DNA of 64,000 bases from Rhodospirillaceae bacterium. GTDB taxonomy: Bacteria > Pseudomonadota > Alphaproteobacteria > Rhodospirillales > Rhodospirillaceae. Made by a program: the position numbers and the translations under genes. Every line of letters starts with the position of its first letter. Positions within the stretch are counted from its first letter, which is position 1. Location of the stretch: NCBI GenBank assembly GCA_947476695.1, contig CANJRD010000006.1:62001-126000 (forward strand). The letters are read 5' to 3'. The notes beneath the pieces were generated by a model, which saw nothing but the letters and a program-made list of their open reading frames with translations, searched no databases and was not told the DNA's origin. Shown here in pieces: positions 1 through 64,000 of this stretch.

Positions 1-2
1 CG

Positions 3-950
3 GAACAGGGTTGCGACATCTGCCACCTCGAGCAGCAGGATCACGGCCTCGGCCACGCGCTCGACAACGATCTCATCGCCAAGGCCCAGTCCGCGCTGAA
101 CGGCGACGGCCCGGTGAAGATCGAAAGTCCGATCCGCAACGTCAACCGCACCGTCGGCGCGATGCTGTCGGGCGAAGTGGCGCGTCGTTACGGTCACGCC
201 GGCCTGCCGGAAGACACCATCTCGATCAAGTTCAAGGGCATTGCCGGCCAAAGCTTCGGCGCGTTCCTGTCGCGCGGCGTGTCGCTCGAACTCACCGGCT
301 GCGGCAACGACTACGTCGGCAAAGGTCTCTCGGGCGGACGCATCGCGATCCTGCCGCCGCCGGAATGCCCGGCCGAGCCGTCGAAAAACATCATCGTCGG
401 CAACACCGTGCTGTACGGCGCCATCGAAGGCGAATGCTACTTCTCGGGCGTCGCCGGCGAACGCTTCGCCGTGCGTAACTCGGGTGCGGTCGCCGTCGTC
501 GAAGGCATCGGCGACCATGGTTGCGAATACATGACCGGCGGTGTCGTCATCGTCATCGGCGAGACGGGCCGCAACTTCGCGGCCGGCATGTCGGGCGGTG
601 TCGCCTATGTGCTGGATGAAGACGGCACGTTCTCGAAGCGCTGCAACATGTCGATGGTCGAACTCGAAGCGGTTAAAGCCGGTCCTGTCTCGACCAGCGA
701 GTACGGCAATCTCCGCGCGCTGATGGCCGATCCGCTGGCCTACGACGCGGCCCGCCTGCATGCCTTCATCTCGCGTCACCGCCACTACACCGGCAGTGCG
801 CGTGCCAAACAGATCCTCGACCGTTGGGACGAGATGCTGCCGAAGTTCATCAAGATCGTGCCGGTCGATTACCGTCGCGCGTTGATGACATTGTCGGCCT
901 CGCGCGCGGTCGAAGTCGAAGAAATGATGAGACGCGAACTCCATGGGTAA
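3..950 (+). CDS. gltB: Glutamate synthase (NADPH) large subunit, C-terminal part
   Basis: The reading frame is open from the window edge, so only the last 315 residues are present. The large subunit (GOGAT alpha) uses ammonia from glutamine to convert 2-oxoglutarate to glutamate. The visible part is the C-terminal glycine-rich beta-helix (GXGXG) domain, with motifs such as [20 protein letters not shown] and GMSGGVAYV. The preceding residues ([20 protein letters not shown]) also fit GltB. The gene overlaps the gltD start by 8 nt, as expected for translationally coupled subunits of one enzyme. Identification is firm from the motifs and the neighbour. The 5' part, with the glutaminase and FMN/3Fe-4S domains, lies outside the window. 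Confidence 0.95.
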
Positions 951-2355
951 GCCGACCGGATTCCTCGAAATTGCGCGCAAGGATGCTCCTTACGCCAAGG
1001 TGGCCGAGCGTGTGCGCGGTTACAAAGAGTTCGTGCGCCCGTTGGCCGATCAGGAACTGCGCGACCAGGGCGCGCGCTGCATGGATTGCGGCATCCCATT
1101 CTGCCACAACGGCTGCCCGGTCAATAACCTGATCCCCGAGTGGAACGATCTGATCTATCGCGGCCGCTGGCGCGAGGCGCTCGACCGTCTGCACTCGACC
1201 AACAATTTCCCCGAATTCACCGGCCGCATCTGCCCCGCGCCTTGCGAAGCGGCTTGCGTGCTGAACATCAACGACGCTCCCGTCACCATCAAGTCCATCG
1301 AGTGCCAGATCATCGATCGCGGCTTCGCGGAAGGCTGGGTGACGCCGCTGGTGCCGAGGCACAAGACTGGCAAGAAGATTGCCGTGGTCGGCTCGGGTCC
1401 GGCCGGCATGGCCGCCGCCCAGCAGCTCGCCCGCGTGGGCCATGATGTGACCTTGTTCGAGAAGTCCGACCGGATCGGCGGCTTGCTCCGTTACGGCATC
1501 CCCGACTTCAAGATGGAAAAGCATCTGATCGATCGCCGTATGGATCAGATGGCGGTTGAAGGTGTGACGTTCCGTGCCAACACCAACGTCGGCGTCGACC
1601 TCAAGACGGCCGATCTGGTGAAACAGTTCGACGCGGTCATCGTGGCGGGCGGCGCGGAACACCCGCGCGATCTGCCGGTGCCGGGCCGCGACCTCAAGGG
1701 TGTCCATTTCGCGATGGATTTCCTCGCCCAGAACAACAAGCGCGTCGCGGGCGACGAGATCGGCGCCAGCAGCGCGCTGACCGCCAAGGGCAAGCACGTC
1801 ATTGTCATCGGCGGCGGCGATACGGGCTCCGACTGCATCGGCACCTCTGTGCGCATGGGCGCGGCGTCTGTCACGCAGCTGGAAATCCTGCCCCGTCCGC
1901 CGGAGCAGGAAAACAAGCCGTTGGTGTGGCCCTATTGGCCGCTTAAGTTCCGCACCTCGTCCTCGCAGGAAGAAGGCTGCGAACGCGACTTCGCCGTCGC
2001 GACCAAGGCGTTCCAGGGCAAGGGCACGGTCGAGAATATTCAGGTCGTGCGGCTTGAGAACGGCAAGGAAGTCACGGGCAGCGAATTCGAGCTGAAGGCC
2101 GATCTCGTGCTGCTGGCCATGGGCTTTGTGCATCCGGTGTTCGCCGGCCTGGTCGAACAGCTGGGCCTGAAGCTCGACGGCCGCGGCAACGTCGCGGCGG
2201 ATACGAAGACCTATCAGACCAGCAATCCGAAGATATTCGCCGCCGGCGATATGCGTCGCGGACAGAGCCTCGTGGTCTGGGCGATCCGCGAGGGCCGTCA
2301 GGCCGCCCGCGCCGTCGACGCGTATCTGATGGGCGCGAGCGACTTGCCGCGATAA
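943..2355 (+). CDS. gltD: Glutamate synthase (NADPH) small subunit
   Basis: This 470-residue protein is the NADPH-oxidising beta subunit of glutamate synthase and passes electrons through FeS centres to GltB. Near residues 47-110 it has the cysteine-rich FeS segment [14 protein letters not shown] followed by [10 protein letters not shown]. Two dinucleotide-binding motifs follow: [14 protein letters not shown] (about residues 150-163, FAD) and GGGDTGSDC (about 290, NADPH). The C-terminus has the [16 protein letters not shown] signature of FAD pyridine nucleotide oxidoreductases. The length is normal for the family. The ATG overlaps the end of gltB by 8 nt. Confidence 0.97.
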
Positions 2356-2364
2356 GGGCCGTTG

Positions 2365-2907
2365 ATGCCGGGCGCCGCAGCCGAACACGATTTCGTCGCC
2401 CACTGGCGCTCATTGCCGCGCGAAGGCTTGGTGCCGACACTGTCCACGTTTTTGGACCGGCCGCATCCGCGTTTTTCACCGTGGGTCTTCATCCTCGACG
2501 TGGACAGTGCTGACACCCTGACGGTGCGGCTATGGGGTACGCGGATGGCCGACACCTTCGGCGAACTCACCGGCCTCAACTTCATCGATTTCCTGAAGCG
2601 CGATCTGCGGCCGACGATCTCTCGGGCGCATAGCGCGATTTGCGCATTGCCTTGCGGCTGGCTGACGTCATCGCGCGCGCTGACCACCGCCGGCCGTGAA
2701 GTCGTCGGTGAAACGTTGTCGCTTCCGCTCATGCACAAGGGCGAGCCCCGCTGCGGTGGGGGGGGGACCGCAGCGGGCGATGGAGGGGCTTTGTGGGGGG
2801 ACAAAGCACATACTCACAATGATAGAACGATAACGCCGCGGGAATGTTCCGGAGCCTTCACGGCGATTTCGCCAGACTCTGCTGCTCTCAAGTTCCCGTG
2901 GCCCTGA
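2365..2907 (+). CDS. PAS-domain (PAS_5-like) protein with an aberrant C-terminus
   Basis: About residues 8-120 (FVAHWRSLPREG.VPTLSTFLD, then FSPWVFILDV, VRLWGTRMADTFGELTG and NFIDFLKRDLRP) match the PAS_5 (DUF1419-like) proteins common in alphaproteobacteria, where the domain is a probable sensor module of unknown ligand. ATG 2365 is chosen over the adjacent TTG at 2362; it lies 9 nt after gltD. After GEPRC the protein runs into a nine-G tract (2758-2766) and a low-complexity, family-unlike tail of about 50 residues. The end of the domain may therefore have been lost by slippage or by a sequencing error. The N-terminal call is moderate and the tail is not trustworthy. Confidence 0.6.
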   Translation: MPGAAAEHDFVAHWRSLPREGLVPTLSTFLDRPHPRFSPWVFILDVDSADTLTVRLWGTRMADTFGELTGLNFIDFLKRDLRPTISRAHSAICALPCGWLTSSRALTTAGREVVGETLSLPLMHKGEPRCGGGGTAAGDGGALWGDKAHTHNDRTITPRECSGAFTAISPDSAALKFPWP

Positions 2908-2921
2908 AGCCCATAAGAAAA

Positions 2922-2951
2922 AACCGCGCGCATAACATTATGCACGCGGTT
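2922..2951 (-). terminator. Rho-independent terminator of the small membrane protein gene
   Basis: Arms 2922-2934 and 2939-2951 form a 13-bp stem with one mismatch around a 4-nt loop. An A-run at 2918-2922 becomes the U-tract on the minus strand, 22 nt after the stop of the gene at 2974. Confidence 0.8.
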
Positions 2952-2973
2952 CAGACGTGGGTGAGGGAAGGCT

Positions 2974-3261
2974 CTATTGGAATTCGCAGTTCATTTCCAA
3001 GGTCTGCTTGTTGACCGCGGTGCACTTGAGCGCCTGCGAGTCGAGACTTGCATCGAGCTGGGCGAGGCGGAAGACCAGCGTTCCGAACACCGCCAGGACG
3101 CAGGCGAAGCACACGATGGCGCCGGCGCCATCGTCGATGTCGAACGTCCAGCGGGTAAAAGCGCGCACCTTGGCGAACAACGTCTGCGCGCGGGTCGGCG
3201 CGGCAGCCGTCACGACGCTGTAATTGCCGGTGTCTGAGAGAACTGGCTCGGTGATCTGCAT
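2974..3261 (-). CDS. Small single-span membrane protein, unknown function
   Basis: This is a 95-residue protein beginning MQITEPVLSDTG. The internal ATG at 3261 is chosen because the sequence upstream of it is arginine-rich and non-conserved looking. One hydrophobic helix at about residues 45-67 (GAGAIVCFACVLAVFGTLVFRL) follows a basic stretch (KVRAFTRWTFDID), so the N-terminus is probably cytoplasmic. A short extracytoplasmic tail contains two cysteines. I recognise no family. A strong terminator directly downstream supports a real, separately transcribed gene. Confidence 0.6.
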   Translation of the reverse strand: MQITEPVLSDTGNYSVVTAAAPTRAQTLFAKVRAFTRWTFDIDDGAGAIVCFACVLAVFGTLVFRLAQLDASLDSQALKCTAVNKQTLEMNCEFQ

Positions 3262-3497
3262 GGAGGACTGCTCACTTGACCGTTGCTCGTGGCGGTCAGC
3301 AGTTCGTCCCCGGCTACGCCCGACGCTGACTTCAAGAGCCAAACACCACGTACGCGTCAAAAGTTCCCAATCAGCCCTTCCGTGTTCGCCCAACGGTAGA
3401 TAACCTATTGAAACTTCACGCCTTCAAGGAAGGGTTGCGGACCCTGGTGGGTCGTGGAACCTTTGCGACCCCTCAGCGAATTGGAGGCTAAATCACC

Positions 3498-4055
3498 ATG
3501 AATCGACGCCGGATCATCCTCGCGGGGTGCTATGCCTTTCTTTCTGTTGCCCTGTGTTGGGGCGCAACGCATGCGCAGGCCATGAACGCTTACGATTTCA
3601 CGATCGAAACCATAGACGGTAAACCGCTGCCCCTGTCGCAGTTCAAGGGCAAGACGGTGCTGGTGGTGAACACGGCCTCGTTCTGCGCCTACACGCCGCA
3701 ATATGAACAGCTCGAAGCCGTGTGGAAGCAACGTCAGGCCCAAGGCGTCGTCGTCCTCGGCGTGCCCTCGAACGACTTCGGTGCGCAGGAGCCGGGCACC
3801 GCGACCGAGATCAAAGAATTCTGCGAAGGCAAATACGACGTCGACTTCCCGCTCGCGGGCAAAGTGAAGGTGACGGGCGCGGATGCGCATCCGTTCTACA
3901 AGTGGGTGACCGCGAGCAAGGGCGCGCCGAAGTGGAACTTCCACAAGTACCTGATCAACGGCCAGGGTGAACTGGTGGCCGCGTTCCCGAGTGCGACCTC
4001 GCCAGATGCGCCCGCCGTGCAGAAAGCGATCGACGCCGCACTTGCGTCGCACTGA
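3498..4055 (+). CDS. Exported glutathione peroxidase-like thiol peroxidase
   Basis: The 185-residue protein starts with a hydrophobic signal peptide (about residues 5-28, ending AHA.A). A GPx fold follows. The peroxidatic cysteine sits in NTASFCAYTPQYEQLE, where most relatives have ASKCGFTPQY. The glutamine motif is PSNDFGAQEPG (usually PCNQFGGQEPG), and the tryptophan motif is WNFHKYLI. It therefore has Cys-Gln-Trp and is a cysteine rather than a selenocysteine enzyme. The family reduces peroxides with thioredoxin-like donors; here it would act in the periplasm. GGAGG at 3483-3487 is the RBS. It lies 25 nt before the DsbD-family gene, which could supply its electrons. Confidence 0.88.
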   Translation: MNRRRIILAGCYAFLSVALCWGATHAQAMNAYDFTIETIDGKPLPLSQFKGKTVLVVNTASFCAYTPQYEQLEAVWKQRQAQGVVVLGVPSNDFGAQEPGTATEIKEFCEGKYDVDFPLAGKVKVTGADAHPFYKWVTASKGAPKWNFHKYLINGQGELVAAFPSATSPDAPAVQKAIDAALASH

Positions 4056-4080
4056 ACGATCTTATTGACGGATTGACCGG

Positions 4081-6159
4081 ATGACCTCGCGTATCGCCAC
4101 CTACCTTCTGCTGTTGTTCGTGGGCATCGCCGCCCCGGCGGCGGCGCAGACCACGGTGAAAGGCGAGCAATCGGTCGCGCGCATGATCGTCGATCGTCCG
4201 TCGGTCGCGGCGAAAGAAACGCTGTGGGTCGGCCTCGACATCCGCATGACGCCGAACTGGCACAGCTATTGGCGCACGCCGGGTGACTCGGGCTTGCCGA
4301 CCTCGATCCGCTGGAAGCTGCCGGAAGGTTTCACCGCCGGCGAAATCCAGTGGCCGCCGCCGGAGCGAGTGCCCACCGGCGATCTGATGAACTTCGGCTA
4401 TGACGAACACGTCACGCTGCTCGTCCCGATGGAAATTACCGCGCAGCCGGGCGAGGTGACGCTCGAAGCGGACGCGACCTGGCTGGTCTGCGCCGATGTT
4501 TGCATTCCCGAGGACGGCCACTTCTCGTTCCCGGTGAACGTCGTCGCCCAAGCCGGCTCGCCGCCGGGACCCGATGCGCAATTGATCGAAGCGGCGCGCG
4601 CGAGCATCCCGAAGAAGGCCGCGTTCCCCGTTCAGGCGAAAATCGACGGCGCCAATCTTGTCGTCACGGTGCCGTCAGGACTTCCCGCCGGAATCAAGAA
4701 TGCCGTGCTGTTCCCGGATGGCGACGGCGTCATCAGCAACGCCGCGCCCCAGGAGGTGAAACTCAACGGCGACAGCCTGACCTTGAGCATTCCGCTGGGC
4801 GCGACCCCGCCGACCAAGCTGGCGGGCGTGCTGGTGGCCGATGGCGCCGACGGTCGCGTCGGATACGAAATCGCCAGCGATGTCGGCGGCGCGGCCGGCG
4901 GTTCGTCCGTAGCCGCGGTCGATATGACGGTCTGGCTCGCGCTGCTGTTCGCCGTGCTCGGCGGCCTCGTGCTCAACGTCATGCCATGCGTTCTGCCCGT
5001 GCTGGTGATGAAGGCGCTCAGCGTCGTTTCGCGCGGGCAAGACCCGGCGGCGATGCGCCGCGACGCGATCATCTACACCGCCGGCGTGATGTCGGCCTTC
5101 ACCGCGCTTGTCGTCGTGCTGCTCGCCTTGCGCGCGGCCGGGGATTCCATCGGCTGGGGCTTCCAGTTGCAAAACCCCATCGTCGTCACCGTGCTGGCCA
5201 ACGTCATGCTGGTGATGGGCTTAAGCATGTCCGGCGTGTTCAACTTCGGCACCAGCATTGCCGGCGTGGGGCAGGGCCTCACGCAGACCAGCGGCGGTTG
5301 GGGTTCATACTTCACCGGCGTGCTCGCCGTCGTCGTCGCGGCCCCTTGCACCGCGCCCTTCATGGGCCCGGCGATCGGATATGCGCTGACGCAGTCTCCG
5401 ATTGCTTCGATTGCGGTGTTCGAGGGCCTCGCCATCGGTCTTGCGCTGCCTTATCTCGCCATCGCCTTCGTGCCGGCCTTCGCCAGGGCCCTGCCGCGGC
5501 CGGGCATGTGGATGGAGCGCGTGAAGCAAATTCTCGCGTTCGGTCTGTATGGCGCCGCCGCATGGATGGTGTGGGTGGTCAGCCAGCAGGTTGCCGCCGA
5601 TGGTCTCGCGCTTGTGTTCGCCAGCTTGGTCGTCGTGGCGTTCGCGGGCTGGGCTTACGGCGTCGCGCCCACGGCCAAACATACGCCGCGCTGGATGGTG
5701 ACTGCGGCAATCGCGTTGCTGCTTGCCGTGGGCACGATTGCCGGGATCGAAGCGAACGCCCCCAGTGCCGCACGCGCGGAATCGGGCGCGCATATCGAAC
5801 CGTACTCGCCGGAGCGCCTCGCCGCCTTGCGTGCCAGCGGCAAGCCGGTGTTGGTTAACTTCACCGCCGCCTGGTGCATCACCTGCCTCGTCAACGAACG
5901 CGTGGCGCTGAGCAAGCCGGAAGTGCAGGAAGCTTTCCGCACCTCCGGTGTGACGTTCCTGAAGGGCGACTGGACCAACCGCGACGCCAGCATCACGGCG
6001 GCGTTGCGTGACCTCGGGCGCGACGGCGTGCCCGTCTATGCGCTGTACCCCGCCAATAGCGGCCCGCAGTTGTTGCCCCAGATACTCACGCCGGGCTTGG
6101 TGATCGAAGCCCTCAAGGGCGTTCAGGTTTCGGCTGGCGCAACCGAGCCGCGTTCCTAA
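4081..6159 (+). CDS. DsbD/ScsB-family thiol:disulfide interchange protein
   Basis: This 692-residue membrane reductase moves electrons from cytoplasmic thioredoxin to periplasmic partners. A signal peptide (residues 1-22, ending AAAQ) leads into an N-terminal DsbD-alpha-like domain with the cysteine pair CADVCIP near residue 140. The transmembrane domain of about eight spans carries the paired cysteines in NVMPCVLPV (about 300) and VVAAPCTAPFMG (about 420). A C-terminal thioredoxin-like domain has FTAAWCITC (about 600). All three redox modules keep their cysteines. The long N-terminal domain is more ScsB-like than classical DsbD. The preceding peroxidase gene is a plausible client. Confidence 0.92.
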   Translation: MTSRIATYLLLLFVGIAAPAAAQTTVKGEQSVARMIVDRPSVAAKETLWVGLDIRMTPNWHSYWRTPGDSGLPTSIRWKLPEGFTAGEIQWPPPERVPTGDLMNFGYDEHVTLLVPMEITAQPGEVTLEADATWLVCADVCIPEDGHFSFPVNVVAQAGSPPGPDAQLIEAARASIPKKAAFPVQAKIDGANLVVTVPSGLPAGIKNAVLFPDGDGVISNAAPQEVKLNGDSLTLSIPLGATPPTKLAGVLVADGADGRVGYEIASDVGGAAGGSSVAAVDMTVWLALLFAVLGGLVLNVMPCVLPVLVMKALSVVSRGQDPAAMRRDAIIYTAGVMSAFTALVVVLLALRAAGDSIGWGFQLQNPIVVTVLANVMLVMGLSMSGVFNFGTSIAGVGQGLTQTSGGWGSYFTGVLAVVVAAPCTAPFMGPAIGYALTQSPIASIAVFEGLAIGLALPYLAIAFVPAFARALPRPGMWMERVKQILAFGLYGAAAWMVWVVSQQVAADGLALVFASLVVVAFAGWAYGVAPTAKHTPRWMVTAAIALLLAVGTIAGIEANAPSAARAESGAHIEPYSPERLAALRASGKPVLVNFTAAWCITCLVNERVALSKPEVQEAFRTSGVTFLKGDWTNRDASITAALRDLGRDGVPVYALYPANSGPQLLPQILTPGLVIEALKGVQVSAGATEPRS

Positions 6160-6191
6160 AGACAGCGGTTCGCGGGGGACCCCCAGGTTCA

Positions 6192-7823
6192 ATGTCGAGC
6201 ATGGCTCAAGGCATGCCGCCAACCAGCATGCCCCCGCGTTCGGGGGCGATGCCCGCGTGGCTGTGCATCGCGATTATCGCAGGCATCATCCTCATCGAGC
6301 GTTTGCCGACGATCGGCTTCGCGTCTCTGAACGTCGATGAGTCTGCCTATCTCGCCATCGGCGAGGCGATGCTGCGCGGCGCGGTTCCCTACATCGACAT
6401 CATCGACCGCAAGCCGGTGGGGCTCTACGTCATCTACGCGCTGGCGACTTCGATATTTTCCGATCCGATTATCGGCGCGCGCATCCTCGGCTTGATCTGC
6501 ACGGGCATCAGCGCCGGGTTTATCTTCGCAATCGCGCGCCGGCATCTGCATGAGTCGCGTGTGAGTGCGACCCTTGCGGCCTCGTTGTTCAGCTGCTTCG
6601 CGATCCTCTACGGCGGCGACGCGGCGCAATACAACGTGTTCGTCATGCCGTTCACCGCCGTGGCGGCGTGGATCGTATTCGAGAACCTGGCACGTCTGTC
6701 GCGCGGCGAACCGCCCCAGGCGTTGCGGATCGGTCTTTCCGGCCTGCTGTTGGGCCTCGCGATGCAGATCAAATACACGCCGGCCTTTGAAGGCATGGGC
6801 TTCGGCCTGCTGTTGATGGCCGCCGGTTGGCAGTTTCGTACGTCCCTCGGCGCGGTGGGTTTGCGCAAGCTGACGGTCGGGCTTGTGCTGATGCTCGTCG
6901 GCGGGCTCGCACCCACGCTTGCCGTCGCTGCGATCTATTGGCGGATGGATCAGTTCGACGCCTTCATGTTCTACAACTTCACCGTCAACGTGGTGCGCCC
7001 GGTGACGGACTACGCGCCGGGATTGCTGACGTTCCGCATGGCGGAGGTCCTGGCTATCGCCGCGCCGTTGCTGGGCTTCTCCTTCCGCTTCGCCAACCGC
7101 GTCCGCGCCGGCGCCGTCACGTTCCCGGTGGACGCGCGCTGGGCGCAACTCGGCTTGGCGGTGTGGTTCGGCGCGGCGCTGTTTGGCGCGTTGGTGCAGC
7201 GCCAGCCGTACTTGCACTACTTCTACGCGGTCGTGCCGCCACTCGCGCTGTGGAGTGCCAGTGCCATGATCGGCCGCGCTGGTTTGCTGCGCCCGATCCG
7301 CTGGATCGCATTCCTGATCCCGCTGGCCTTCGCGGGATATGCCGGCGGCTGGACCGTGGAGACTTACACGCACGGTTCGGCCTACCTGCCGCGCGAAATC
7401 GCCCAGACCCTTCGCGCCGAGCGCGTGCGTTCGCTCTATGTCTTCAATTGGTTCGGAATCCTGTACCACCTGAGCGAATTGCCATCGCCGACCCGGTTCA
7501 CCCTGCCGACCCACCTGTTGCGCGACCTTGAAGCCGCCTCATTTGAGTTCGATGCTAAACCGGAAGTGGAACGTATCCTGGCCGCAAAACCCGAGGTTAT
7601 CGTCGTTGCCCGGCCGTTCGCCGGCAACATTGCCCCTGATCGGATTGTCCTTTTGGACGCCGCGTTGAACAGGGGCTACTGCACATGGCGGACCTATCAG
7701 GCCGGCCGGGATACGGTATATCTTTACCAATACCGTGGCATCGTCGGGGATGCGGCGCGCGCCTGTCGCGAGATTCGCGATCAAGGCGATGAAGCGCACC
7801 CGTCGGATAAAGGTGCACCGTGA
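6192..7823 (+). CDS. GT39/ArnT-like polyprenyl-phosphate sugar transferase, membrane protein
   Basis: The 543-residue protein has 10-12 hydrophobic segments. Its first periplasmic loop carries VDESAYLAIGEAMLRG and IDRKPVGLY, the acidic and basic positions typical of GT-C enzymes of the PMT/ArnT family (glycosyltransferase 39). Such enzymes move a sugar from undecaprenyl phosphate to lipid A or protein on the periplasmic side. The C-terminal soluble part begins near residue 400. The gene ends in a GTGA overlap with the GT2 gene that would make its donor, and a YdjC-type deacetylase follows. The acceptor is not known; lipid A is inferred from context. Confidence 0.8.
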   Translation: MSSMAQGMPPTSMPPRSGAMPAWLCIAIIAGIILIERLPTIGFASLNVDESAYLAIGEAMLRGAVPYIDIIDRKPVGLYVIYALATSIFSDPIIGARILGLICTGISAGFIFAIARRHLHESRVSATLAASLFSCFAILYGGDAAQYNVFVMPFTAVAAWIVFENLARLSRGEPPQALRIGLSGLLLGLAMQIKYTPAFEGMGFGLLLMAAGWQFRTSLGAVGLRKLTVGLVLMLVGGLAPTLAVAAIYWRMDQFDAFMFYNFTVNVVRPVTDYAPGLLTFRMAEVLAIAAPLLGFSFRFANRVRAGAVTFPVDARWAQLGLAVWFGAALFGALVQRQPYLHYFYAVVPPLALWSASAMIGRAGLLRPIRWIAFLIPLAFAGYAGGWTVETYTHGSAYLPREIAQTLRAERVRSLYVFNWFGILYHLSELPSPTRFTLPTHLLRDLEAASFEFDAKPEVERILAAKPEVIVVARPFAGNIAPDRIVLLDAALNRGYCTWRTYQAGRDTVYLYQYRGIVGDAARACREIRDQGDEAHPSDKGAP

Positions 7824-8854
7824 CATTCGACCAGCCGGCCTATGACGCAGCTTCGCATGACCGCCCTGTGCGGGCGTCCGGCATCAGCGTCATCGTGCCC
7901 TGCTACAACGAATATGATTCCATCGACGAGTTGCTGACGCGCCTTAAGGCCGTCGCCGATGCCAGCGCGCATACGTTCGAGATCATCTGCGTCAACGACG
8001 GCAGCGCCGACGGCACATGGCGCCGTCTCTGCGATTGGGCCGCGAAGTGGGATGCGCTGAAGCTCGTCGACCTCTCGCGCAACTTCGGCAAGGAGATCGC
8101 GCTGATGGCCGGTCTCGACCGCGCCCGTGGCGGGGCGGTGGTGTTGATGGACAGCGATCTCCAGCATCCGCCGGAACTGCTGCGTGAGTTCATTGCGCTA
8201 TGGGAGCAGGGCCATGATGTGGTCGTCGGCGTGCGCCGCGACCGCTCGGCCGACAGCGCTGTGCGCCAGACCGCAAGCCGCGCGTTCTATCGCATGTTCA
8301 ACATGCTGTCCGAAGTGCCGATCTCCAATCAGCAGGGCGATTTTCGCCTGATGGATCGTCGCGTGGTCGAAGCGGTAAAGCGCATGCGCGAGCGTTCGCG
8401 CTTCATGAAGGGCATCTATGCCTGGGTCGGCTTCGGAAGTGTCGGCGTTGAGTTCGACGTGCCGGAGCGCAAGCACGGTAAGACCTCGTTCTCGCCGCGC
8501 CGCCTGCTCAATCTCGCCTTCGACGGCATGCTGTCGTTCTCGACCATTCCACTGCGCATCGGTGTGCTGCTGGGCTGCGTGGCGGCGGCGGGCGCGACGG
8601 TCGCCGGCATCTACTATCTGATCAAGACGCTGATCCTGGGTGTCGATGTGCCCGGTTTCGCATCGCTGATGGTGGCCACCTTGCTGCTCAGCGGTATCAC
8701 CCTCGCGTTCCTCGGTTTGGTCGGCCTCTACATCGGCCGCATCTATGAGGAAGTGAAGGGGCGTCCGCTGTACGTCGTGCGCCGCACGGAAGCCGACATC
8801 GAAGTGGCGAAGCCCCGCTCCGTTCCCGGCAAGATCACCGAGGCGGCGGAGTGA
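7820..8854 (+). CDS. GT2 polyprenyl-phosphate glycosyltransferase (DPM1/GtrB/ArnC type)
   Basis: The protein has 344 residues from a GTG start that overlaps the previous stop by 4 nt. The GT-A domain shows SVIVPCYNEYDSIDELL, EIICVNDGSADGTW, VLMDSDLQHPPELL (DxD-like metal site) and the acceptor-site segment NQQGDFRLMDRRVV. Two C-terminal membrane helices (about residues 240-265 and 280-305) end in LYIGRIYEEVKGRPLYVVRR, the standard tail of the GtrB/ArnC group. The enzyme should load a sugar from a nucleotide donor onto undecaprenyl phosphate on the cytoplasmic face. It lies between the GT39 transferase and the YdjC deacetylase in one operon. Confidence 0.88.
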   Translation: MTFDQPAYDAASHDRPVRASGISVIVPCYNEYDSIDELLTRLKAVADASAHTFEIICVNDGSADGTWRRLCDWAAKWDALKLVDLSRNFGKEIALMAGLDRARGGAVVLMDSDLQHPPELLREFIALWEQGHDVVVGVRRDRSADSAVRQTASRAFYRMFNMLSEVPISNQQGDFRLMDRRVVEAVKRMRERSRFMKGIYAWVGFGSVGVEFDVPERKHGKTSFSPRRLLNLAFDGMLSFSTIPLRIGVLLGCVAAAGATVAGIYYLIKTLILGVDVPGFASLMVATLLLSGITLAFLGLVGLYIGRIYEEVKGRPLYVVRRTEADIEVAKPRSVPGKITEAAE

Positions 8855-9663
8855 CCCGATCAATAGTCGTCTGTGCAGACGACTTCGCGTATTCCCCCGC
8901 GATCTGCGACGCGATTGTCGATCTGGCGGAACGTGGCCGCATCTCGGCCATCAGCTGCATGACCAACATGCCGCTGTGGCGCGAACAGGCGGCGCGCTTG
9001 CGCCCGTTGATCGGCCGTGTCGACATCGGCCTGCATCTCACCCTGATAGAAGACGCGCCGCTGACCGCGATGCCGCGCACAATCCGGGGCGGCAAGATGC
9101 CGAGCCTGGGTGCGCTGATCCGCGACAGCTATCTGCGCCGGTTGGCGCTCGATGAATTCGCGGGCGAGATCGCCGCCCAATGCGATGCCTTCGTCAGCGC
9201 GCTCGGCGTGCCGCCGTCGCATCTCGACGGCCATCGCCACACCCACGTTTTGCCGGGCTTGCGCGATCTGACGATCCAGGCCGCCGCGCGCTTCGCGCCG
9301 CGTCCCTGGTTGCGGAACGTGGCTGAACCCGTGGGCAAAGTATTGGCGCGCGGGATCGACATTCCGAAAACATTGATCATCACGACGCTCGGCGGCGCGC
9401 TGCCTGATGCGGCGGAGGCTGCCGGCGTGCCGGTCAGCGGCGGCTTCAGCGGCGCCTATTCGCTATCGCCCGACGAAGACTTCCCCGCGTTGTTCGCCCG
9501 CTTCATCGCAGGGGCGGCGGATCGTCATGTTGTGATGTGCCATCCCGGCGGGCTCGACGACGCGCCGCTCGCGAAGACGCGGGCGAAGGAATATGCGTTT
9601 CTGGCGAGCGATGACTACCCGACGCTCTTGGCAGGGCAGGACGTACGTCTCGTTCGCCTCTGA
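8851..9663 (+). CDS. YdjC/ChbG-family carbohydrate deacetylase (NaxD/HpnK-like)
   Basis: The protein has 270 residues from a GTG start that overlaps the GT2 gene by 4 nt. Metal-site motifs of the YdjC fold are present: VVCADDFAYSP at the N-terminus, DIGLHLTL (about residue 52) and HLDGHRHTHVLPGL (about 125-138). A late MCHPGG motif (about 228) is also typical. Known members remove acetyl groups from amino sugars. NaxD of Francisella does this on undecaprenyl-phosphate-GalNAc before lipid A modification, and HpnK acts in hopanoid pathways. The GT2 and GT39 neighbours favour a NaxD-like role. This is inference from context. Confidence 0.82.
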   Translation: MTRSIVVCADDFAYSPAICDAIVDLAERGRISAISCMTNMPLWREQAARLRPLIGRVDIGLHLTLIEDAPLTAMPRTIRGGKMPSLGALIRDSYLRRLALDEFAGEIAAQCDAFVSALGVPPSHLDGHRHTHVLPGLRDLTIQAAARFAPRPWLRNVAEPVGKVLARGIDIPKTLIITTLGGALPDAAEAAGVPVSGGFSGAYSLSPDEDFPALFARFIAGAADRHVVMCHPGGLDDAPLAKTRAKEYAFLASDDYPTLLAGQDVRLVRL

Positions 9664-9680
9664 CGGTCGCGCTGGCCGAG

Positions 9681-11492
9681 CTACTTGCCTAACTCTTCCT
9701 GCGCCATCGCCGCCGCGAGCCAGGTTTCCTCGGTGGCGGTGAGTTCGGCCTGCAGCTTCTCCAGCTTGCTCAGGATGTCGTTGAAGCGCTGCGGGTTGCT
9801 GCCGAACAGGTTCGGCACTTCCAGGTCGACCTTCAGCTTGGCGATGTCGGCTTCCAGCTTCGCGATCTTCGTCGGCAAGGTATCGAGCGCATGCTGTTCC
9901 TTGAACGACAGCTTTTTCTTCGCCTGCGCGGCGACCATCGCGGACGGTGCTTTCTCGGCCTTCGCTTTAGGCGCAGGCCCATCGACCGTGCGCGCCTGCA
10001 CGCCGTGGCCGCGTTGATTGACCATATCGGTATAGCCGCCGGCGTAGGTGGTCCACTGGCCTTCCTCTTCCGACGCGATCACCGAGGTCACGACGCGATC
10101 CAGGAAATCGCGGTCGTGACTGACCAACAGCACGGTGCCGGGATAATCGCCCAGCATCTCCTGCAACAGATCGAGTGTTTCGAGATCGAGGTCGTTGGTC
10201 GGTTCGTCGAGCACCAGCAGGTTCGACGGGCGCGCCAGCGCGCGCGCCAGCATCAGTCGCGCCCGTTCACCGCCCGACAATACGCCGACGTTCGTGCGGG
10301 CCTGGCCGGGCGCAAACAGGAAGTCCTTCATGTAGCCGGTGACGTGGCGCGGGACGCCGCCGACCATCACTTGATCGCCATGGCCGCCGGTCAGCACGTC
10401 CTGCACCGACGTATTGGGGTCGAGCGACTCACGCGTCTGATCCAGTGTCACCATCTGAATCGCATCGGCGCGCTTGATGGTCCCGGTATCGGGTTCCAGT
10501 ACGCCAGTCAGCATATTCAGCAAGGTCGTCTTGCCGGTACCGTTGGCGCCGACCAGGCCGATCCGGTCGCCGCGCAAAATGCGCACCGTGAAGTCTTTCA
10601 CGATCTCGCGTGTGCCGTAGGTCTTGGCGATGTGCTTCGCCTCGATCACCTGCTTGGCCGACATGTCGGCGTCGGTCAGGGTCATCTGCACCTGGCCGGT
10701 GGCGCGGCGCGTCTCGCGGCGATCCTGACGCATGGAATGCAATTGGCCCAAGCGGCGCACGTTGCGTTTGCGTCGCCCGGAAACGCCGTACCGCAGCCAA
10801 TCCAGCTCGCGCACGATCTTGCGGTCGAGCTTATGCGCTGCCGTTTCCTCCTCGGTGAGGATCTCGTCGCGCCATTCCTCGAAGCTGGCGAAGCCTTTCT
10901 CCAGCCGCCGGGTCGTGCCGCGGTCGAGCCATACGGTCGCGCGGCCCAGGTTGCTCATGAAACGCCGGTCGTGGCTGATGATCACCAGCGCGGTGCGCAA
11001 GGAACTCAGTTCCTTTTCCAGCCACTCAATCAACGGCAGGTCGAGGTGGTTGGTGGGCTCGTCGAGCAACAGCACATCCGGCGACGGCGCCAGGACGCGC
11101 GCGAGCGCGCAGCGGCGGGTCTCACCGCCGGACAGGCGCGCAGGGTCTTCCTCGCCGGTCATGCCCAGCGTGTTGAGCAGATAGCGCGCGCGATAGGGGT
11201 CGTCGAGCGTGCCCAGCCCCGCTTCGACATAGTCGAGTGTGGTGGCGAAGCCGGACAGGTCCGGTTCCTGCGGCAGATAACGGATCGATGTGCCCTGGCG
11301 GATATCGCGATCGCCCCGGTCGGGTTCGACCAGGCCGGCGGCGATCTTCAGTAGCGTCGACTTGCCCGAGCCATTGCGGCCGACCAGGCAGACGCGCTCG
11401 CCTTCTCCGACGGTAAGCTCGGCCCCATCGAGCAGCGGGTCGCCGCCGAAGGTGAGGTGGATATCGCGCAGGGTGAGAATGGGTGCTGCCAT
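9681..11492 (-). CDS. uup: ABC-F family ATP-binding protein, Uup-like
   Basis: This is a 603-residue soluble protein with two ABC domains and no membrane part. The first domain has Walker A GRNGSGKST, signature LSGGETRRCALARVL and Walker B VLLLDEPTNHLDL. The second has GANGTGKTT, LSGGERARLMLARAL and LVLDEPTNDLDL. A linker and a C-terminal coiled coil (about 540-600, rich in K, L and E) are as in Uup, which acts on DNA or ribosome-related processes. The internal ATG at 11492 (MAAPILTLRDIHLTFGGD) is chosen because the upstream extension lacks homology-like sequence. It is convergent with the YdjC gene. Confidence 0.9.
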   Translation of the reverse strand: MAAPILTLRDIHLTFGGDPLLDGAELTVGEGERVCLVGRNGSGKSTLLKIAAGLVEPDRGDRDIRQGTSIRYLPQEPDLSGFATTLDYVEAGLGTLDDPYRARYLLNTLGMTGEEDPARLSGGETRRCALARVLAPSPDVLLLDEPTNHLDLPLIEWLEKELSSLRTALVIISHDRRFMSNLGRATVWLDRGTTRRLEKGFASFEEWRDEILTEEETAAHKLDRKIVRELDWLRYGVSGRRKRNVRRLGQLHSMRQDRRETRRATGQVQMTLTDADMSAKQVIEAKHIAKTYGTREIVKDFTVRILRGDRIGLVGANGTGKTTLLNMLTGVLEPDTGTIKRADAIQMVTLDQTRESLDPNTSVQDVLTGGHGDQVMVGGVPRHVTGYMKDFLFAPGQARTNVGVLSGGERARLMLARALARPSNLLVLDEPTNDLDLETLDLLQEMLGDYPGTVLLVSHDRDFLDRVVTSVIASEEEGQWTTYAGGYTDMVNQRGHGVQARTVDGPAPKAKAEKAPSAMVAAQAKKKLSFKEQHALDTLPTKIAKLEADIAKLKVDLEVPNLFGSNPQRFNDILSKLEKLQAELTATEETWLAAAMAQEELGK

Positions 11493-11525
11493 GTGTGGGC
11501 TGTGAATAGCGCAAACCACACAGGT

Positions 11526-11672
11526 CGTCATCCGGGACGAGCCGCGCGTGGCGTGGCGCGATCCGGGTCCAGGGTAACGGGCGCCGGTGCTTGTAACCCA
11601 GGATCCCGGATCTCGTCCGGCCGAGGGCCGGCAGAGAAAATGCGCGCTCCGCGCGGCTCGTCCCGGATGACG
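11526..11672. repeat. MITE-like palindromic repeat R1 with 23-bp perfect terminal inverted repeats
   Basis: The ends 11526-11548 and 11650-11672 are exact reverse complements over 23 bp, beginning cgtcatccgggacgagc. Inside, two further arms (about 11560-11578 with ccgggtccagggtaac, and about 11593-11612 with gtaacccaggatcccgg) are near-complements. The element therefore folds as left arm, short spacer, right arm. It has no coding capacity. The same arm sequence recurs at 13964, 14317, 14385, 17596 and 43636. It fills most of the 200-bp gap between uup and the YaiI-family gene. Confidence 0.85.
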
Positions 11673-11692
11673 AGCTGTGTTATCTGATTTTT

Positions 11693-12154
11693 ATGACCAT
11701 CATTTACGTCGATGCAGATGCCTGCCCGGTGAAGGACGAAGTCGTGCGCGTGGCCGTGCGGCATAAGGTCAAGGTGTTCATGGTGGGCAACAGCTGGATG
11801 CGCCTGTCCGACGACCCCATCGTCGAGCGCGTGGTGGTTCCCGGTACGCCCGACGCCGCCGACGACTGGATCGCCGAGCGCGCGGGGACGGGCGACGTCG
11901 TCATCACCTCCGACATCCCGCTCGCGGGGCGCGTTGTCGGCAACGGCGCGCTGGTGCTGCGGCCCAACGGCAGGCCGCTCGATCAGGCGTCCATCGGGAT
12001 GGCGGTCGCAACGCGCGATCTGCACACCCATCTCCGTGAGGTCGGTGAGATCACGCGTGGGCCTGCGGCTTACACCAAACAGGACCGGTCGCGGTTCCTG
12101 GATGTGCTTGAGACCACAGTGCGTTTGGCTGTTAAGACCGCGTCAACACTCTGA
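11693..12154 (+). CDS. YaiI/YqxD family (DUF188, UPF0178) protein
   Basis: The 153-residue soluble protein has the family hallmark at its start: IYVDADACPVKDE. Further conserved parts are DDWIAERAGTGDVVITSDIPLA and VLRPNGRPLD.ASIG. The fold is PIN/NYN-like and members are suspected nucleases, but no activity is assigned. The length is normal. Its start lies 21 nt after repeat R1, which probably carries or replaces part of its promoter. Confidence 0.9.
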   Translation: MTIIYVDADACPVKDEVVRVAVRHKVKVFMVGNSWMRLSDDPIVERVVVPGTPDAADDWIAERAGTGDVVITSDIPLAGRVVGNGALVLRPNGRPLDQASIGMAVATRDLHTHLREVGEITRGPAAYTKQDRSRFLDVLETTVRLAVKTASTL

Positions 12155-12167
12155 ATTTCGATATAAG

Positions 12168-12196
12168 TTGACGCGACTCGGTTCTGCGCGTATAGC
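12168..12196 (+). promoter_or_regulatory. Sigma-70-type promoter for the DEAD-box helicase
   Basis: TTGACG (12168-12173) and TATAGC (12191-12196) are separated by 17 bp. The predicted start near 12203 would leave a 5' leader of about 190 nt before the helicase ATG, with no supported ORF in it. Confidence 0.55.
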
Positions 12197-12393
12197 TCCG
12201 TCCGTCTCGGCCTCAGCCGACATATTTCTCGCGATTGCGCGCAGGGTGCGCCACTCAAGCACCCCATCCTGAGAAACTTCTCCAAACATTCTTCCCGCTG
12301 GTTGCGTGCCCAGGTGGGTCAACAAGCAGTCCGCTGCCGATGACCGCGCATGTGCGCGTCCGGCGACGCGACACGCGTATTGAAAGAATAACC

Positions 12394-13875
12394 ATGACTT
12401 TGTTTTCCGAACTCGGCCTGATCGAGCCGATCTTCCGTGCGGTTGAAGCCGAAGGCTACACCACGCCGACCCCGATTCAGGCGCAAGCCATCCCCGTGCT
12501 GCTCGCGGGCCGTGACGTTCTCGGCATCGCCCAGACCGGCACCGGCAAGACGGCGGCCTTCGCGCTGCCGATCCTCCAGAAGCTGGCGAACGACAAGCGC
12601 CGCCCGTCACCCAAAGGCACGCGTGCGCTGATCCTCACCCCGACGCGCGAACTCGCCGTGCAGATCTCCGAAAGCTTCGCGACCTACGGCCGCCATCTCG
12701 GCCTCAAGCGCACCTGCATCTACGGCGGTGTCAGCGAAGGCCAGCAGATCTCCACCATGCGTAACGGCGTCGACATCCTCATCGCCACGCCGGGCCGTTT
12801 GCTCGATCTGATCCAGCAGCGTTACATCGACCTGTCGACGGTTGAAGTCTTCGTCCTCGACGAAGCCGATCGCATGTTGGACATGGGCTTCATCAAGGAC
12901 GTGCGCACCATTGTCGCGCGTCTGCCGAAAGACAACCGCCAGACCCTGATGTTCTCCGCGACCATGCCGTCGGCCGTGTCCGATCTCGTCACCGGTCTCC
13001 TGAAGGACCCGGTGCGCGTCGAGATCACGCCGCAGGCCACCACGGTCGAGAAGATTGATCAGAAGGTGATGTTCGTCACCCGCGAGAACAAGCGCAAGCT
13101 GCTCGAGCACATCCTGGCCGACAAGGACGTCAAGCGCGCGATCGTATTCTCGCGCACCAAGCATGGCGCCAACCGTGTCGCCGAGCAGCTCGACAAGAGC
13201 GGCATCCGCGCCGACGCGATCCACGGCAACAAGTCCCAAAATGCGCGTCAGAAGGCGTTGAACGCTTTCAAGACGGGCAGTGTGCGCGTCCTCGTGGCGA
13301 CGGATATCGCCGCGCGCGGCATCGATGTCGACGGCATCACGCACGTCATCAACTTCGACCTGCCGATGGAGCCGGAAAGCTACGTCCACCGCATCGGCCG
13401 CACCGCGCGGGCGAGCAAGGACGGTTCGGCGATCTCGTTCTGCGATTCCGAGGAAATTTCCCAGCTGCGTGCGATCGAACGCGAAATCCGCCAGCCTGTG
13501 CCGGTGGATGTGGCGCATCCGTTCCACGTTGAAGGTCTCTCTGGCCGCACCAGCGGCAGCGCCCCCGGCAACGGTCGTGGCCGCGGCGGCAATCGTGGCG
13601 GCGGCAATCGCAGCAGCCAGGGTCCGAAGCGTCACAGCGGCGGCCCGCGCACCGAAGGCGGCAACCGCGAAGGCGGTCAGCGCAACGGCGGTCAACGCGC
13701 CGACGGCGGTCAACGCGATGGCGGCAACCGTAACGGCGGCAATCCCAACGGCCAGAAGCGTCGTGGCGGCGGTGGCAAACCGCAAGGCCAAGGCCCGCGT
13801 CGTGACGGCGGTCGTAGCGAAGGCGGTGGCCGCAGCGAAGGCGGTCGTGGCGAACGTCCGTGGTCTAACTACTAA
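12394..13875 (+). CDS. ATP-dependent DEAD-box RNA helicase, RhlE-like
   Basis: This 493-residue helicase has all the family motifs: Q motif ([13 protein letters not shown]), [43 protein letters not shown] and HRIGRTARA. After residue about 385 comes a low-complexity tail of about 105 residues, rich in G, R, N and Q (GGNRNGG, GGQR and RSEGG units), which probably binds RNA non-specifically. Such enzymes remodel RNA in ribosome assembly and mRNA decay, often under cold stress. The ATG at 12394 (MTLFSELGL) is preceded by gaaagaata and fits the family start; an upstream extension to 12235 looks non-coding. A strong terminator follows at 13914. Confidence 0.93.
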
Positions 13876-13913
13876 TCATCCACCGCCCGCAAGGGCGTGA
13901 GAATTGAGCTGAG

Positions 13914-13949
13914 AAAAAAGCCGTCGCGCCAAAACGCGGCGGCTTTTTT
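13914..13949 (+). terminator. Rho-independent terminator after the helicase gene
   Basis: Arms 13914-13928 and 13935-13949 pair over 15 bp with a single G-T wobble around a 6-nt loop and end in six T. A-tracts on the other side make it potentially bidirectional. Confidence 0.9.
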
Positions 13950-13963
13950 GTTGTTCACCCCTT

Positions 13964-14015
13964 GTCACCCCGGACAAGCCACGCCTAGCGTGGCGCGATC
14001 CGGGGTCCAGGGTAA
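13964..14015. repeat. Palindromic repeat arm R4 (left of the GIY-YIG gene)
   Basis: This 52-bp arm reads from gtcaccccggacaagcc to ggtccagggtaa, with an internal hairpin ccacgc..gcgtgg. It differs from the arm at 14385-14437 at one position over the shared length and resembles the left arms of R1, R2 and the copy at 43636. It ends 16 nt before the GIY-YIG start. Confidence 0.8.
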
Positions 14016-14031
14016 AGGGCAGGTCCTGCGC

Positions 14032-14319
14032 GTGGGCTATGTCGTTTACATTCTCGCCAGCAAGCGAAATGGGACGCTTTACGTGGGCGTCACAAATGAT
14101 CTTCTGCGTCGTGCCGCAGAGCATCGAACCGAAGCTCTGCAGGGATTCACGCAGCAGCATGGAGTCCATCGTCTCGTGTATTTCGAGTCCCACGATGACA
14201 TTGAGGCGGCAATACTGCGCGAGAAGAAACTCAAGAAATGGTGACGCGCCTGGAAGCTCGAATTGATCGAACGCGAAAATCCCACGTGGTGTGATTTATT
14301 CGACGATGTTGCTCAGTAA
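14032..14319 (+). pseudogene. Small GIY-YIG nuclease gene interrupted by an in-frame TGA
   Basis: From GTG 14032 the frame encodes VGYVVYILASKRNGTLYVGVTNDLLRR..EHR, the catalytic GIY-YIG core of the short (about 95-residue) UPF0213-like family. A TGA at 14242-14244, after EKKLKKW, stops it at 70 residues. The same frame then continues RAWKLELIE and NPTWCDLF to a TAA at 14317-14319, which is the normal family C-terminus. The TGA falls where relatives have Lys or Arg, so a single C-to-T change from CGA explains it. The gene lies exactly between two repeat arms and its TAA is part of the right arm. The truncated protein may or may not be active. Confidence 0.8.
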
Positions 14320-14368
14320 CCCTGGACCCCGCATCTCGCCGCGTGCCGCGGCTCGTGCGGGGTGACAA
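14317..14368. repeat. Palindromic repeat arm R5 (right of the GIY-YIG gene)
   Basis: The sequence runs from taaccctggaccccgc to gcggggtgacaa and is the inverted counterpart of arm R4. Together R4, the GIY-YIG gene and R5 form a 405-bp unit (13964-14368) with inverted ends. Confidence 0.7.
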
Positions 14369-14384
14369 CGGGGGCTCACTTTTT

Positions 14385-14437
14385 GTCACCCCGGACAAGC
14401 CACGCCGAGCGTGGCGCGATCCGGGGTCCAGGGTAAC
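14385..14437. repeat. Palindromic repeat arm R6, direct copy of R4
   Basis: Nearly identical to 13964-14015 (one substitution seen, t to g in the central hairpin) and in the same orientation. It lies 17 nt after arm R5 and 48 nt from the stop of the minus-strand NAD(P)-binding gene. Confidence 0.8.
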
Positions 14438-14485
14438 GAAACGCTTTTCGCGCAGAACCGACGGCCGCAAAGATGACGCACAGAG

Positions 14486-15241
14486 TTAAGGGCAGTCCTT
14501 CGCCGGGTCTTTCGCGCGCATGCGGCACATTTCGCCGGCGAGGCTGTCGTCGGCGATGACGAAGACCTTGTTCATGCAGCGCGCGGCATCGACGCAGGCG
14601 GCGGTCTGCGCCACCAGGTCGCCGTAGGTCGTCGCGCCGAACTTCAGTTGGTCTTCCGTCAGCATGCTCTTGCCCGTCGGCGGATGCGGCGGTTTGTCGC
14701 GCGAGGTCAGCAGCGCGCCGATGCGGATGATCGTGTAGCCGACGCCGGACTCGCGCAGCTTGTGCTCTGCGGCGGTCTGCTGCTTCACGACTTCCGGATA
14801 CAGGCCCCACGGGAACTGCGGCATATCCGTCGGCGTGTGATCGACCGCGACCGTCGAATACATGATCACCTGTTTCACGCCGCTCTGCTTGGCGAGCGGC
14901 ACGATGTTGGCGACGGTCGCCTCGTAAGGCGTGGGCTCGCCGCGGCGCGACTGCACCGCTTCGATCACGACGCGATAGCTCTTGCCCTTGAAAGCGGCGG
15001 CGACGTCCTCGGCCTTGGTCGCGTCACCGACCGCGTAGTCCACCTTCACGCCCGCGAGCGGTTCGCGGTTCGAGGTCGCGCGCACGAAGGCCGTCACCTT
15101 CTCGCCGCGCGCCACGAGTTGCTTGGCCAGTTCCGACCCGCTGCGTCCCGTCGCGCCGAAGATCAGGATGCCGTCGTCCGCGGCCGAAGCGGGCAGGGCG
15201 AAAGCCAGGAGGGCGAGGAGGGGGCCGAGGATGTGTTTCAT
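14486..15241 (-). CDS. Exported NAD(P)-binding (NmrA/SDR-like) protein
   Basis: This 251-residue protein has a clear signal peptide (MKHILGPLLALLAFALPASAAD) followed directly by a Rossmann motif, ILIFGATGRSGSELAKQLVARG. Further atypical-SDR features are DYAVGDATKAEDVAAAF and the YSTV segment near residue 125. A secreted Rossmann-fold protein is unusual, because NAD(P) is normally cytoplasmic. It could be a membrane-tethered or Sec-exported enzyme, or use a different ligand. ATG 15241 is chosen over an upstream in-frame start since it begins the signal peptide. No operon partner is evident; it is divergent from imuA. Confidence 0.72.
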   Translation of the reverse strand: MKHILGPLLALLAFALPASAADDGILIFGATGRSGSELAKQLVARGEKVTAFVRATSNREPLAGVKVDYAVGDATKAEDVAAAFKGKSYRVVIEAVQSRRGEPTPYEATVANIVPLAKQSGVKQVIMYSTVAVDHTPTDMPQFPWGLYPEVVKQQTAAEHKLRESGVGYTIIRIGALLTSRDKPPHPPTGKSMLTEDQLKFGATTYGDLVAQTAACVDAARCMNKVFVIADDSLAGEMCRMRAKDPAKDCP

Positions 15242-15289
15242 ACCCCCGAGGATAGCCAAGCGCCTCCAAGAGGTCGCGCCGGGCCCGCC

Positions 15290-15319
15290 TTGACTCCCGA
15301 GGGGTGAGACGAATAGAAC
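15290..15319 (+). promoter_or_regulatory. Promoter of the imuA-imuB-dnaE2 cassette
   Basis: TTGACT (15290-15295) and TAGAAC (15314-15319) are 18 bp apart. The -10 element lies partly inside the SOS box. The predicted start falls within a few bases of the imuA ATG, so the transcript may be leaderless. Confidence 0.5.
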
Positions 15320-15330
15320 AAAACATGAAC
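15316..15330. promoter_or_regulatory. LexA (SOS) box at the imuA start
   Basis: GAAC-N7-GAAC is a perfect match to the alphaproteobacterial LexA operator (GTTC-N7-GTTC on the other strand). It overlaps the promoter -10 and the ATG at 15325, a position suited to complete repression until DNA damage. Confidence 0.85.
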
Positions 15331-16104
15331 ACGAAGTCCCCTTTCCCCCGGTCAGTCCCGCCTGCGGCCCTGAACCCGGTTCTGGCCAGCCTCCGTCGCG
15401 AGATTGGGGCCCTGGATGGGTCTGGGGCGGCTGGGGAGGCCGGGGTGGTCAGCCTGGGCCTTGCGTCAGTGGACGGGGCTTTGCCCTGGGGCGGCCTACC
15501 CCGGGCCGCGCTCCACGAGATTACCGGCCCCGCCCAGGACGGGGCCCGGCTGGGCTTTGCGGTGGCTCTCCTGGCCCGCTTGCGGATCGGCCGCCCGGTG
15601 CTGTGGTGCCGGACCCAGAGCGCTCTGGCCGACCATGGCGCGCTCTATGGCCCGGGGCTGGCGGCGGCCGGGGTTTCGCCGCGGCAGGTGATCTTCGTCA
15701 CCGTCGCCAAAGCAGCGGACGCTTTGTGGGTGCTGGAGGAGGGCCTGCGCTGCAACGGCCTCGCGGCTGTGGTGGGCGAGGGCATCACGCCACGTTTCAC
15801 CGACACGCGCCGGCTGCAACTCGCCGCGCGCGGCGGCAGCACGCTCGGCCTGTTGTTGCCGGCGGCGAAGGACAAGCCCGTGCCGAGTGCGGCGTTGACC
15901 CGCTGGCATGTGACCTCGGCCCCTACGGCGCGCGGATCGGGCCTCGCACTGCCGCGCCGGGCGTGGCGGCTCGCCTTACAACATGGCCGTGGCATTCGCC
16001 CCACGGCCTGGCACGTGGAGTGGAAGGATGCGGCGCTGTGTGGCGCTTTGGCTGTGCCGCTGGCCGACCGACCGGTGGAAGAACCGGCAGCCGCCCTCGG
16101 CTGA
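15325..16104 (+). CDS. imuA: ImuA, SOS mutasome accessory protein (RecA-like)
   Basis: The 259-residue protein belongs to the ImuA/SulA-like group, which supports ImuB and DnaE2 in error-prone translesion synthesis. Visible family features are GLASVDGALPWGGLPRAALHEI, the degenerate P-loop region GARLGFAVALLARL, and the LWVLEEGLRC.GLAAVVGE segment corresponding to the RecA core. The start at 15325 (MNTKSPFPRS) lies inside the LexA box; a GTG at 15304 is an alternative. It overlaps imuB by 77 nt. Regulation by LexA is strongly indicated. Confidence 0.88.
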   Translation: MNTKSPFPRSVPPAALNPVLASLRREIGALDGSGAAGEAGVVSLGLASVDGALPWGGLPRAALHEITGPAQDGARLGFAVALLARLRIGRPVLWCRTQSALADHGALYGPGLAAAGVSPRQVIFVTVAKAADALWVLEEGLRCNGLAAVVGEGITPRFTDTRRLQLAARGGSTLGLLLPAAKDKPVPSAALTRWHVTSAPTARGSGLALPRRAWRLALQHGRGIRPTAWHVEWKDAALCGALAVPLADRPVEEPAAALG

Positions 16105-17578
16105 GGCGGAGGCGCATAAGCCATTGGTGATGACGATCGCCGCGCCCGGCGGATTGCAGGTCGCGGCGGTGGATGCGAACGCGGCCGCCGAAGGCTTGAA
16201 GCCCGGCATGGCGCTGACCCATGCGCGCGCGCTGATTCCGCATCTGCGCGCCGAGCCGCTCGATGTCGAGGACGATGCTGCCGCGTTGAAGCGCTTGGCG
16301 GTCTGGTGCACGCGCTACACGCCGTTCGCCGCACCCGACGGCACCGACAGTGTGATGCTCGACATCACCGGCTGCGCGCATCTGTTCGGCGGCGAGGCGG
16401 CGCTGCTGCGCGACATGGTCACGCGGCTGCGGCGCTTCGGCATTGTCGCGCGCGCCGCTTGCGCCGATACGCCTGCGGCGGCCTGGGCCTGGTCACGCCA
16501 CGGCAAAGGCACGCCGATCATCGCCGTCGGCGCGACCAAGACCGCGACGGCTTCATTGCCCCTCGCGGCCTTGCGCATTCCCGACACCACCGTCGCGGGA
16601 TTGGAGCGGCTCGGCTTGTGCAAGCTCGACGATCTGTTCGGCCTGCCGCGGGCACCGCTGGCGCGCCGCTACGGCGTCGACTTGCCGCGCCGCATCGATC
16701 AGTTGCTCGGCCGCGAGGCGGAACCGATCTCGCCACTGCTGCCCGCGCCGGTCTGGCAGACGAAGCTGCAATTCCCCGAACCCATCGTGCATCGCGACGG
16801 CGTGGAGATCGCGCTCGACCGTTTGCTGGCTCGCCTTTGCGAACTGCTGCGCAAAGCCGACCAAGGCGCGCGCGATCTGACCTTCACGCTCGGCCGCGTC
16901 GATTGCACGGCGCAGCATGTCAGCATCGGCACCAGCCGCGCGGTGCGCGATGCCAAACATCTGCGGCGCTTGTTCATGGAAAAGCTCGACCGCATCGACG
17001 CCGGCTTCGGTATCGAGACGGCGACGCTCGCGGCCACGCGCGTGGAAGGCTTCGTCGTCACCCAAGGCGATCTCGATGCCGGGCACACGGACGACACGCT
17101 GGACGCGGGCGCGGCGGAACGCGTCTGGGCGCTGGTCGACCGCATCGAGAACCGCTTCGGCGCCCAGCGCATCCGCCAGGTCGCGGCCGTCGCGAGTCAT
17201 CTTCCCGAACGCAGCGTGTGCGATGAGCCCGTGCGCCGTCTGGCCGCATCGGGTGCGGCGACTTGGCCGCGGCAGAGCCAGCGCCCCTTGTCGCTGCTGG
17301 CATCGCCGGAGCCCATCACCGCGCTCGCGCCGGTGCCCGATCATCCGCCGCTGACCTTCACCTGGCGTCATGTGATGCACAAGGTCGCCCACGCCGAAGG
17401 GCCGGAGCGCATCGATCCCGAATGGTGGCGCCTCGCCCAATCGCTGCCCGACCGTCGCCGCACGCGCGATTATTACCGTGTCGAGGACAGCGAAGGCCGT
17501 CGCTTCTGGCTGTTCCGCGAAGGACTCTACGGCCACGAGCCCGCCCCCCGCTGGTTCATGCATGGGGTGTTTGGGTGA
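16028..17578 (+). CDS. imuB: ImuB, Y-family polymerase-like mutasome protein
   Basis: The protein has 516 residues from ATG 16028 (MRRCVALWLCRWPTDRW), the typical ImuB start, so the longer frame from 15983 is rejected. The Y-family palm and fingers regions are recognisable (VAAVDANAAAEGLKPGMALTHARAL, ITGCAHLFGGE, AWAWSRHG), but ImuB proteins generally lack the catalytic carboxylates. QRPLSLL near residue 418 fits a beta-clamp-binding motif. ImuB is the hub that binds ImuA, DnaE2 and the sliding clamp. The start codon lies within imuA. A repeat element separates its end from dnaE2. Confidence 0.9.
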   Translation: MRRCVALWLCRWPTDRWKNRQPPSAEAEAHKPLVMTIAAPGGLQVAAVDANAAAEGLKPGMALTHARALIPHLRAEPLDVEDDAAALKRLAVWCTRYTPFAAPDGTDSVMLDITGCAHLFGGEAALLRDMVTRLRRFGIVARAACADTPAAAWAWSRHGKGTPIIAVGATKTATASLPLAALRIPDTTVAGLERLGLCKLDDLFGLPRAPLARRYGVDLPRRIDQLLGREAEPISPLLPAPVWQTKLQFPEPIVHRDGVEIALDRLLARLCELLRKADQGARDLTFTLGRVDCTAQHVSIGTSRAVRDAKHLRRLFMEKLDRIDAGFGIETATLAATRVEGFVVTQGDLDAGHTDDTLDAGAAERVWALVDRIENRFGAQRIRQVAAVASHLPERSVCDEPVRRLAASGAATWPRQSQRPLSLLASPEPITALAPVPDHPPLTFTWRHVMHKVAHAEGPERIDPEWWRLAQSLPDRRRTRDYYRVEDSEGRRFWLFREGLYGHEPAPRWFMHGVFG

Positions 17579-17595
17579 TGGCAGCGCACACAAAT

Positions 17596-17709
17596 CGTCA
17601 TCCCGGACGAGCGAAGCGAGATCCGGGATCCAGGATAACGAACACGGTGCTTGTGGCCCTGGATCCCGGATCGCGCGACGCGCAAGCGCGCCGCTTGTCC
17701 GGGATGACG
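17596..17709. repeat. MITE-like palindromic repeat R2 inside the mutasome cassette
   Basis: This 114-bp element has ends of at least 13 bp in inverted orientation (cgtcatcccggac at 17596 and its complement ending at 17709). Internal arms carry gatccgggatccagg and cctggatcccggatc. It is the same family as R1 and occupies nearly all of the imuB-dnaE2 gap, ending 17 nt before the dnaE2 start. Confidence 0.85.
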
Positions 17710-17726
17710 ATGGGAGTCATGGAGCG

Positions 17727-20700
17727 GTGAGCTACATCGATCTCCAGGTCACCACCAATTTCTCCTTCCTGCGCGGCGCGTCCAGCGCGGAGGAACTGGT
17801 GATCATGGCGCGGGACCTCGGCCACACCGCCATCGCGGTGACGGATCGCAATACCTTTGCCGGCATCGTGCGGATGTACGATGCGCTCAACGAGCATGCC
17901 AAGCAGATGAAACTCATCATCGGCCTGCGCGTCGATCTGATCGATGCGCCGAGCGTGCTGCTCTATCCCACCGACCGCGAGGCCTACGCGCGGTTGACGC
18001 TGTTGCTGACGGCGGGAAAGCGCCGCGCTCCGAAGGGACAATGCCTGCTGACCCGCGCCGATCTGAAGGCTGCGGCCCTCGGGCAAATGGCAATTGCGTT
18101 GCCTGATGAAGGTGCTGGTCTCGAAGCGCATCTTGTGGCGCTCAAGGCAATGTTCGGTGACCGCCTATCGCTCGGTATGCATTGTGCCTACGCCGGCGAC
18201 GATGCCGCGCGGCTTGCGGAACTGGCGGCGCTGGGCGCGAAACACGACATCCTCACGGTCGCGCTCAACGATGTGCTGTATCACCATCCCCAACGCCGCG
18301 CGTTGCAAGACGTGCTCACCTGCATCCGCGAGAAATGCGTCATCACGGAAGCCGGCTGGCGCCTGAACGCCAACGCCGAGCGTCACCTCAAACTGCCGGC
18401 GGAAATGACGCGCCTCTTCGCGCGCTATCCGGAAGCGGTTGCGCGCACCGCAGAGATCGCGGCGGCGTGCAAATTTTCGCTCGACGATTTGAAGTACGAG
18501 TATCCCGTCGTCACCACCGGCGAGGGCCGTACGCCGGAAGAAGAACTCGTGCATCTGACGTGGGAAGGCGCGGCGAAACGCTATCCCTGCGGGGTGTCGG
18601 ACAAAGTACGCGAAAGCATCCTGCGTGAACTCTCCCTCATCAAGGAACTCAACTACGCGCACTATTTCCTGACCGTGCATGAGATCGTCACCTTTGCGGA
18701 AGATGCCGGCATCCTCCATCAAGGGCGTGGATCGGCGGCCAATTCGGCGGTGTGTTTCTGCCTCGGCATCACCGAGGTCGATCCGGACAAGAACACGCTG
18801 CTGTTCGACCGTTTCATCTCCACCGAGCGTAATGAGCCCCCCGACATCGATGTCGATTTCGAGCATGAGCGCCGCGAAGAGGTGATTCAGTTCATCTATC
18901 GCCGCTACGGGCGCATTCGCGCGGCCCTCGCGGCGACCGTGATTTGCTATCGCCCGCGCAGCGCCCTGCGCGATGTCGGCAAGGCGATGGGGTTGTCCCC
19001 GGATGCGGTCGATATGTTGACGCGTAGCGTCTGGGGCTGGGGCACCGACGGCATCAATGAACAGCGTATCCGCGAGGTCGGGCTCGATCCGACGGATCGC
19101 CATCTTTACTGCACGTTGGAACTCGCGCGCGGTCTTGTTGGTTTTCCCCGTCACTTGGGCCAGCACGTCGGCGGCTTTGTGATCACGCGCCGCCGCGTGG
19201 ATGAGATCGTGCCGGTCGATAACGCGGCGATGGAAGATCGCACCGTGATCGAGTGGGACAAGGAAGATCTCGATACGTTGAAGATTCTCAAGATCGACGT
19301 GCTCGCACTCGGCATGCTGACATGCATTCGTAAGGCCTTCGGTTTGCTCGATCAGTATTATGGCGTGACCTACACCCGGAATGCCGACGTGCCGCGCGAA
19401 GACCCCAAGGTCTACGATATGTTGTGCAAGGCGGATTCCCTTGGCGTCTTCCAGGTCGAAAGCCGTGCGCAGATGAGCATGCTGCCGCGCCTGAAGCCGC
19501 GTGAGTTCTACGACTTGGTCATTGAAGTCGCGATTGTGCGCCCCGGTCCCATCCAGGGCGACATGGTGCATCCCTATCTGCGCCGCCGTGAAGGCAAGGA
19601 ACAGGTTCATTATCCCAAGCAGGAGCTCAAAGCGGTCTTGGAGCGAACCCTGGGTGTGCCGCTCTTCCAGGAGCAGGCGATGAACATCGCCATCGTAGCG
19701 GCGAAGTTCACGCCATCGGAGGCTGACAAGCTGCGCCGCGCGATGGCGACCTTCCGGCGCGTCGGCACCATTGCCTTGCTTGAGGACAAGTTCATCAAGG
19801 GCATGGTGGCGAATGGCTACGAACTCGATTTCGCGAAACGCTGCTTCGAGCAGATCCGTGGCTTCGGCGAGTACGGCTTTCCGGAGTCCCACGCCGCCAG
19901 CTTCGCGCTGCTGGTCTACGTCTCGTCCTGGATCAAATGTCACTATCCGGCGGTATTCTGCGCCGCGTTATTGAACTCCCAGCCGATGGGCTTCTACGCG
20001 CCGGCGCAGATCGTGCGCGATGCGCGCGAGCATGGCGTCGAGGTACGCCCGGTCGACGTGAATGTGAGCGACTGGGACAACACGCTCGAACCCGGTATCG
20101 GCGGATGTGCCGTGCGTCTTGGCTTGCGCCAGGTGAAAGGTTTCAGCGAAGCCCACGCAATCGCGCTCATGAAGCATCGCGGAACGGGCTATCAAGATCT
20201 CCACGATCTTTGGCGCAAGACAGAACTGCCGATCGCAACCTTGACCGCCTTAGCCAACGCCGATGGTTTCATGAGTTTCGGACTCGATCGTCGAACGGCA
20301 CTGTGGCGCATCGGCGCCCTGAACGACGATCTCTTGCCGTTGTTCCGTCATGCGGAGAACGGCGGGCATAACGGTCCGCCGAGTCTGTTCGTCGAACCCG
20401 TCGTCGTGTTGCCGTCGATGACGCTCGGCGAGCATGTGATTCAGGATTACCAAGCGACACGTTTATCTTTGAAGAAGCATCCGCTGGCCTTCCTGCGAGG
20501 CTCGTTAAAAGCGGAGGGCTATATCGCGAGCGCGGAGTTTGACGTCTCGCTCAAAGACCGCCGCGTTTCCGTTGCGGGTCTTGTGTTGGTGCGCCAGCGC
20601 CCCGGCACGGCCAGCGGCGTGATCTTCGTCACGCTGGAGGATGAGACGGGCATCGCCAACATCATCGTCTGGCCCAGCGTGTTCGAGCGCTATCGCCGGG

Positions 20701-20945
20701 TTCTTCTGGATAGTGTGATGCTGGGCATCGTCGGCAAATTGCAGACGGAATCTGGCGTGACCCACGTCATAGCGGATCGCCTAGTGGACCTTTCGCCGCG
20801 TCTCCATGCGCTGTCGTCCCTCGACGGCGAATTCGAAAGCACGATTTCACGGGCCGATGCGGTCAAGCATCCGCTCTCGCGCCCGGACCCGCGCGATGGG
20901 CCGGACATGCGTAAGGTGATGGGCGAGGTGCGGAACTTTCACTAG
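17727..20945 (+). CDS. dnaE2: Error-prone DNA polymerase DnaE2
   Basis: This 1072-residue C-family polymerase has an N-terminal PHP domain (LQVTTNFSFLRGASSAEELV, then VTDRNTFAGIVRMYDA). The polymerase core includes GRGSAANSAVCFCLGIT, the catalytic PDIDVDFEHERREEVIQF, VFQVESRAQMSMLPRLKP and RPGPIQGDMVHPYLRRR. A C-terminal OB domain contains VRQRPGTASGVIFVTLEDETG. GTG 17727 matches the family N-terminus; the upstream in-frame extension runs through repeat R2 and is rejected. GGAG at 17721 is a close RBS. With ImuA and ImuB it makes damage-induced mutations. No SOS box of its own was seen. Confidence 0.95.
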   Translation: MSYIDLQVTTNFSFLRGASSAEELVIMARDLGHTAIAVTDRNTFAGIVRMYDALNEHAKQMKLIIGLRVDLIDAPSVLLYPTDREAYARLTLLLTAGKRRAPKGQCLLTRADLKAAALGQMAIALPDEGAGLEAHLVALKAMFGDRLSLGMHCAYAGDDAARLAELAALGAKHDILTVALNDVLYHHPQRRALQDVLTCIREKCVITEAGWRLNANAERHLKLPAEMTRLFARYPEAVARTAEIAAACKFSLDDLKYEYPVVTTGEGRTPEEELVHLTWEGAAKRYPCGVSDKVRESILRELSLIKELNYAHYFLTVHEIVTFAEDAGILHQGRGSAANSAVCFCLGITEVDPDKNTLLFDRFISTERNEPPDIDVDFEHERREEVIQFIYRRYGRIRAALAATVICYRPRSALRDVGKAMGLSPDAVDMLTRSVWGWGTDGINEQRIREVGLDPTDRHLYCTLELARGLVGFPRHLGQHVGGFVITRRRVDEIVPVDNAAMEDRTVIEWDKEDLDTLKILKIDVLALGMLTCIRKAFGLLDQYYGVTYTRNADVPREDPKVYDMLCKADSLGVFQVESRAQMSMLPRLKPREFYDLVIEVAIVRPGPIQGDMVHPYLRRREGKEQVHYPKQELKAVLERTLGVPLFQEQAMNIAIVAAKFTPSEADKLRRAMATFRRVGTIALLEDKFIKGMVANGYELDFAKRCFEQIRGFGEYGFPESHAASFALLVYVSSWIKCHYPAVFCAALLNSQPMGFYAPAQIVRDAREHGVEVRPVDVNVSDWDNTLEPGIGGCAVRLGLRQVKGFSEAHAIALMKHRGTGYQDLHDLWRKTELPIATLTALANADGFMSFGLDRRTALWRIGALNDDLLPLFRHAENGGHNGPPSLFVEPVVVLPSMTLGEHVIQDYQATRLSLKKHPLAFLRGSLKAEGYIASAEFDVSLKDRRVSVAGLVLVRQRPGTASGVIFVTLEDETGIANIIVWPSVFERYRRVLLDSVMLGIVGKLQTESGVTHVIADRLVDLSPRLHALSSLDGEFESTISRADAVKHPLSRPDPRDGPDMRKVMGEVRNFH

Positions 20946-21005
20946 CTTTCTCTTTCCGAGGCCGGGCGCGCCGCCTAAGGTGCCGCCGCATTTCGGGAGG
21001 ATCAG

Positions 21006-21884
21006 ATGTCGCAGAAAGTTCTCGTCACCGGCGCCAATGGCAAGACCGGCCGCGCTGTCATCGCCGCGCTCGCCAAGAAGGGCGCTTCGGTGCGCGCATT
21101 TGTCCGCAAAGTGGAACAAGGCGATGCGCTCAAGGCGCTCGGCGCGGCGGAGATCGCGCTCGGCGACATGAATGCGGTTGAGACCATCGCGCCGGCGCTG
21201 AAGGGCTGCGACGCCATCGTCCACATCGGCCCGCCGATGCATCCGGACGAGAAGGCAATGACCGAACATTTCATCAAGGCGGCCCAGGCTATCCAGCTGC
21301 CGCGCTTCATCTACTACTCGGTGATGCACCCGCTGCGCCGCGAAGTCCCCCACCATGCGCGCAAGCTGGACACCGAAGAGATGCTGATCGAGTCCGGCCA
21401 GCCCTACACGATCATCAATCCGACGCGCTACATGCAGCACCTGGAGATGATCTGGAAAGACGTGGTCGCCAACGGCGTTCACGGCATGCCGTTCAACACT
21501 CATGTAAAGTTCAACATCGTCGATCTGCTCGACCTCGCCGAGGTCACCGCGAAGGTGACGGCCGAGGATGGCCATCTCTGGGCCAGCTACGAGCTCGCCG
21601 GCCCGGAAGGCTTGAGCCAGGACGATATGGCCGCGATCATCTCCGAGGTGCTGAAGAAGCCGGTGACGGCGCGTCAGGTGCCGCTCGACGAGATGGAAGC
21701 GAAAGCGCGCGCGGGCGGTGCGACGGATCAACGCATCGACACCATGCGCAAGATGAATACCCACTACGACCACGGCGGCTTCCGCGGCAACGCGAACATC
21801 CTGCGTTGGGTGCTGGGCCGCGAACCGACGCGCTTCAAGGAATACGTGACGCGGTTGGCGAAGCGCGATGGGTTGCTCGCTTAG
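21006..21884 (+). CDS. NmrA/SDR-type NAD(P)-binding protein
   Basis: The 292-residue cytoplasmic protein starts QKVLVTGANGKTGRAVIAALAKKG, an atypical SDR Rossmann motif, and lacks a signal peptide. Conserved NmrA-like parts include ALGDMNAVETIAPALKGCDAIVHIGPP and a YYSVMHP segment near residue 105. NPTRYMQHL matches the NmrA substrate-side region. Relatives act as redox sensors or quinone/aldehyde reductases, so the exact reaction cannot be assigned. The RBS is gggagg at 20996-21001. A hairpin without T-run follows at 21889-21907. Confidence 0.8.
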   Translation: MSQKVLVTGANGKTGRAVIAALAKKGASVRAFVRKVEQGDALKALGAAEIALGDMNAVETIAPALKGCDAIVHIGPPMHPDEKAMTEHFIKAAQAIQLPRFIYYSVMHPLRREVPHHARKLDTEEMLIESGQPYTIINPTRYMQHLEMIWKDVVANGVHGMPFNTHVKFNIVDLLDLAEVTAKVTAEDGHLWASYELAGPEGLSQDDMAAIISEVLKKPVTARQVPLDEMEAKARAGGATDQRIDTMRKMNTHYDHGGFRGNANILRWVLGREPTRFKEYVTRLAKRDGLLA

Positions 21885-21888
21885 TCAC

Positions 21889-21907
21889 CCTCGGGCCAAG
21901 CCCGAGG
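21889..21907. terminator. Hairpin between two convergent genes
   Basis: cctcgggc and gcccgagg pair over 8 bp around a 3-nt loop between the NmrA gene and the phosphatase gene. There is no clear T-tract, so intrinsic termination is possible but weak. Confidence 0.4.
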
Positions 21908-21917
21908 ACGAGGCGGT

Positions 21918-22490
21918 TTAGCCCTTCAATCCCAACACGGGCTTGAACCCGCGCACGTGGTCTTCCTGCACGGGGGTTTCCATCGCCAGCGGTTGCGCGG
22001 CGCGCACGGCGGCGAAGGCCTCTTCGTTGCTCAGGCCCATTTCGATCAGCAGTCGCGCGGCGACAAGACCGCTGCGACCGCGACCGCCGCGGCAATGCAC
22101 GATCACGCGGCCGCCCTCGGCCAACGTTTCGCAGACGTCCCCCGCGCCTTGGATCCATAATTCCTCGAACGCCGCATCGGGCGTTTGAAAATCGACAATC
22201 GGCCAGTGGCGCCAGTGGATCGCGCGGCGCACGCAGACGGCGCGCATACGCCGGACCGGGATTTTCACGCCGTCCAGCTCGTCGGCTTCCATCAATGTGA
22301 TGACCTGGGTCGCGCCGAACGCTTCGATGGCATCGAAGTCGACGTCGAGGTCGCGATCCCAAGGACCGGTGATCGAAGGGTCGTGATACTTGCCGGGTGC
22401 CATGCACAGGCCGATTGCGCCGCCGCCCGGCGTTGCCACCGCATGAATTTCCAGCGGATGCGTCTCACTCGTCTTGAAGGGAGCGTTCAT
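21918..22490 (-). CDS. Dual-specificity / tyrosine-type protein phosphatase
   Basis: The 190-residue protein has the cysteine phosphatase loop VHCRGGRGRSG (HC-x5-R-S) near residue 125. Upstream, FGATQVITLMEADEL and HWPIVDFQTPD give the general-acid region of the dual-specificity type, as in bacterial proteins annotated as CDKN3-like phosphatases. Substrates are unknown. The start at ATG 22490 (MNAPFKTSETHPL) lies 10 nt after the arsC stop; an upstream in-frame ATG (22514) would overlap arsC by 14 nt. The two form a likely operon. Confidence 0.82.
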   Translation of the reverse strand: MNAPFKTSETHPLEIHAVATPGGGAIGLCMAPGKYHDPSITGPWDRDLDVDFDAIEAFGATQVITLMEADELDGVKIPVRRMRAVCVRRAIHWRHWPIVDFQTPDAAFEELWIQGAGDVCETLAEGGRVIVHCRGGRGRSGLVAARLLIEMGLSNEEAFAAVRAAQPLAMETPVQEDHVRGFKPVLGLKG

Positions 22491-22500
22491 CGGTTCGGAC

Positions 22501-22842
22501 TCACAAAATCTCAAGCGCGGTCTCGGGGGGACGGGCGATCACGGCCTTTGCGCCGTTCACCACCACCGGACGCTGAATCAGGATCGGATGTTTCGCCATC
22601 GCGGCGATCAACTGGGTTTCGGACATGCCATCCGTGTCGAGGCCGAGCGGTGCGGCTTCCTTCTTGCGAAGAAGCTCATGCGCTGTGATTTTCAGCTTCT
22701 TGAGCAGCTCCTTAAGGCCGTCGACGTCCAGAGGGTCGTCGAGGTAGGCCACGACCTTCGGTTCCACCCCGTTCTCTTTCAGAAGCGTCAGGGTCTTCCG
22801 GGACGTGCTGCAACGCGGGTTGTGATAGATCGTGACGGCCAT
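22501..22842 (-). CDS. arsC: Arsenate reductase-like (ArsC, glutaredoxin-type)
   Basis: This 113-residue protein of the ArsC/Spx thioredoxin fold has IYHNPRCSTSRKTLTLL, which carries the catalytic cysteine with the ArsC NPxCSTSR context. It also has the late QRPVVV segment that positions the anion-binding arginine. Classical members reduce arsenate with glutaredoxin and glutathione. No ars transporter or ArsR lies nearby, so a general YffB/ArsC-type role is possible. Confidence 0.85.
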   Translation of the reverse strand: MAVTIYHNPRCSTSRKTLTLLKENGVEPKVVAYLDDPLDVDGLKELLKKLKITAHELLRKKEAAPLGLDTDGMSETQLIAAMAKHPILIQRPVVVNGAKAVIARPPETALEIL

Positions 22843-22940
22843 GAAAGCGCTCTCGGGTGACTTTTCCAGCTCGGTGGTACCCTTTCGCCGGGCTGGCTTT
22901 CAAGCCGTTAGGCTGCTCTTAACGCGGGCAAGGCCAATAT

Positions 22941-22969
22941 TTGACAATGATACGGGCGCTGCCTAAATT
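22941..22969 (+). promoter_or_regulatory. Strong sigma-70-type promoter for leuA
   Basis: TTGACA (22941-22946) and TAAATT (22964-22969) are separated by 17 bp. Transcription from about 22977 would include the leader peptide at 23012. Confidence 0.75.
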
Positions 22970-23011
22970 CGCCCGCGTGAGCCCCCCGGGGCATTTAAGG
23001 ACCTTCGGCCC

Positions 23012-23074
23012 GTGCGCAGTGCGCTGAACATTGCCGATCTGCTCCTCCGGCTGCGACTTACCGCCGGCCGGTGA
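23012..23074 (+). CDS. leuA leader peptide (leucine attenuator)
   Basis: GTG 23012 opens a 20-codon frame ending at TGA 23072-23074. It contains six leucines, including the cluster L-L-L-R-L-R-L at codons 10-16. AAGGA at 22997-23001 is a plausible RBS, 10 nt upstream. The frame lies about 35 nt after the predicted transcription start and 118 nt before leuA. Ribosome stalling at the Leu codons when charged tRNA-Leu is scarce would alter folding of the downstream GC-rich hairpins (for example arms 23146-23151 and 23166-23171 before ttagcttt). Leader peptides of this kind control leuA in other proteobacteria. The peptide is too short for the usual ORF cut-off. Confidence 0.7.
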   Translation: MRSALNIADLLLRLRLTAGR

Positions 23075-23145
23075 CGGCTGTCTGCCCCTCCCGGTCCAGC
23101 GCGCTCTCCGCGCGCAACGCCTTCCCAAGTTTCGTAAGTCCCATC

Positions 23146-24877
<1,732 letters not shown>

Positions 24878-24892
24878 CCCAGTCGTAAGGCT

Positions 24893-24935
24893 AAAGATGC
24901 GCTCTTCCAGAGATCGAAGGGCGCATCTTTGTTTT
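24893..24935 (+). terminator. Rho-independent terminator of leuA
   Basis: Arms 24893-24907 and 24916-24930 pair over 15 bp with one mismatch around an 8-nt loop and are followed by gtttt, 16 nt after the leuA stop. Confidence 0.85.
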
Positions 24936-24946
24936 GTGCAACGCGG

Positions 24947-25189
24947 TCAGGCTTTCGGCTGATCTTCCGAAATGCTTCCGGTGCCGCCGATGCTTCCGCT
25001 TCCGCCCGCCGTGCCGTTGGCGCGGTTGCCGGACGCGCCAGGTTGGTCGACGACAGCGCCGCTTCTATCGACGCCTTCCGAAGCATCACCGATATCCAGG
25101 TCGCTAGAATGCTTTTCGGACTTGGGATCGTCCTGCGGCATCTTTCCCTGATTTCGCACGGCCCAGTTTCGCAGATGGGGGTTCGACAT
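24947..25189 (-). CDS. Small acidic, Gly/Ser-rich hypothetical protein
   Basis: The protein has 80 residues, starting MSNPHLRNWAVRNQGKMP. The first 40 residues are charged (DDPKSEKHSSDLD); the rest is rich in Gly, Ser and Thr and likely disordered. The start is supported by an AGGAG RBS directly upstream on the minus strand (25195-25202); longer upstream frames lack one. I recognise no family. It is convergent with leuA. Confidence 0.6.
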   Translation of the reverse strand: MSNPHLRNWAVRNQGKMPQDDPKSEKHSSDLDIGDASEGVDRSGAVVDQPGASGNRANGTAGGSGSIGGTGSISEDQPKA

Positions 25190-25394
25190 CACTATCTCCT
25201 CTGAATGACGAGGAACAACGGTTCTGCACCCGCTAAGTTCGCCCGGGTGCCGCGCGCATGTCCCGACGTCAGATGCGATACCCACACGGCCGTGTTCGCT
25301 ATCGTTACGCGCTCAAATCGCGGCGTAACCACTCTCGCCTGTGTGCGTTGGGTGGATGGGACTCACGGCCTACGTTACCTCCCAGGAGAGTCAC

Positions 25395-25763
25395 ATGAAC
25401 CGACTTCGGTTTGGCTTAGCCATCGGTGCTGTTTGCGCCATGACGCTCGGTGCCACGCCCGCAACGCAGGCCGCCGACAGCTTCCGTTTTTCATTCGATA
25501 CCGGCGGCGTCGCCTTTGCCTACAGCGATGGCTATTGGGATCGTCAGCATAACTGGCACAAGTGGCACAACAGCCGCGAAGCGCGGGAATACCGCAATCG
25601 CTATGCCGTCAATTGGCACGCTGAAAAGCACACCAGGGTGAAGAACCAGGGCTGGCGTGATGAAGACCACGACCATGTCCCGAATGCGATGGATCGCGAC
25701 CGCGACGGTGACGGCGTGAAGAACAATCGCGATCGCGCGCCGGACAACGCCCGTCGTCGGTAA
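25395..25763 (+). CDS. Exported aspartate-rich (calcium-repeat-like) protein
   Basis: The 122-residue protein has a signal peptide (about residues 1-27, cleavage after TQAA). A His/Trp/Tyr-rich middle (DRQHNWHKWHNSREAREYRNR) is followed by a C-terminal DRDRDGDGVKNNRDRAP segment resembling thrombospondin type 3 calcium-binding repeats. AGGAGAG at 25384-25390 is the RBS. It probably lives in the periplasm or envelope and may bind divalent metal. Function unknown. Confidence 0.72.
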   Translation: MNRLRFGLAIGAVCAMTLGATPATQAADSFRFSFDTGGVAFAYSDGYWDRQHNWHKWHNSREAREYRNRYAVNWHAEKHTRVKNQGWRDEDHDHVPNAMDRDRDGDGVKNNRDRAPDNARRR

Positions 25764-25829
25764 GACTTATGTTGTGAATGATTAACGCAGCCTCGCGTCG
25801 TTAATTACATCGCAAGGTGTATTGATTCT

Positions 25830-25853
25830 GCCCGGCGTTTATTGACGCCGGGC
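25830..25853 (+). terminator. Hairpin after the aspartate-rich protein gene
   Basis: gcccggcgt (25830-25838) and acgccgggc (25845-25853) form a 9-bp stem, followed by ggaattgtttt. Plausible weak intrinsic terminator. Confidence 0.5.
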
Positions 25854-25943
25854 GGAATTGTTTTGGCGCACGACTCGTTGAATCAACGAATGCGAAAGGA
25901 CCTTGCACCTACGTTGAGTCCTTCGGGGAAGTGGGGCGTCAAA

Positions 25944-26741
25944 ATGTTCAGTATGAATTTTCGCAAATCGCGGCCGCGCATTGTCGTTTTCGGTAATGAA
26001 AAAGGCGGCACAGGAAAGTCGACGTTGGCGATGCATTTGGCGGTCGCGCTTCTGAATCGCGGCCTAAAGGTCGCGACACTCGACCTCGATTCCGAGCAAC
26101 GCACGCTGTCGCGTTACGTGAGCAACCGCCGTCGTTACCGTACGCGCACCCAGCCGGAGCTTTTGGTGCCGACCCACATGGGGCTCGGCAGCGATCACGG
26201 TCAGGTGGACGAATTGGAGGTCGCCAACGCGATCAGCTATCTGCGCGGCCACGATGTCATCATCATCGACACCCCGGGCTATTTCACAACGCTGTCGCAA
26301 GCCGGCCATATGAAGGCCGACGTGCTGGTCACGCCCGTCAACGACAGCTTCGTCGATCTCGACGTGCTGCGCGCTGGGCCGCAGCGCGACGGGATTTCGC
26401 GCCCCACGGCTTATGGCGAGCGCATTCGGGATTTGCGCAACGACCGCGCGGGAGGGCTCGACTGGATTGTGGTGCGCAACCGTCTGAACACGCTGGTCGC
26501 GCGCAACAAGCGCAATGTGGGCGATGCGCTGATTGAGCTCAGCCGCCGCCTGGGGTTCCGTCTGGCCGATGGCATTGTCGAGCGCGTGATTTATCGCGAA
26601 CTGTTTCTCGAGGGCCTTACGGTCGAGGATCTTCCGCAGTTGTCGGAAGCCGGGCCGGTCAGCCTGTCGCATGTCGCGGCGCGTCAAGAACTGCGCAACC
26701 TCGTGGCCTGTGTCGGCACGGTTCAGCGCCAAGCTGCCTAA
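25944..26741 (+). CDS. mipZ: MipZ, division-plane positioning ATPase
   Basis: This 265-residue P-loop ATPase of the ParA/MinD group has the deviant Walker A GNEKGGTGKST, LDLDSEQRTLSRY, Walker B DVIIIDTPG and the MipZ-type VTPVNDSFVDLDVL. The late region, DWIVVRNRL, RVIYRELFLEGLTVEDL and SHVAARQELRNL, matches MipZ of Caulobacter closely. MipZ forms a gradient from the chromosome-bound ParB and blocks FtsZ assembly near the poles. ATG 25944 is chosen; 25953 is possible. The gene is diagnostic for Alphaproteobacteria. It converges on a cupin gene. Confidence 0.93.
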   Translation: MFSMNFRKSRPRIVVFGNEKGGTGKSTLAMHLAVALLNRGLKVATLDLDSEQRTLSRYVSNRRRYRTRTQPELLVPTHMGLGSDHGQVDELEVANAISYLRGHDVIIIDTPGYFTTLSQAGHMKADVLVTPVNDSFVDLDVLRAGPQRDGISRPTAYGERIRDLRNDRAGGLDWIVVRNRLNTLVARNKRNVGDALIELSRRLGFRLADGIVERVIYRELFLEGLTVEDLPQLSEAGPVSLSHVAARQELRNLVACVGTVQRQAA

Positions 26742-26770
26742 GAGAACGAGCGGCCTAGCCCCAAAAGAAA

Positions 26771-26800
26771 ATCGCCCGCCGGCGGCTGCCGACGGGCGAT
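26771..26800 (-). terminator. Terminator of the cupin gene at 26825
   Basis: Arms 26771-26783 and 26788-26800 pair over 13 bp with one mismatch. The A-rich stretch 26763-26770 gives the U-tract on the minus strand. It probably also serves mipZ from the other side. Confidence 0.8.
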
Positions 26801-26824
26801 CGATCTCGAAAGCTCAGGCGCTGA

Positions 26825-27223
26825 TTAGCGGCCTTCGCCCTGAACCGGACGGCCAGCGGCCTGCTGGCCCGGGGCCATCTTGCCCTTCATGGTGATCAGC
26901 ATGGCCTGGCACGGCTCGATACCGATCGTGCGCACCGCATGGCCCTTACCGGTGGTGTCCTGCAGCAGGAAGGTATCGCCGCGGGAGAAGTAGCGCTTCT
27001 CGCCGGTGCTGACCGTGACTTCGAGCTTGCCGGTCATCATGGCGACGCAGCGCGGTTCTTCGGTCGGCTTGAAGTCGGCGAAGTGGCCCGGCTTCGTTTC
27101 CCACACCTGCCAATAGGCGACGTCCTGGGGACGCTCGCGGCCGGCGGAATCCAGCGTGTCGACTTCGCCGAAATACGATTCGCCCTTATCGTCGACGTTC
27201 ACGCTGGCGATCATCAAAGGCAT
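26825..27223 (-). CDS. Cupin-like protein, type 1
   Basis: This 132-residue small beta-barrel protein has no signal peptide. It shares with 52694-53053 and 59678-60040 the pattern YFGEVDT, then VAYWQVWETKPGHFADFKPTEEP, GKLEVTVSTGEKRYFSRGDTFLLQD and GHAVRTIGIEPCQA. That layout fits a single cupin domain with an incomplete HxH motif, so metal binding is uncertain. ATG 27223 has an excellent GGGAGGGG RBS. It is divergent from the Tat-type cupin gene and marks the left edge of the accessory region. No reaction can be assigned. Confidence 0.75.
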   Translation of the reverse strand: MPLMIASVNVDDKGESYFGEVDTLDSAGRERPQDVAYWQVWETKPGHFADFKPTEEPRCVAMMTGKLEVTVSTGEKRYFSRGDTFLLQDTTGKGHAVRTIGIEPCQAMLITMKGKMAPGQQAAGRPVQGEGR

Positions 27224-27282
27224 GGTGTCCCCTCCCAGGTACAATGGCTGCCGGCCTAGGCCGGTCCGAAATCCGTTGTTAG

Positions 27283-27312
27283 AGGGTAGGCAACCGGCGC
27301 ACCCCGAGTCAA
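27283..27312 (-). promoter_or_regulatory. Candidate promoter of the type 1 cupin gene
   Basis: On the minus strand TTGACT (27312-27307) and TACCCT (27288-27283) are 18 bp apart, about 60 nt upstream of the ATG. It lies in the shared divergent region 27224-27447. Confidence 0.4.
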
Positions 27313-27447
27313 TCGGCGCGCGTGATATACTACGGTTATCTCCTGAAAAGGGGCGACGGCCTGGGGGCGGCTGCGTAAGATACCCGCCAAGTCCAGCATT
27401 CATGGGGCTCGACGCATCGGGCCGGCTTCACCTTGGGAGGGGTAATT

Positions 27448-28488
27448 ATGCCGCAGGATTCTCAGAATAACGACGTCAACCCGCCGACCGGCAGCAACCG
27501 CCGCAGCGCCTTGCGCGGCCTTGTCGGTCTTGGCGCCTTGGGCGCGGCCTCGCCGTTGATCAGCAGCATCGTCCCGTCGCTGACGACCCCGGCCATGGCG
27601 CAGGCCAGCCGTGGCGTGACCGCCAACGGCGGCGACGTGCTCTTCATCCCCGCCAGCGCCGCCGAAGTCGTGCCGATGGCCGAATGGACCAGCAAGGGCG
27701 AAGGCGCCGATGTCGAGAACGCCGCCTTCCGCTACGCCGCCGGCGCGGAGAACGTCGCCAAGGCCCCGGCGAACGCCTCGCGCTACGAAGCCCGCACCTA
27801 TCAGTACCCGACGGGCGCGTTCCGCACGCTGACCTGGAAAAAGGGCGGTGGCCCGGTCCTGCACCAGATCACCTTCGAGACGGAAATCATCGTGCTGAAG
27901 GGCTCGTTGACCCTGTCGCCGTTGTACGGCTTCCCGGGCAAGGACGTGAAGGTCAACGCGGGCGACGTTCTGTTCCATCCGGCCGGTCAGCTGCATAACG
28001 CCAAGCCGAGCGAAGACACCATTCTGCTGACGGCCATCGTGGGCAATTCCACCAAGGGCGCGCCGAAGGGCGCGCACGTGACGGCGAAGCAGGCCACGGT
28101 CTCCACCACCGCCCAGTGGGAAGAGAACGGCAAGGAAATGTCCGCCAACAAGCCGGAAGACCTGAAAAAGGCGCCGAAGACCGCGCTGACCTTCACCACC
28201 GCCCGCTATGTCGGCGACGGCAACTCGGTCCGCTTTGCGACCTTCAAGAAGCCGGGCAAGAGCGGCTCGAACACCACCAGCGGCCGCGACGTCCTTTGCT
28301 ACATCGCCAGCGGCAGCATGCGCCGTACCGAAGGCAAGGAAGTCCAGGTGATGAAGGTGGGCGACACGGTCCGCGAGAAAATGGGCAACCCGGGTTTCTG
28401 GGAAGTCCTGGAGCCGAACACGGTGTTCATCGCCACCGATGCGCCGCTGCTGCCGGGCAATTTCTCGCCGACGATGGTTTCCCGGTAA
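27448..28488 (+). CDS. Tat-exported double-cupin protein, type 3
   Basis: The 346-residue protein has a twin-arginine-like signal (NRRSALRGLVGLGALG, arginines 18-19, cleavage near AMAQA). Two cupin-like halves follow. Each shows the set shared with 50643-51389, 51786-52676 and 53246-54121: YPTGAFRTLTWKKGGGP.LHQ, FETEIIVLKG, then W.ENGKEM.ANKPEDLKKAP and GNSVRFATFKKPG. The segment HQITFETE may supply metal ligands. This is the only one of the four with a Tat-like leader, suggesting export after cofactor loading. The gggagggg RBS is at 27435-27442. It sits 21 nt before the next cupin gene. Confidence 0.75.
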   Translation: MPQDSQNNDVNPPTGSNRRSALRGLVGLGALGAASPLISSIVPSLTTPAMAQASRGVTANGGDVLFIPASAAEVVPMAEWTSKGEGADVENAAFRYAAGAENVAKAPANASRYEARTYQYPTGAFRTLTWKKGGGPVLHQITFETEIIVLKGSLTLSPLYGFPGKDVKVNAGDVLFHPAGQLHNAKPSEDTILLTAIVGNSTKGAPKGAHVTAKQATVSTTAQWEENGKEMSANKPEDLKKAPKTALTFTTARYVGDGNSVRFATFKKPGKSGSNTTSGRDVLCYIASGSMRRTEGKEVQVMKVGDTVREKMGNPGFWEVLEPNTVFIATDAPLLPGNFSPTMVSR

Positions 28489-28509
28489 CCGTTTTTTTGG
28501 GAGGAACCC

Positions 28510-28935
28510 ATGAAGATTTTTGCGATGGGCATCGACCAGAACGGCCGCAGCGCGGCTGATTTCGTCGACGTCGCACTGACGAAAGTCAGCGCGACAGAAG
28601 AGATCAGCGCGAAGCAGCCGGGCACCATCTGGCGCATCGGCTTTCGCCACGAAAGCCCGGCTTCGCGCACCAGCAAGGCCTACACCAGCGCGGCCGGCCC
28701 GCAGGAAATGCACGTGGGCGGCAAACCGCACTTCATCGGCATCATGTCCGGCCACGCCGAGATCACGATGCAGGATGGCGCGCCGTGGCGTCTGGGCGCG
28801 GGCGAGTTCCTGTACGTGCGGCCGGGCGCGCTGCACCACAGCAACAACCCCAGCCTCGTGCCGGTGACGATCTTCAATCTGTATATGCCGGGCACCGCCG
28901 CGGATACGCAGCCGTATCCGTTCAAGCAGGCCTAG
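28510..28935 (+). CDS. Cupin protein, type 2
   Basis: This 141-residue cytoplasmic single-domain cupin has a visible first motif (EMHVGGKPHFIGIMSGHAEI) and a good second motif (GAGEFLYVRPGALHHSNN), so it may bind a metal. It begins MKIFAMGIDQNGRS, a start shared with 49338-49727, 49730-50107 and 51386-51769. It is co-oriented with the Tat cupin upstream and ends at a strong terminator. Substrate unknown. Confidence 0.75.
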   Translation: MKIFAMGIDQNGRSAADFVDVALTKVSATEEISAKQPGTIWRIGFRHESPASRTSKAYTSAAGPQEMHVGGKPHFIGIMSGHAEITMQDGAPWRLGAGEFLYVRPGALHHSNNPSLVPVTIFNLYMPGTAADTQPYPFKQA

Positions 28936-28956
28936 CCGACCAACCAGGCTTTCGAA

Positions 28957-28996
28957 AAGAAAAACGGCGGAGAAGCAATTCTCCGCCGTTTTTTTA
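28957..28996. terminator. Strong bidirectional terminator
   Basis: Arms 28960-28974 and 28979-28993 pair perfectly (aaaaacggcggagaa) around a 4-nt loop, with T7 on the plus strand and A-runs that give U on the minus strand. It ends the cupin pair on the left and module A on the right. Confidence 0.92.
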
Positions 28997-29017
28997 TGTC
29001 AGCGCGGGAAGGGCGGG

Positions 29018-30100
29018 TTAGACGCCCGTGCCCTGCATCGGCATGCCGGACTTCATGATCGCCTGCAGGCGGCGGTCGCCGCTGCGGATGCCCAGGATAT
29101 CGCCCGGCATCACGTCATTGACGTTGGTGAAGCAGGGCATGCCCTTGTAGGCCCACTGCTTGCCGCCGTCCTTGTTGTCCACCACCGACCAATTGCCGAC
29201 CGCCTTGGCATCGGCCTCGGCGACGAGCGGCTGCCAGTCGCCCGGGCGATCGAACGTGCCCTTGGGATTGGCCAGGCCGCGACGGTTGGCGTTGAGGGTG
29301 TAGATGGTGCGGCCCTTGGCGTCGGCGAGCAGTTCGCCGGCATCGGAAGCCTGGACCGTGACCCAAGACGGGTTCGGAGTCAGCGGTTCCAGGACAACGG
29401 CCTTCCAGCCCTTGCCGACCTTCTCGCCCAGGATCTCGCCGGCGTGGAAATCGCTGGTGTAGCGATAGACCGGCTTGCCCTTGTAAGCCCACTGGTGCGT
29501 GCCGTCCTTACGGGTGACGAGCGTCCAATCGACGATCGGATGCGCCATACCGGCGGCCAGCACCGGCATGAAGTTTTCCGTGCAGGCGAGGTCGCAGCCG
29601 CTGCCGTCCTTGTCCTTATCAAGCGCGTAGAGCGTCAGGTTCTTGCTGTCGGCGAGCACATAGCCGCTCATCGTACGCGAGATCCCGATGCCGGGCGGCG
29701 TCGCGATCGGCTTGAAGCCGAGGTGCCACTGATTGTTGACGCCGTCGCCGTTGCCGTCACCGGGGGCGACGTCGAGGGTGTAGTTGTAAATGGGCTTGTC
29801 GAGGAAGGCCCACTGCTTCTTGCCGTCGTCACGGGTGATGATCGACCAATCGCCCGAGGCCTGGGCCTCGCCCGTCACCAGGACCGGCGGCCACTGTTGG
29901 GCGCAGGCGCCCACGCAGGTCGACTTGCCCGGCGCGTCGTCGCGCTCGAACGTATAGAGCGACATGCCCTTGGCGTCGGCCAGCAGCCAGCCGTGGCCGT
30001 GCTGCTTCAGGACGATGCCGTCCGGGCCTTTTTCGTCCGCCGCGAAAGCGGGCGCCGCGAGCACGAGGCTCGCGGCGATCATCAAAGCACTGCGCAGCAT
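29018..30100 (-). CDS. Secreted-repeat protein (PF03640/COG4315 type), module A
   Basis: The 360-residue protein starts with a signal peptide (ending AFAAD). It carries three copies of the roughly 100-residue secreted repeat: DAKGMSLYTFERD with CVGACAQQWPPV, then DSKNLTLYALDKD with CDLACTENFMPV, then DAKGRTIYTLNAN in degenerate form. Each repeat ends in a KQWAYKGKP.Y.Y type motif. Repeats of this family occur in extracytoplasmic proteins of unknown function. It follows the DUF1552 gene by 14 nt as the last gene of module A. Paralogues are at 35173 and 58542. Confidence 0.85.
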   Translation of the reverse strand: MLRSALMIAASLVLAAPAFAADEKGPDGIVLKQHGHGWLLADAKGMSLYTFERDDAPGKSTCVGACAQQWPPVLVTGEAQASGDWSIITRDDGKKQWAFLDKPIYNYTLDVAPGDGNGDGVNNQWHLGFKPIATPPGIGISRTMSGYVLADSKNLTLYALDKDKDGSGCDLACTENFMPVLAAGMAHPIVDWTLVTRKDGTHQWAYKGKPVYRYTSDFHAGEILGEKVGKGWKAVVLEPLTPNPSWVTVQASDAGELLADAKGRTIYTLNANRRGLANPKGTFDRPGDWQPLVAEADAKAVGNWSVVDNKDGGKQWAYKGMPCFTNVNDVMPGDILGIRSGDRRLQAIMKSGMPMQGTGV

Positions 30101-30114
30101 GTGCGAGCCCTTTC

Positions 30115-31488
30115 TTACGCCAGGATTTCGGTGATCGCCTTGCTGGTCTGCAGCGAGTTCGTGCCCCACTTGTCGAGAGACACGCCCATCGCCCGCATCA
30201 CCGTGAAGCCGACGCGCGTGATCGGGTCACCGTTGCCGATGACGTGCATGCCGGTCTTGATCTTTCCACCGGCCTTGCCGGCGAGATAGACCGGAATACC
30301 GTCGATGGTGTGCACGCGGGCGTAGTTGGTTTCCGACGTCGCGAAGATCAGCGAGTGGTCGAGCAGGGTGCCGTCGCCTTCCTTGATGCTCGACAGCAGC
30401 GAGATGTACTCGGCGAAGCCATTCATCGCCTGCTGGCCGAACCAGAACGCGAGCGGCTGGTAGCCAAGCTTGGCATCGATGGCTTCTTCGTGCGTCAGCA
30501 GGTGGTGCGTGTAGGTCTCGCCGTTACGACGCACGTTGGCGAAGTTGTCGGTGAAGACCATGTTGAAGACGCGCGTCTGATCGCAGGCAACGGCCATGGC
30601 GAGCAGCTTCGACAGGACCTTGTGGTTGTCGATCACGTTGCTCATCTCGCGCACGGAGGCGAGACGATCCGCCGGCGGCTCCGACGGCTTCGGCGGCACG
30701 AGGCAAGCCTTGTTCTCTTCCGGCTTCTGAAGCTGCAGCGCCAGCTGGTTTTCGATCTGACGAACCGACGTGTAGTACTCATCGAGACGCGCTTTGTCGG
30801 CGGCGCCGATGTTCTTCATGAACGCCTTGCTCTCTTCGGTGTAGGCCGAGAGCACGCTCTTCTGCAGCATGATCGCAGGATCCGGCTTGAAGTCGGCCTT
30901 GTTCGGATCGACGAATTCCGGCCCGAACAGACGGGCGTACAAGGCGACCGGCGAGACTTCCGCGGCGGCGCGGCTGTTGGTGCCGCGCGCCGAGTAGTTC
31001 TCACGCGTGATGCCGGCGGCGCTGACGTCGATGGTCTTGAAGCGCGTGTTGTTGCCGATCACGTCGGCGATCAGCAGATCCAGCGTGGTTCCCGGGATTT
31101 CGTTCGCGCGCGACGGCGCGGAGCCGGTGCGGTTGGCGACCCAGCCGGAGAAGTGCGTGTAGTTCGAGCGACCGTCCAGCGGCATGTTGAAGTTGCCGAA
31201 GTAGGTCATGTGCTGCGCGTGCGGCTTCAGCGCCTGCGTTTCCGACAGGAACTCGATGCCCTGACTGGTCTGGCGCTTTTCAACGACCGCGTGTCCTGGG
31301 GTATGGCCCATGCCCCAGTACCAGGTACCGAAGCGGGTCGGGATCGGCGCGCCGGTGGCGGCGAGGGCGGAGCCGTTCTCGTTCAGGAAGCAATCGAGGA
31401 ACGGCAGAGCCATCGCGACGGCGGTACCGCCGAACGCACCGCGCAGAACGCGGCGACGGGTGGGGGCGCGGGGGATAAGGAAGCTCAT
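30115..31488 (-). CDS. DUF1552 protein with Tat-type N-terminus, module A
   Basis: The 457-residue protein begins with a twin-arginine leader (TRRRVLRGAFGGTAVAMALPFLDCF, arginines 11-13). DUF1552 features follow: TRFGTWYWGMGHTPG, MPLDGRSNYTHFSGWVANRTG, SARGTNSRAAAEVSP.ALYARLFG, DEYYTSVRQIENQLA, and near the end ETNYARVHTIDGIPVY with GDPITRVG. Family knowledge: DUF1552 genes commonly pair with DUF1592 genes, especially in Planctomycetes, and the function is unknown. The ATG overlaps the DUF1592 stop by 4 nt, so the two are translationally coupled. Confidence 0.88.
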   Translation of the reverse strand: MSFLIPRAPTRRRVLRGAFGGTAVAMALPFLDCFLNENGSALAATGAPIPTRFGTWYWGMGHTPGHAVVEKRQTSQGIEFLSETQALKPHAQHMTYFGNFNMPLDGRSNYTHFSGWVANRTGSAPSRANEIPGTTLDLLIADVIGNNTRFKTIDVSAAGITRENYSARGTNSRAAAEVSPVALYARLFGPEFVDPNKADFKPDPAIMLQKSVLSAYTEESKAFMKNIGAADKARLDEYYTSVRQIENQLALQLQKPEENKACLVPPKPSEPPADRLASVREMSNVIDNHKVLSKLLAMAVACDQTRVFNMVFTDNFANVRRNGETYTHHLLTHEEAIDAKLGYQPLAFWFGQQAMNGFAEYISLLSSIKEGDGTLLDHSLIFATSETNYARVHTIDGIPVYLAGKAGGKIKTGMHVIGNGDPITRVGFTVMRAMGVSLDKWGTNSLQTSKAITEILA

Positions 31489-33164
31489 GACTTGTTCTCC
31501 TTCGACGCATGACCGTCCGTTGTCGTCGCTTCGGCAGCCGCTGCGGACTTCGGCGGGCTGACCTTGTAGAACGTCTCGCTGCGCGCGATATCGCGCAGCA
31601 GTTCGGGCACGCGATACCCGCTCTTCTCGAACGCAGTCTGGAAGTACTGGATCGTATCCTTGTCGGTGCGATCGGTCGGGCGTCCGACAGCGTAAGCGAA
31701 CATCCGGTTGACCAGGCAGGTCGGCACCGAAGGATTGTTGCGCACGGCCGTCGACAGGCCCGCGGCGTCCTTGAACGGGATGCCGTCGAGATCGCCGGTC
31801 GGATCGATCTTCTCGTCGCTTTCGGTGGTGCGCAGGGCGCCGGCACCGTCGAAGTTCTCGAGGCCGAGGCCGATCGGATCGGTCACCTTGTGGCAACCGG
31901 CGCAGGTCGGCGTCACGGCATGCGCCGTGAGGCGCTGACGGGCCGTTTTGTGCGGCGAGTTCGGATCGTTGAACAGCGAGAAGTCGACATCGCCCGGCGG
32001 ATCGGGAACGTGCTGGCACAGCAACGTTTCACGGATCGCCTTGCCGCGGATGGTCGGCGAGCTGCGGCCCGGGTGCGAGTTCACGGCCAGGAACCCGATC
32101 TGAGTCACGAGGCCGCCGCGCGGATCGTCTTTCGGGAACTCATAAGCCGACCAACCGCCCTCGGGACGTCCCGCCGGGATCTGATAGATGCGGGCCAGCG
32201 ACGGGGTCACGAAGGTGCGGTGCGTGGTGTACAGGTCGCGATAGTCGAGGTTCCTCGTCACGACGTGGTCGGTGATGGTGCGCAGGATCTGCTCGCGCGC
32301 ATCTTCACCGGCACGCGCGCCGAAGGCCGGATAGATCACCGGATCTTTTTCGAGGGTCTCGAACTTCGCGAGATCGAGGAAGTCGGTGAAGAAGGCGCGC
32401 ACGCCGCCGGCCAGCTTCGGCGAGGCGATCATACGATCGACCTGCTTATCGAGGCCGCTCTTGGTGTTGAGTTCGCCTTTCTCCGCTGCGGTCAGCAGCA
32501 TCTCGTCCGGCGCGGAGTTCCACAGCAGGAAGCTCAGGCGGCTGGCCTTCGCATAGTTCGTGAGGCGGATGTCTCCGGCTTTGGCAGCATCCCCTTCGGT
32601 CGAATCGATGACGAACAGGAACTTCGGCGTCGCCATCATGCCGGCCAGCGAATAGGCGAGGCCCTGATAGAAGTCCTTGCGGGTGGTGGCCACCTCATGC
32701 GCCGACGTGACGGCGAGGTTCACTTCCTCGGTGTTCAGCGGACGGCGGTACAGCAGACGGCCGACTTCCGTGAAGAACTGCTTGGCGCAGGTGTCGTCAG
32801 CATCCTTCGCGTTAGCCGGCTTGCACGGCACGATGGTGTCGCGGTTGCTTTCGTTCACCGCCTGACCCGCGATCGAACGGGCCAGAGCATAATACTGCTC
32901 GAAGCCCGCGGGGGTGACGCGCGCGGTACGGGCGCCCAGCGTCAACAAACCGTCAGTGCGGGTCAGCGGATCGAAGCGGCCGCCATAGGTGATGGTCGGC
33001 CCGAAAATGTCGGCAACGGTGTTGCGGTACTGTTCTTCGGTCAGGCGGCGCATATCGGGCGGCGCGCCCTGACTCACGGGCTCTGTCGGGCCGCAGGCGC
33101 TAAGCCCGAGCAGGGACGCTGCTAGGACCAGGCCGCGAAGGGAACGTTTGTTTTGCAGCCGCAT
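31485..33164 (-). CDS. DUF1592/DUF1588/DUF1585 lipoprotein with CxxCH, module A
   Basis: The 559-residue protein has a lipobox (LSAC, Cys24). The domain series is DUF1587 (MRRLTEEQYRNTVADIFG), DUF1595 (RLLYRRPLNTEE), DUF1592 (ASRLSFLLWNSAPDEMLL), DUF1588 (GRSSPTIRGKAIRETLLCQHVPDPPG) and DUF1585 (from DPIGLGLENFDG). TCAGCHK near residue 420 is a CxxCH motif able to take covalent haem c. The family is poorly understood and is thought to be extracytoplasmic and redox-linked. It lies 175 nt after the CHRD gene and overlaps the DUF1552 gene by 4 nt. Confidence 0.88.
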   Translation of the reverse strand: MRLQNKRSLRGLVLAASLLGLSACGPTEPVSQGAPPDMRRLTEEQYRNTVADIFGPTITYGGRFDPLTRTDGLLTLGARTARVTPAGFEQYYALARSIAGQAVNESNRDTIVPCKPANAKDADDTCAKQFFTEVGRLLYRRPLNTEEVNLAVTSAHEVATTRKDFYQGLAYSLAGMMATPKFLFVIDSTEGDAAKAGDIRLTNYAKASRLSFLLWNSAPDEMLLTAAEKGELNTKSGLDKQVDRMIASPKLAGGVRAFFTDFLDLAKFETLEKDPVIYPAFGARAGEDAREQILRTITDHVVTRNLDYRDLYTTHRTFVTPSLARIYQIPAGRPEGGWSAYEFPKDDPRGGLVTQIGFLAVNSHPGRSSPTIRGKAIRETLLCQHVPDPPGDVDFSLFNDPNSPHKTARQRLTAHAVTPTCAGCHKVTDPIGLGLENFDGAGALRTTESDEKIDPTGDLDGIPFKDAAGLSTAVRNNPSVPTCLVNRMFAYAVGRPTDRTDKDTIQYFQTAFEKSGYRVPELLRDIARSETFYKVSPPKSAAAAEATTTDGHASKENKS

Positions 33165-33339
33165 GACTTTTCCTCGTTAACCCACTGCTACAGTGCGAAA
33201 AAATGTCGTCTAAAGTCGCAGCATAACCTACTTGAATAAGGTAGGTCTCGCTCAGGCCCGGAACCATGTGTTTGTGCGCGATAGCTCACGGAGTGGACAG
33301 CATCGGCGGGCCAGCTTCGTTGGCTTTTGGCCCGATTTC

Positions 33340-33855
33340 TCAGCTCGTCGGTTCCTTCGGACGCTGACGGGACAACTGCCCGCGCAGCTCGCCGGCCGGG
33401 TACTTCACCGAATGCAGGTTCACGTACATGCGGCCGGTCAGAAGGTATTCGAGATCGCCCGGGCTGATGATCTTGGAGCCTTCGATCGGGCTCTTTAGAC
33501 CCTTGCCGCCCAGGTCGATCAGCACCGCCGCTTCCCCGCCCGGGGTCTGGGGACCATGGATCGAGGCGCTCGTCAGTGGCGAGGTGGTGTTGGAATAGGT
33601 CACCTTCCAGGTGAGCTTGAGAGTCTCGCGCTCCAGCGAGCACTCGAAGCGGCCGACACCCGGGCTTTCAGTCACGGCGCTTTCCTCGTCCGCCGACAGG
33701 TCGGCAAAGAAGACGATCGGCGGACCCTTAAGGGTGTCGTCCGGGATGTTCTTTTCAGCCTGTCCGCGCGTGTTCTGGCCCTGAGCGAAAGCAGGCGCCG
33801 CCCCGAAGGCGAGGCTTACGGCGCATGCGGCGATGATGGTACGGGCAAAGTTCAC
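33340..33855 (-). CDS. CHRD-domain exported protein, module A
   Basis: The 171-residue protein has a signal peptide (ending AFAQG) and one CHRD domain at about residues 47-165: ADLSADEESAVTESPGVGRFEC, then LTWKVTYSN, SASIHGPQTPGGEAAVLIDL and LLTGRMYVNLHSVKYPAGELRGQL. The domain is named after chordin; its bacterial role is unknown. It lies 68 nt after the protein X gene and before the DUF1592 gene. In module C the CHRD gene is last, and beside module B it is divergent. Confidence 0.87.
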   Translation of the reverse strand: MNFARTIIAACAVSLAFGAAPAFAQGQNTRGQAEKNIPDDTLKGPPIVFFADLSADEESAVTESPGVGRFECSLERETLKLTWKVTYSNTTSPLTSASIHGPQTPGGEAAVLIDLGGKGLKSPIEGSKIISPGDLEYLLTGRMYVNLHSVKYPAGELRGQLSRQRPKEPTS

Positions 33856-33923
33856 TCGAAACTCCTCACGAAACGAAAGCGCGCGTCGGCACTGGATCAG
33901 TTTTGGGCGTCAGGCGCAGCGAA

Positions 33924-35045
33924 TTACTTCGCGGCCTGGCGCTGTTCCTGTTCCGGATGCTGGATGAACGCGGCGAAAGTGTTGATCTTGAAGGCCGACG
34001 ACAGCGTCGTGCACTGGCCGGTCTTCGGATCGGGGTGGCCGTCGGCCAGTTGGTAGGCCGCGGTTTGCATCGCCGGGCAGCTGAGATAGCTGATCGGGAT
34101 CGCGGCGCCGAGACCGCCCACCCAATACATGAACTGCTGAACATCGTAGTAGCCGGTGATCTGGCCGGACGCGGTGCCGCCGTCGGCGGCAATGTGCAGC
34201 GTCACGTCCATGTCTTTGATGACCGGATTCATGAAGTTGTAGTTGCCGTAGTAGGGCAGGCGCACGTCGCCGCGCTTCGTGGTCAGCACGCCGTCCTTGA
34301 TCGACCCCTTCACCGAGTCGGAGTAGCGGGGCTTACCGTTGAACGTCTCGATGCGATAGGTCGAGAACGGCAGCGGCGTGCCGGTCTGATCGAGCGTGAA
34401 CTGGTCGATCGAGCGATAGAACGTCACGGTGACGTCGTCGTCGTTGCGCGGGTCCTTCTCGTTCACGCCGGTGACTTCGATCAGGATCATGCCCAGACCC
34501 GAGGTGCCGCGCATTTCGTTGGCGTTCAGGTCGACCAGACCGTCCTTGCGCCAGCCGTAGGTGCAGCCGACCAGGCGATACAGCTGGTTGTCGACCGCGG
34601 TCTTGCCGTCGATGCCGGTGAACTTCTTGTGCGCGCAGCTCTTCGGCGTGGCCTTACCGTCGGTTGTGCCGTCGAGGTTGGCGCCGTAGCTGTACTTGCC
34701 TTCGACGATCCGCAGCGGCGGATCGGTGATCGCCGTCGGGTTAAGGCAGACGTCTTCGCCGTTCGGGCCGCGCTTGATGGCGATGCCATAGCGATTGAGC
34801 GTCTGGACCAGCCCATTGTCGGTGAACTTCGCACGGTCCTGCTTCGACAGGGCGCGCCACCAATACTCGTCATTGCCGATATTCAGCCCCTCGGGGCATT
34901 CGTCGAGGAATTTGCTTTCGTAGACCGCCGTGAACCAGTCGCGCACGACAAAGCCGATGGTCTTATCGGCGGCAAAAGCCGGGGCCGTGACGGCGGTGCT
35001 GAGCGCCAGCGCGCTCAACGCGGCCAGACAGTGACGGAAACGCAT
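33924..35045 (-). CDS. Exported six-cysteine protein X, module A
   Basis: This 373-residue protein belongs to no family I recognise. It has a signal peptide (ending AFAAD) followed by TIGFVVRDWFTAVYESKFLDECPEG, the best-conserved part. Six cysteines are shared with the paralogues at 39363 and 54342: DECPEG, DVCLNP, KSCAHKKF, VGCTYG, SCPAM and GQCTT. Other shared parts are DPPLRIVEGKYSYGANLDGT, DDDVTVTFYRSIDQ and YYGNYNFMNP. The pattern suggests a disulfide-bonded beta-rich secreted protein. ATG 35045 has a GAGGAG RBS. It is the first gene of module A. Confidence 0.85.
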   Translation of the reverse strand: MRFRHCLAALSALALSTAVTAPAFAADKTIGFVVRDWFTAVYESKFLDECPEGLNIGNDEYWWRALSKQDRAKFTDNGLVQTLNRYGIAIKRGPNGEDVCLNPTAITDPPLRIVEGKYSYGANLDGTTDGKATPKSCAHKKFTGIDGKTAVDNQLYRLVGCTYGWRKDGLVDLNANEMRGTSGLGMILIEVTGVNEKDPRNDDDVTVTFYRSIDQFTLDQTGTPLPFSTYRIETFNGKPRYSDSVKGSIKDGVLTTKRGDVRLPYYGNYNFMNPVIKDMDVTLHIAADGGTASGQITGYYDVQQFMYWVGGLGAAIPISYLSCPAMQTAAYQLADGHPDPKTGQCTTLSSAFKINTFAAFIQHPEQEQRQAAK

Positions 35046-35089
35046 GGCGTTCTCCTCGAAAGCGAATGATGTTCGGGGAGAACGTATGA

Positions 35090-35122
35090 CGAAGGGTGGC
35101 GAGGGGCCACTCACCCCCTTCG
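35090..35122. repeat. Imperfect inverted repeat between modules A and B
   Basis: cgaagggtgg (35090-35099) pairs with cacccccttcg (35112-35122) in the 127-bp gap between the protein X gene of module A and the last gene of module B. There is no T-run; it may be a weak terminator for module B or an operator. Confidence 0.35.
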
Positions 35123-35172
35123 CGATGATTCACGGTGTGGACAGTTGTATACAGTCCGTCGACAGTCTGGAC

Positions 35173-36279
35173 TCAGCCGCCGCCGACGCTCACGCCCTGC
35201 ATCGGCAGGCCAGAACGCATGATCGCGGCCCAGGAACGGTCGCCACCGAACCGGATTCCCAGAAAATCACCAGCGCGCTTGTCGCGCGTGTTGGTGAAAA
35301 GCTTCGACCCACGATAGGCCCACTGCTTCGTGCCATCCTTGTTGGTCATCACGGACCAATTGCCTTCCGGCTTGGCGTCGGCGTCGGCAAGGACAGGCTT
35401 CCACTCCGCATCGATGCACGGCTCGCCGTCGCACATCGCGCCACCGCGGCGGCCACCGGCGGCGACGGCATGCGTGTAGATCGTGCGGCCGGTGCGATCG
35501 GCAAGCAACGGACCCGCGTCAGAGCCCTGCACGGTCACCCAGGTGGGATACGGCGCTTGCGGCTCGAGGACGAGGGCATGCCATTTGGCGACGGTGTTGC
35601 CCGCGAACTCGTTCGCGGACGCTTCGTGAAGGTAGCGATACAGCGGTTTGCCTTTGTAGGCCCACTGTTTCGTGCCGTCGGGGCGGGTCAGGGTCGACCA
35701 GGGCGCGCGCCCTTTGGCGGCGATCGGCGCTTCCACCGGCTGCCAGTCGTTGAGGCACTTGTCGGTGCAGGCCGACTTGTCGGCTTTGTCACTATCGAAG
35801 CTGTAGACCGTCATGCCGCGCGCATCGGCCAGCATGCGGCCGAGCGTCGTGTTGGTGATGCTGAACTCTTGCGGCGTCTGGATCGGGTCGTAAGCCACGT
35901 ACCAAGCTTCGCCGGAGCCGTCGCCATAGGCCGTGCTGGGTCCGCCTTCCTGGGCATAGGTGTAAAGCGGCCGGCTCTTATAGGCCCACTGCTTCGTGCC
36001 GTCCTTGCGCGAGATCGTGCCCCACTCGCCGACGACCTTCGCGTCGCCGGGGGCAACCAGCGGCGGCCACTGCTTCGCGCAGTCGGCCTCGCAAGCGGAC
36101 TCGCCGGGCGTGCGAAGATCGCGGTCGAAGGTGTAGAGCGCCATGCCCTTGTCGGTGACGAAGACAAAGCCGTCGCCACGTTCCTTGACGCCGATCCCAC
36201 CGGGAACGTCAGGAGCGGCGGCAAGCGGGAGAGCGGCCAGCAGCGCGGCGGCTGCAGCGGCGAAAGCGAGACTGCGCAT
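35173..36279 (-). CDS. Secreted-repeat protein (PF03640/COG4315 type), module B
   Basis: The 368-residue protein has an Ala-rich signal peptide and three secreted repeats: DKGMALYTFDRD with CEADCAKQWPPL, DARGMTVYSFDSD with CTDKCLNDWQPV, and DRTGRTIYTHAVA. As in the module A copy, each repeat ends in KQWAYK.. and a Tyr-rich strand. The third repeat has a small Gly-rich insertion with MCDGEPC. It follows the DUF1552 gene of module B by 19 nt and is the last gene of that operon. ATG 36279 begins the signal peptide. Confidence 0.85.
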   Translation of the reverse strand: MRSLAFAAAAAALLAALPLAAAPDVPGGIGVKERGDGFVFVTDKGMALYTFDRDLRTPGESACEADCAKQWPPLVAPGDAKVVGEWGTISRKDGTKQWAYKSRPLYTYAQEGGPSTAYGDGSGEAWYVAYDPIQTPQEFSITNTTLGRMLADARGMTVYSFDSDKADKSACTDKCLNDWQPVEAPIAAKGRAPWSTLTRPDGTKQWAYKGKPLYRYLHEASANEFAGNTVAKWHALVLEPQAPYPTWVTVQGSDAGPLLADRTGRTIYTHAVAAGGRRGGAMCDGEPCIDAEWKPVLADADAKPEGNWSVMTNKDGTKQWAYRGSKLFTNTRDKRAGDFLGIRFGGDRSWAAIMRSGLPMQGVSVGGG

Positions 36280-36298
36280 GGCTTGGTTCCCTGGCTTC

Positions 36299-37678
36299 TT
36301 AGGCAACCACGTCGGTGATCGTCTTCGAGGTCTGGAGCGAACGCGCGCCCCATTTCTCGACCGGCAGGCCCATCACCTGCATGGCCGTGAGGCCGACGCG
36401 GGTGATCGGATCGCCGTTGCCGACGATATGCATGCCGGTCTTCATGCGCCCGCCGGCCTTACCGGCGGTGATGATCGGAATGCCGTCGACGGTATGCACG
36501 CGCGCGTAGTTGGTCTCGGTCGCGGCGAAGACCATCATGTTGTCCAGCAAGGTGCCGTCGCCTTCCTTGATGTCTTGGAACGACTGGATGTACGTCGCCA
36601 AGCCTTCCATGCTGCGCACGTTGAACCAGAACGCCACCGGCTGATAGCCGAGGTCCTTGTCCAGCGGTTCTTCGTGCGTGAGCAGGTGGTGGGTGTAGGT
36701 CTGGCCGGGCTTGCGCATGTGCGACTGGTTGTCGCTGAAGACCATGTTCACGACCTTGGTCTGGTTGCAGGCCAAAGCCATCGCCAGCATCTTCGACATG
36801 ACCCTGTGATTCTCGATCACGGTGTCGACCTCGAGGCCTTCGCGCAGGTGCTCGTTGGCGCCGGCCACTTCCTTCGGGGTCGGCGGCACCAGGCAGGCCT
36901 GGTTCGGCGCCGGGCGCTGGAGCTGCACGGCCAGCTGGTTCTCAAGCTGACGGATCGACGTGAAGTATTCGTCCAGGCGCGCGCGGTCGTTGGCGCCGAG
37001 CGTGCCGATGAAGGCTTTGCTCTCTTCGTTGATCGATGACAGCACGCTCTTGTGCACCATCGTCCTGGTATCCGGCTTCCAGTCGGCCTTGTTCGGATCG
37101 GCGAACTGCGGCCCGAACAGGCGGGCGTACAGCGAGATCGCGTTGCCTTCCGCGGCGGCGCGGCCGTTGCTCGAACGCGCCGAGTAGTTTTCGCGCGGGA
37201 TGTTGATGGACGTGCAGTCGATGTTCGGGAAACGGTTGCCGTTGCTGATGTGATCGGAGATCAGCAGATCGAGCGTCGGCGCCGGAATGTCGCCGCCCGA
37301 GGACGGCGCGATGCCGGTGCGCGAGGCGACCCAACCCGAGAAGTGCGTGTAGTTCGAACGGCCATCGAGCGGCATGTTGAAGCCGCCGTAGTAGTTGATG
37401 TGATCCTTCAGGGGGATCAGCGCTTTGCACTCTTCAAGGAACTCGATGCCCTTGGTGGTTTGCGTGCGCGCCTTCACGGCGTAGCCGGGCGTATGGCCCA
37501 GGCCCCAGAACCAGGTCGCGAAGCGCACCGGCAGCGGGGCGCCGGTGGCGGCGAGGGCGGAACCGCTGTCATTCAGGAAGCAGTCCAGGAACGGAAGCGC
37601 GACGCCGACAGCAGCGCCGTTGGCCATGCCGCGCAGCAGGGATCGACGCGGGATCGGACGACGGATGACGATGCTCAT
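36299..37678 (-). CDS. DUF1552 protein with Tat-type N-terminus, module B
   Basis: The 459-residue protein has a twin-arginine start (PRRSLLRGMANGAAVGVALPFLDCF). The same DUF1552 features as in module A are present: RFATWFWGLGHTPGYAV, MPLDGRSNYTHFSGWVASRTG, YSARSSNGRAAAEG, SIRQLENQLAVQL and ETNYARVHTVDGIPII with GDPITRVGLTAMQVMG. The start codon overlaps the DUF1592 stop by 4 nt, exactly as in modules A and C. It is clearly diverged from the other copies, so the duplication is not recent. Confidence 0.88.
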   Translation of the reverse strand: MSIVIRRPIPRRSLLRGMANGAAVGVALPFLDCFLNDSGSALAATGAPLPVRFATWFWGLGHTPGYAVKARTQTTKGIEFLEECKALIPLKDHINYYGGFNMPLDGRSNYTHFSGWVASRTGIAPSSGGDIPAPTLDLLISDHISNGNRFPNIDCTSINIPRENYSARSSNGRAAAEGNAISLYARLFGPQFADPNKADWKPDTRTMVHKSVLSSINEESKAFIGTLGANDRARLDEYFTSIRQLENQLAVQLQRPAPNQACLVPPTPKEVAGANEHLREGLEVDTVIENHRVMSKMLAMALACNQTKVVNMVFSDNQSHMRKPGQTYTHHLLTHEEPLDKDLGYQPVAFWFNVRSMEGLATYIQSFQDIKEGDGTLLDNMMVFAATETNYARVHTVDGIPIITAGKAGGRMKTGMHIVGNGDPITRVGLTAMQVMGLPVEKWGARSLQTSKTITDVVA

Positions 37679-39360
37679 GACGCTTTCTCCTTCTCGCCAG
37701 CGGGGGCCTCGGCTGAGTGCTCCGGTGTGGCGGGCTTCTTTGAATTGTCCAACGAGACGGACAGGAACGGTTTGCTGACGGCGATCTGACGCAGCAGTTC
37801 GGGCATACGATAGCCGTTTCCGGCGAATGACTTGCCCAAATACTCCGTGAACGCGCGATCGTCCGGCGTCAACGTGCGGGCAACGGCATACGAGTAGGCG
37901 CGCTGCACGGCGCAGGCGGGCACCGCCGGATTGTCGTGCATCGCTTTACCAAGGCCGACGGCGTCGCTGTATTTCACGCCATCGAGATCGCCGGCCGGAT
38001 TGATTTCCACGCCATTCTCGGCCGAACGGATCTGTCCGGCGCCGTCGATGCGCTCAAGCGCGAGACCGATGGGGTCGGTGACCTTGTGGCAGCCGGCGCA
38101 GGTGGCGTTGGTTGCATGCGCTTCCAGGCGCTGACGCGCGGTCTTGCTCGGCGAGTCCGGGTCGTTGAAGCCGGAGAAGTCGACGTCGCCCGGCGGATCG
38201 GGCACGTGCTGGCACAGCAGCGACTCACGGATCGCCTTACCGCGCAGCGTCGGCGACGAGCGGCCAGGGTGGGCGTACTGCGCCGTGAAGCTGACCAGGG
38301 TGATGATGCCGGCGCGTTCTTGTTCCTGCGGGAACGTGTAGCGCATCCAGCCGCCGTCCGGACGATTGACCGGCACGTGATAGATGCGGCCCAGCGGCCC
38401 GGACATGAAGGTGTCGCGCGTCGTGAACAGATCGCGATAGTCGCCGCGCTTGGTCACCGTCAGGTCGACGATGGTGCGCAGCGTCTGTTCCTTCGCGTCG
38501 TTCGCGACGGCCAGGCTGTAGCTCGGATAGATGATCGAGTCCTTCTCGACGTTGTCGAAATCGTCGAGCGCCAGCATGTCGGAGAAGAACGCGCGCACGC
38601 CGCCCTGCAGGCGCGGGCTGGCGATCATCTGGTCGACGTGCTTCGCGACACCGGCCTCTGTCTCAAGTTCGCCCTTCTCGGCGGCGTTGAGAAGTTCTTC
38701 GTTCGGCGTGGTGTCCCAGAGGAAGAAGCTCAGGCGCGAAGCCTTGGCGTAGGGCGTCAATGACGCCTGGCCGTTCTTGTCGGTCTGCAGCGTGTCCACC
38801 ACGAACAGGAACTGCGGCGACACCAGCATGCCGGCCAGGCCGGAGCCGATGGCGGAATAGAAGTCGTGTGTGACGTCGGCGGCTTCATGCGCCTCGGCCA
38901 CCTTCGCATTCAATTCCGCGTCGGTGAGCTTGTGGCGATACAGGATGCGGCCGATCTCGCCGAAGAACTGTTTGGCGCAGGCGTCGTCGGCGGCCTTCGC
39001 GTCCTGCGGCGCGCAGGGCACGAGCACGTCGCGGTTCTCCGGGCTGGTGACCTGCTGCGCGATCGACTGCGCCATGCGGTCGTACTGCTCGAAGCCCGAC
39101 GGCGTCATGCGCGCGCTGCTGGCGCCCAGCGAATACAAGCCGGCGGTACGTACCAGCGGATCGAACGATCCGGCGATCGAGATGCGGGTGCCGAACACAT
39201 CGCCGATGATGTTGCGGTACTGCACTTCCGTCAGGCGACGGATGTTCGGCGGGCCGGCCTTGGATTGCGGCTCGCCCGGGCTGCAGCCGGCGAAGGCGAA
39301 TGTCGCGGCGCAGACCGCCGCGACCAAGCCGACAGATTTCAACGAGATCTTCGCCAACAT
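37675..39360 (-). CDS. DUF1592/DUF1588/DUF1585 lipoprotein with CxxCH, module B
   Basis: The 561-residue protein has a lipobox (FAGC, Cys26). The domains are in the same order as its paralogues: IRRLTEVQYRNIIGDVFG, RILYRHKLTDAELN, ASRLSFFLWDTTPNEELL, GRSSPTLRGKAIRESLLCQHVPDPPG and DPIGLALERIDGAG. The haem-type motif TCAGCHK is kept. It starts 2 nt after the stop of the protein X gene, so coupling is tight here, and no CHRD gene intervenes. Confidence 0.88.
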   Translation of the reverse strand: MLAKISLKSVGLVAAVCAATFAFAGCSPGEPQSKAGPPNIRRLTEVQYRNIIGDVFGTRISIAGSFDPLVRTAGLYSLGASSARMTPSGFEQYDRMAQSIAQQVTSPENRDVLVPCAPQDAKAADDACAKQFFGEIGRILYRHKLTDAELNAKVAEAHEAADVTHDFYSAIGSGLAGMLVSPQFLFVVDTLQTDKNGQASLTPYAKASRLSFFLWDTTPNEELLNAAEKGELETEAGVAKHVDQMIASPRLQGGVRAFFSDMLALDDFDNVEKDSIIYPSYSLAVANDAKEQTLRTIVDLTVTKRGDYRDLFTTRDTFMSGPLGRIYHVPVNRPDGGWMRYTFPQEQERAGIITLVSFTAQYAHPGRSSPTLRGKAIRESLLCQHVPDPPGDVDFSGFNDPDSPSKTARQRLEAHATNATCAGCHKVTDPIGLALERIDGAGQIRSAENGVEINPAGDLDGVKYSDAVGLGKAMHDNPAVPACAVQRAYSYAVARTLTPDDRAFTEYLGKSFAGNGYRMPELLRQIAVSKPFLSVSLDNSKKPATPEHSAEAPAGEKEKAS

Positions 39361-39362
39361 GA

Positions 39363-40598
39363 TTAGCCTTTGAACAGAGAAGTGAGTTTCGCGAGCGGGC
39401 CTTCACCACCCGTCGCCGTCTTTTGCGCCTGATCCGGGTGGATCACGTAAGCGCCCACCGCCTCGATGTCATACGCCGCCGAGAGCATCGTGCATTCGCC
39501 GGTCTTCGGATCCGGATAGCCGTCCGCGAGCTGATGCGCGGCGACATACATCGCCGGGCAGTTCGCCGCGCCCGACGAATGGATCGGGCCGATGCCGGTG
39601 ACGTAATGCACGAATTCGTCGACGCTGAAGTAACCGGCGGCGATGCCCTTCGCCGACGCGCCGTCCGGCGACATCTTCAGCTTGAGGCGCAGGTCGCGCG
39701 CTTCGAGGTTCAGATAGGTGTAGTTGCCGTAGAACGGCACATGCGCGTCGCCGGGCTCGGTGATCAGCTCGCCGTTGACGATCTTGCCCTTCAGCTTGCT
39801 GTCATAGCGCGCCTTGCCGTTGAAGCTGTCGATGCGATAGCTCGCGAACGGCACGAACTGGCCGGTGCCGTCGAGCGTGTACTGATCGATCGAGCGGTAC
39901 AGCGTGACGGTGACGTCGTTGTCGTTCATCGCATCGTCGATGCCCGAGACTTCGATCAGCGTCATGCCGTTGCCGTTGGACTTACGGTTCTCGTTGGCAT
40001 TCACCTCGTACTGACCGAAACCGCGGTGGAAGCCGTAGTTGCAGCCGAGCAGGCGATACATCTGGTTGTCGACGCCCTTCACGCCGTCCGGCGTCTCGAA
40101 CTTCGTGTGCTTGCACGACTTCGCGGTGGCGCGGCCGTCGTCGGTACCGTCGAGGTTCATGCCGTAGCTGAGCTTGCCCTCGACGATTTCCATCGGCGGG
40201 TCTGTGACCGCGGTCGGGTTGATGCAGACGTCTTCCTTGTTCGGGCCGCGGCGGATGGCGACGAAGAAGCGGTCCAGCCGGCTGACGAGTCCGTTGTTGG
40301 TCGCCTTCGCGCGGTCCTGCTTCGACAGCCCGCGCCACCAGATCTCGTCATAGCTCTGCGCGAAGCCTTGCGGGCATTCGTCGAAGAACTTCGACTCATA
40401 CATCGCGGTGAACCACGTCGTGACGACGAAGCTCATCGTCTTGGGCGCTTTGGGCGCGGCCTCGACGGACGGGCCCGCCATCAGCAGGCAGGCCGCGAAG
40501 GCTGCGCCGACGCGTGTGGTCGTCCACAGGCTGGGCGCGTTCGCCTTGCTGGGCCAATTTGCTTTGCGGAAAATCTGTAATGCGGAGCCGAGGGTCAT
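39363..40598 (-). CDS. Exported six-cysteine protein X, module B
   Basis: The 411-residue protein starts MTLGSALQIFRKANW. Its N-terminal region is longer than in the paralogues, with the hydrophobic export segment at about residues 28-46 (VGAAFAACLLMAGPSVEAA). The mature part opens MSFVVTTWFTAMYESKFFDECPQG and keeps all six cysteines (ECPQG, DVCINP, KSCKHTKF, LGCNYG, NCPAM, GECTM). ATG 40598 has CGGGAAAA upstream; a later start near the hydrophobic segment is possible. It is the first gene of module B, divergent from a CHRD gene. Confidence 0.82.
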   Translation of the reverse strand: MTLGSALQIFRKANWPSKANAPSLWTTTRVGAAFAACLLMAGPSVEAAPKAPKTMSFVVTTWFTAMYESKFFDECPQGFAQSYDEIWWRGLSKQDRAKATNNGLVSRLDRFFVAIRRGPNKEDVCINPTAVTDPPMEIVEGKLSYGMNLDGTDDGRATAKSCKHTKFETPDGVKGVDNQMYRLLGCNYGFHRGFGQYEVNANENRKSNGNGMTLIEVSGIDDAMNDNDVTVTLYRSIDQYTLDGTGQFVPFASYRIDSFNGKARYDSKLKGKIVNGELITEPGDAHVPFYGNYTYLNLEARDLRLKLKMSPDGASAKGIAAGYFSVDEFVHYVTGIGPIHSSGAANCPAMYVAAHQLADGYPDPKTGECTMLSAAYDIEAVGAYVIHPDQAQKTATGGEGPLAKLTSLFKG

Positions 40599-40762
40599 GA
40601 TTTTCCCGGTGGTTGGACGGCGCCCAAAAAAGATTGGGCAAATCAACATGCGAAAGTGTACCGGTATGAAGATTGTGCGTAAATTCAGCAACGCCATGTG
40701 CGTGCAGTGGAATCTAGAGCTAGTCCGCGCAGTGAGCGGTGATGCGTCTAATGGGGGTTAGT

Positions 40763-41218
40763 ATGCGGTCTTGGTTGTCGGTTGCGGCTCTTCTCGCCGG
40801 TTTTGCTTCGCCGGTCAGCGCGGCGCAGGATGACATTCGCTATGCCTGCAATCTCTCTGCTGATGAGGAAAGCGCCGAAGTGTACAGCGACGGCACCGGC
40901 CGCGCCGAATTCGCACTCGAGCGTACGACATTGAAGCTCTCTTGGAAGATCTCATTTGAGAAGCTGAGTGGCCCTGCGACCAGCGTGGGCGTCTATGGTC
41001 CCGACCGTCCGGGCGGCAATGCCGGGTTGCTGATCGACCTCGGCAAGCCGAACAGCCCGGTTGTGGGCTCGAAGACGCTCAACGACGGCGAGCTTCAGTA
41101 CTTCGTCACCGGCCGCGTCTACATGAACATCCTGACGAACAAGTACAAGGATGGCGAGCTGCGCTGCCAGATCACCCGCCTGCGCGACACGCCGCCCGCC
41201 GCCGCCAAGACTCAGTAA
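40763..41218 (+). CDS. CHRD-domain exported protein, beside module B
   Basis: The 151-residue protein is read from ATG 40763, which has a GGGGG RBS; a GTG at 40739 would add eight residues. The signal peptide ends VSAAQ. The CHRD domain has CNLSADEESAEVYSDGTGRAEFAL, LSWKISFEKLSGPATSVGVYGPDRPGGNAGLLIDL and FVTGRVYMNILTNKYKDGELRCQI. Two cysteines, one near each end of the domain, may pair. It is transcribed away from module B across a 164-bp shared promoter region. An IclR gene follows. Confidence 0.85.
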   Translation: MRSWLSVAALLAGFASPVSAAQDDIRYACNLSADEESAEVYSDGTGRAEFALERTTLKLSWKISFEKLSGPATSVGVYGPDRPGGNAGLLIDLGKPNSPVVGSKTLNDGELQYFVTGRVYMNILTNKYKDGELRCQITRLRDTPPAAAKTQ

Positions 41219-41250
41219 CACCCCGGAACCACTCGCGTATTCGGCGATTT

Positions 41251-41280
41251 GAATGCCCGGCGACGCCGTGGCATTCTTAT
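41251..41280 (+). terminator. Terminator after the CHRD gene
   Basis: gaatgcccggcg (41251-41262) and cgccg-t-ggcattc (41264-41276) form a long stem with one bulge, followed by ttat. It separates the CHRD gene from the IclR gene. Confidence 0.6.
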
Positions 41281-41346
41281 CGCGTGTTGTCGCCTGTCGG
41301 CAGCTGGGGGACAGGCGCGCTGTAAAGCGCGGGGGAGAACGGGACG

Positions 41347-42114
41347 ATGGTTCAGCCATTACGTACATTAAGCCGGGGACTTGAAGTCCTCCGCGTCTTG
41401 AACCGCAACAACGGCGCCGGCCTGCGCGTGGTCGCCACCGCGGCCAACCTGTCGCGCGGCGCGGTGCATCGCCTGCTCGAGACGATGGTGGCGGAAGGCT
41501 ACGTCCGCAAGATCAGCGGGCATTACTTCGTGCAGCCGAAGGTCGCGCTGCTGACTGCGGGTGTCGATGCCGCCGATTGGCTGACCGACGACGCGCAAAG
41601 CGCCATCGAGGACCTCTGCCGCAAGGTGATGTGGCCGGTGTCGATCTCCAAGCCGAACAAACTCGGCATGGAAACCTGCGCCGTCACCGATCATCTCACG
41701 CCGCTGCGCTACAGCATGATCCCCGTCGGCACCAAGGTGCCGATGCTGTGGAGCGCGTCGGGCAAGGTCTATCTCGCCCACCAGCCGCAGGATGTGCGCG
41801 AGCGCTTGCTCGACGTCATCGCCGCCGACGCTGAATTCCCCGTCGACCGTGAAATCTCCGCCGACCGCCCGAAGGTCGTCGCGATGCTGGACGAGATCCG
41901 CGAGAAGGGCCTGGCCACCTCGCAGGCCAAGAACCGCACCGCGATCATGGCGGTGCCGATCGTCAACGAAGGCGCGGGCGCCGCTGTCGGCGCGCTGGCC
42001 TTGCGCTATTTCTCGGCCTCGCTGTCGGACGCGGAAGCCGTGACGCGCAATCTGGATAAGATGCGAGAGACCGCCGCGCAGATCGCCTCGCGCGCTGGCG
42101 TTCAAACCCACTAG
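41347..42114 (+). CDS. IclR-family transcriptional regulator
   Basis: The 255-residue protein has an N-terminal winged helix (GLEVLRVLNRNNGAGLRVVATAANLSRGAVHRLLETMVAEGYV) and a C-terminal IclR effector domain of GAF type (from about residue 80, with AVTDHLTPLRYSMIPVG and ALRYFSASLSDAEAV). IclR proteins usually control catabolic genes for aromatic or organic acids and bind the pathway substrate. It is the only regulator in the accessory region and sits between modules B and C, so it is the prime candidate to control them. That link is inference. Confidence 0.9.
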   Translation: MVQPLRTLSRGLEVLRVLNRNNGAGLRVVATAANLSRGAVHRLLETMVAEGYVRKISGHYFVQPKVALLTAGVDAADWLTDDAQSAIEDLCRKVMWPVSISKPNKLGMETCAVTDHLTPLRYSMIPVGTKVPMLWSASGKVYLAHQPQDVRERLLDVIAADAEFPVDREISADRPKVVAMLDEIREKGLATSQAKNRTAIMAVPIVNEGAGAAVGALALRYFSASLSDAEAVTRNLDKMRETAAQIASRAGVQTH

Positions 42115-42127
42115 GGGCGCGCGGCCC

Positions 42128-43600
42128 ATGTCGCGCGCTCTCTCTGCCGCGATCCTGATCGCATCCGTCTTCACCGCGCCGGTTTGGGCCGGGCCCATTG
42201 AAGACGGCCTCGCCGCCGTCCAGCGCGGCGATTTCCGCACGGCGGAAAGTCTCTGGCGGCCGCTCGCCGAAAAAGGCGACATGGTCGCCCAGCGTAATCT
42301 CGGCGTTCTCTACTTCACCGGCCGAGCGGCCGCGAACGTGCCGGGCGAGGCGATGAAGTGGTTCAAGGCCTCCGCCGCGCAAGGCGACGTGCTGGCGCAG
42401 AACTACATCGGCAACATGTACTTCCAGGGCCAGGGCGTCCTGAAGGACGTGAACGAGGCCATCAAGTGGTACACGATGGCCGCCACCAAGGGCGACGCGA
42501 ACACCCAGTTCAATCTCGGCGTCATCCACTTCGCGGGCGAAGCGGGAAATCCCAACTACGCCGAAGCGCTGAAGTGGTTTCTGAAGGCCGCCGAGCAAGG
42601 CCACGCCGACGCGGCGAAGAATGCCGCGGGCATGTATCTCTCCGGCCAGGGCGGCCCGGCCAATCCGGCGCAGGCCTTCAAGTGGTACAAGGTCGCCGCT
42701 GAAAAGGGCCAGCCGGAAGCGCAAAACGCGCTCGGCTATATGTACACCAACGGCGAGGGCGGCGCGCCCGTGGACTACGCCGAGGCGATGCGCTGGTTCC
42801 GCGCCGCGTCGGACAAAGGCTTCAACGAAGCCGCGCGCAACATCGGCATTCTGTATGACGCGGGCCAGGGCGTTGACGCCAATCCCGTCGAGGCGATGAA
42901 GTGGTATCGCAAGGCCGCCGGCGCCGGAAACGCGATGGCCAGCTACAATCTCGGCGTCATGTACGCCGCCGACTTCTACGCCGACCAGGGCGTGAAGCAG
43001 GATCTGACCGAGGCGATGTTCTGGCTCTTACGCGCCGCCAACGCCGGCGTGTTGCAGGCCCAGGTCGCCGTCGCGGACATGTACGACACCGGGCGCGGCA
43101 TCGCCGCGAACAAGACCGAAGCGGTGAACTGGTATCTGAAGGCGGCGGAGAAGGGCGACGCGCATGCGCAAGCCGTCGTCGCGCAGGCTTATGCGAAAGG
43201 TACCGGCGTCGCCAAAAACGATCTCGACGCCGCGCGCTGGTATCGCGCCGCCGCCGATCAGGGCGACACCGCCAGCCAGCTGGCGCTCGGACATTTCTAC
43301 GCCGCCGGCCAAGGCGTGAAACCGGATCAGACCGCCGCCGTTTCGTGGTTCCGCAAAGCCGCCGACCGCGGCAACGCCGACGCGCAGGTCGCGCTCGCCA
43401 ACGCTTACGAACAAGGTGCGGGCGTGGCGAAGGACGAGGGCCTTGCCCTCATGTGGTACGCCGTCGCGGCGGAGCGCATGAAGGACGGCGATCCGAAAAC
43501 CGCCGCCGCCTCCGCGCGCGACCGCGTGAAAGCCGCGCTCGATCCCGCCAAAGCCGCCGACGCCGAGAAACGCGCCGCCACCTGGAAGCCGAGCGCGTAA
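42128..43600 (+). CDS. Exported Sel1-repeat (TPR-like) protein
   Basis: The 490-residue protein has a signal peptide (ending VWAG) and about twelve Sel1 repeats of 36 residues with the pattern A..WY..AA..G.A.AQ..LG..Y..G.GV..N... Such solenoids bind proteins or peptidoglycan-linked partners in the periplasm. The start lies 13 nt after the IclR gene, so the two may be co-transcribed. No catalytic domain is seen. A palindromic repeat follows its stop. Confidence 0.88.
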   Translation: MSRALSAAILIASVFTAPVWAGPIEDGLAAVQRGDFRTAESLWRPLAEKGDMVAQRNLGVLYFTGRAAANVPGEAMKWFKASAAQGDVLAQNYIGNMYFQGQGVLKDVNEAIKWYTMAATKGDANTQFNLGVIHFAGEAGNPNYAEALKWFLKAAEQGHADAAKNAAGMYLSGQGGPANPAQAFKWYKVAAEKGQPEAQNALGYMYTNGEGGAPVDYAEAMRWFRAASDKGFNEAARNIGILYDAGQGVDANPVEAMKWYRKAAGAGNAMASYNLGVMYAADFYADQGVKQDLTEAMFWLLRAANAGVLQAQVAVADMYDTGRGIAANKTEAVNWYLKAAEKGDAHAQAVVAQAYAKGTGVAKNDLDAARWYRAAADQGDTASQLALGHFYAAGQGVKPDQTAAVSWFRKAADRGNADAQVALANAYEQGAGVAKDEGLALMWYAVAAERMKDGDPKTAAASARDRVKAALDPAKAADAEKRAATWKPSA

Positions 43601-43635
43601 GCTCCCCTCCCGTTCCGAACCGCCCGCCCACCGCT

Positions 43636-43688
43636 CGTCATCCCGGACAAGCGGCGCGCTTGCGCCGCGCGATCCGGGATCCAGGGTC
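43636..43688. repeat. Palindromic repeat arm R3 (single copy)
   Basis: cgtcatcccggacaagc to gatccgggatccagggt, with an internal hairpin (gcggcgcgcttgcgccgc). It matches the left arms of R1 and R2, but no right arm follows, so it is a half element between the Sel1 and CxxCH genes. Confidence 0.75.
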
Positions 43689-43798
43689 CCACACGCAACT
43701 GTCGCGACATGCACCCTGCGCATTCCATTCTGTTCGGCCGGTGAATCGCCCCCAAGTCATTCCTTGATCTCGCGCACGCAATGCCGCCATTCGGACGC

Positions 43799-45088
43799 AT
43801 GATGAAAGGTGCGGCCCTCATCGCCCTCGCGCTTCTGAACGCGCCCGCGCAAGCCAGCGAGGACGCGCTGACGCTCCGCGACGCCGGTCCCTTCAACGCG
43901 CGCAGCTGGGTGCCGAATTCCGAAGACCCGGCGATCCGCTACGAAAGCGGTCCGGTCGACAATCGCGTCTCCCGGCTGATGGCCGACATCGCGGCGGGCA
44001 AGACCACGCTCGCGCGCGACGGCGCCAGCGGCTATTTGCCGTCGCTGCTGGCGGCGCTGGGCGTTTCGCCCACGTCGCAGTTGCTGGTGATCTCGAAAAC
44101 CAGCCTCGAAGGCCGCTACATCAATCCGCAGAACCCGCGCGCGCTCTATTTCTCCGATGACGTCGTGGTCTCCTTCGTGCGCGGCGCGCCCTCCATCGAG
44201 ATCGCCGTGCACGATCCCACGCAGGGCATGGTGTTCTATTCGCTGGAACAGACCGGCGCTGAGAAAGCGCCCTTGCGGCGGCGCGGCGATTGCCTGCGCT
44301 GTCACCGCTCCTACGTCAGCGACGGCATCGTCGGCGGCGTGATCCGCAGCGTCGCGCTCGATCAGGGCGGCTTCACCGCGCTGGCCGTCACCGACCTTCA
44401 CGTCGATCACAACATGCCGCTCAAGAACCGCTGGGGCGGCTGGTACGTCACCGGCCTCGAAGGCGTGGAGCATCTCGGCAACCGCGTCCTGCCGATCCGC
44501 GACGGCAAACGCCTGCCCGACGCCGTGACCATCGCCGCGAAAGACGCGGACCTGAACGGCTATCTCAGCACGCAAAGCGATGCCGCAGCACTCATGGTCT
44601 TCGATCATCAGATGCGCATGCAGAACCTCATCACCCGCATGGGCTGGGACGCCCGCGTCGCGCTCGCGCAACAACAGCGCGGCGCGACAACGGGCGAGGT
44701 GGTCGACGCGCTGATGAAAAGCGATGTGGTGGAACTGGTCGACTACATGCTGTTCATCGACGCCGCCCCGGTCAGCGGAAAGTTCGCGGCCTCGGATTTC
44801 GCGAAAGACTTCGCCGCGCGCGGCCCCCGCGATGCGGCGGGCCGCTCGCTGTATCAACTGGATTTAAAGACCCGCCTGCTGCGGTTTCCGTGCAGCTACA
44901 TGATCTACAGCACCGCGTTCGACGCGTTGCCGGATGTGGCGAAGCAGGCGATCTATCGGCGCTTGGGACAAGTGTTGTCGGGCGCGGAGCGGGATGCGCG
45001 GTATCGGAAACTTGCAGCGGTTGATCACAAAGCCATCTCGGAATTATTGCGTGAAACAAAACCCGATACGGCGAGGTATCTGAGATAG
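43799..45088 (+). CDS. Exported protein with a single CxxCH haem-binding motif
   Basis: The protein has about 429 residues, starting MMKGAALIALALLNAPAQAS, a signal peptide; an upstream ATG at 43781 is also in frame. The motif GDCLRCHRS near residue 165 is a CxxCH site, followed by DGIVGGVIRSVALDQGGFT and LKNRWGGWYVTG. The rest does not resemble a classical small cytochrome c, and no distal Met is obvious. It could be a periplasmic haem protein or a cytochrome-peroxidase-like enzyme. It is a possible electron partner for the DUF1592 lipoproteins. Family not recognised with certainty. Confidence 0.72.
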   Translation: MMKGAALIALALLNAPAQASEDALTLRDAGPFNARSWVPNSEDPAIRYESGPVDNRVSRLMADIAAGKTTLARDGASGYLPSLLAALGVSPTSQLLVISKTSLEGRYINPQNPRALYFSDDVVVSFVRGAPSIEIAVHDPTQGMVFYSLEQTGAEKAPLRRRGDCLRCHRSYVSDGIVGGVIRSVALDQGGFTALAVTDLHVDHNMPLKNRWGGWYVTGLEGVEHLGNRVLPIRDGKRLPDAVTIAAKDADLNGYLSTQSDAAALMVFDHQMRMQNLITRMGWDARVALAQQQRGATTGEVVDALMKSDVVELVDYMLFIDAAPVSGKFAASDFAKDFAARGPRDAAGRSLYQLDLKTRLLRFPCSYMIYSTAFDALPDVAKQAIYRRLGQVLSGAERDARYRKLAAVDHKAISELLRETKPDTARYLR

Positions 45089-45129
45089 TTGTGCGTTAAG
45101 CACCCTATTAGCCCGCTGATCGGATCAAG

Positions 45130-45540
45130 CACGACCACGCCGGTTGACGAGTTGCTCGCGCTGCCATTCCTACACCCCGATCAGGTGACCGACCCGCTGC
45201 ACGCCTATCAGATATCCAAGCGCGGCACTTCGCTACGCGTGATGGCTGAGGCTGTTCGCTGGGGAAACGCGGCGCGCGGATCAACACAATCAGCCCCGGG
45301 ATTACCATCACTCCGCTGGCCCGCGCCGAATTGCGCGGTCCACGCGGCGAAGGCTATAGCCGTATGCTGGAGATTTCACCGGCCGGTCGCGCCGGCACGC
45401 CCGGTGAAGTCGGAAACGTCGCCGCACTGTTGATGGGCGCGGGCGGCGGCCTTCATCACCGGCAGCGACTTCCTGATGAATGGCGGCGTGATCGCCGCCT
45501 ATTGGTATGAGAAATTGGAGCCGAAGGAGCAAACTCTGTG
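45130..45540 (+). pseudogene. Decayed short-chain dehydrogenase (SDR), C-terminal fragment
   Basis: The translation TPVDELLALPFL..DQVTD.LHAYQISKRGTSLRVMAEAVRWG in one frame continues after a one-base loss near 45266-45270 as RGARINTISPGITITPLA..EL.GPRGEGYSRMLEISPAGRAGTP in a second frame. After another shift near 45442-45452 it continues as AFITGSDFLMNGGVIAAYWY in a third. YQISK carries the SDR active-site Tyr and Lys. The N-terminal Rossmann part (TGxxxGxG) is absent. At least two frameshifts plus the truncation make it a pseudogene. It abuts the frameshifted HNH-like gene. Confidence 0.8.
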
Positions 45541-45544
45541 GACG

Positions 45545-46416
45545 CTAGTTCCAGTATCCGGGGCGCCGAAGTCTGTCTCGGTGTTCCTCCGGAACCACTT
45601 CTCCCTGAATATAAACAAATGCGACGATGGCGAAGCTCTGTCCAAAGCTGACAAAATGCAATGAGGCGCCCCGATCTTTGGTCAGGCGCGTAGAGTAAGC
45701 AAATTGGTCCGCAACGTTTAGCGTCCCTTGCTGCAGAGTCTTGTCAGTTGGGAAATCGTTTAAGAATGTCGGCAACATTCCGGAGAATGCCTCGTAATTC
45801 GAGAACCATCTAGTAAGCACCGCACCTGTTTTGGGCACAATTTGCCGTGTCGCTTCATAGTGCAATGCCAACGCAATTTTCGTCCCGAAAACATCCATAA
45901 AGTTATTCAGAATTGGGCCGTTGGCATTCAGCGGATGCGTTCCAATAGGAACGTCGTCGGAGCGCGCCCTGAATTCTTCCAGCTGCTGAATGCTGGGATT
46001 GAATATCTCGTGAACAAGGACCGGATGGTCATTGTGTAATGCTTTAAGCTTTTCTACCGCCTCGTCGAGCAAGGCAGGATCAGTTGGGTCAGGGTACATT
46101 CTCCCCACAAATGATGCGACGTCCTCGGCCGACTTTGTGTTTTGGTTACAGGAATGGCAGGCAGGAAATTCAAGCCCCTGGGACGCTTCCGGAAATGAAA
46201 CATTCCAATATTGGGAATGTGATCGATGCTTTCGCTGGGCTCGCATCCACCGCATAGGCAACAAAAAGGTTGGCTTCCGACTAGCTTTTCCGTCCGCGTC
46301 CTGTAAACGGGTTTTGGGTAAAAGAAGCCGTTCCACTTCTTCCTCAACCATTCGAGCGCTTTTCGCAACGCGCGCATCGTCCGACGGCTAAGAGGTTTGG
46401 GTTTCTGACCAGCCAT
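45545..46416 (-). pseudogene. HNH-like nuclease gene split by a frameshift
   Basis: The N-terminal frame (from 46416: MAGQKPKPLSRRTMRAL) gives FCCLCGGCEPSESIDHIPNIGMFHFRKRP. The C-terminal frame (ending at 45545) resumes with LEFPACHSCNQNTKSAEDV. Joined, they make the zinc and HNH arrangement CxxC...DHIP...PACxxCN of about 290 residues. One base missing in the C-tract at 46175-46178 (G on the coding strand) is enough to explain the break. Base composition is clearly AT-richer than the surroundings, suggesting recent arrival. It may be a true pseudogene or a sequencing error. The long C-terminal half is unrecognised. Confidence 0.7.
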
Positions 46417-46577
46417 TCAACGCTATTCCGGCTTGCTCACACTTTTAGAATGCGGATCTGCCGAGCTAAGTCTGGCGACCTGGAGGCGGGGCTGAGATTT
46501 CATCTCAAGCATAGCTAACGAGATGGCGGGCATCGCTAGATGGCGTGACGAACCCGATAGCTCATCGAGCCCTACGC

Positions 46578-46973
46578 CTACTTCGCATTCTCCAACATGA
46601 ACGTCGCGCCATCCGCTTTCACCACGCGCATCAGCGCGGCGGAGGTGGTGTCGGTGCGGTGCGGGTGAACGGTCACTGTCACGCGGTCGCCTACGGCAAA
46701 GGTGTCCGCCTTCACGTTGTAGCGGAACAGCACCGCGGGCCCGCCGGTTTCGATTTGCCAGTCCTTGGTGCTGCCGTCGGGTTGCTTCTCCACCACGACC
46801 AGCTTCGAATGCGGGTTGGCGAAGGCGAAGGTCTTCACCACGCCGTCGATCACCACCTGTTTTGTGTGGTCGAAGGCGGCGAGGGAATGGTGGGCCTCGG
46901 CGGCGGGGGCCAGGGCGCCGGCGAGCGCTCCGGCCAGGACGGCGCGGGCGAGAAACAGTCCAAGGCGGGTCAT
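46578..46973 (-). CDS. DUF6152-family exported protein
   Basis: The 131-residue protein has a signal peptide (ending AEAHH) and the family start HHSLAAFDHTKQVVIDGVV, then FAFANPHSKLVV and VGDRVTVTVHPHRTDTTSAALMRVV. DUF6152 proteins are small periplasmic beta-rich proteins of unknown function, common beside catabolic or exported-protein genes in proteobacteria. The mature N-terminal His-His could bind metal. It is divergent from the DUF6351-like gene across 263 bp, in which I see no other feature. Confidence 0.8.
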   Translation of the reverse strand: MTRLGLFLARAVLAGALAGALAPAAEAHHSLAAFDHTKQVVIDGVVKTFAFANPHSKLVVVEKQPDGSTKDWQIETGGPAVLFRYNVKADTFAVGDRVTVTVHPHRTDTTSAALMRVVKADGATFMLENAK

Positions 46974-47236
46974 GGCGCTCCTGACGGGCGGAAGGGCTGT
47001 TCCAGCCTATGGCATCGGGGCGATTCGGTGCAAAGCAAACGCAAATGCCTGTGGCGGGATGGGCCCCGGCCCGCGTAGGCTTGGCCCTGGAGCGACAGCG
47101 CCCCGGGATTTCGCCGCCTGTTATTTTCCTGTTTTAACAGGCTTGGCGTCGATCCGCCGGAGGCGCGTTACCGCTCCCATGCGGGTCGGGCTCGCATGTC
47201 ATACCGCGCCGCGCGCGGAGCGTCTGGGAGGGCGTC

Positions 47237-49324
47237 ATGAAGTGGTCAAATGCGATTGCCGCAGCTGTCGTACTGTGCCTCTCGTTCAATGCGCGCGCGG
47301 CCGAGGATTTCAACGTCAGTGTGGTGTCTTCCGATCCGTCGCGGGTGACGGGTGGAGATGCGCTCATCGCCGTCACCGGCGGCGGCGAGATCACCGCCAC
47401 CCTTAACGGCGCGGATGTCACCAAAGCCCTGGTCAAAGACGGCGCGCGCCGCATCGGCCTTGTCACCGGGTTGAAGGTCGGGGCGAACGACCTTGTCGTG
47501 AAGTCGGGCGGCCAGACCAAGACGCTCAAGCTCACCAACTATTCGATTTCCGGCCCGGTCTTCGCCGGCCCGAAGGAAACGCCGTTCTATTGCGAGACGG
47601 ACCAGTTCGAGTTGCCCGACGGCAAGAAGCTGCCGGCCTCCACCGCGCCGGATTGCTCGGTGCCGACGCAGGTTGGGCATTACTACAAGCCGAAGGACGG
47701 CAAGGGCTGGAAGCCGCTGCCCGCCGGCGCCACGCTTCCGGCGGATGTGGCCATGACCACGACCTCCCTGGGCGCGCAGGTGCCGTTTGTCATCCGCGTC
47801 GAGACCGGCGTGATCGATCGCGGCATCTATCAGATTTCCGTGCTGCACGATCCCACCAGCGATCAGCCCATCACGCCCACCCATGCTTCGAAGGCGTGGA
47901 ACAAGCGCATGACGTACTTGTTCTACGGCGGCTGCGGCGGCGAATACCGCCAGGGCAAGAAGATCGGCGGCGCGGGCGAAACCGGCGCGCTGGATGCGCA
48001 ATTCCTGCGCCAGGGCTACATGGTGATGGCCAACACGCTCAACGTGCTCGCCAACAATTGCGACGACCTGCTCGCCAGCGAAGTCGCGATGATGACGCTG
48101 GAACATGCGAAGAAAGTTGCGGGTGCGCCGCTGTTCACCATCGGCTGGGGCTGCTCCGGCGGTTCGCATCAGGTGTTGCAGATCGCCGACAACTATCCCG
48201 GCTTCCTCGACGGCATCATGCCGCTCTGCGATTCGGTCGATCACTATCGTCTGCTGCAACAGGCGGCGGACATGACGTTGATGCACCGCTGGCACGAGAA
48301 CGGCGGCAAGGCGCTCTCCGACGAACAGAAGATCGCGACCCAGGGCTCGTATCTCGATACCTCGCTGGCGTCGTCGCGTCTGCTCGACCCGACCGTGTGC
48401 CCCGAGGTCGTGCCGAAGGAAACCCGCTACAAAGCCAAGACCAATCCGAAGGGCGTGCGCTGCACGCAAGCCGACCACACGGTCAATGCGACCGGCCGCG
48501 ATCCGGCCACGGGCTTTGGGCGTCTCACCTTCGATAACGTCGGCGTGCAATATGCGCTGGGCGCGCTGAACGACAAGAAGATCACCGTCGCGCAGTTCCT
48601 CGACCTCAACGAACAGGTCGGCGGCTTCGACGGCGACGGCCAATTCCAGGCCAAGCGTTCGGTCGGCGACGTGAAGGGCATCGAGGCGGCCTATCGCACC
48701 GGGCGCGTGCTGAGCGCGCGCGGCGAGTTGCCGAACACGCCGGTGCTGGAACAGCGCAACTACTCCGACCGCGACAAGCAGGCCGCGCATCTCAAGAGCG
48801 CGACATTCGCCACCCTGGCGCGCATCGACAACGTGGCCGGCAATCACGACAACTACGTCATGCTGTTGGAAAGCCATCGCAACGGCGATTACGTCGCCAG
48901 CCGCGGCGGCGACGAGATGTCGGACTACGCCATCAAGAAGATGGACGAGTGGCTGACCAAGCTTGTCGCCGACAACAGCGCGGGCACGAAGCGCGAGAAG
49001 GTGATCCGCAACAAGCCCGCCGATCTGGTCGACTCTTGCTACGATCCCGAAGGCGCGCGCATCATCGAGAAGCAGACCTTCACCGGCGGCAAGTGCAACG
49101 AGTTCTATCCGACGCGTCCCACGCCGCGCATCGTGGCCGGCACGCCGATCAGCCAGGATGTGCTGAAGTGCGCGACCAAGCCGGTCGACATGAAGGACTA
49201 CAAAGTGACGTTCACCGCCGCCGAGGAAGCGCGGCTGAAAAAGGTATTCGCGGACGGCGTCTGCGATTGGACCAAGCCCGGCGTTGGGCATGTCGCCTTC
49301 GGCGGCACGTGGCAGAAGTTCTGA
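47237..49324 (+). CDS. Exported DUF6351-like alpha/beta hydrolase
   Basis: The 695-residue protein has a signal peptide (ending ARAAE). An N-terminal Ig-like part (DPSRVTGGDALIAVTG) precedes a large domain with YLFYGGCGGEYRQGKKIGG and the nucleophile elbow GWGCSGGSHQ near residue 310. HDNYVMLL.SHRNGDY lies near residue 540. The layout resembles DUF6351 proteins and is reminiscent of tannase or polymer esterases, so a serine hydrolase acting outside the cytoplasm is likely. Two cupin genes follow within 14 and 3 nt in the same operon. Substrate unknown. Confidence 0.78.
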   Translation: MKWSNAIAAAVVLCLSFNARAAEDFNVSVVSSDPSRVTGGDALIAVTGGGEITATLNGADVTKALVKDGARRIGLVTGLKVGANDLVVKSGGQTKTLKLTNYSISGPVFAGPKETPFYCETDQFELPDGKKLPASTAPDCSVPTQVGHYYKPKDGKGWKPLPAGATLPADVAMTTTSLGAQVPFVIRVETGVIDRGIYQISVLHDPTSDQPITPTHASKAWNKRMTYLFYGGCGGEYRQGKKIGGAGETGALDAQFLRQGYMVMANTLNVLANNCDDLLASEVAMMTLEHAKKVAGAPLFTIGWGCSGGSHQVLQIADNYPGFLDGIMPLCDSVDHYRLLQQAADMTLMHRWHENGGKALSDEQKIATQGSYLDTSLASSRLLDPTVCPEVVPKETRYKAKTNPKGVRCTQADHTVNATGRDPATGFGRLTFDNVGVQYALGALNDKKITVAQFLDLNEQVGGFDGDGQFQAKRSVGDVKGIEAAYRTGRVLSARGELPNTPVLEQRNYSDRDKQAAHLKSATFATLARIDNVAGNHDNYVMLLESHRNGDYVASRGGDEMSDYAIKKMDEWLTKLVADNSAGTKREKVIRNKPADLVDSCYDPEGARIIEKQTFTGGKCNEFYPTRPTPRIVAGTPISQDVLKCATKPVDMKDYKVTFTAAEEARLKKVFADGVCDWTKPGVGHVAFGGTWQKF

Positions 49325-49337
49325 CGGGGTATAAGAC

Positions 49338-49727
49338 GTGAAAATCCAAGCGATGCAGCAAGACGAGAACGAGCGCACCTACTGGGGTGCGATCGACATT
49401 CCGCTCAAGCAGGTCTCGCCGCTGCATGCGGTCAGCGACAAGCAGCCGGCCGCCTATTGGGGCATCGGCAAGACTCAGCCGCGTCTGAACGAGACGTACG
49501 AGCAATTGATGATGCAGAACCACACCAACGAATCCCGCATCGTCTGGGTGTTGGCGGGACATTCCGAGATCAGCGTGCAGACTGGACAGACCGTGCGTTT
49601 TGCGGCGGGTGACGCCTTGTTTGTGCACGGCAAAGGCCGGCATCATACGCGCATCGCCAGCCCCGACACGGTGACGCTCGCCGTCACCTTCAAGGGCAAC
49701 GACGACTATCCGTTTCCGAAAGGCTGA
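49338..49727 (+). CDS. Cupin protein, type 2
   Basis: The 129-residue protein starts MKIQAMQQDENERTYWGAIDIPLKQVSPLHAVSDKQPAAYWGIG. The barrel part has NESRIVWVLAGHSEISVQ and RFAAGDALFVHGKGRHHTR, the latter a recognisable second cupin motif. It is strongly similar to the next gene, so the pair is a tandem duplication. It lies 13 nt after the hydrolase gene. No reaction is assigned; it could process the product of the hydrolase. Confidence 0.78.
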   Translation: MKIQAMQQDENERTYWGAIDIPLKQVSPLHAVSDKQPAAYWGIGKTQPRLNETYEQLMMQNHTNESRIVWVLAGHSEISVQTGQTVRFAAGDALFVHGKGRHHTRIASPDTVTLAVTFKGNDDYPFPKG

Positions 49728-49729
49728 AC

Positions 49730-50107
49730 ATGAAGATCATCGCGATGGGTATGGATGACAACAATCGGTCGATGTACACCGACATCGATATCCCGTTGCG
49801 ACAGGTCACGCCGCTGCATGCGATCAGCGAGAAGCAGGAAGCCGCCTATTGGGGCATCGGCAAAAGTCAGCCGTACCCCGACGGCGGTGGCATGCAGGGC
49901 ATGGCGCTCACCAACGAAGCGCGCATCGTCTGGTTCATGAACGGCCATTCCGAGATCACCATGCAGAACGGCGACACCCGCCGCTTCGCCGCCGGCCAGC
50001 AGGTCTTTGTCCACGGCAAGGCGCCGCACCGCTCGATCCACAAAAGCCCGGACACCGTGACGCTTGCCGTCACCTTCAAGGCGACCGACGGCTATACGTT
50101 CAAGTAG
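49730..50107 (+). CDS. Cupin protein, type 2
   Basis: The 125-residue protein is a tandem paralogue of the preceding cupin: MKIIAMGMDDNNRSMYTDIDIPLRQVTPLHAISEKQEAAYWGIG, then ARIVWFMNGHSEITMQ and RRFAAGQQVFVHGKAPHRS. It starts 2 nt after the previous stop and ends 2 nt before the next gene, so it is part of one tight operon from 47237 to 50640. Confidence 0.78.
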   Translation: MKIIAMGMDDNNRSMYTDIDIPLRQVTPLHAISEKQEAAYWGIGKSQPYPDGGGMQGMALTNEARIVWFMNGHSEITMQNGDTRRFAAGQQVFVHGKAPHRSIHKSPDTVTLAVTFKATDGYTFK

Positions 50108-50109
50108 CT

Positions 50110-50640
50110 GTGCTGATCGATCTGTTCTTCACCCCGGCGCAGTTCGAGGTGCTGGTTTTCGCGAAGAAGGACGCTGCGGGCCGCACGCTCTATTTCCCGC
50201 ACGGCTTCTGGGGTTCGGGCTACGCCGTCGCGACCGAGGAACAGAAGCGGCGCATCCTGCGCGATAGCGTCCGCACCGGGGACGTGGTGCTCGCCGCCTT
50301 CGCGGTGTTCTCCTTTGCGATCGCTTACTTCCGCGTGCCGGTGGTCTACATGCTGACCGCGGTGCCGTTCATCTGGATGGCCATGTACCTCGGCGCGCGA
50401 CCCGCTGTGCGCGATCTCGAGAAGACGCCCGAGAGACTGTCACATCGCGACATCGGCCCGGCGATGACGCGGTATCCGAAGGGGCGGTTGCTCTTCATCG
50501 CAATGCTCGCCTCAGCAGTCAGCGCGTTCAACCTCGTCGCGCTATTGTACGCGTGGTCGTGGTGGCGGTTACTGATGGCTGTGGCGTTCGGTCTCGTGGC
50601 GGCGCAGTACAGCGCCTGGCTCTACCGTCACAAAGGCTAA
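50110..50640 (+). CDS. Membrane protein of unknown function
   Basis: The protein has 176 residues from GTG 50110 (MLIDLFFTPAQFEVLVF), set by the stop of the cupin gene 2 nt upstream. About four hydrophobic helices fall into two pairs (about residues 58-95 and 130-170), separated by a charged loop (RPAVRDLEKTPERLSHRDIG). I recognise no family. It is the last gene of the hydrolase-cupin operon and converges on the cupin gene at 50643 with a 2-nt gap. Confidence 0.65.
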   Translation: MLIDLFFTPAQFEVLVFAKKDAAGRTLYFPHGFWGSGYAVATEEQKRRILRDSVRTGDVVLAAFAVFSFAIAYFRVPVVYMLTAVPFIWMAMYLGARPAVRDLEKTPERLSHRDIGPAMTRYPKGRLLFIAMLASAVSAFNLVALLYAWSWWRLLMAVAFGLVAAQYSAWLYRHKG

Positions 50641-50642
50641 CG

Positions 50643-51389
50643 CTACTTCTCCGGCGCGTTGGTGTGGACGTACACCGCCGTGTCGACGGCGTCCCAATGT
50701 CCCAACAAGCCCTTGGTGACGCGCACCGCATCGCCCGGCTTCAGCACCGCCGACTCAGGCCCTTCGTGCCGGCCGATCTTGCCTTCAACGACATAGACCA
50801 GCGCGCCGCTCTGGGTCACTGCGGCACCGCTCGCGCCGCCCTTGGCGAAGGTGACGACGCGGATGGCGTTGCCGCCGAAGTCGTAAAGCTTGGTCATCCA
50901 ATGCGCGGCACCAGCGGGTGCTTGCGCGATGTCCTCGGGCTTGCGGGCCAGCACCATCTTGCCGGCTTCCGTCCACGACGCTGCGGGCGTGATGATGGCT
51001 TCCGCCCCGCGAATGACCTTCGGCGGTGCATCCTTCAACGTGCCGACGTTGTACAGCAGCACGCGCGTGTCGCCCTTCGCCTTGAGGACGCCGCTCGGTT
51101 TGAACGCGGCATCGCCCGCGTTCACCGTCTCGACCTTGTCGCCGACCGTCACTTCAACCGCACCGGCGATCACATACAGCTCGGTCTCGGTCGTGAGCTG
51201 ATGTTGGATCGCGCGGCCCTTCTTGAAGTGCAGCGCATGGATCTCGCCCGTCGGCCAGGCGTAGGTGATGTCGTTACCACGCGTCTTCGCGGCTTTCGCC
51301 GCGATGATGTTGCGCGCGCCATCGTCCTGCGCCGCCGCCGGAAGGGCGACGGCGCAGAGTACCGATAGCAAAAGAGCCTTAAACGTCAC
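50643..51389 (-). CDS. Exported double-cupin protein, type 3
   Basis: The protein has 248 residues from GTG 51389, which overlaps the upstream cupin stop. The signal peptide is FKALLLSVLCAVALPAAAQ. The first cupin half has WPTGEIHALHFKKGRAIQHQLTTETELYVIAGAVEVTVGD and the second has GNAIRVVTFAKGG and VYVVEGKIGRHEG. It lacks the N-terminal 40-50 residues of the other type 3 proteins (the W..G..I.IA segment), so it is the shortest of the set. It is the end of the operon 53053 to 50643. Confidence 0.75.
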   Translation of the reverse strand: MTFKALLLSVLCAVALPAAAQDDGARNIIAAKAAKTRGNDITYAWPTGEIHALHFKKGRAIQHQLTTETELYVIAGAVEVTVGDKVETVNAGDAAFKPSGVLKAKGDTRVLLYNVGTLKDAPPKVIRGAEAIITPAASWTEAGKMVLARKPEDIAQAPAGAAHWMTKLYDFGGNAIRVVTFAKGGASGAAVTQSGALVYVVEGKIGRHEGPESAVLKPGDAVRVTKGLLGHWDAVDTAVYVHTNAPEK

Positions 51390-51769
51390 TTGAACTTGTA
51401 GTCCACGGTTCCAGGGAAAGTGACGTTCAGCGAGATCGTCGGCACCGCCGCCGGGAACGACGAATGATGCAGGGCATCGCCGTTGACGTAGACGCCTTCG
51501 CCAGGTCCGTAGCGGAAGATCTGACCGTCCTGCATCACGTTCTCGATGTGACCGGTCATGCACCAGACGATACGCGGTACGTGCGTCAGGTGCATCTCGT
51601 TCGGACCCGCCGCGATCGGCTCGCCGGGTTGATTGACGGCCAGGCCCCACCACTGGGCTTCCTGGCGCGCGGAGACCATGCTGGTCGGGCCAGCCTGAAC
51701 CATCGGGATGTCGACCACGTCCCAGTAGGAACGTTGATTGGCGTCGACGGCCATTGCACGGAATTTCAT
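51386..51769 (-). CDS. Cupin protein, type 2
   Basis: The 127-residue protein starts MKFRAMAVDANQRSYWDVVDIPMVQAGPTSMVSARQEAQWWGLA, clearly of the same set as 49338 and 49730. The barrel has PRIVWCMTGHIENVMQ and YGPGEGVYVNGDALHHSS. It is sandwiched between two type 3 cupin genes, overlapping the downstream one by 4 nt. Cytoplasmic, since no export signal is seen. Confidence 0.77.
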   Translation of the reverse strand: MKFRAMAVDANQRSYWDVVDIPMVQAGPTSMVSARQEAQWWGLAVNQPGEPIAAGPNEMHLTHVPRIVWCMTGHIENVMQDGQIFRYGPGEGVYVNGDALHHSSFPAAVPTISLNVTFPGTVDYKFK

Positions 51770-51785
51770 GTGTGCTGTCTCCTGA

Positions 51786-52676
51786 TTACTTGATTGGCTT
51801 TGTCGGCGCGAAGCCGGCCGGCATCGGCGCGCTGGTGGCGATGAAGATCGAGTTGTCGAGGCCTTCCCAGTAGCCGCTCAGACCGGTCTGCTCGCGCAGG
51901 CCGTCGCCGGCTTCCAGAACGCCCTTTTCCTCACCTTCCTGACGGCCCAGCTTACCCTTGGCGACATAGATCAACGCGTCGGTGGTGGACTTGCCGTCAC
52001 CGCTGCGGCCGCTTTTGGCAAATGTCGCCACGCGGATCGAATTGCCGTCGAACTCATAGCGCTTGGTCGACCAGCGTGCGGCGGTCGGCGGCGCTTTCTT
52101 GAGATCTTCCGGCTTGTTCGCGTTCATCGACTTGCCGTTCTCGACCCAGGACGCGGAAGACGTGCTCTTCACGTCGGCACCGCGCACGAGTTTCGCCTTC
52201 GGGTCTTTCGACGTGACGCCGACGTTCCACAGAACGACCGTGAGATCGCCGCTGAGCTTCTTGTTGGTCAACGCACCGCTCGGCATGAACACCGCATCGC
52301 CCGGGCCGATCTTCACCGGCTTGCCGTTGACGCCGACTTCCGCCGTGCCTTCGACAACGTACATCTCGGTCTCGAACGTCACCTGGTGCAGCACCGGCGT
52401 GCCCTTCTTGAAATGAAGGACGCGCATCTCGCCGGTCGGCCAGATGAAACGCTTCTGTTCATACTTCGACGCCGTCGCCGGCGCGGCATCGGCGTCCTTG
52501 CCGAGCGCGATGCGGATGGCGCCGCCGTCCTGCCATTCGGCGACACGGTCGATCACGGCGTTCTTCGCCGGGACGATGTTCTTTACGTTCGCATCGCTCG
52601 GCGGCAGCACGACTTGCTGCGCGGCCACGGGCGAGGCGATCAGTGCGGCGCAAAGCGCCGGCATGAGTAAACGCAT
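51786..52676 (-). CDS. Exported double-cupin protein, type 3
   Basis: The 296-residue protein has a signal peptide (ending PVAAQ). The first half has WQDGGAIRIALG, WPTGEMRVLHFKKGTPVLHQVTFETEMYVVEG and GPGDAVFMPSGALTN. The second half has WVENGKSMNANKPEDLKKAPPTA, GNSIRVATFAKSGRSG and LIYVAKGKLGRQEGEEKG. PEDLKKAPPTA is almost identical to the Tat-type paralogue at 27448. The duplicated-barrel design resembles bicupins such as gentisate or oxalate enzymes, but their full metal motifs are not obvious here. Confidence 0.77.
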   Translation of the reverse strand: MRLLMPALCAALIASPVAAQQVVLPPSDANVKNIVPAKNAVIDRVAEWQDGGAIRIALGKDADAAPATASKYEQKRFIWPTGEMRVLHFKKGTPVLHQVTFETEMYVVEGTAEVGVNGKPVKIGPGDAVFMPSGALTNKKLSGDLTVVLWNVGVTSKDPKAKLVRGADVKSTSSASWVENGKSMNANKPEDLKKAPPTAARWSTKRYEFDGNSIRVATFAKSGRSGDGKSTTDALIYVAKGKLGRQEGEEKGVLEAGDGLREQTGLSGYWEGLDNSIFIATSAPMPAGFAPTKPIK

Positions 52677-52693
52677 GTGTGTGTTCCCCCGAT

Positions 52694-53053
52694 CTACTTG
52701 ATTGGCCCGGCCATCGCGATCGCGAGCGTCGTGCAGGGATAAATGCTGCTGACGCGCGTGATGTGACCTTGGCCCTTGAGATCCTGCAGGAAGATCATCT
52801 CGCCGCGTGCGAACTGGCGGCGGTCGCCGTTCGAGACGGTGATGTCGAGCTGGCCTTCCATCACGCAGAGGTAGGTCATGTTCTCCATCGGGCGGAAGTC
52901 GACGAAGTGCCCCGGCTGGTGCACGGCCATCTGCCAGAACAGCACGTCCTGGTTCTTCAGCTGTTGGCGGCGCGGCGGTCCCGACAACGGTAGTTCCTGC
53001 TGGCCGAAATAACTGTGGCCGCGATCATCTGTGTAGATGTTCGGTATGATCAT
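52694..53053 (-). CDS. Cupin-like protein, type 1
   Basis: The 119-residue protein starts MIIPNIYTDDRGHSYFGQQELPLSG. It shares VLFWQMAVHQPGHFVDFRPMENM, GQLDITVSNGDRRQFARGEMIFLQDLKGQGH and YPCTTLAIAM with 26825-27223 and 59678-60040. ATG 53053 is preceded by ggggagg. It is the first gene of a four-cupin operon and divergent from another type 3 cupin. Confidence 0.77.
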   Translation of the reverse strand: MIIPNIYTDDRGHSYFGQQELPLSGPPRRQQLKNQDVLFWQMAVHQPGHFVDFRPMENMTYLCVMEGQLDITVSNGDRRQFARGEMIFLQDLKGQGHITRVSSIYPCTTLAIAMAGPIK

Positions 53054-53193
53054 CCGATCCTCCCCGGGTGTGAAACGAGCTTTAGTCTGCTCGACGGGAA
53101 GCGTTGCACGGGGCTTGCGACAGACGCAACGCATGCCAGGCCCGCGCGCGGGTTATCGATGGGTCGGGCTCGCGTCGTGGACCGCCATTGCCC

Positions 53194-53211
53194 GCACGTA
53201 AATTAGCGTGC
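53194..53211. promoter_or_regulatory. Palindrome in a divergent cupin promoter region
   Basis: gcacg and cgtgc flank an AT-rich centre (gcacgtaaattagcgtgc) in the 192-bp gap between the cupin genes at 53053 and 53246. A possible operator; no regulator can be named. Confidence 0.35.
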
Positions 53212-53245
53212 AGCATTGTTGGTGAAATATCTGGGGGAGCGGGCG

Positions 53246-54121
53246 ATGCGATCGATCTATGCCTTGGGCCTAGCGGCGCTGTTCTGCGCAACGTCTGTCT
53301 TCGCGCAGACGCCGGCCTACAAATACGTCGTGCGCGGCGACACGGTGCCCGACGTGCCTTTCGCCGCATGGGAGAGCAAGGACTCGCTCGGCACCGCCTG
53401 GCACCTTGTGTCCGGCGCAGAGGTGGCCACGGCACCGAAGACGGCGACACGCTACACCGTCAAAACCGTGCGCTGGCCGACCGGAACGGTCAGCGTTCTG
53501 ACGTTCCCGAAAGCCGGCGGCGGCGTGCTCTATGCGCTCGCGGGCGAAACCGAGTTCTACGTCCTCAAAGGCGCGGTGAAGGCGACAGTCGGCGACGAGA
53601 CGCTCGACCTTAAAGCCGGTGACGTGGCGCGCGAACCGCGCGGAGTCCTGCGCAATGCGGGCCCGGCAGAGGACACCGTGCTCGTCGCCTGGGACGTCAC
53701 CAGTCTCGACGGCAAGATCGGTCCCGCCGTCGTGCGGGCCAAGGACGCGAAGACCGTCCCCTCATGGCAGTGGCAACAGGACGGCAAGACAATCCGTGCC
53801 GCCACCGTCGAGGACACCAAGAAGGCCCCGCCGGATGCCGTCAGGCTGACGGTCACGCGCTATGAGTTTCCGGGCAACTCCATCCGGGTTGCGAACATGG
53901 ATGCGGCCGTGCACCCGACGGCCCCCGCCCAGGTGCCGATGGACTCGCTGATCTATCTCACCTCGGGCCATGTGCGCTTTCACCAGGGGGGTGAGGTTGT
54001 CGAGCTGCATGGCGGCGATTTCATCCGGGAAGACGCCAGCCAGTCCCAAGTCTGGGAGCACTTGGAAAAGTCATCTTTCGTCACCACCAGCGCTTTGGCG
54101 GAAGGGGCGGGGCGACGTTAA
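53246..54121 (+). CDS. Exported double-cupin protein, type 3
   Basis: The protein has 291 residues from ATG 53246 with a gggggag RBS; an in-frame upstream ATG (53216) lacks one. The signal peptide ends SVFAQ. The first half has WPTGTVSVLTFPKAGGGVLYALAGETEFYVLKG and the second has EDTKKAPPDAV, GNSIRVANMD and LIYLTSGHVRFHQGGEVV. It is the most diverged of the type 3 set. It stands alone before the 220-bp promoter region of module C. Confidence 0.75.
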   Translation: MRSIYALGLAALFCATSVFAQTPAYKYVVRGDTVPDVPFAAWESKDSLGTAWHLVSGAEVATAPKTATRYTVKTVRWPTGTVSVLTFPKAGGGVLYALAGETEFYVLKGAVKATVGDETLDLKAGDVAREPRGVLRNAGPAEDTVLVAWDVTSLDGKIGPAVVRAKDAKTVPSWQWQQDGKTIRAATVEDTKKAPPDAVRLTVTRYEFPGNSIRVANMDAAVHPTAPAQVPMDSLIYLTSGHVRFHQGGEVVELHGGDFIREDASQSQVWEHLEKSSFVTTSALAEGAGRR

Positions 54122-54237
54122 ACTGCGCGCGCGCTGATATTCCTCGTCGGAAACAGCGATTTATGCTGCAAATTCAAAGAGATGTTACCAGATTTGTGTC
54201 CACTAAGTGAGTCAATTCCCATACAAGAGTGGTCCCG

Positions 54238-54266
54238 TTGGATTGGTTTCATTACCTTTTTAGAAT
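54238..54266 (+). promoter_or_regulatory. Promoter of module C
   Basis: TTGGAT (54238-54243) and TAGAAT (54261-54266) are 17 bp apart, about 70 nt before the first gene of module C. The surrounding 54130-54270 is AT-rich compared with the coding DNA, fitting a regulated promoter. Confidence 0.6.
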
Positions 54267-54341
54267 GACCGAACTACGGACGGGGCTTGCCGGGGAGGCG
54301 GGGCCCAATCTGTCGTCGGTCATGTAGTGGGAGATGACTGA

Positions 54342-55472
54342 GTGACCCTATCCTTCCGACAGATTTGCCTGCCGCTCAGTGTTGCAGCTTTCGCTGCGCT
54401 CACAGCGGCCAGCCCTGCCTCGGCCGCCGACGGAAAGACGCTCGGCTTCGTCGTGCGCGATTGGTTCACGGCCGTCTACAACACGAAGTACATGGACGAG
54501 TGCCCGGAAGGCCTCACCATGACCAACGACGAAATCTACATGAAGACGCTCACGAAAGAGGAGCGCGGCAAGTTCACCGGTAACGGGTACATCCAGCTTC
54601 AGGACCGTCAGGGCGTCGCGATGCGTCGCGGCCCGAACAAGGAAGAAGTCTGCGTCGATCCGTCGGGCGTGAAGGATCCGCCGATGAAGATCGTCGAGGG
54701 CAAGTACTCCTTCGGTGCCAATCTCGACGGTACCGAAGATGGGCACGCGACTGCGAAGTCGTGCAAGCACGAGAAGTTCATCAGCGCCGTCGACGGCAAG
54801 ACCAAAGTCGACAACCAGATGTATCGCCTGACCGGCTGCACTTACGGCTTCCGCAAGGGCGGCCTCGTCGACACCAATGCCAACGAACTGCGCGGCACGT
54901 CGGGCCTCGGGATGATCTTGATCGAAGTTACCGGCGTCGATGATCCGCGTAACGACGATGACGTGAAAGTCTCGTTCTATCGCTCGATCGATCAATATGC
55001 GTTCGACGGCAATGGCAAACCGCTGCCTTACACGAGCTATCGCGTTGAAATGGGCGTCGACGGGAAACCGGCGTACGGCGACACGTTGAAGGGCAAGATC
55101 AAGGACGGTGTGGTGAGCACGGAGCGCGGCGATGTCTCGCTGCCGTTCTACGGCAACTATGCGTTCATGAGTCCGCGGATCAAGGACCTGGGTTTGCAAA
55201 TGCAGATCGCCGCGGACGGGAAGTCCATGACCGGCCAGATCACCGGCTATTTCGACAGCAAGGATTACGTCCACTACGCGAATGGGCTCATTGGCCATTC
55301 GACCATCGGCGACAGCTGCCCGGCCTATCACGAGATGGGGCCGAAGCTTGCCGACGGTTATCCCGATCCGGTGACGGGCGAATGCACGGCGTTCTCGTCG
55401 GCGTTCGACATCACCGGTTATGCGGCATTCGTCGTGAAGCCGAAGTCGGAAACGCGGACCTCGGAAAGTTAG
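54342..55472 (+). CDS. Exported six-cysteine protein X, module C
   Basis: The protein has 376 residues from a GTG start. The signal peptide ends ASAAD and is followed by KTLGFVVRDWFTAVYNTKYMDECPEG. All six shared cysteines are present (ECPEG, EVCVDP, KSCKHEKF, TGCTYG, SCPAY, GECTAF). It is closer to the module A copy (for example TNANELRGTSGLGMILIEVTG) than to module B. The first gene of module C; the DUF1592 gene begins 1 nt after its stop. Confidence 0.85.
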   Translation: MTLSFRQICLPLSVAAFAALTAASPASAADGKTLGFVVRDWFTAVYNTKYMDECPEGLTMTNDEIYMKTLTKEERGKFTGNGYIQLQDRQGVAMRRGPNKEEVCVDPSGVKDPPMKIVEGKYSFGANLDGTEDGHATAKSCKHEKFISAVDGKTKVDNQMYRLTGCTYGFRKGGLVDTNANELRGTSGLGMILIEVTGVDDPRNDDDVKVSFYRSIDQYAFDGNGKPLPYTSYRVEMGVDGKPAYGDTLKGKIKDGVVSTERGDVSLPFYGNYAFMSPRIKDLGLQMQIAADGKSMTGQITGYFDSKDYVHYANGLIGHSTIGDSCPAYHEMGPKLADGYPDPVTGECTAFSSAFDITGYAAFVVKPKSETRTSES

Positions 55473-55473
55473 G

Positions 55474-57141
55474 ATGATGAACGTGGCTTTCCGCAAAAAT
55501 TGTTTGAAGTTGGGAGCGGTGGTGCTCGCAGCCGCCGTGTTGGCCGCCTGCGGACCGTCGGAGCCGAAGACGGCCGGCGCACCGCCGGACATGCGCCGCC
55601 TGACCGACGAGCAATACCACAACATCATCTCCGACGTGTTCGGCCCGAACATCGTCGTCGGCGGTCGCGGCGATCCGCTGCTGCGCGTCGACGGGCTGCT
55701 GCAAGTCGGCGCCCGCAGTGCCCGCGTTACGCCGTCGGGCGTCGAGCAGTATTACGCGATGGCGAAGTCGATCGCCGCGCAGGTCGTCAGCCCTGAATAT
55801 CGCGGCAGCCTCGTACCCTGCCAGCCGAAGGACGCCAATGCGCCGGACGAAGCCTGCACGAAGACGTACTTCCAGCGCCTCGGAAGGATTTTGTATCGCC
55901 ACCCGTTGAGCGATGCCGATCTGAAGCTCGTGGCGGATTCCGCCAACACCGTCGCGGACACGACGCATGACTTCTATCGCGGCCTTGCCTTTGGCCTGGA
56001 AGCGATGCTCGTCAGCCCGAAGTTCCTGTTCGTCGTCGATGAGACCGAGGCAGGTCCGAACGGCGGCCTGCGTCTGACGAACTACTCCAAGGCGTCTCGC
56101 CTCAGCTTCTTCCTGTGGAACACCACGCCGGACGAAGAGTTGCTGGGGGCGGCGGAGAAGGGTGAACTCAATTCCAAGAATGGGCTCACCAAGCAGGTCG
56201 AGCGCATGATGAAGTCGCATCGCGTCGATGGCGGCGTGCGCGCGTTCTTTGCGGACTTCCTCGGCTTCGACCGCTTCGAAAACCTCGAAAAAGATACCGT
56301 GATCTACCCGGCCTACAGCGTGAATGTCGCGCTGGATGCCCGCGAGCAGTTGCTGCGTACCATCACCGATACGCTGCTCGTCCAGAATGCCGACTATCGC
56401 GACATCTTCACGACGCGGAAGACGTTCCTGACCTCGACGCTGGGCCGCATCTATCAGGTCGCGATCGACCGTCCGGACGGCGGTTGGATGCGTTACGAAT
56501 TTCCCCAAGGGGATCAGCATGTCGGCATCGTGACGCAGATCGGCTTCGTCGCGCTGGCCTCGCATCCGGGCCGTTCGTCGCCGACGATCCGGGGCAAGGC
56601 GATCCGCGAACTGCTGTTGTGTCAGCATGTGCCCGATCCGCCGGGCGACGTCGACTTCTCGCTGTTCAACGATCTGAACTCGCCGAACAAGACGGCGCGT
56701 CAGCGCCTCAGCGCGCACGCCACCACGCCGACCTGCGCCGGATGCCATAAGGTCACCGATCCCATTGGTCTCGGCCTTGAGCATTTCGACGGCATCGGCC
56801 AGATGCGCGACAGCGAGAACGGCGAGCTGATCAGCACCGCCGGCGATCTCGACGGCATCGCTTACAAAGACGCCGCCGGCTTGGCGCAGGCGATCCACGA
56901 CAATCCCTCCGCCACGACCTGCGTCGTCAATCGTCTGGCGGCTTACGCATTGGGCCGCTCGCTTGGGAACGGCGACAAGGAACTCGTCAATTACCTGAGC
57001 GAATCGTTCTCGCGCGATGGGTTCAAGTTCAGCAAACTGATGGAGACCATCGCATTGGGCGATGCGCTCTACACGATCAAGCCGCCGGCCGGTGCCACCG
57101 CCGCAAACGCAGAGACTTCGAACAAGGAGCCACACTCATGA
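55474..57141 (+). CDS. DUF1592/DUF1588/DUF1585 lipoprotein with CxxCH, module C
   Basis: The 555-residue protein has a lipobox (LAAC, Cys26). The domain series is MRRLTDEQYHNIISDVFG, RILYRHPLSDADL, ASRLSFFLWNTTPDEELL, GRSSPTIRGKAIRELLLCQHVPDPPG and DPIGLGLEHFDGIG. TCAGCHK is conserved. It overlaps the DUF1552 gene by 4 nt. A membrane-anchored, possibly haem-bearing protein facing the periplasm or cell surface; function unknown. Confidence 0.88.
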   Translation: MMNVAFRKNCLKLGAVVLAAAVLAACGPSEPKTAGAPPDMRRLTDEQYHNIISDVFGPNIVVGGRGDPLLRVDGLLQVGARSARVTPSGVEQYYAMAKSIAAQVVSPEYRGSLVPCQPKDANAPDEACTKTYFQRLGRILYRHPLSDADLKLVADSANTVADTTHDFYRGLAFGLEAMLVSPKFLFVVDETEAGPNGGLRLTNYSKASRLSFFLWNTTPDEELLGAAEKGELNSKNGLTKQVERMMKSHRVDGGVRAFFADFLGFDRFENLEKDTVIYPAYSVNVALDAREQLLRTITDTLLVQNADYRDIFTTRKTFLTSTLGRIYQVAIDRPDGGWMRYEFPQGDQHVGIVTQIGFVALASHPGRSSPTIRGKAIRELLLCQHVPDPPGDVDFSLFNDLNSPNKTARQRLSAHATTPTCAGCHKVTDPIGLGLEHFDGIGQMRDSENGELISTAGDLDGIAYKDAAGLAQAIHDNPSATTCVVNRLAAYALGRSLGNGDKELVNYLSESFSRDGFKFSKLMETIALGDALYTIKPPAGATAANAETSNKEPHS

Positions 57142-58511
57142 GCATCCTCCTTCCCAAGCCCCTCACACGTCGCAGCGCGATGCGCGGCATGTTGGGTTCG
57201 ACGGCGATTGCCGTCGGCATGCCCTTCCTCGATTGCTTCCTGAACAACAGCGGTACAGCGCTCGCCGCCACCGGCGCGCCGATCCCGACGCGCTTCGGCA
57301 CGTGGTACTGGGGCATGGGACACACCCCCGGTCATGCGGTTGTCGAAAAGCGCCAGACGCAGATGGGCATCGACTTCCTCGAAGAGTGCGAAGCGCTCAA
57401 CGCGATCAAGCACAAGGTGAATTATTTCGGCACCTTCGGCATGCCGCTCGACGGCCGGTCGAACTACACGCACTGGTCGGGCTGGGTCGCGAACCGCACC
57501 GGCACCGCGCCGATGCGTGTGAATGAAATCCCGACGGTTACGCTCGACCTGATTGTCGCCGATCACATCGGCGCCGGCTCGCGCTTCAAGACGCTCGATG
57601 CCTCCGCCATCGGCATCGCGCGCGAGAACTACAGCGCGCGCAATACCGACAGCCGTGGTGCGGCGGACCCGTCGCCGGTCTCGCTTTACGCGCGCGTCTT
57701 CGGGCCGGACTTCATGGACCCGAACAAGGCCGACTTTAAGCCGAACGTCGAAGTCATGCTGCGCAAAAGCGTGTTGTCGGCGTTCAACGACAGCAACAAG
57801 GAATACATCAAGAACCTCGGCGCCGCCGACAAGGCGCGTCTCGATGAGTACTTCACCTCGATCCGCGAGATCGAGAACCAGCTCGCGCACCAGCTCGAGA
57901 AGCCGGCGGCGAACGAGGCCTGCCTCGTGCCGCCCGCCCCGAAGAACCCGGATGTCGACGGCGTGTCGAACGTTCGCGAAGTGCCGGTGGTGACAGAGAC
58001 GCACAAGGTCATGGCCAAGCTGATGGCGATGGCGGTGGCGTGCAACCAGACCAAGGTCTTCAACATGGTCTTCACCGACAACTTCGCCACGTGGCGCAAG
58101 AAGGGCGAGACCTACACGCACCATCTGGTCACGCATGAAGAGCTTGTCGACGAGAAGCTCGGCTATCAGCCGATCGCCTTCTACTTCAACAAGGCCTGCA
58201 TGGACGGTTGGGCGACCTATCTGCAGACCTTCGACGCGATCAAGGAAGGCGACGGCACACTGCTCGACAACTGCCTGATCTTTGCTTCCAGCGAAACCAA
58301 TTACGCGCGCCTGCACACCATCGACGGCGTGCCGGTGTACCTGGGCGGCAAGGCGGGCGGCAAAATGAAGTCCGGCATGCACGTCGTCGGCGGTGGCGAT
58401 CCGATCACCCGCGTCGGCTTCACGGCCATGAAGCTGATGGGCGTGCCGCTCGAGAAGTGGGGCACGGCGTCGCTGCAGACGTCCAAGGTCATCTCGGACA
58501 TCTACGCCTAA
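57138..58511 (+). CDS. DUF1552 protein with Tat-type N-terminus, module C
   Basis: The 457-residue protein has a twin-arginine start (TRRSAMRGMLGSTAIAVGMPFLDCF). It has TRFGTWYWGMGHTPGHAVVEKRQT (almost identical to module A), MPLDGRSNYTHWSGWVANRTG, YSARNTDSRGAADPSP, SIREIENQLAHQL and ETNYARLHTIDGVPVY with GDPITRVGFTAMKLMG. Length and start match the module A paralogue. It is followed by the secreted-repeat gene after 30 nt. Confidence 0.88.
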   Translation: MSILLPKPLTRRSAMRGMLGSTAIAVGMPFLDCFLNNSGTALAATGAPIPTRFGTWYWGMGHTPGHAVVEKRQTQMGIDFLEECEALNAIKHKVNYFGTFGMPLDGRSNYTHWSGWVANRTGTAPMRVNEIPTVTLDLIVADHIGAGSRFKTLDASAIGIARENYSARNTDSRGAADPSPVSLYARVFGPDFMDPNKADFKPNVEVMLRKSVLSAFNDSNKEYIKNLGAADKARLDEYFTSIREIENQLAHQLEKPAANEACLVPPAPKNPDVDGVSNVREVPVVTETHKVMAKLMAMAVACNQTKVFNMVFTDNFATWRKKGETYTHHLVTHEELVDEKLGYQPIAFYFNKACMDGWATYLQTFDAIKEGDGTLLDNCLIFASSETNYARLHTIDGVPVYLGGKAGGKMKSGMHVVGGGDPITRVGFTAMKLMGVPLEKWGTASLQTSKVISDIYA

Positions 58512-58541
58512 GTTTCGCGCGAAGTAGAACAGGACCGTCCT

Positions 58542-59645
58542 ATGGCATCAGTTGCGCGGCTCGGACTTATCGCGTTCGCGGCTCTGTGCATCGGCACAGC
58601 CGCATCGCAAGCCGAGCAGGGTCCGGCAGAGGTCAAACTCGACCAGCAGGGCCACGGCTGGCTGTTGCAGGATGCCAAGGGAATGACCCTGTACACCTAC
58701 TCGAAGGATCAGGATCCGACGAAGTCGGCATGCCTCGGTCCTTGTGCGCAACAATGGCCGCCGCTCATCGCCCCGGACGATGCGAAGGCAGATGGCGATT
58801 GGTCGCTGGCCACGCGCGACGACGGCAAGAAGCAGTGGGTGTTCCGTGGCAAGCCACTCTATCGCTATTCGAGCGACGTCTCGCCCAAAGACTCCTATGG
58901 CGACGGCCAGCAGAACTCTTGGTACGTGGCGCTGAAGCCGATCGCGACACCGCCGGGCTTGAGCAACAGCCGCACGCTGGTGGGCTATGTGCTGTCCAGC
59001 AGCAAAGAGATGACGCTCTACTACAACGACAAGGATAAGGACGGTAAGTCCGCCTGCGACGACAAGTGCGCGCGTACCTGGACGCCGGTCGAGATGCCGT
59101 GGATGGCCTCGCCGATCAACGGCGACTGGACGCGCTACACCCGCGCCGATGGCGTGCTGCAATGGGCCTATAAGGGCAAGCCGCTCTACACATATGCCGG
59201 GGATGTCGCGCCGAGCGAAGCCAATGGCGACGGTAAGGACAAAGTTTGGCACGCCGTCCAACTCCAGCCGCCGGCACCGGTGCCGGCCTGGGTGAAGCTG
59301 AGCGAATCCGATGCCGGCCCGCTGTACACCAACAGCCAGGGCAAGACGCTGTACCAGCACCAGGGCCGCAATCGCGGTGGGCGTTTCTCGGCAGAGTCCG
59401 CCCACGAGGTCGAAGCGCCGCAGGACTGGAGCCCGGTGCTGGCTGCCGACACCGATCAGCCCCTCGGTAATTGGTCGATCGTGAAGAACAGCGAGGGCAA
59501 GCGGCAGTGGGCTTACAAGGGCCTGATGCTGTTCACCTGCAATTGGGATAAAAACCCCGGCGACTTGCGCGGTATTCGCAGTGTGGACAGATCCTGGATC
59601 ACGATCATGCAGTCGGGTAAAAGAATGCCAGGCACTGGCTCGTAA
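58542..59645 (+). CDS. Secreted-repeat protein (PF03640/COG4315 type), module C
   Basis: The 367-residue protein has a signal peptide (about residues 1-26, ending SQAEQ) and three repeats: DAKGMTLYTYSKD with CLGPCAQQWPPL, SSKEMTLYYNDKD with CDDKCARTWTPV, and NSQGKTLYQHQGR without the cysteine pair. Loss of the Cys-x3-Cys pair in the third repeat is seen in all three modules in some form. The repeat spacing KKQWVFRGKPLYRYSSD matches the paralogues. A type 1 cupin gene follows 32 nt downstream. Confidence 0.85.
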   Translation: MASVARLGLIAFAALCIGTAASQAEQGPAEVKLDQQGHGWLLQDAKGMTLYTYSKDQDPTKSACLGPCAQQWPPLIAPDDAKADGDWSLATRDDGKKQWVFRGKPLYRYSSDVSPKDSYGDGQQNSWYVALKPIATPPGLSNSRTLVGYVLSSSKEMTLYYNDKDKDGKSACDDKCARTWTPVEMPWMASPINGDWTRYTRADGVLQWAYKGKPLYTYAGDVAPSEANGDGKDKVWHAVQLQPPAPVPAWVKLSESDAGPLYTNSQGKTLYQHQGRNRGGRFSAESAHEVEAPQDWSPVLAADTDQPLGNWSIVKNSEGKRQWAYKGLMLFTCNWDKNPGDLRGIRSVDRSWITIMQSGKRMPGTGS

Positions 59646-59677
59646 CATTCTGGCTACCCTGGGAGGGGGAACCGACA

Positions 59678-60040
59678 ATGATCATTCCGCGCCTTTACGA
59701 CGACGCTGATGGCCACTCGCATTGGGGCGAAGTGGAAATCAAGCAGACTGGCGACGACCATCGCATCAACTCGATACTGCAGGACGTCACCTATTGGCAG
59801 GTGTCCGTCAGCCAGCCGGGCTACGTCAGCGATTGGCGCCCGACCGGCGAAAGCAAGATGCTGGCGATCACGTCCGGGCAGATCACCATCACCGTCAGCA
59901 ACGGCGAAGTGCGTCACTTCAGCCGTGGCGACATGGTGTTTTGCCAAGACATGAAAGGCCAAGGCCACATGTCGAAGGTTGTCGGTATCGAGCCGTGCAC
60001 GGTGCTGCATATCGGCATGCCTGGAAATCTGAAGGGCTAA
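59678..60040 (+). CDS. Cupin-like protein, type 1, module C
   Basis: The 120-residue protein starts MIIPRLYDDADGHSHWGEVEI. It has VTYWQVSVSQPGYVSDWRPTGES, GQITITVSNGEVRHFSRGDMVFCQDMKGQGH and GIEPCTVLHIGMPG. It is the same set as 26825 and 52694. The RBS is gggaggggg at 59659-59667. It is embedded in module C between the secreted-repeat and CHRD genes, which ties the cupin family directly to the module. Confidence 0.8.
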   Translation: MIIPRLYDDADGHSHWGEVEIKQTGDDHRINSILQDVTYWQVSVSQPGYVSDWRPTGESKMLAITSGQITITVSNGEVRHFSRGDMVFCQDMKGQGHMSKVVGIEPCTVLHIGMPGNLKG

Positions 60041-60111
60041 CGCGACAGGCGCCGCGGCGCGTTGGTTAGAATTCAGCCGCGCGCGGCGGCATCTGTGGTG
60101 AGGATCTTCCG

Positions 60112-60591
60112 GTGCGTCAGGTTATTTTTGGGCTGTGCTTTGCGGCCTTGTTCACGGCCGGCCAGGCGGTCGCGCAAATGCCGCCGCCGGACACCGAAGG
60201 CCCGCCGATCAAGTGGCGCGCCGAACTCTCCGACGAACAGGAAAGCGCGCCGACCTACAGCCAGGGCAAGGGCGTCGCGGAATTCACCCTCGACCGCAAG
60301 ACCCAGCAGTTCGGTTGGAAGGTGACGTACACCGGCCTCGGCGAAGTCATCGGCGCGGCCGTGCATGGTCCGCAGACCCTCGGTGGCGAGGCGAGTGCGC
60401 TGTTCGATCTTGCGCCGAAGGGCCTCGGCAAGCTGCCGCTCGAAGGGTCTGTGATCCTGCACGACGGCGATATTCAGCTGCTGACCACCGACCGGTTCTA
60501 CGTGCAGATCCGCACGAAGAAATACCCGGTCGGTGAGATTCGCGGCCAGCTCGTCAAGCAGCGTCCGACCAAGTCGGACGTCACGCAGTAA
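60112..60591 (+). CDS. CHRD-domain exported protein, module C
   Basis: The protein has 159 residues from GTG 60112 (MRQVIFGLCFAALFTAGQAVAQ, signal peptide). The CHRD domain has AELSDEQESAPTYSQGKGVAEFTL, FGWKVTYTGLGEVIGAAVHGPQTLGGEASALFDL and LLTTDRFYVQIRTKKYPVGEIRGQL. It is the last gene of module C, convergent with the MFS gene 9 nt away. Confidence 0.87.
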   Translation: MRQVIFGLCFAALFTAGQAVAQMPPPDTEGPPIKWRAELSDEQESAPTYSQGKGVAEFTLDRKTQQFGWKVTYTGLGEVIGAAVHGPQTLGGEASALFDLAPKGLGKLPLEGSVILHDGDIQLLTTDRFYVQIRTKKYPVGEIRGQLVKQRPTKSDVTQ

Positions 60592-60600
60592 CCCAGCCGC

Positions 60601-61863
60601 CTAAGCGTGCGCGGGCTCCGGCGTGCCGTCGGTGCTCGCGAACTTCGGATACGGGCCCATCATCAGCAGCATGAACGCCGAGGCGATATACAGCGCCGTC
60701 GCGAGATACAGCGTGGCTGTGTACGAGTGGAAGCGGTCGAACATAAAGCCGGCGACCAGCGGCCCCAAAGCGCCCGCGATATAGAACGAGAACAACTGGA
60801 AGCCGTAAATCTTGCCGTACTCGCGCATGCCGTAATAGCGGCTGGTGAGGAAGGCGAGCTGATGGATTTCCGCCGCACCCGCCAATCCGAACGTCAGCAC
60901 GGCAAGCGTGGCGATAAGCGTGCCCTGGCCGCCGAAGAGCAGCAGCAGGCAGCCGACCGCGGCGACCGAGTACATGAACGCGCCGACGTAGGGGCCGTGG
61001 AAGATGTCCACCAGGAACCCGTCGGACAGGCGGCCGACGATGATCGCCAGGCCGTAGATGCTGGCCAGCGAGGCTGCTTCCATCGGCGACATACCGCGGT
61101 CGATCAGCAGCGGCACCTGGTGCACGATGATGAACGACACGGCGCCCGAGACCATGAAGAAGCTGATGGTCTGGATCCAATAGGTCGGGCGACGGATCGC
61201 CTGGGCCAGCGTGAAGCCGGTGGCCGGCGCTTCGACGGCGGCGTCGGTTGCGACGGGCTGCACGGGGCCGCGGATGTCCTTGAACCACTTGAGCAAGATC
61301 GGCACGGGAATCAGCAGGATCACAGCCGTCAGCGCCATGTATCCAGCGCGCCATCCGTACAGGAGGATGACCTTCGTGCAGAGCAGCGGCACGAAAATCG
61401 CCGCGCTCGCCGAGCCCGCCAGGATCAAGCCCAGGGCCATGCCGCGGGCGCGATCGAAGGTCAAATTGATCTGGCGGGTCCAGGCGACGTTGCCCGTGCC
61501 GCCGCCGAGCAGCGTCATGACCACCCAGATCGTGTAATACATCATCAGGGCGCCGTTCATCTGCGACAGGGCCAGATAGCCCAGCGCGACGGCGACCATA
61601 GAGAAGATGGCGATGCGGCGCGCGCCAAAGCGCTGGATGGCGAAGCCAACACACGGGGCCGTGATCCCGTTGCCCAGCAGCATGATGCTCGAGGCGGCCG
61701 CGGCTTCGCCCCGCGTCCATCCGAAGGCCTCGGTGAGCGGAATCACGAATACGCCAAAGGCGAACGTCGCCAAGCCGGTCAGCCCGAAACATACGCCCGA
61801 AGTACAGGCGAGCAACGTGCGCCAGCCAGCTTTCAAATCACCAATGCGTTCGTTCAGCGCCAC
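60601..61863 (-). CDS. MFS transporter, monocarboxylate/OFA-like
   Basis: The 420-residue protein has twelve predicted helices. The N-terminal half includes FGVFVIPLTEAFGWTRGEAAAASSIMLLGNG and IQRFGARR, the MFS loop 2-3 motif. The central loop (LKWFKDIRGPVQPVATD) separates the halves. The best resemblance is to the monocarboxylate/oxalate-formate group. GTG 61863 is chosen because AGGGGGGA lies just upstream; a TTG at 61887 is an alternative. It is divergent from the TonB receptor gene and could import a small product of the system. Confidence 0.8.
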   Translation of the reverse strand: MALNERIGDLKAGWRTLLACTSGVCFGLTGLATFAFGVFVIPLTEAFGWTRGEAAAASSIMLLGNGITAPCVGFAIQRFGARRIAIFSMVAVALGYLALSQMNGALMMYYTIWVVMTLLGGGTGNVAWTRQINLTFDRARGMALGLILAGSASAAIFVPLLCTKVILLYGWRAGYMALTAVILLIPVPILLKWFKDIRGPVQPVATDAAVEAPATGFTLAQAIRRPTYWIQTISFFMVSGAVSFIIVHQVPLLIDRGMSPMEAASLASIYGLAIIVGRLSDGFLVDIFHGPYVGAFMYSVAAVGCLLLLFGGQGTLIATLAVLTFGLAGAAEIHQLAFLTSRYYGMREYGKIYGFQLFSFYIAGALGPLVAGFMFDRFHSYTATLYLATALYIASAFMLLMMGPYPKFASTDGTPEPAHA

Positions 61864-62060
61864 GATATCCCCCCTGGTATCCCCCAATCTGCGCGACGTA
61901 ACAAATAGTTATGTCGGCAGAACGGCAACACTACTTCGCCCTCGAACAGCCGCATACAGACAAATGCTTGCAACGATACGAGGCTTCGTCCCAATATTAA
62001 CCAGTGGATGAGTATCGAGGGAACTCATCACTGAGATATTTCTCTAACCGGGGGACTAAG

Positions 62061-64000
62061 ATGCGCACTTCATCGCGCCGCTTGGCTTGGGCATTCAGCA
62101 CCAGCGCCATTGCACTCATTTCCGCTTCGGCGGTCTTTGCCCAGGGCGGGCTCGAAGAAATCACCGTCACGGCACGTCGTACCGAAGAAAACCTGATGGC
62201 GATTCCGATGGCCATCTCGGCGGTTTCGGCCGACGCGATCCAATCGGCCGGCATCAAGGACATGCGCACGCTGGCGGCCTACACGCCGGGTCTGCACATC
62301 GACCAAGGCCTGACCAACAACCTCACCCGCACGCTGACGTTCCGCGGTCTCTCGACGTCGTCGGGTCAGGTTTTCGTCGACGGCATCTCGCTCGCCGGTA
62401 ACGGCACGCCGTATCTCGGCGCGCTGGATCACGTCGAAGTGCTGGTCGGCCCGCAGAGCGTGTACTTCGGCCGCGCCACCTTCCAGGGCGCGCTGAACTT
62501 CGTCACCAAGAAGCCGGCGGATCATTTCGCCGGCCGTGCGTACGGCGAATTCGGTTCTTACGGCACGCATGAAGTCGCGTTGACGTTGGAAGGCCCGATC
62601 GTCGAAGACAAACTCGGCGTCCGTATCACCGGTCGCGGTTTCGGCACCGACGGTCAGTGGCGCAACTCGTCGCAGCCGGATCAGACGATGGGCTCGCGCT
62701 CGTCGCGCTCGTTCATCGGCACGGCCTACTTCACGCCGACCGACGAAATCACCGCCAAGGTCTTCGTCGACCACGAATGGGACGATAGCGGCCCGCCGGC
62801 GGCCATCGCGCTGAAGGGCAACAGCCTGCCGCAGTTTGGCGGTTCGGGCACCCAGGTCCCCGGCGTCACCGGCGGCAGCCAGGAACTGTTCTGCAACACG
62901 CAGGGCACCTTCGGCACCTATTATTGCGGCGCGTTGCCGAACGCGAGCCAGATCGATCACAAGATCATCTCCGGCAACTACGACATCACGCCGTATCTGC
63001 AGGGTATCTTCTTCGACAACCGCATCGGCGTGCCGATGCTGTTCGATCCGCGCTTCCTGCAGCACAACGGCGGCAAGGCCGTCACGGACATGGTGCACCT
63101 GAGCGTGGAATACGCCGCGACGTCCGGCTGGACCTTCCAGTCGCTCAGCGGTTGGCACCACACGCTCGGCCAGTCGATCAACGCGCCGAACTACCGCGAT
63201 ACGCGCGACGTGCCGAACCCGCAGTTCAACACGCCGATCGCGGCGGGTCAGCCGTGCTGCCGTCTGAACTACATCAGCTTCCATCTGATGCAGCAGAGCA
63301 TCAACAACGACTATAACCAGGAGTTCCGTGTCTCCACGCCGCAGACGTGGCGCCTGCGTGGAACGGCCGGCGCGAGCTACCTGTACACGACGTCACCGGG
63401 CAACACGAACTTCGGTCAGTCGAAGACGGTGCCGCAGTACCAGGGTTCGCTCACCGCGCAGCGCACCAAGACGCCGGCGATCTACGGCGGTCTGTACTAC
63501 GATCTGATGGATACCCTCACGCTGACCGCCGAAGCCCGCTATCAGTGGGATACGGTGATCGCGACGACGTGGTACCCGACGGTCGCAGCCCCGCGTTCGG
63601 ATAAGTACGGCAGCTTCTCGCCGCGCGTTTCGCTCGATTACAAGTACGCGTCGGACTCGCTGCTCTATGGCTTGTTCTCGCGCGGCTATCGTCGTGGCGG
63701 CTTCAACTCGATCCTGGTCGGCCAGCCGGCTTCCGTGCTCGCGCAGCTCGCGCCGATCGGCGCCGCTGAAACCTTCGGCCAAGAAAAGCTCGATAACTTC
63801 GAGGCCGGCTGGAAGTCGACGTGGCTCGGCGGTCTCGCCCGTACCCGTTTGACGGGCTACTACCAGCTTTGGCGTAACGGCCAGGTGCCCAGCATCATCT
63901 CGTTCGTTCAGCCGAATGGCGGTGTCGTGAACACTTCGGTCACCACCAACGGCGGTGCGGTCGATCTGTACGGGACCGAATTCGAAGCCGATTGGGCTCC
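62061..64000 (+). CDS. TonB-dependent outer membrane receptor (partial, 3' end outside)
   Basis: The first 646 codons are present and in frame to the window edge. A signal peptide (ending AVFAQ) leads to the TonB-box-like EEITVTARRTEENL. The plug domain has TPGLHIDQGLTNN, LTFRGLSTSSGQVFVDG and VEVLVGPQSVYFGRATFQGALNFVTKKP, and barrel strands follow from about residue 160. Cysteine pairs occur in two extracellular-loop-like segments (FCNTQGTFGTYYCG, QPCCRL). Receptors of this kind import substrates too large or rare for porins. The gene is divergent from the MFS gene and is a candidate entry port for the accessory system. Confidence 0.9.
   Translation, partial: MRTSSRRLAWAFSTSAIALISASAVFAQGGLEEITVTARRTEENLMAIPMAISAVSADAIQSAGIKDMRTLAAYTPGLHIDQGLTNNLTRTLTFRGLSTSSGQVFVDGISLAGNGTPYLGALDHVEVLVGPQSVYFGRATFQGALNFVTKKPADHFAGRAYGEFGSYGTHEVALTLEGPIVEDKLGVRITGRGFGTDGQWRNSSQPDQTMGSRSSRSFIGTAYFTPTDEITAKVFVDHEWDDSGPPAAIALKGNSLPQFGGSGTQVPGVTGGSQELFCNTQGTFGTYYCGALPNASQIDHKIISGNYDITPYLQGIFFDNRIGVPMLFDPRFLQHNGGKAVTDMVHLSVEYAATSGWTFQSLSGWHHTLGQSINAPNYRDTRDVPNPQFNTPIAAGQPCCRLNYISFHLMQQSINNDYNQEFRVSTPQTWRLRGTAGASYLYTTSPGNTNFGQSKTVPQYQGSLTAQRTKTPAIYGGLYYDLMDTLTLTAEARYQWDTVIATTWYPTVAAPRSDKYGSFSPRVSLDYKYASDSLLYGLFSRGYRRGGFNSILVGQPASVLAQLAPIGAAETFGQEKLDNFEAGWKSTWLGGLARTRLTGYYQLWRNGQVPSIISFVQPNGGVVNTSVTTNGGAVDLYGTEFEADWA

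Follow-up and report, generated by a model that had tools for sequence, protein, structure and literature searches.

A GIY-YIG nuclease gene inside mobile palindromic repeats

A small GIY-YIG nuclease gene lies between two inverted hairpin repeats and moves with them as one unit, suggesting an engine for a widespread class of bacterial DNA repeats that had none known. The repeats resemble the published CGTC REPs, which were described as apparently lacking a dedicated transposase (PMC3733652). The mobile unit of arms plus nuclease gene is supported by its occurrence at many unrelated places and by sites that lack it; that the nuclease itself mobilises the unit, and that gene-less REP dimers are its non-autonomous derivatives, is inferred.

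The GIY-YIG gene and its REP-type arms

The gene is located in a 64,000-nucleotide stretch of a Rhodospirillaceae bacterium genome (GCA_947476695.1, contig CANJRD010000006.1, positions 62,001 to 126,000 of the forward strand; here denoted the window). It occupies 14032-14319 on the forward strand, matches PF01541 (E 9e-14) and is broken by an in-frame TGA at codon 71 (14242-14244). Upstream is the left arm, with its GTC...CC core at 13964-14008 (+), and downstream is the right arm, with its core at 14324-14366 (-). The sequence 13958-14013 aligns to the reverse complement of 14319-14372 over 56 columns. Both arms fold as DNA hairpins with an unpaired GTC tag and a CC tail (z -4.7 and -3.8). 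The initial annotation described a GIY-YIG gene bracketed by inverted arms, which is confirmed, with three additions and corrections; its reading that the nuclease may mobilise or maintain the repeat family is supported but remains an inference. This copy of the gene is broken; each arm is itself a REP-type hairpin, so the element is REP-gene-REP; and only the last base of the TAA (14317-14319), which had been placed in the right arm, lies in the aligned right arm.

Similar arms occur in the window without a gene. R1 (11527-11671) is an inverted REP dimer with cores at 11527-11570 (+, read by eye) and 11601-11671 (-) and a 30-nt spacer, and R2 (17597-17708) is an inverted REP dimer with cores at 17597-17631 (+) and 17661-17708 (-) and a 29-nt spacer. 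R3 (43637-43682, +) and R6 (14385-14429, +) are single REPs, R6 being 98% identical to the left arm over 54 nt. The tags of the window arms read TGTC (13963-13966 and inverted 14364-14367), that of R2 reads CGTC, and Sinorhizobium meliloti arms carry CCTC. The stems of R2 and R3 start with AT, whereas the 8-bp stems of the element's own arms start with AC and enclose an inner hairpin part of 22-24 nt; typical short forms occur elsewhere, e.g. GTCATTCCCGCGAAGGCGGGAATCCA in one relative (L271). A search of Rfam gave seven matches at E up to 1, all below gathering scores, which we dismissed as hairpin look-alikes. R2 sits between the second and third gene of what resembles an ImuA/ImuB/DnaE2-like cassette (15304-20945), in which Pfam IMS and DNA polymerase III alpha domains were found in the second and third gene and no match for the first. 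Elsewhere in the window we noticed two direct and one inverted paralogous block at 28-41 kb and 54-59 kb, about 70-84% identical over long stretches, and five copies of a 65-nt repeat at 42265-43316 (spacing 108, 108, 327 and 444 nt, 60-71% alike), possibly a protein with 36-residue repeats.

To examine whether the arms are repeated beyond the window, we searched the 3.9 Mb genome with a 441-nt query over the element. This gave 32 matches, some places being counted on both strands, and all but two lie in the arm parts of the query. Of 15 repeat loci looked at in this genome, 8 show a +/- dimer. A second, intact copy of the gene, on contig C26, also has a REP-type hairpin on each side in +/- order, GTCATGCCGGCC..GGCATCCA before it and an inverted arm after its stop, although its two hairpins do not align with each other. 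Another GIY-YIG gene of the same genome, on contig C13 and of a different subfamily, has no arms.

Association of the gene with its repeats

To examine whether the association is general, we aligned 20 relatives, in which Y5, Y16, G18, R26, E63 and N82 are invariant, searched named genome contigs and kept the best 80 of 584 relatives (the family of the window gene is here denoted family A). A first detector demanding GTC[AG]T missed the window's own arms and was replaced by one for GTC, an 8-bp stem and CC. With this detector 72 of 80 relatives have a repeat within 300 nt, 64 on both sides and 48 with the nearest pair in +/- order, tags outside; of the remaining two-sided copies 8 are -/+ and 8 same-strand. 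The corresponding counts were 682, 25 and 3 of 5923 windows elsewhere in the same loci, and 88, 10 and 1 of 407 ORFs of 120 aa or more in the same loci. When no tag was required, exact 8-bp stems on both sides occurred in 56 of 78 usable loci, against 167 of 4526 windows and 7 of 390 shuffles; 7-bp stems without a tag were too common in controls (19-21% of windows) to be used.

In 299 genomes of the phylum, 78 carry 137 copies, up to 5 per genome, 10 of them with an in-frame stop. We looked at the flanks of 90 of these copies, comprising 30 as returned by the search, 40 from multi-copy genomes and 20 from genomes poor in the REP pattern, so that the last part leans against the association. The strict detector found a repeat on any side in 57 of 90, on both in 40 and in +/- order in 28, compared with 12, 0 and 0 of 185 windows. 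Without a tag, 56 of 87 had stems on both sides, compared with 13 of 412 windows. By eye, most of the 50 copies not found two-sided still show hairpins with variant tags or tails. Another GIY-YIG subfamily searched in the same 78 genomes gave 19 matches, of which 14 fell outside family A by one query, 3 of them with a repeat on one side and 0 on both. With a wider set of queries only 9 stay outside, 0 with 8-bp stems on both sides and 1 with 7-bp stems.

We next counted a fixed REP pattern in the same 299 genomes. Three or more matches were found in 42 of 78 carriers and 24 of 221 others (odds ratio 9.6, p 1e-13), and 0 of 20000 permutations within families reached the observed value. On the other hand, 12 of 45 genomes with 10 or more matches have no family A gene at E 1e-20, and 36 of 78 carriers have fewer than 3 matches, perhaps because the pattern covers few stems. 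A search of these 12 genomes for weaker GIY-YIG members gave 7 matches in 5 genomes, none with A-type REPs on both sides; two, in one genome (G088), belong to the second clade described below, one (L186) was grouped with it on sequence, and the rest are other GIY-YIG.

To learn whether the arms belong to the gene, we compared arms in 45 copies from 13 multi-copy genomes, 35 of which gave a hairpin on each side. Left and right arm of one element are more alike (0.56) than arms of paralogues in that genome (0.32) or of other genomes (0.26), and shuffling right arms within genomes reached the observed sum in 0 of 5000 trials. Copies in one genome can carry quite different stems (e.g. genomes G260 and G305).

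A different GIY-YIG clade (FVYILRCADG...KGWSRAK) was found in 7 of 96 genomes of the class, in 9 copies. Together with three earlier hits, 11 of the 12 copies (loci L182, L186, L187 and L234-L242) had usable flanks: 10 carry TCATCCTGAG...TCGAAGGAT repeats (CTGAG...TCGAAG), 7 on both sides, and 1 an A-type match. Of 165 distinct family A copies with usable flanks, 124 carry A-type and 0 B-type repeats. The B motif was written after seeing these loci, so the 10 of 11 is descriptive and the 0 of 165 is the control. One genome (G084) holds both clades, each with its own kind of repeat. Interestingly, a GIY-YIG gene on a cyanobacterial (Planktothrix) plasmid (L190:2300-3000) lies among GTCATTCTGAG..GAATCTC repeats (GTCATTCTGAGTGAAACGAAGAATCTC), between an MmeI-like restriction gene and drmA of DISARM. 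Family A loci also come from contigs labelled as other phyla, many of them metagenome bins, so contamination is possible there.

The mobile unit, its ends and its sites

In one unnamed genus (g62), a copy in genome G115 (L264) and copies in genome G217 (L266, L268) share 513-514 nt at 87% that begin CTTCGTCATTC and end GAATGACGAAG, with unrelated sequence outside. In the 513-nt unit of L264 the GIY-YIG frame is the only one recognised, although six other frames of 42-99 codons, some overlapping, were seen but not searched. With L264 as query, 39 of 55 listed dispersed matches end at both arms. With L268 as query, 57 matches over the element were listed, a few at orthologous sites; 6 are partial, and of the other 51, 23 end at both arms and 16 run 10 nt or more beyond an arm. 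Copies within G217 share up to 743 nt. The arms are thus the common ends, but some copies share further flanking sequence, either a longer unit or a preferred target. Of 24 copies extracted, 21 matched a start motif and 20 passed a length criterion, two of these (L373 and L316) carrying a frameshift or deletion; those 20 show mean dN 0.09 and dS 0.58, dN/dS about 0.16, indicating that the protein is kept by purifying selection while copies disperse.

In 27 copies of this genus with flanks there is no target duplication, direct similarity of the flanks being equal to that of permuted pairs (p 0.46). The outer flanks of these copies are more inverted-similar than permuted pairs (8.4 vs 6.3, 0 of 2000), but this is driven by a few copies (L384 and L342, whose outer flanks are themselves 23-29 nt inverted repeats; also L374, L379 and L380). 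In 85 elements from many genomes the direct-repeat control rose too, so that test does not discriminate, and an unoccupied copy of the L342 palindrome was not found in 15 genomes. We make no claim of palindromic targets.

The initial annotation had asked whether sites without the element exist in relatives, and we found such sites. In a second unnamed genus (g58), probably Bradyrhizobium since one locus (L141 of genome G339) aligns through its flanks with named Bradyrhizobium loci, the element occupies a site between a Mur ligase gene (here denoted murC) and murB, assigned by Pfam. All 117 genomes match the query somewhere. Of 30 loci returned, 12 hold the full element, 3 partial forms, 5 nothing (6-7 nt), 9 other sequence and 1 was not the site. 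The other sequence is mostly another repeat, unrelated (CACCCCTCTCCCTAACCCTCCCCC..., in L207, L208, L210, L212, L215, L217, L219 and L220), and one locus (L214) keeps a piece of an arm. The element diverges like its flanks and full sites are scattered on the flank tree, so this is an old insertion with repeated loss, not frequent jumping.

At the fnrL site of Sphingobium plasmids, of 8 aligned, 4 hold the element (one with a 1-nt deletion in the gene), 2 hold only a palindrome made of the outer halves of both arms (L229, L230) and 2 neither. In genus g62, sites without the element have flanks at 86-92% identity (L365, L368, L369 and L371), although the junctions are not clean, up to ~40 nt left and ~52 nt right of the element also failing to align; the same kind of palindrome is found in L372 and L309. 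These palindromic remnants fit a deletion between stem halves of the two arms, by the enzyme or by slippage. The S. meliloti hflX-mazG site proved occupied in both records compared and is not an empty site. Sinorhizobium M103 has two copies alike at 284 of 291 nt, whereas S. meliloti Ak57 has one at the first site (273 and 274 of 291) and no gene at the second, orthologous site, which holds a short hairpin. The simplest reading is a recent duplication that took flanking arms along, although gene conversion plus loss in Ak57 is not excluded.

Interpretation and comparison with known systems

We consider it likely that the element is an autonomous mobile unit (a 'GIY-YIG REPtron') of a CGTC-type REP, one gene for a ~95-residue GIY-YIG nuclease and an inverted REP, ~370-510 nt in length. 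The predicted structure of the intact protein from the window's genome (pLDDT 94) is closest to UPF0213 (1zg2, E 9e-4) and then, weakly, to Slx1 (6seh, E 0.02), a nuclease that appears to be structure-specific; this suits a nuclease that cuts at a hairpin base. We infer that when the strand is single, as at a replication fork, or extruded, each arm folds into a hairpin with unpaired GTC tag and CC tail, that the nuclease nicks at the hairpin base next to the tag on both arms, and that the unit is excised or copied and rejoined elsewhere by host ligation or repair, without target duplication. No experiment shows that the nuclease moves anything, and GIY-YIG enzymes are, to our knowledge, not known to join DNA. 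REP dimers and single REPs would be derivatives served in trans, and different GIY-YIG clades would serve different repeat families.

More broadly, and with somewhat less assurance, stand-alone GIY-YIG nucleases may be the missing engines of the CGTC REP superfamily and of at least one further repeat family (TCATCCTGAG...TCGAAGGAT) across several bacterial phyla, a class of mobile DNA in which a hairpin-cutting repair-type nuclease, not a transposase, spreads palindromic repeats in clade-specific enzyme-repeat pairs. If so, two unrelated nuclease folds (HUH and GIY-YIG) would independently have become partners of palindromic repeats, and a large, vaguely annotated gene family ('GIY-YIG nuclease family protein', 'excinuclease ABC subunit C') would become a mobile-element gene.

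An unlikely but possible alternative is homing, in which a free-standing GIY-YIG endonuclease cuts REP dimers between the arms and its gene is copied into the cut dimer by repair using arm homology, the dimers being targets and not derivatives. Free-standing GIY-YIG homing enzymes appear to exist, and several gene-less dimers in the window's genome have, by eye, a similar short spacer in the place that the gene occupies. However, sites that carry the element in one genome can lack both arms in relatives (the 5 of 30 murC-murB loci with 6-7 nt, and L365, L368, L369 and L371 with 50-67 nt without arms), copies in unrelated flanks carry both arms, and arms differ between copies of one genome. About equally doubtful is that the arms are moved in trans by another enzyme (RAYT, other HUH or IS transposase) with the nuclease as cargo, perhaps protective against foreign DNA. 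RAYTs are thought to move GTAG REPs (PMC3733652), and a paper on Caulobacter speculates that GIY-YIG genes help the host against phage (PMC10688885). Yet tyrosine transposase genes were found not flanked by CGTC repeats, with only a few fortuitous links to others (PMC3733652), the GIY-YIG frame is the only one recognised in the L264 unit (six other frames were seen but not searched), two clades pair with two repeat families, which cargo would not predict, and purifying selection acts on the copies. Chance or insertion bias is very unlikely: although 88 of 407 control ORFs have a REP on at least one side, two-sided inverted flanking (48/80 vs 1/407), arms matched within elements and the arms as common ends of dispersed copies speak strongly against it.

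The link of GIY-YIG genes to these repeats seems to be new in the literature searched. GIY does not occur in the main text of PMC3733652, and we recognised no earlier report of the link in the literature searched (including PMC6006769, PMC12306157, PMC10969869 and PMC10688885), which left out bioRxiv and most subscription journals. The protein shares fold and size with UPF0213 and, by fold only weakly, Slx1 nucleases, 1zg2 being best by fold and by profile (1.4e-9), whereas another GIY-YIG subfamily in the same genomes is not flanked on both sides. Free-standing GIY-YIG homing endonucleases, such as probably the Seg proteins of phage T4, are likewise lone GIY-YIG genes that spread, but the present gene is bounded by inverted hairpin arms, moves with them and is found in many different intergenic places. 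The arms fit most features of the CGTC REP superfamily (Di Nocera 2013; PMC3733652), which includes neisserial dRS3 and rickettsial RPE-4/RPE-6: a GTC-type tag, a CC tail and many inverted dimers, assuming that +/- order with tags outside is the published head-to-head ('HH') form. The stems start with AT in some arms but not in the element's own, some arms have longer or variant stems and tails, and here elements carry a GIY-YIG gene between the repeats. Similarly to RAYT/REPIN systems, in which GTAG REPs accompany REP-associated tyrosine transposases ('REPtrons'), one small nuclease gene lies between inverted palindromic repeats and gene-less inverted dimers occur in the same genome; the enzyme, however, is a GIY-YIG protein instead of an HUH tyrosine transposase, only PF01541 being matched, and the repeats carry CGTC-like tags, not GTAG.
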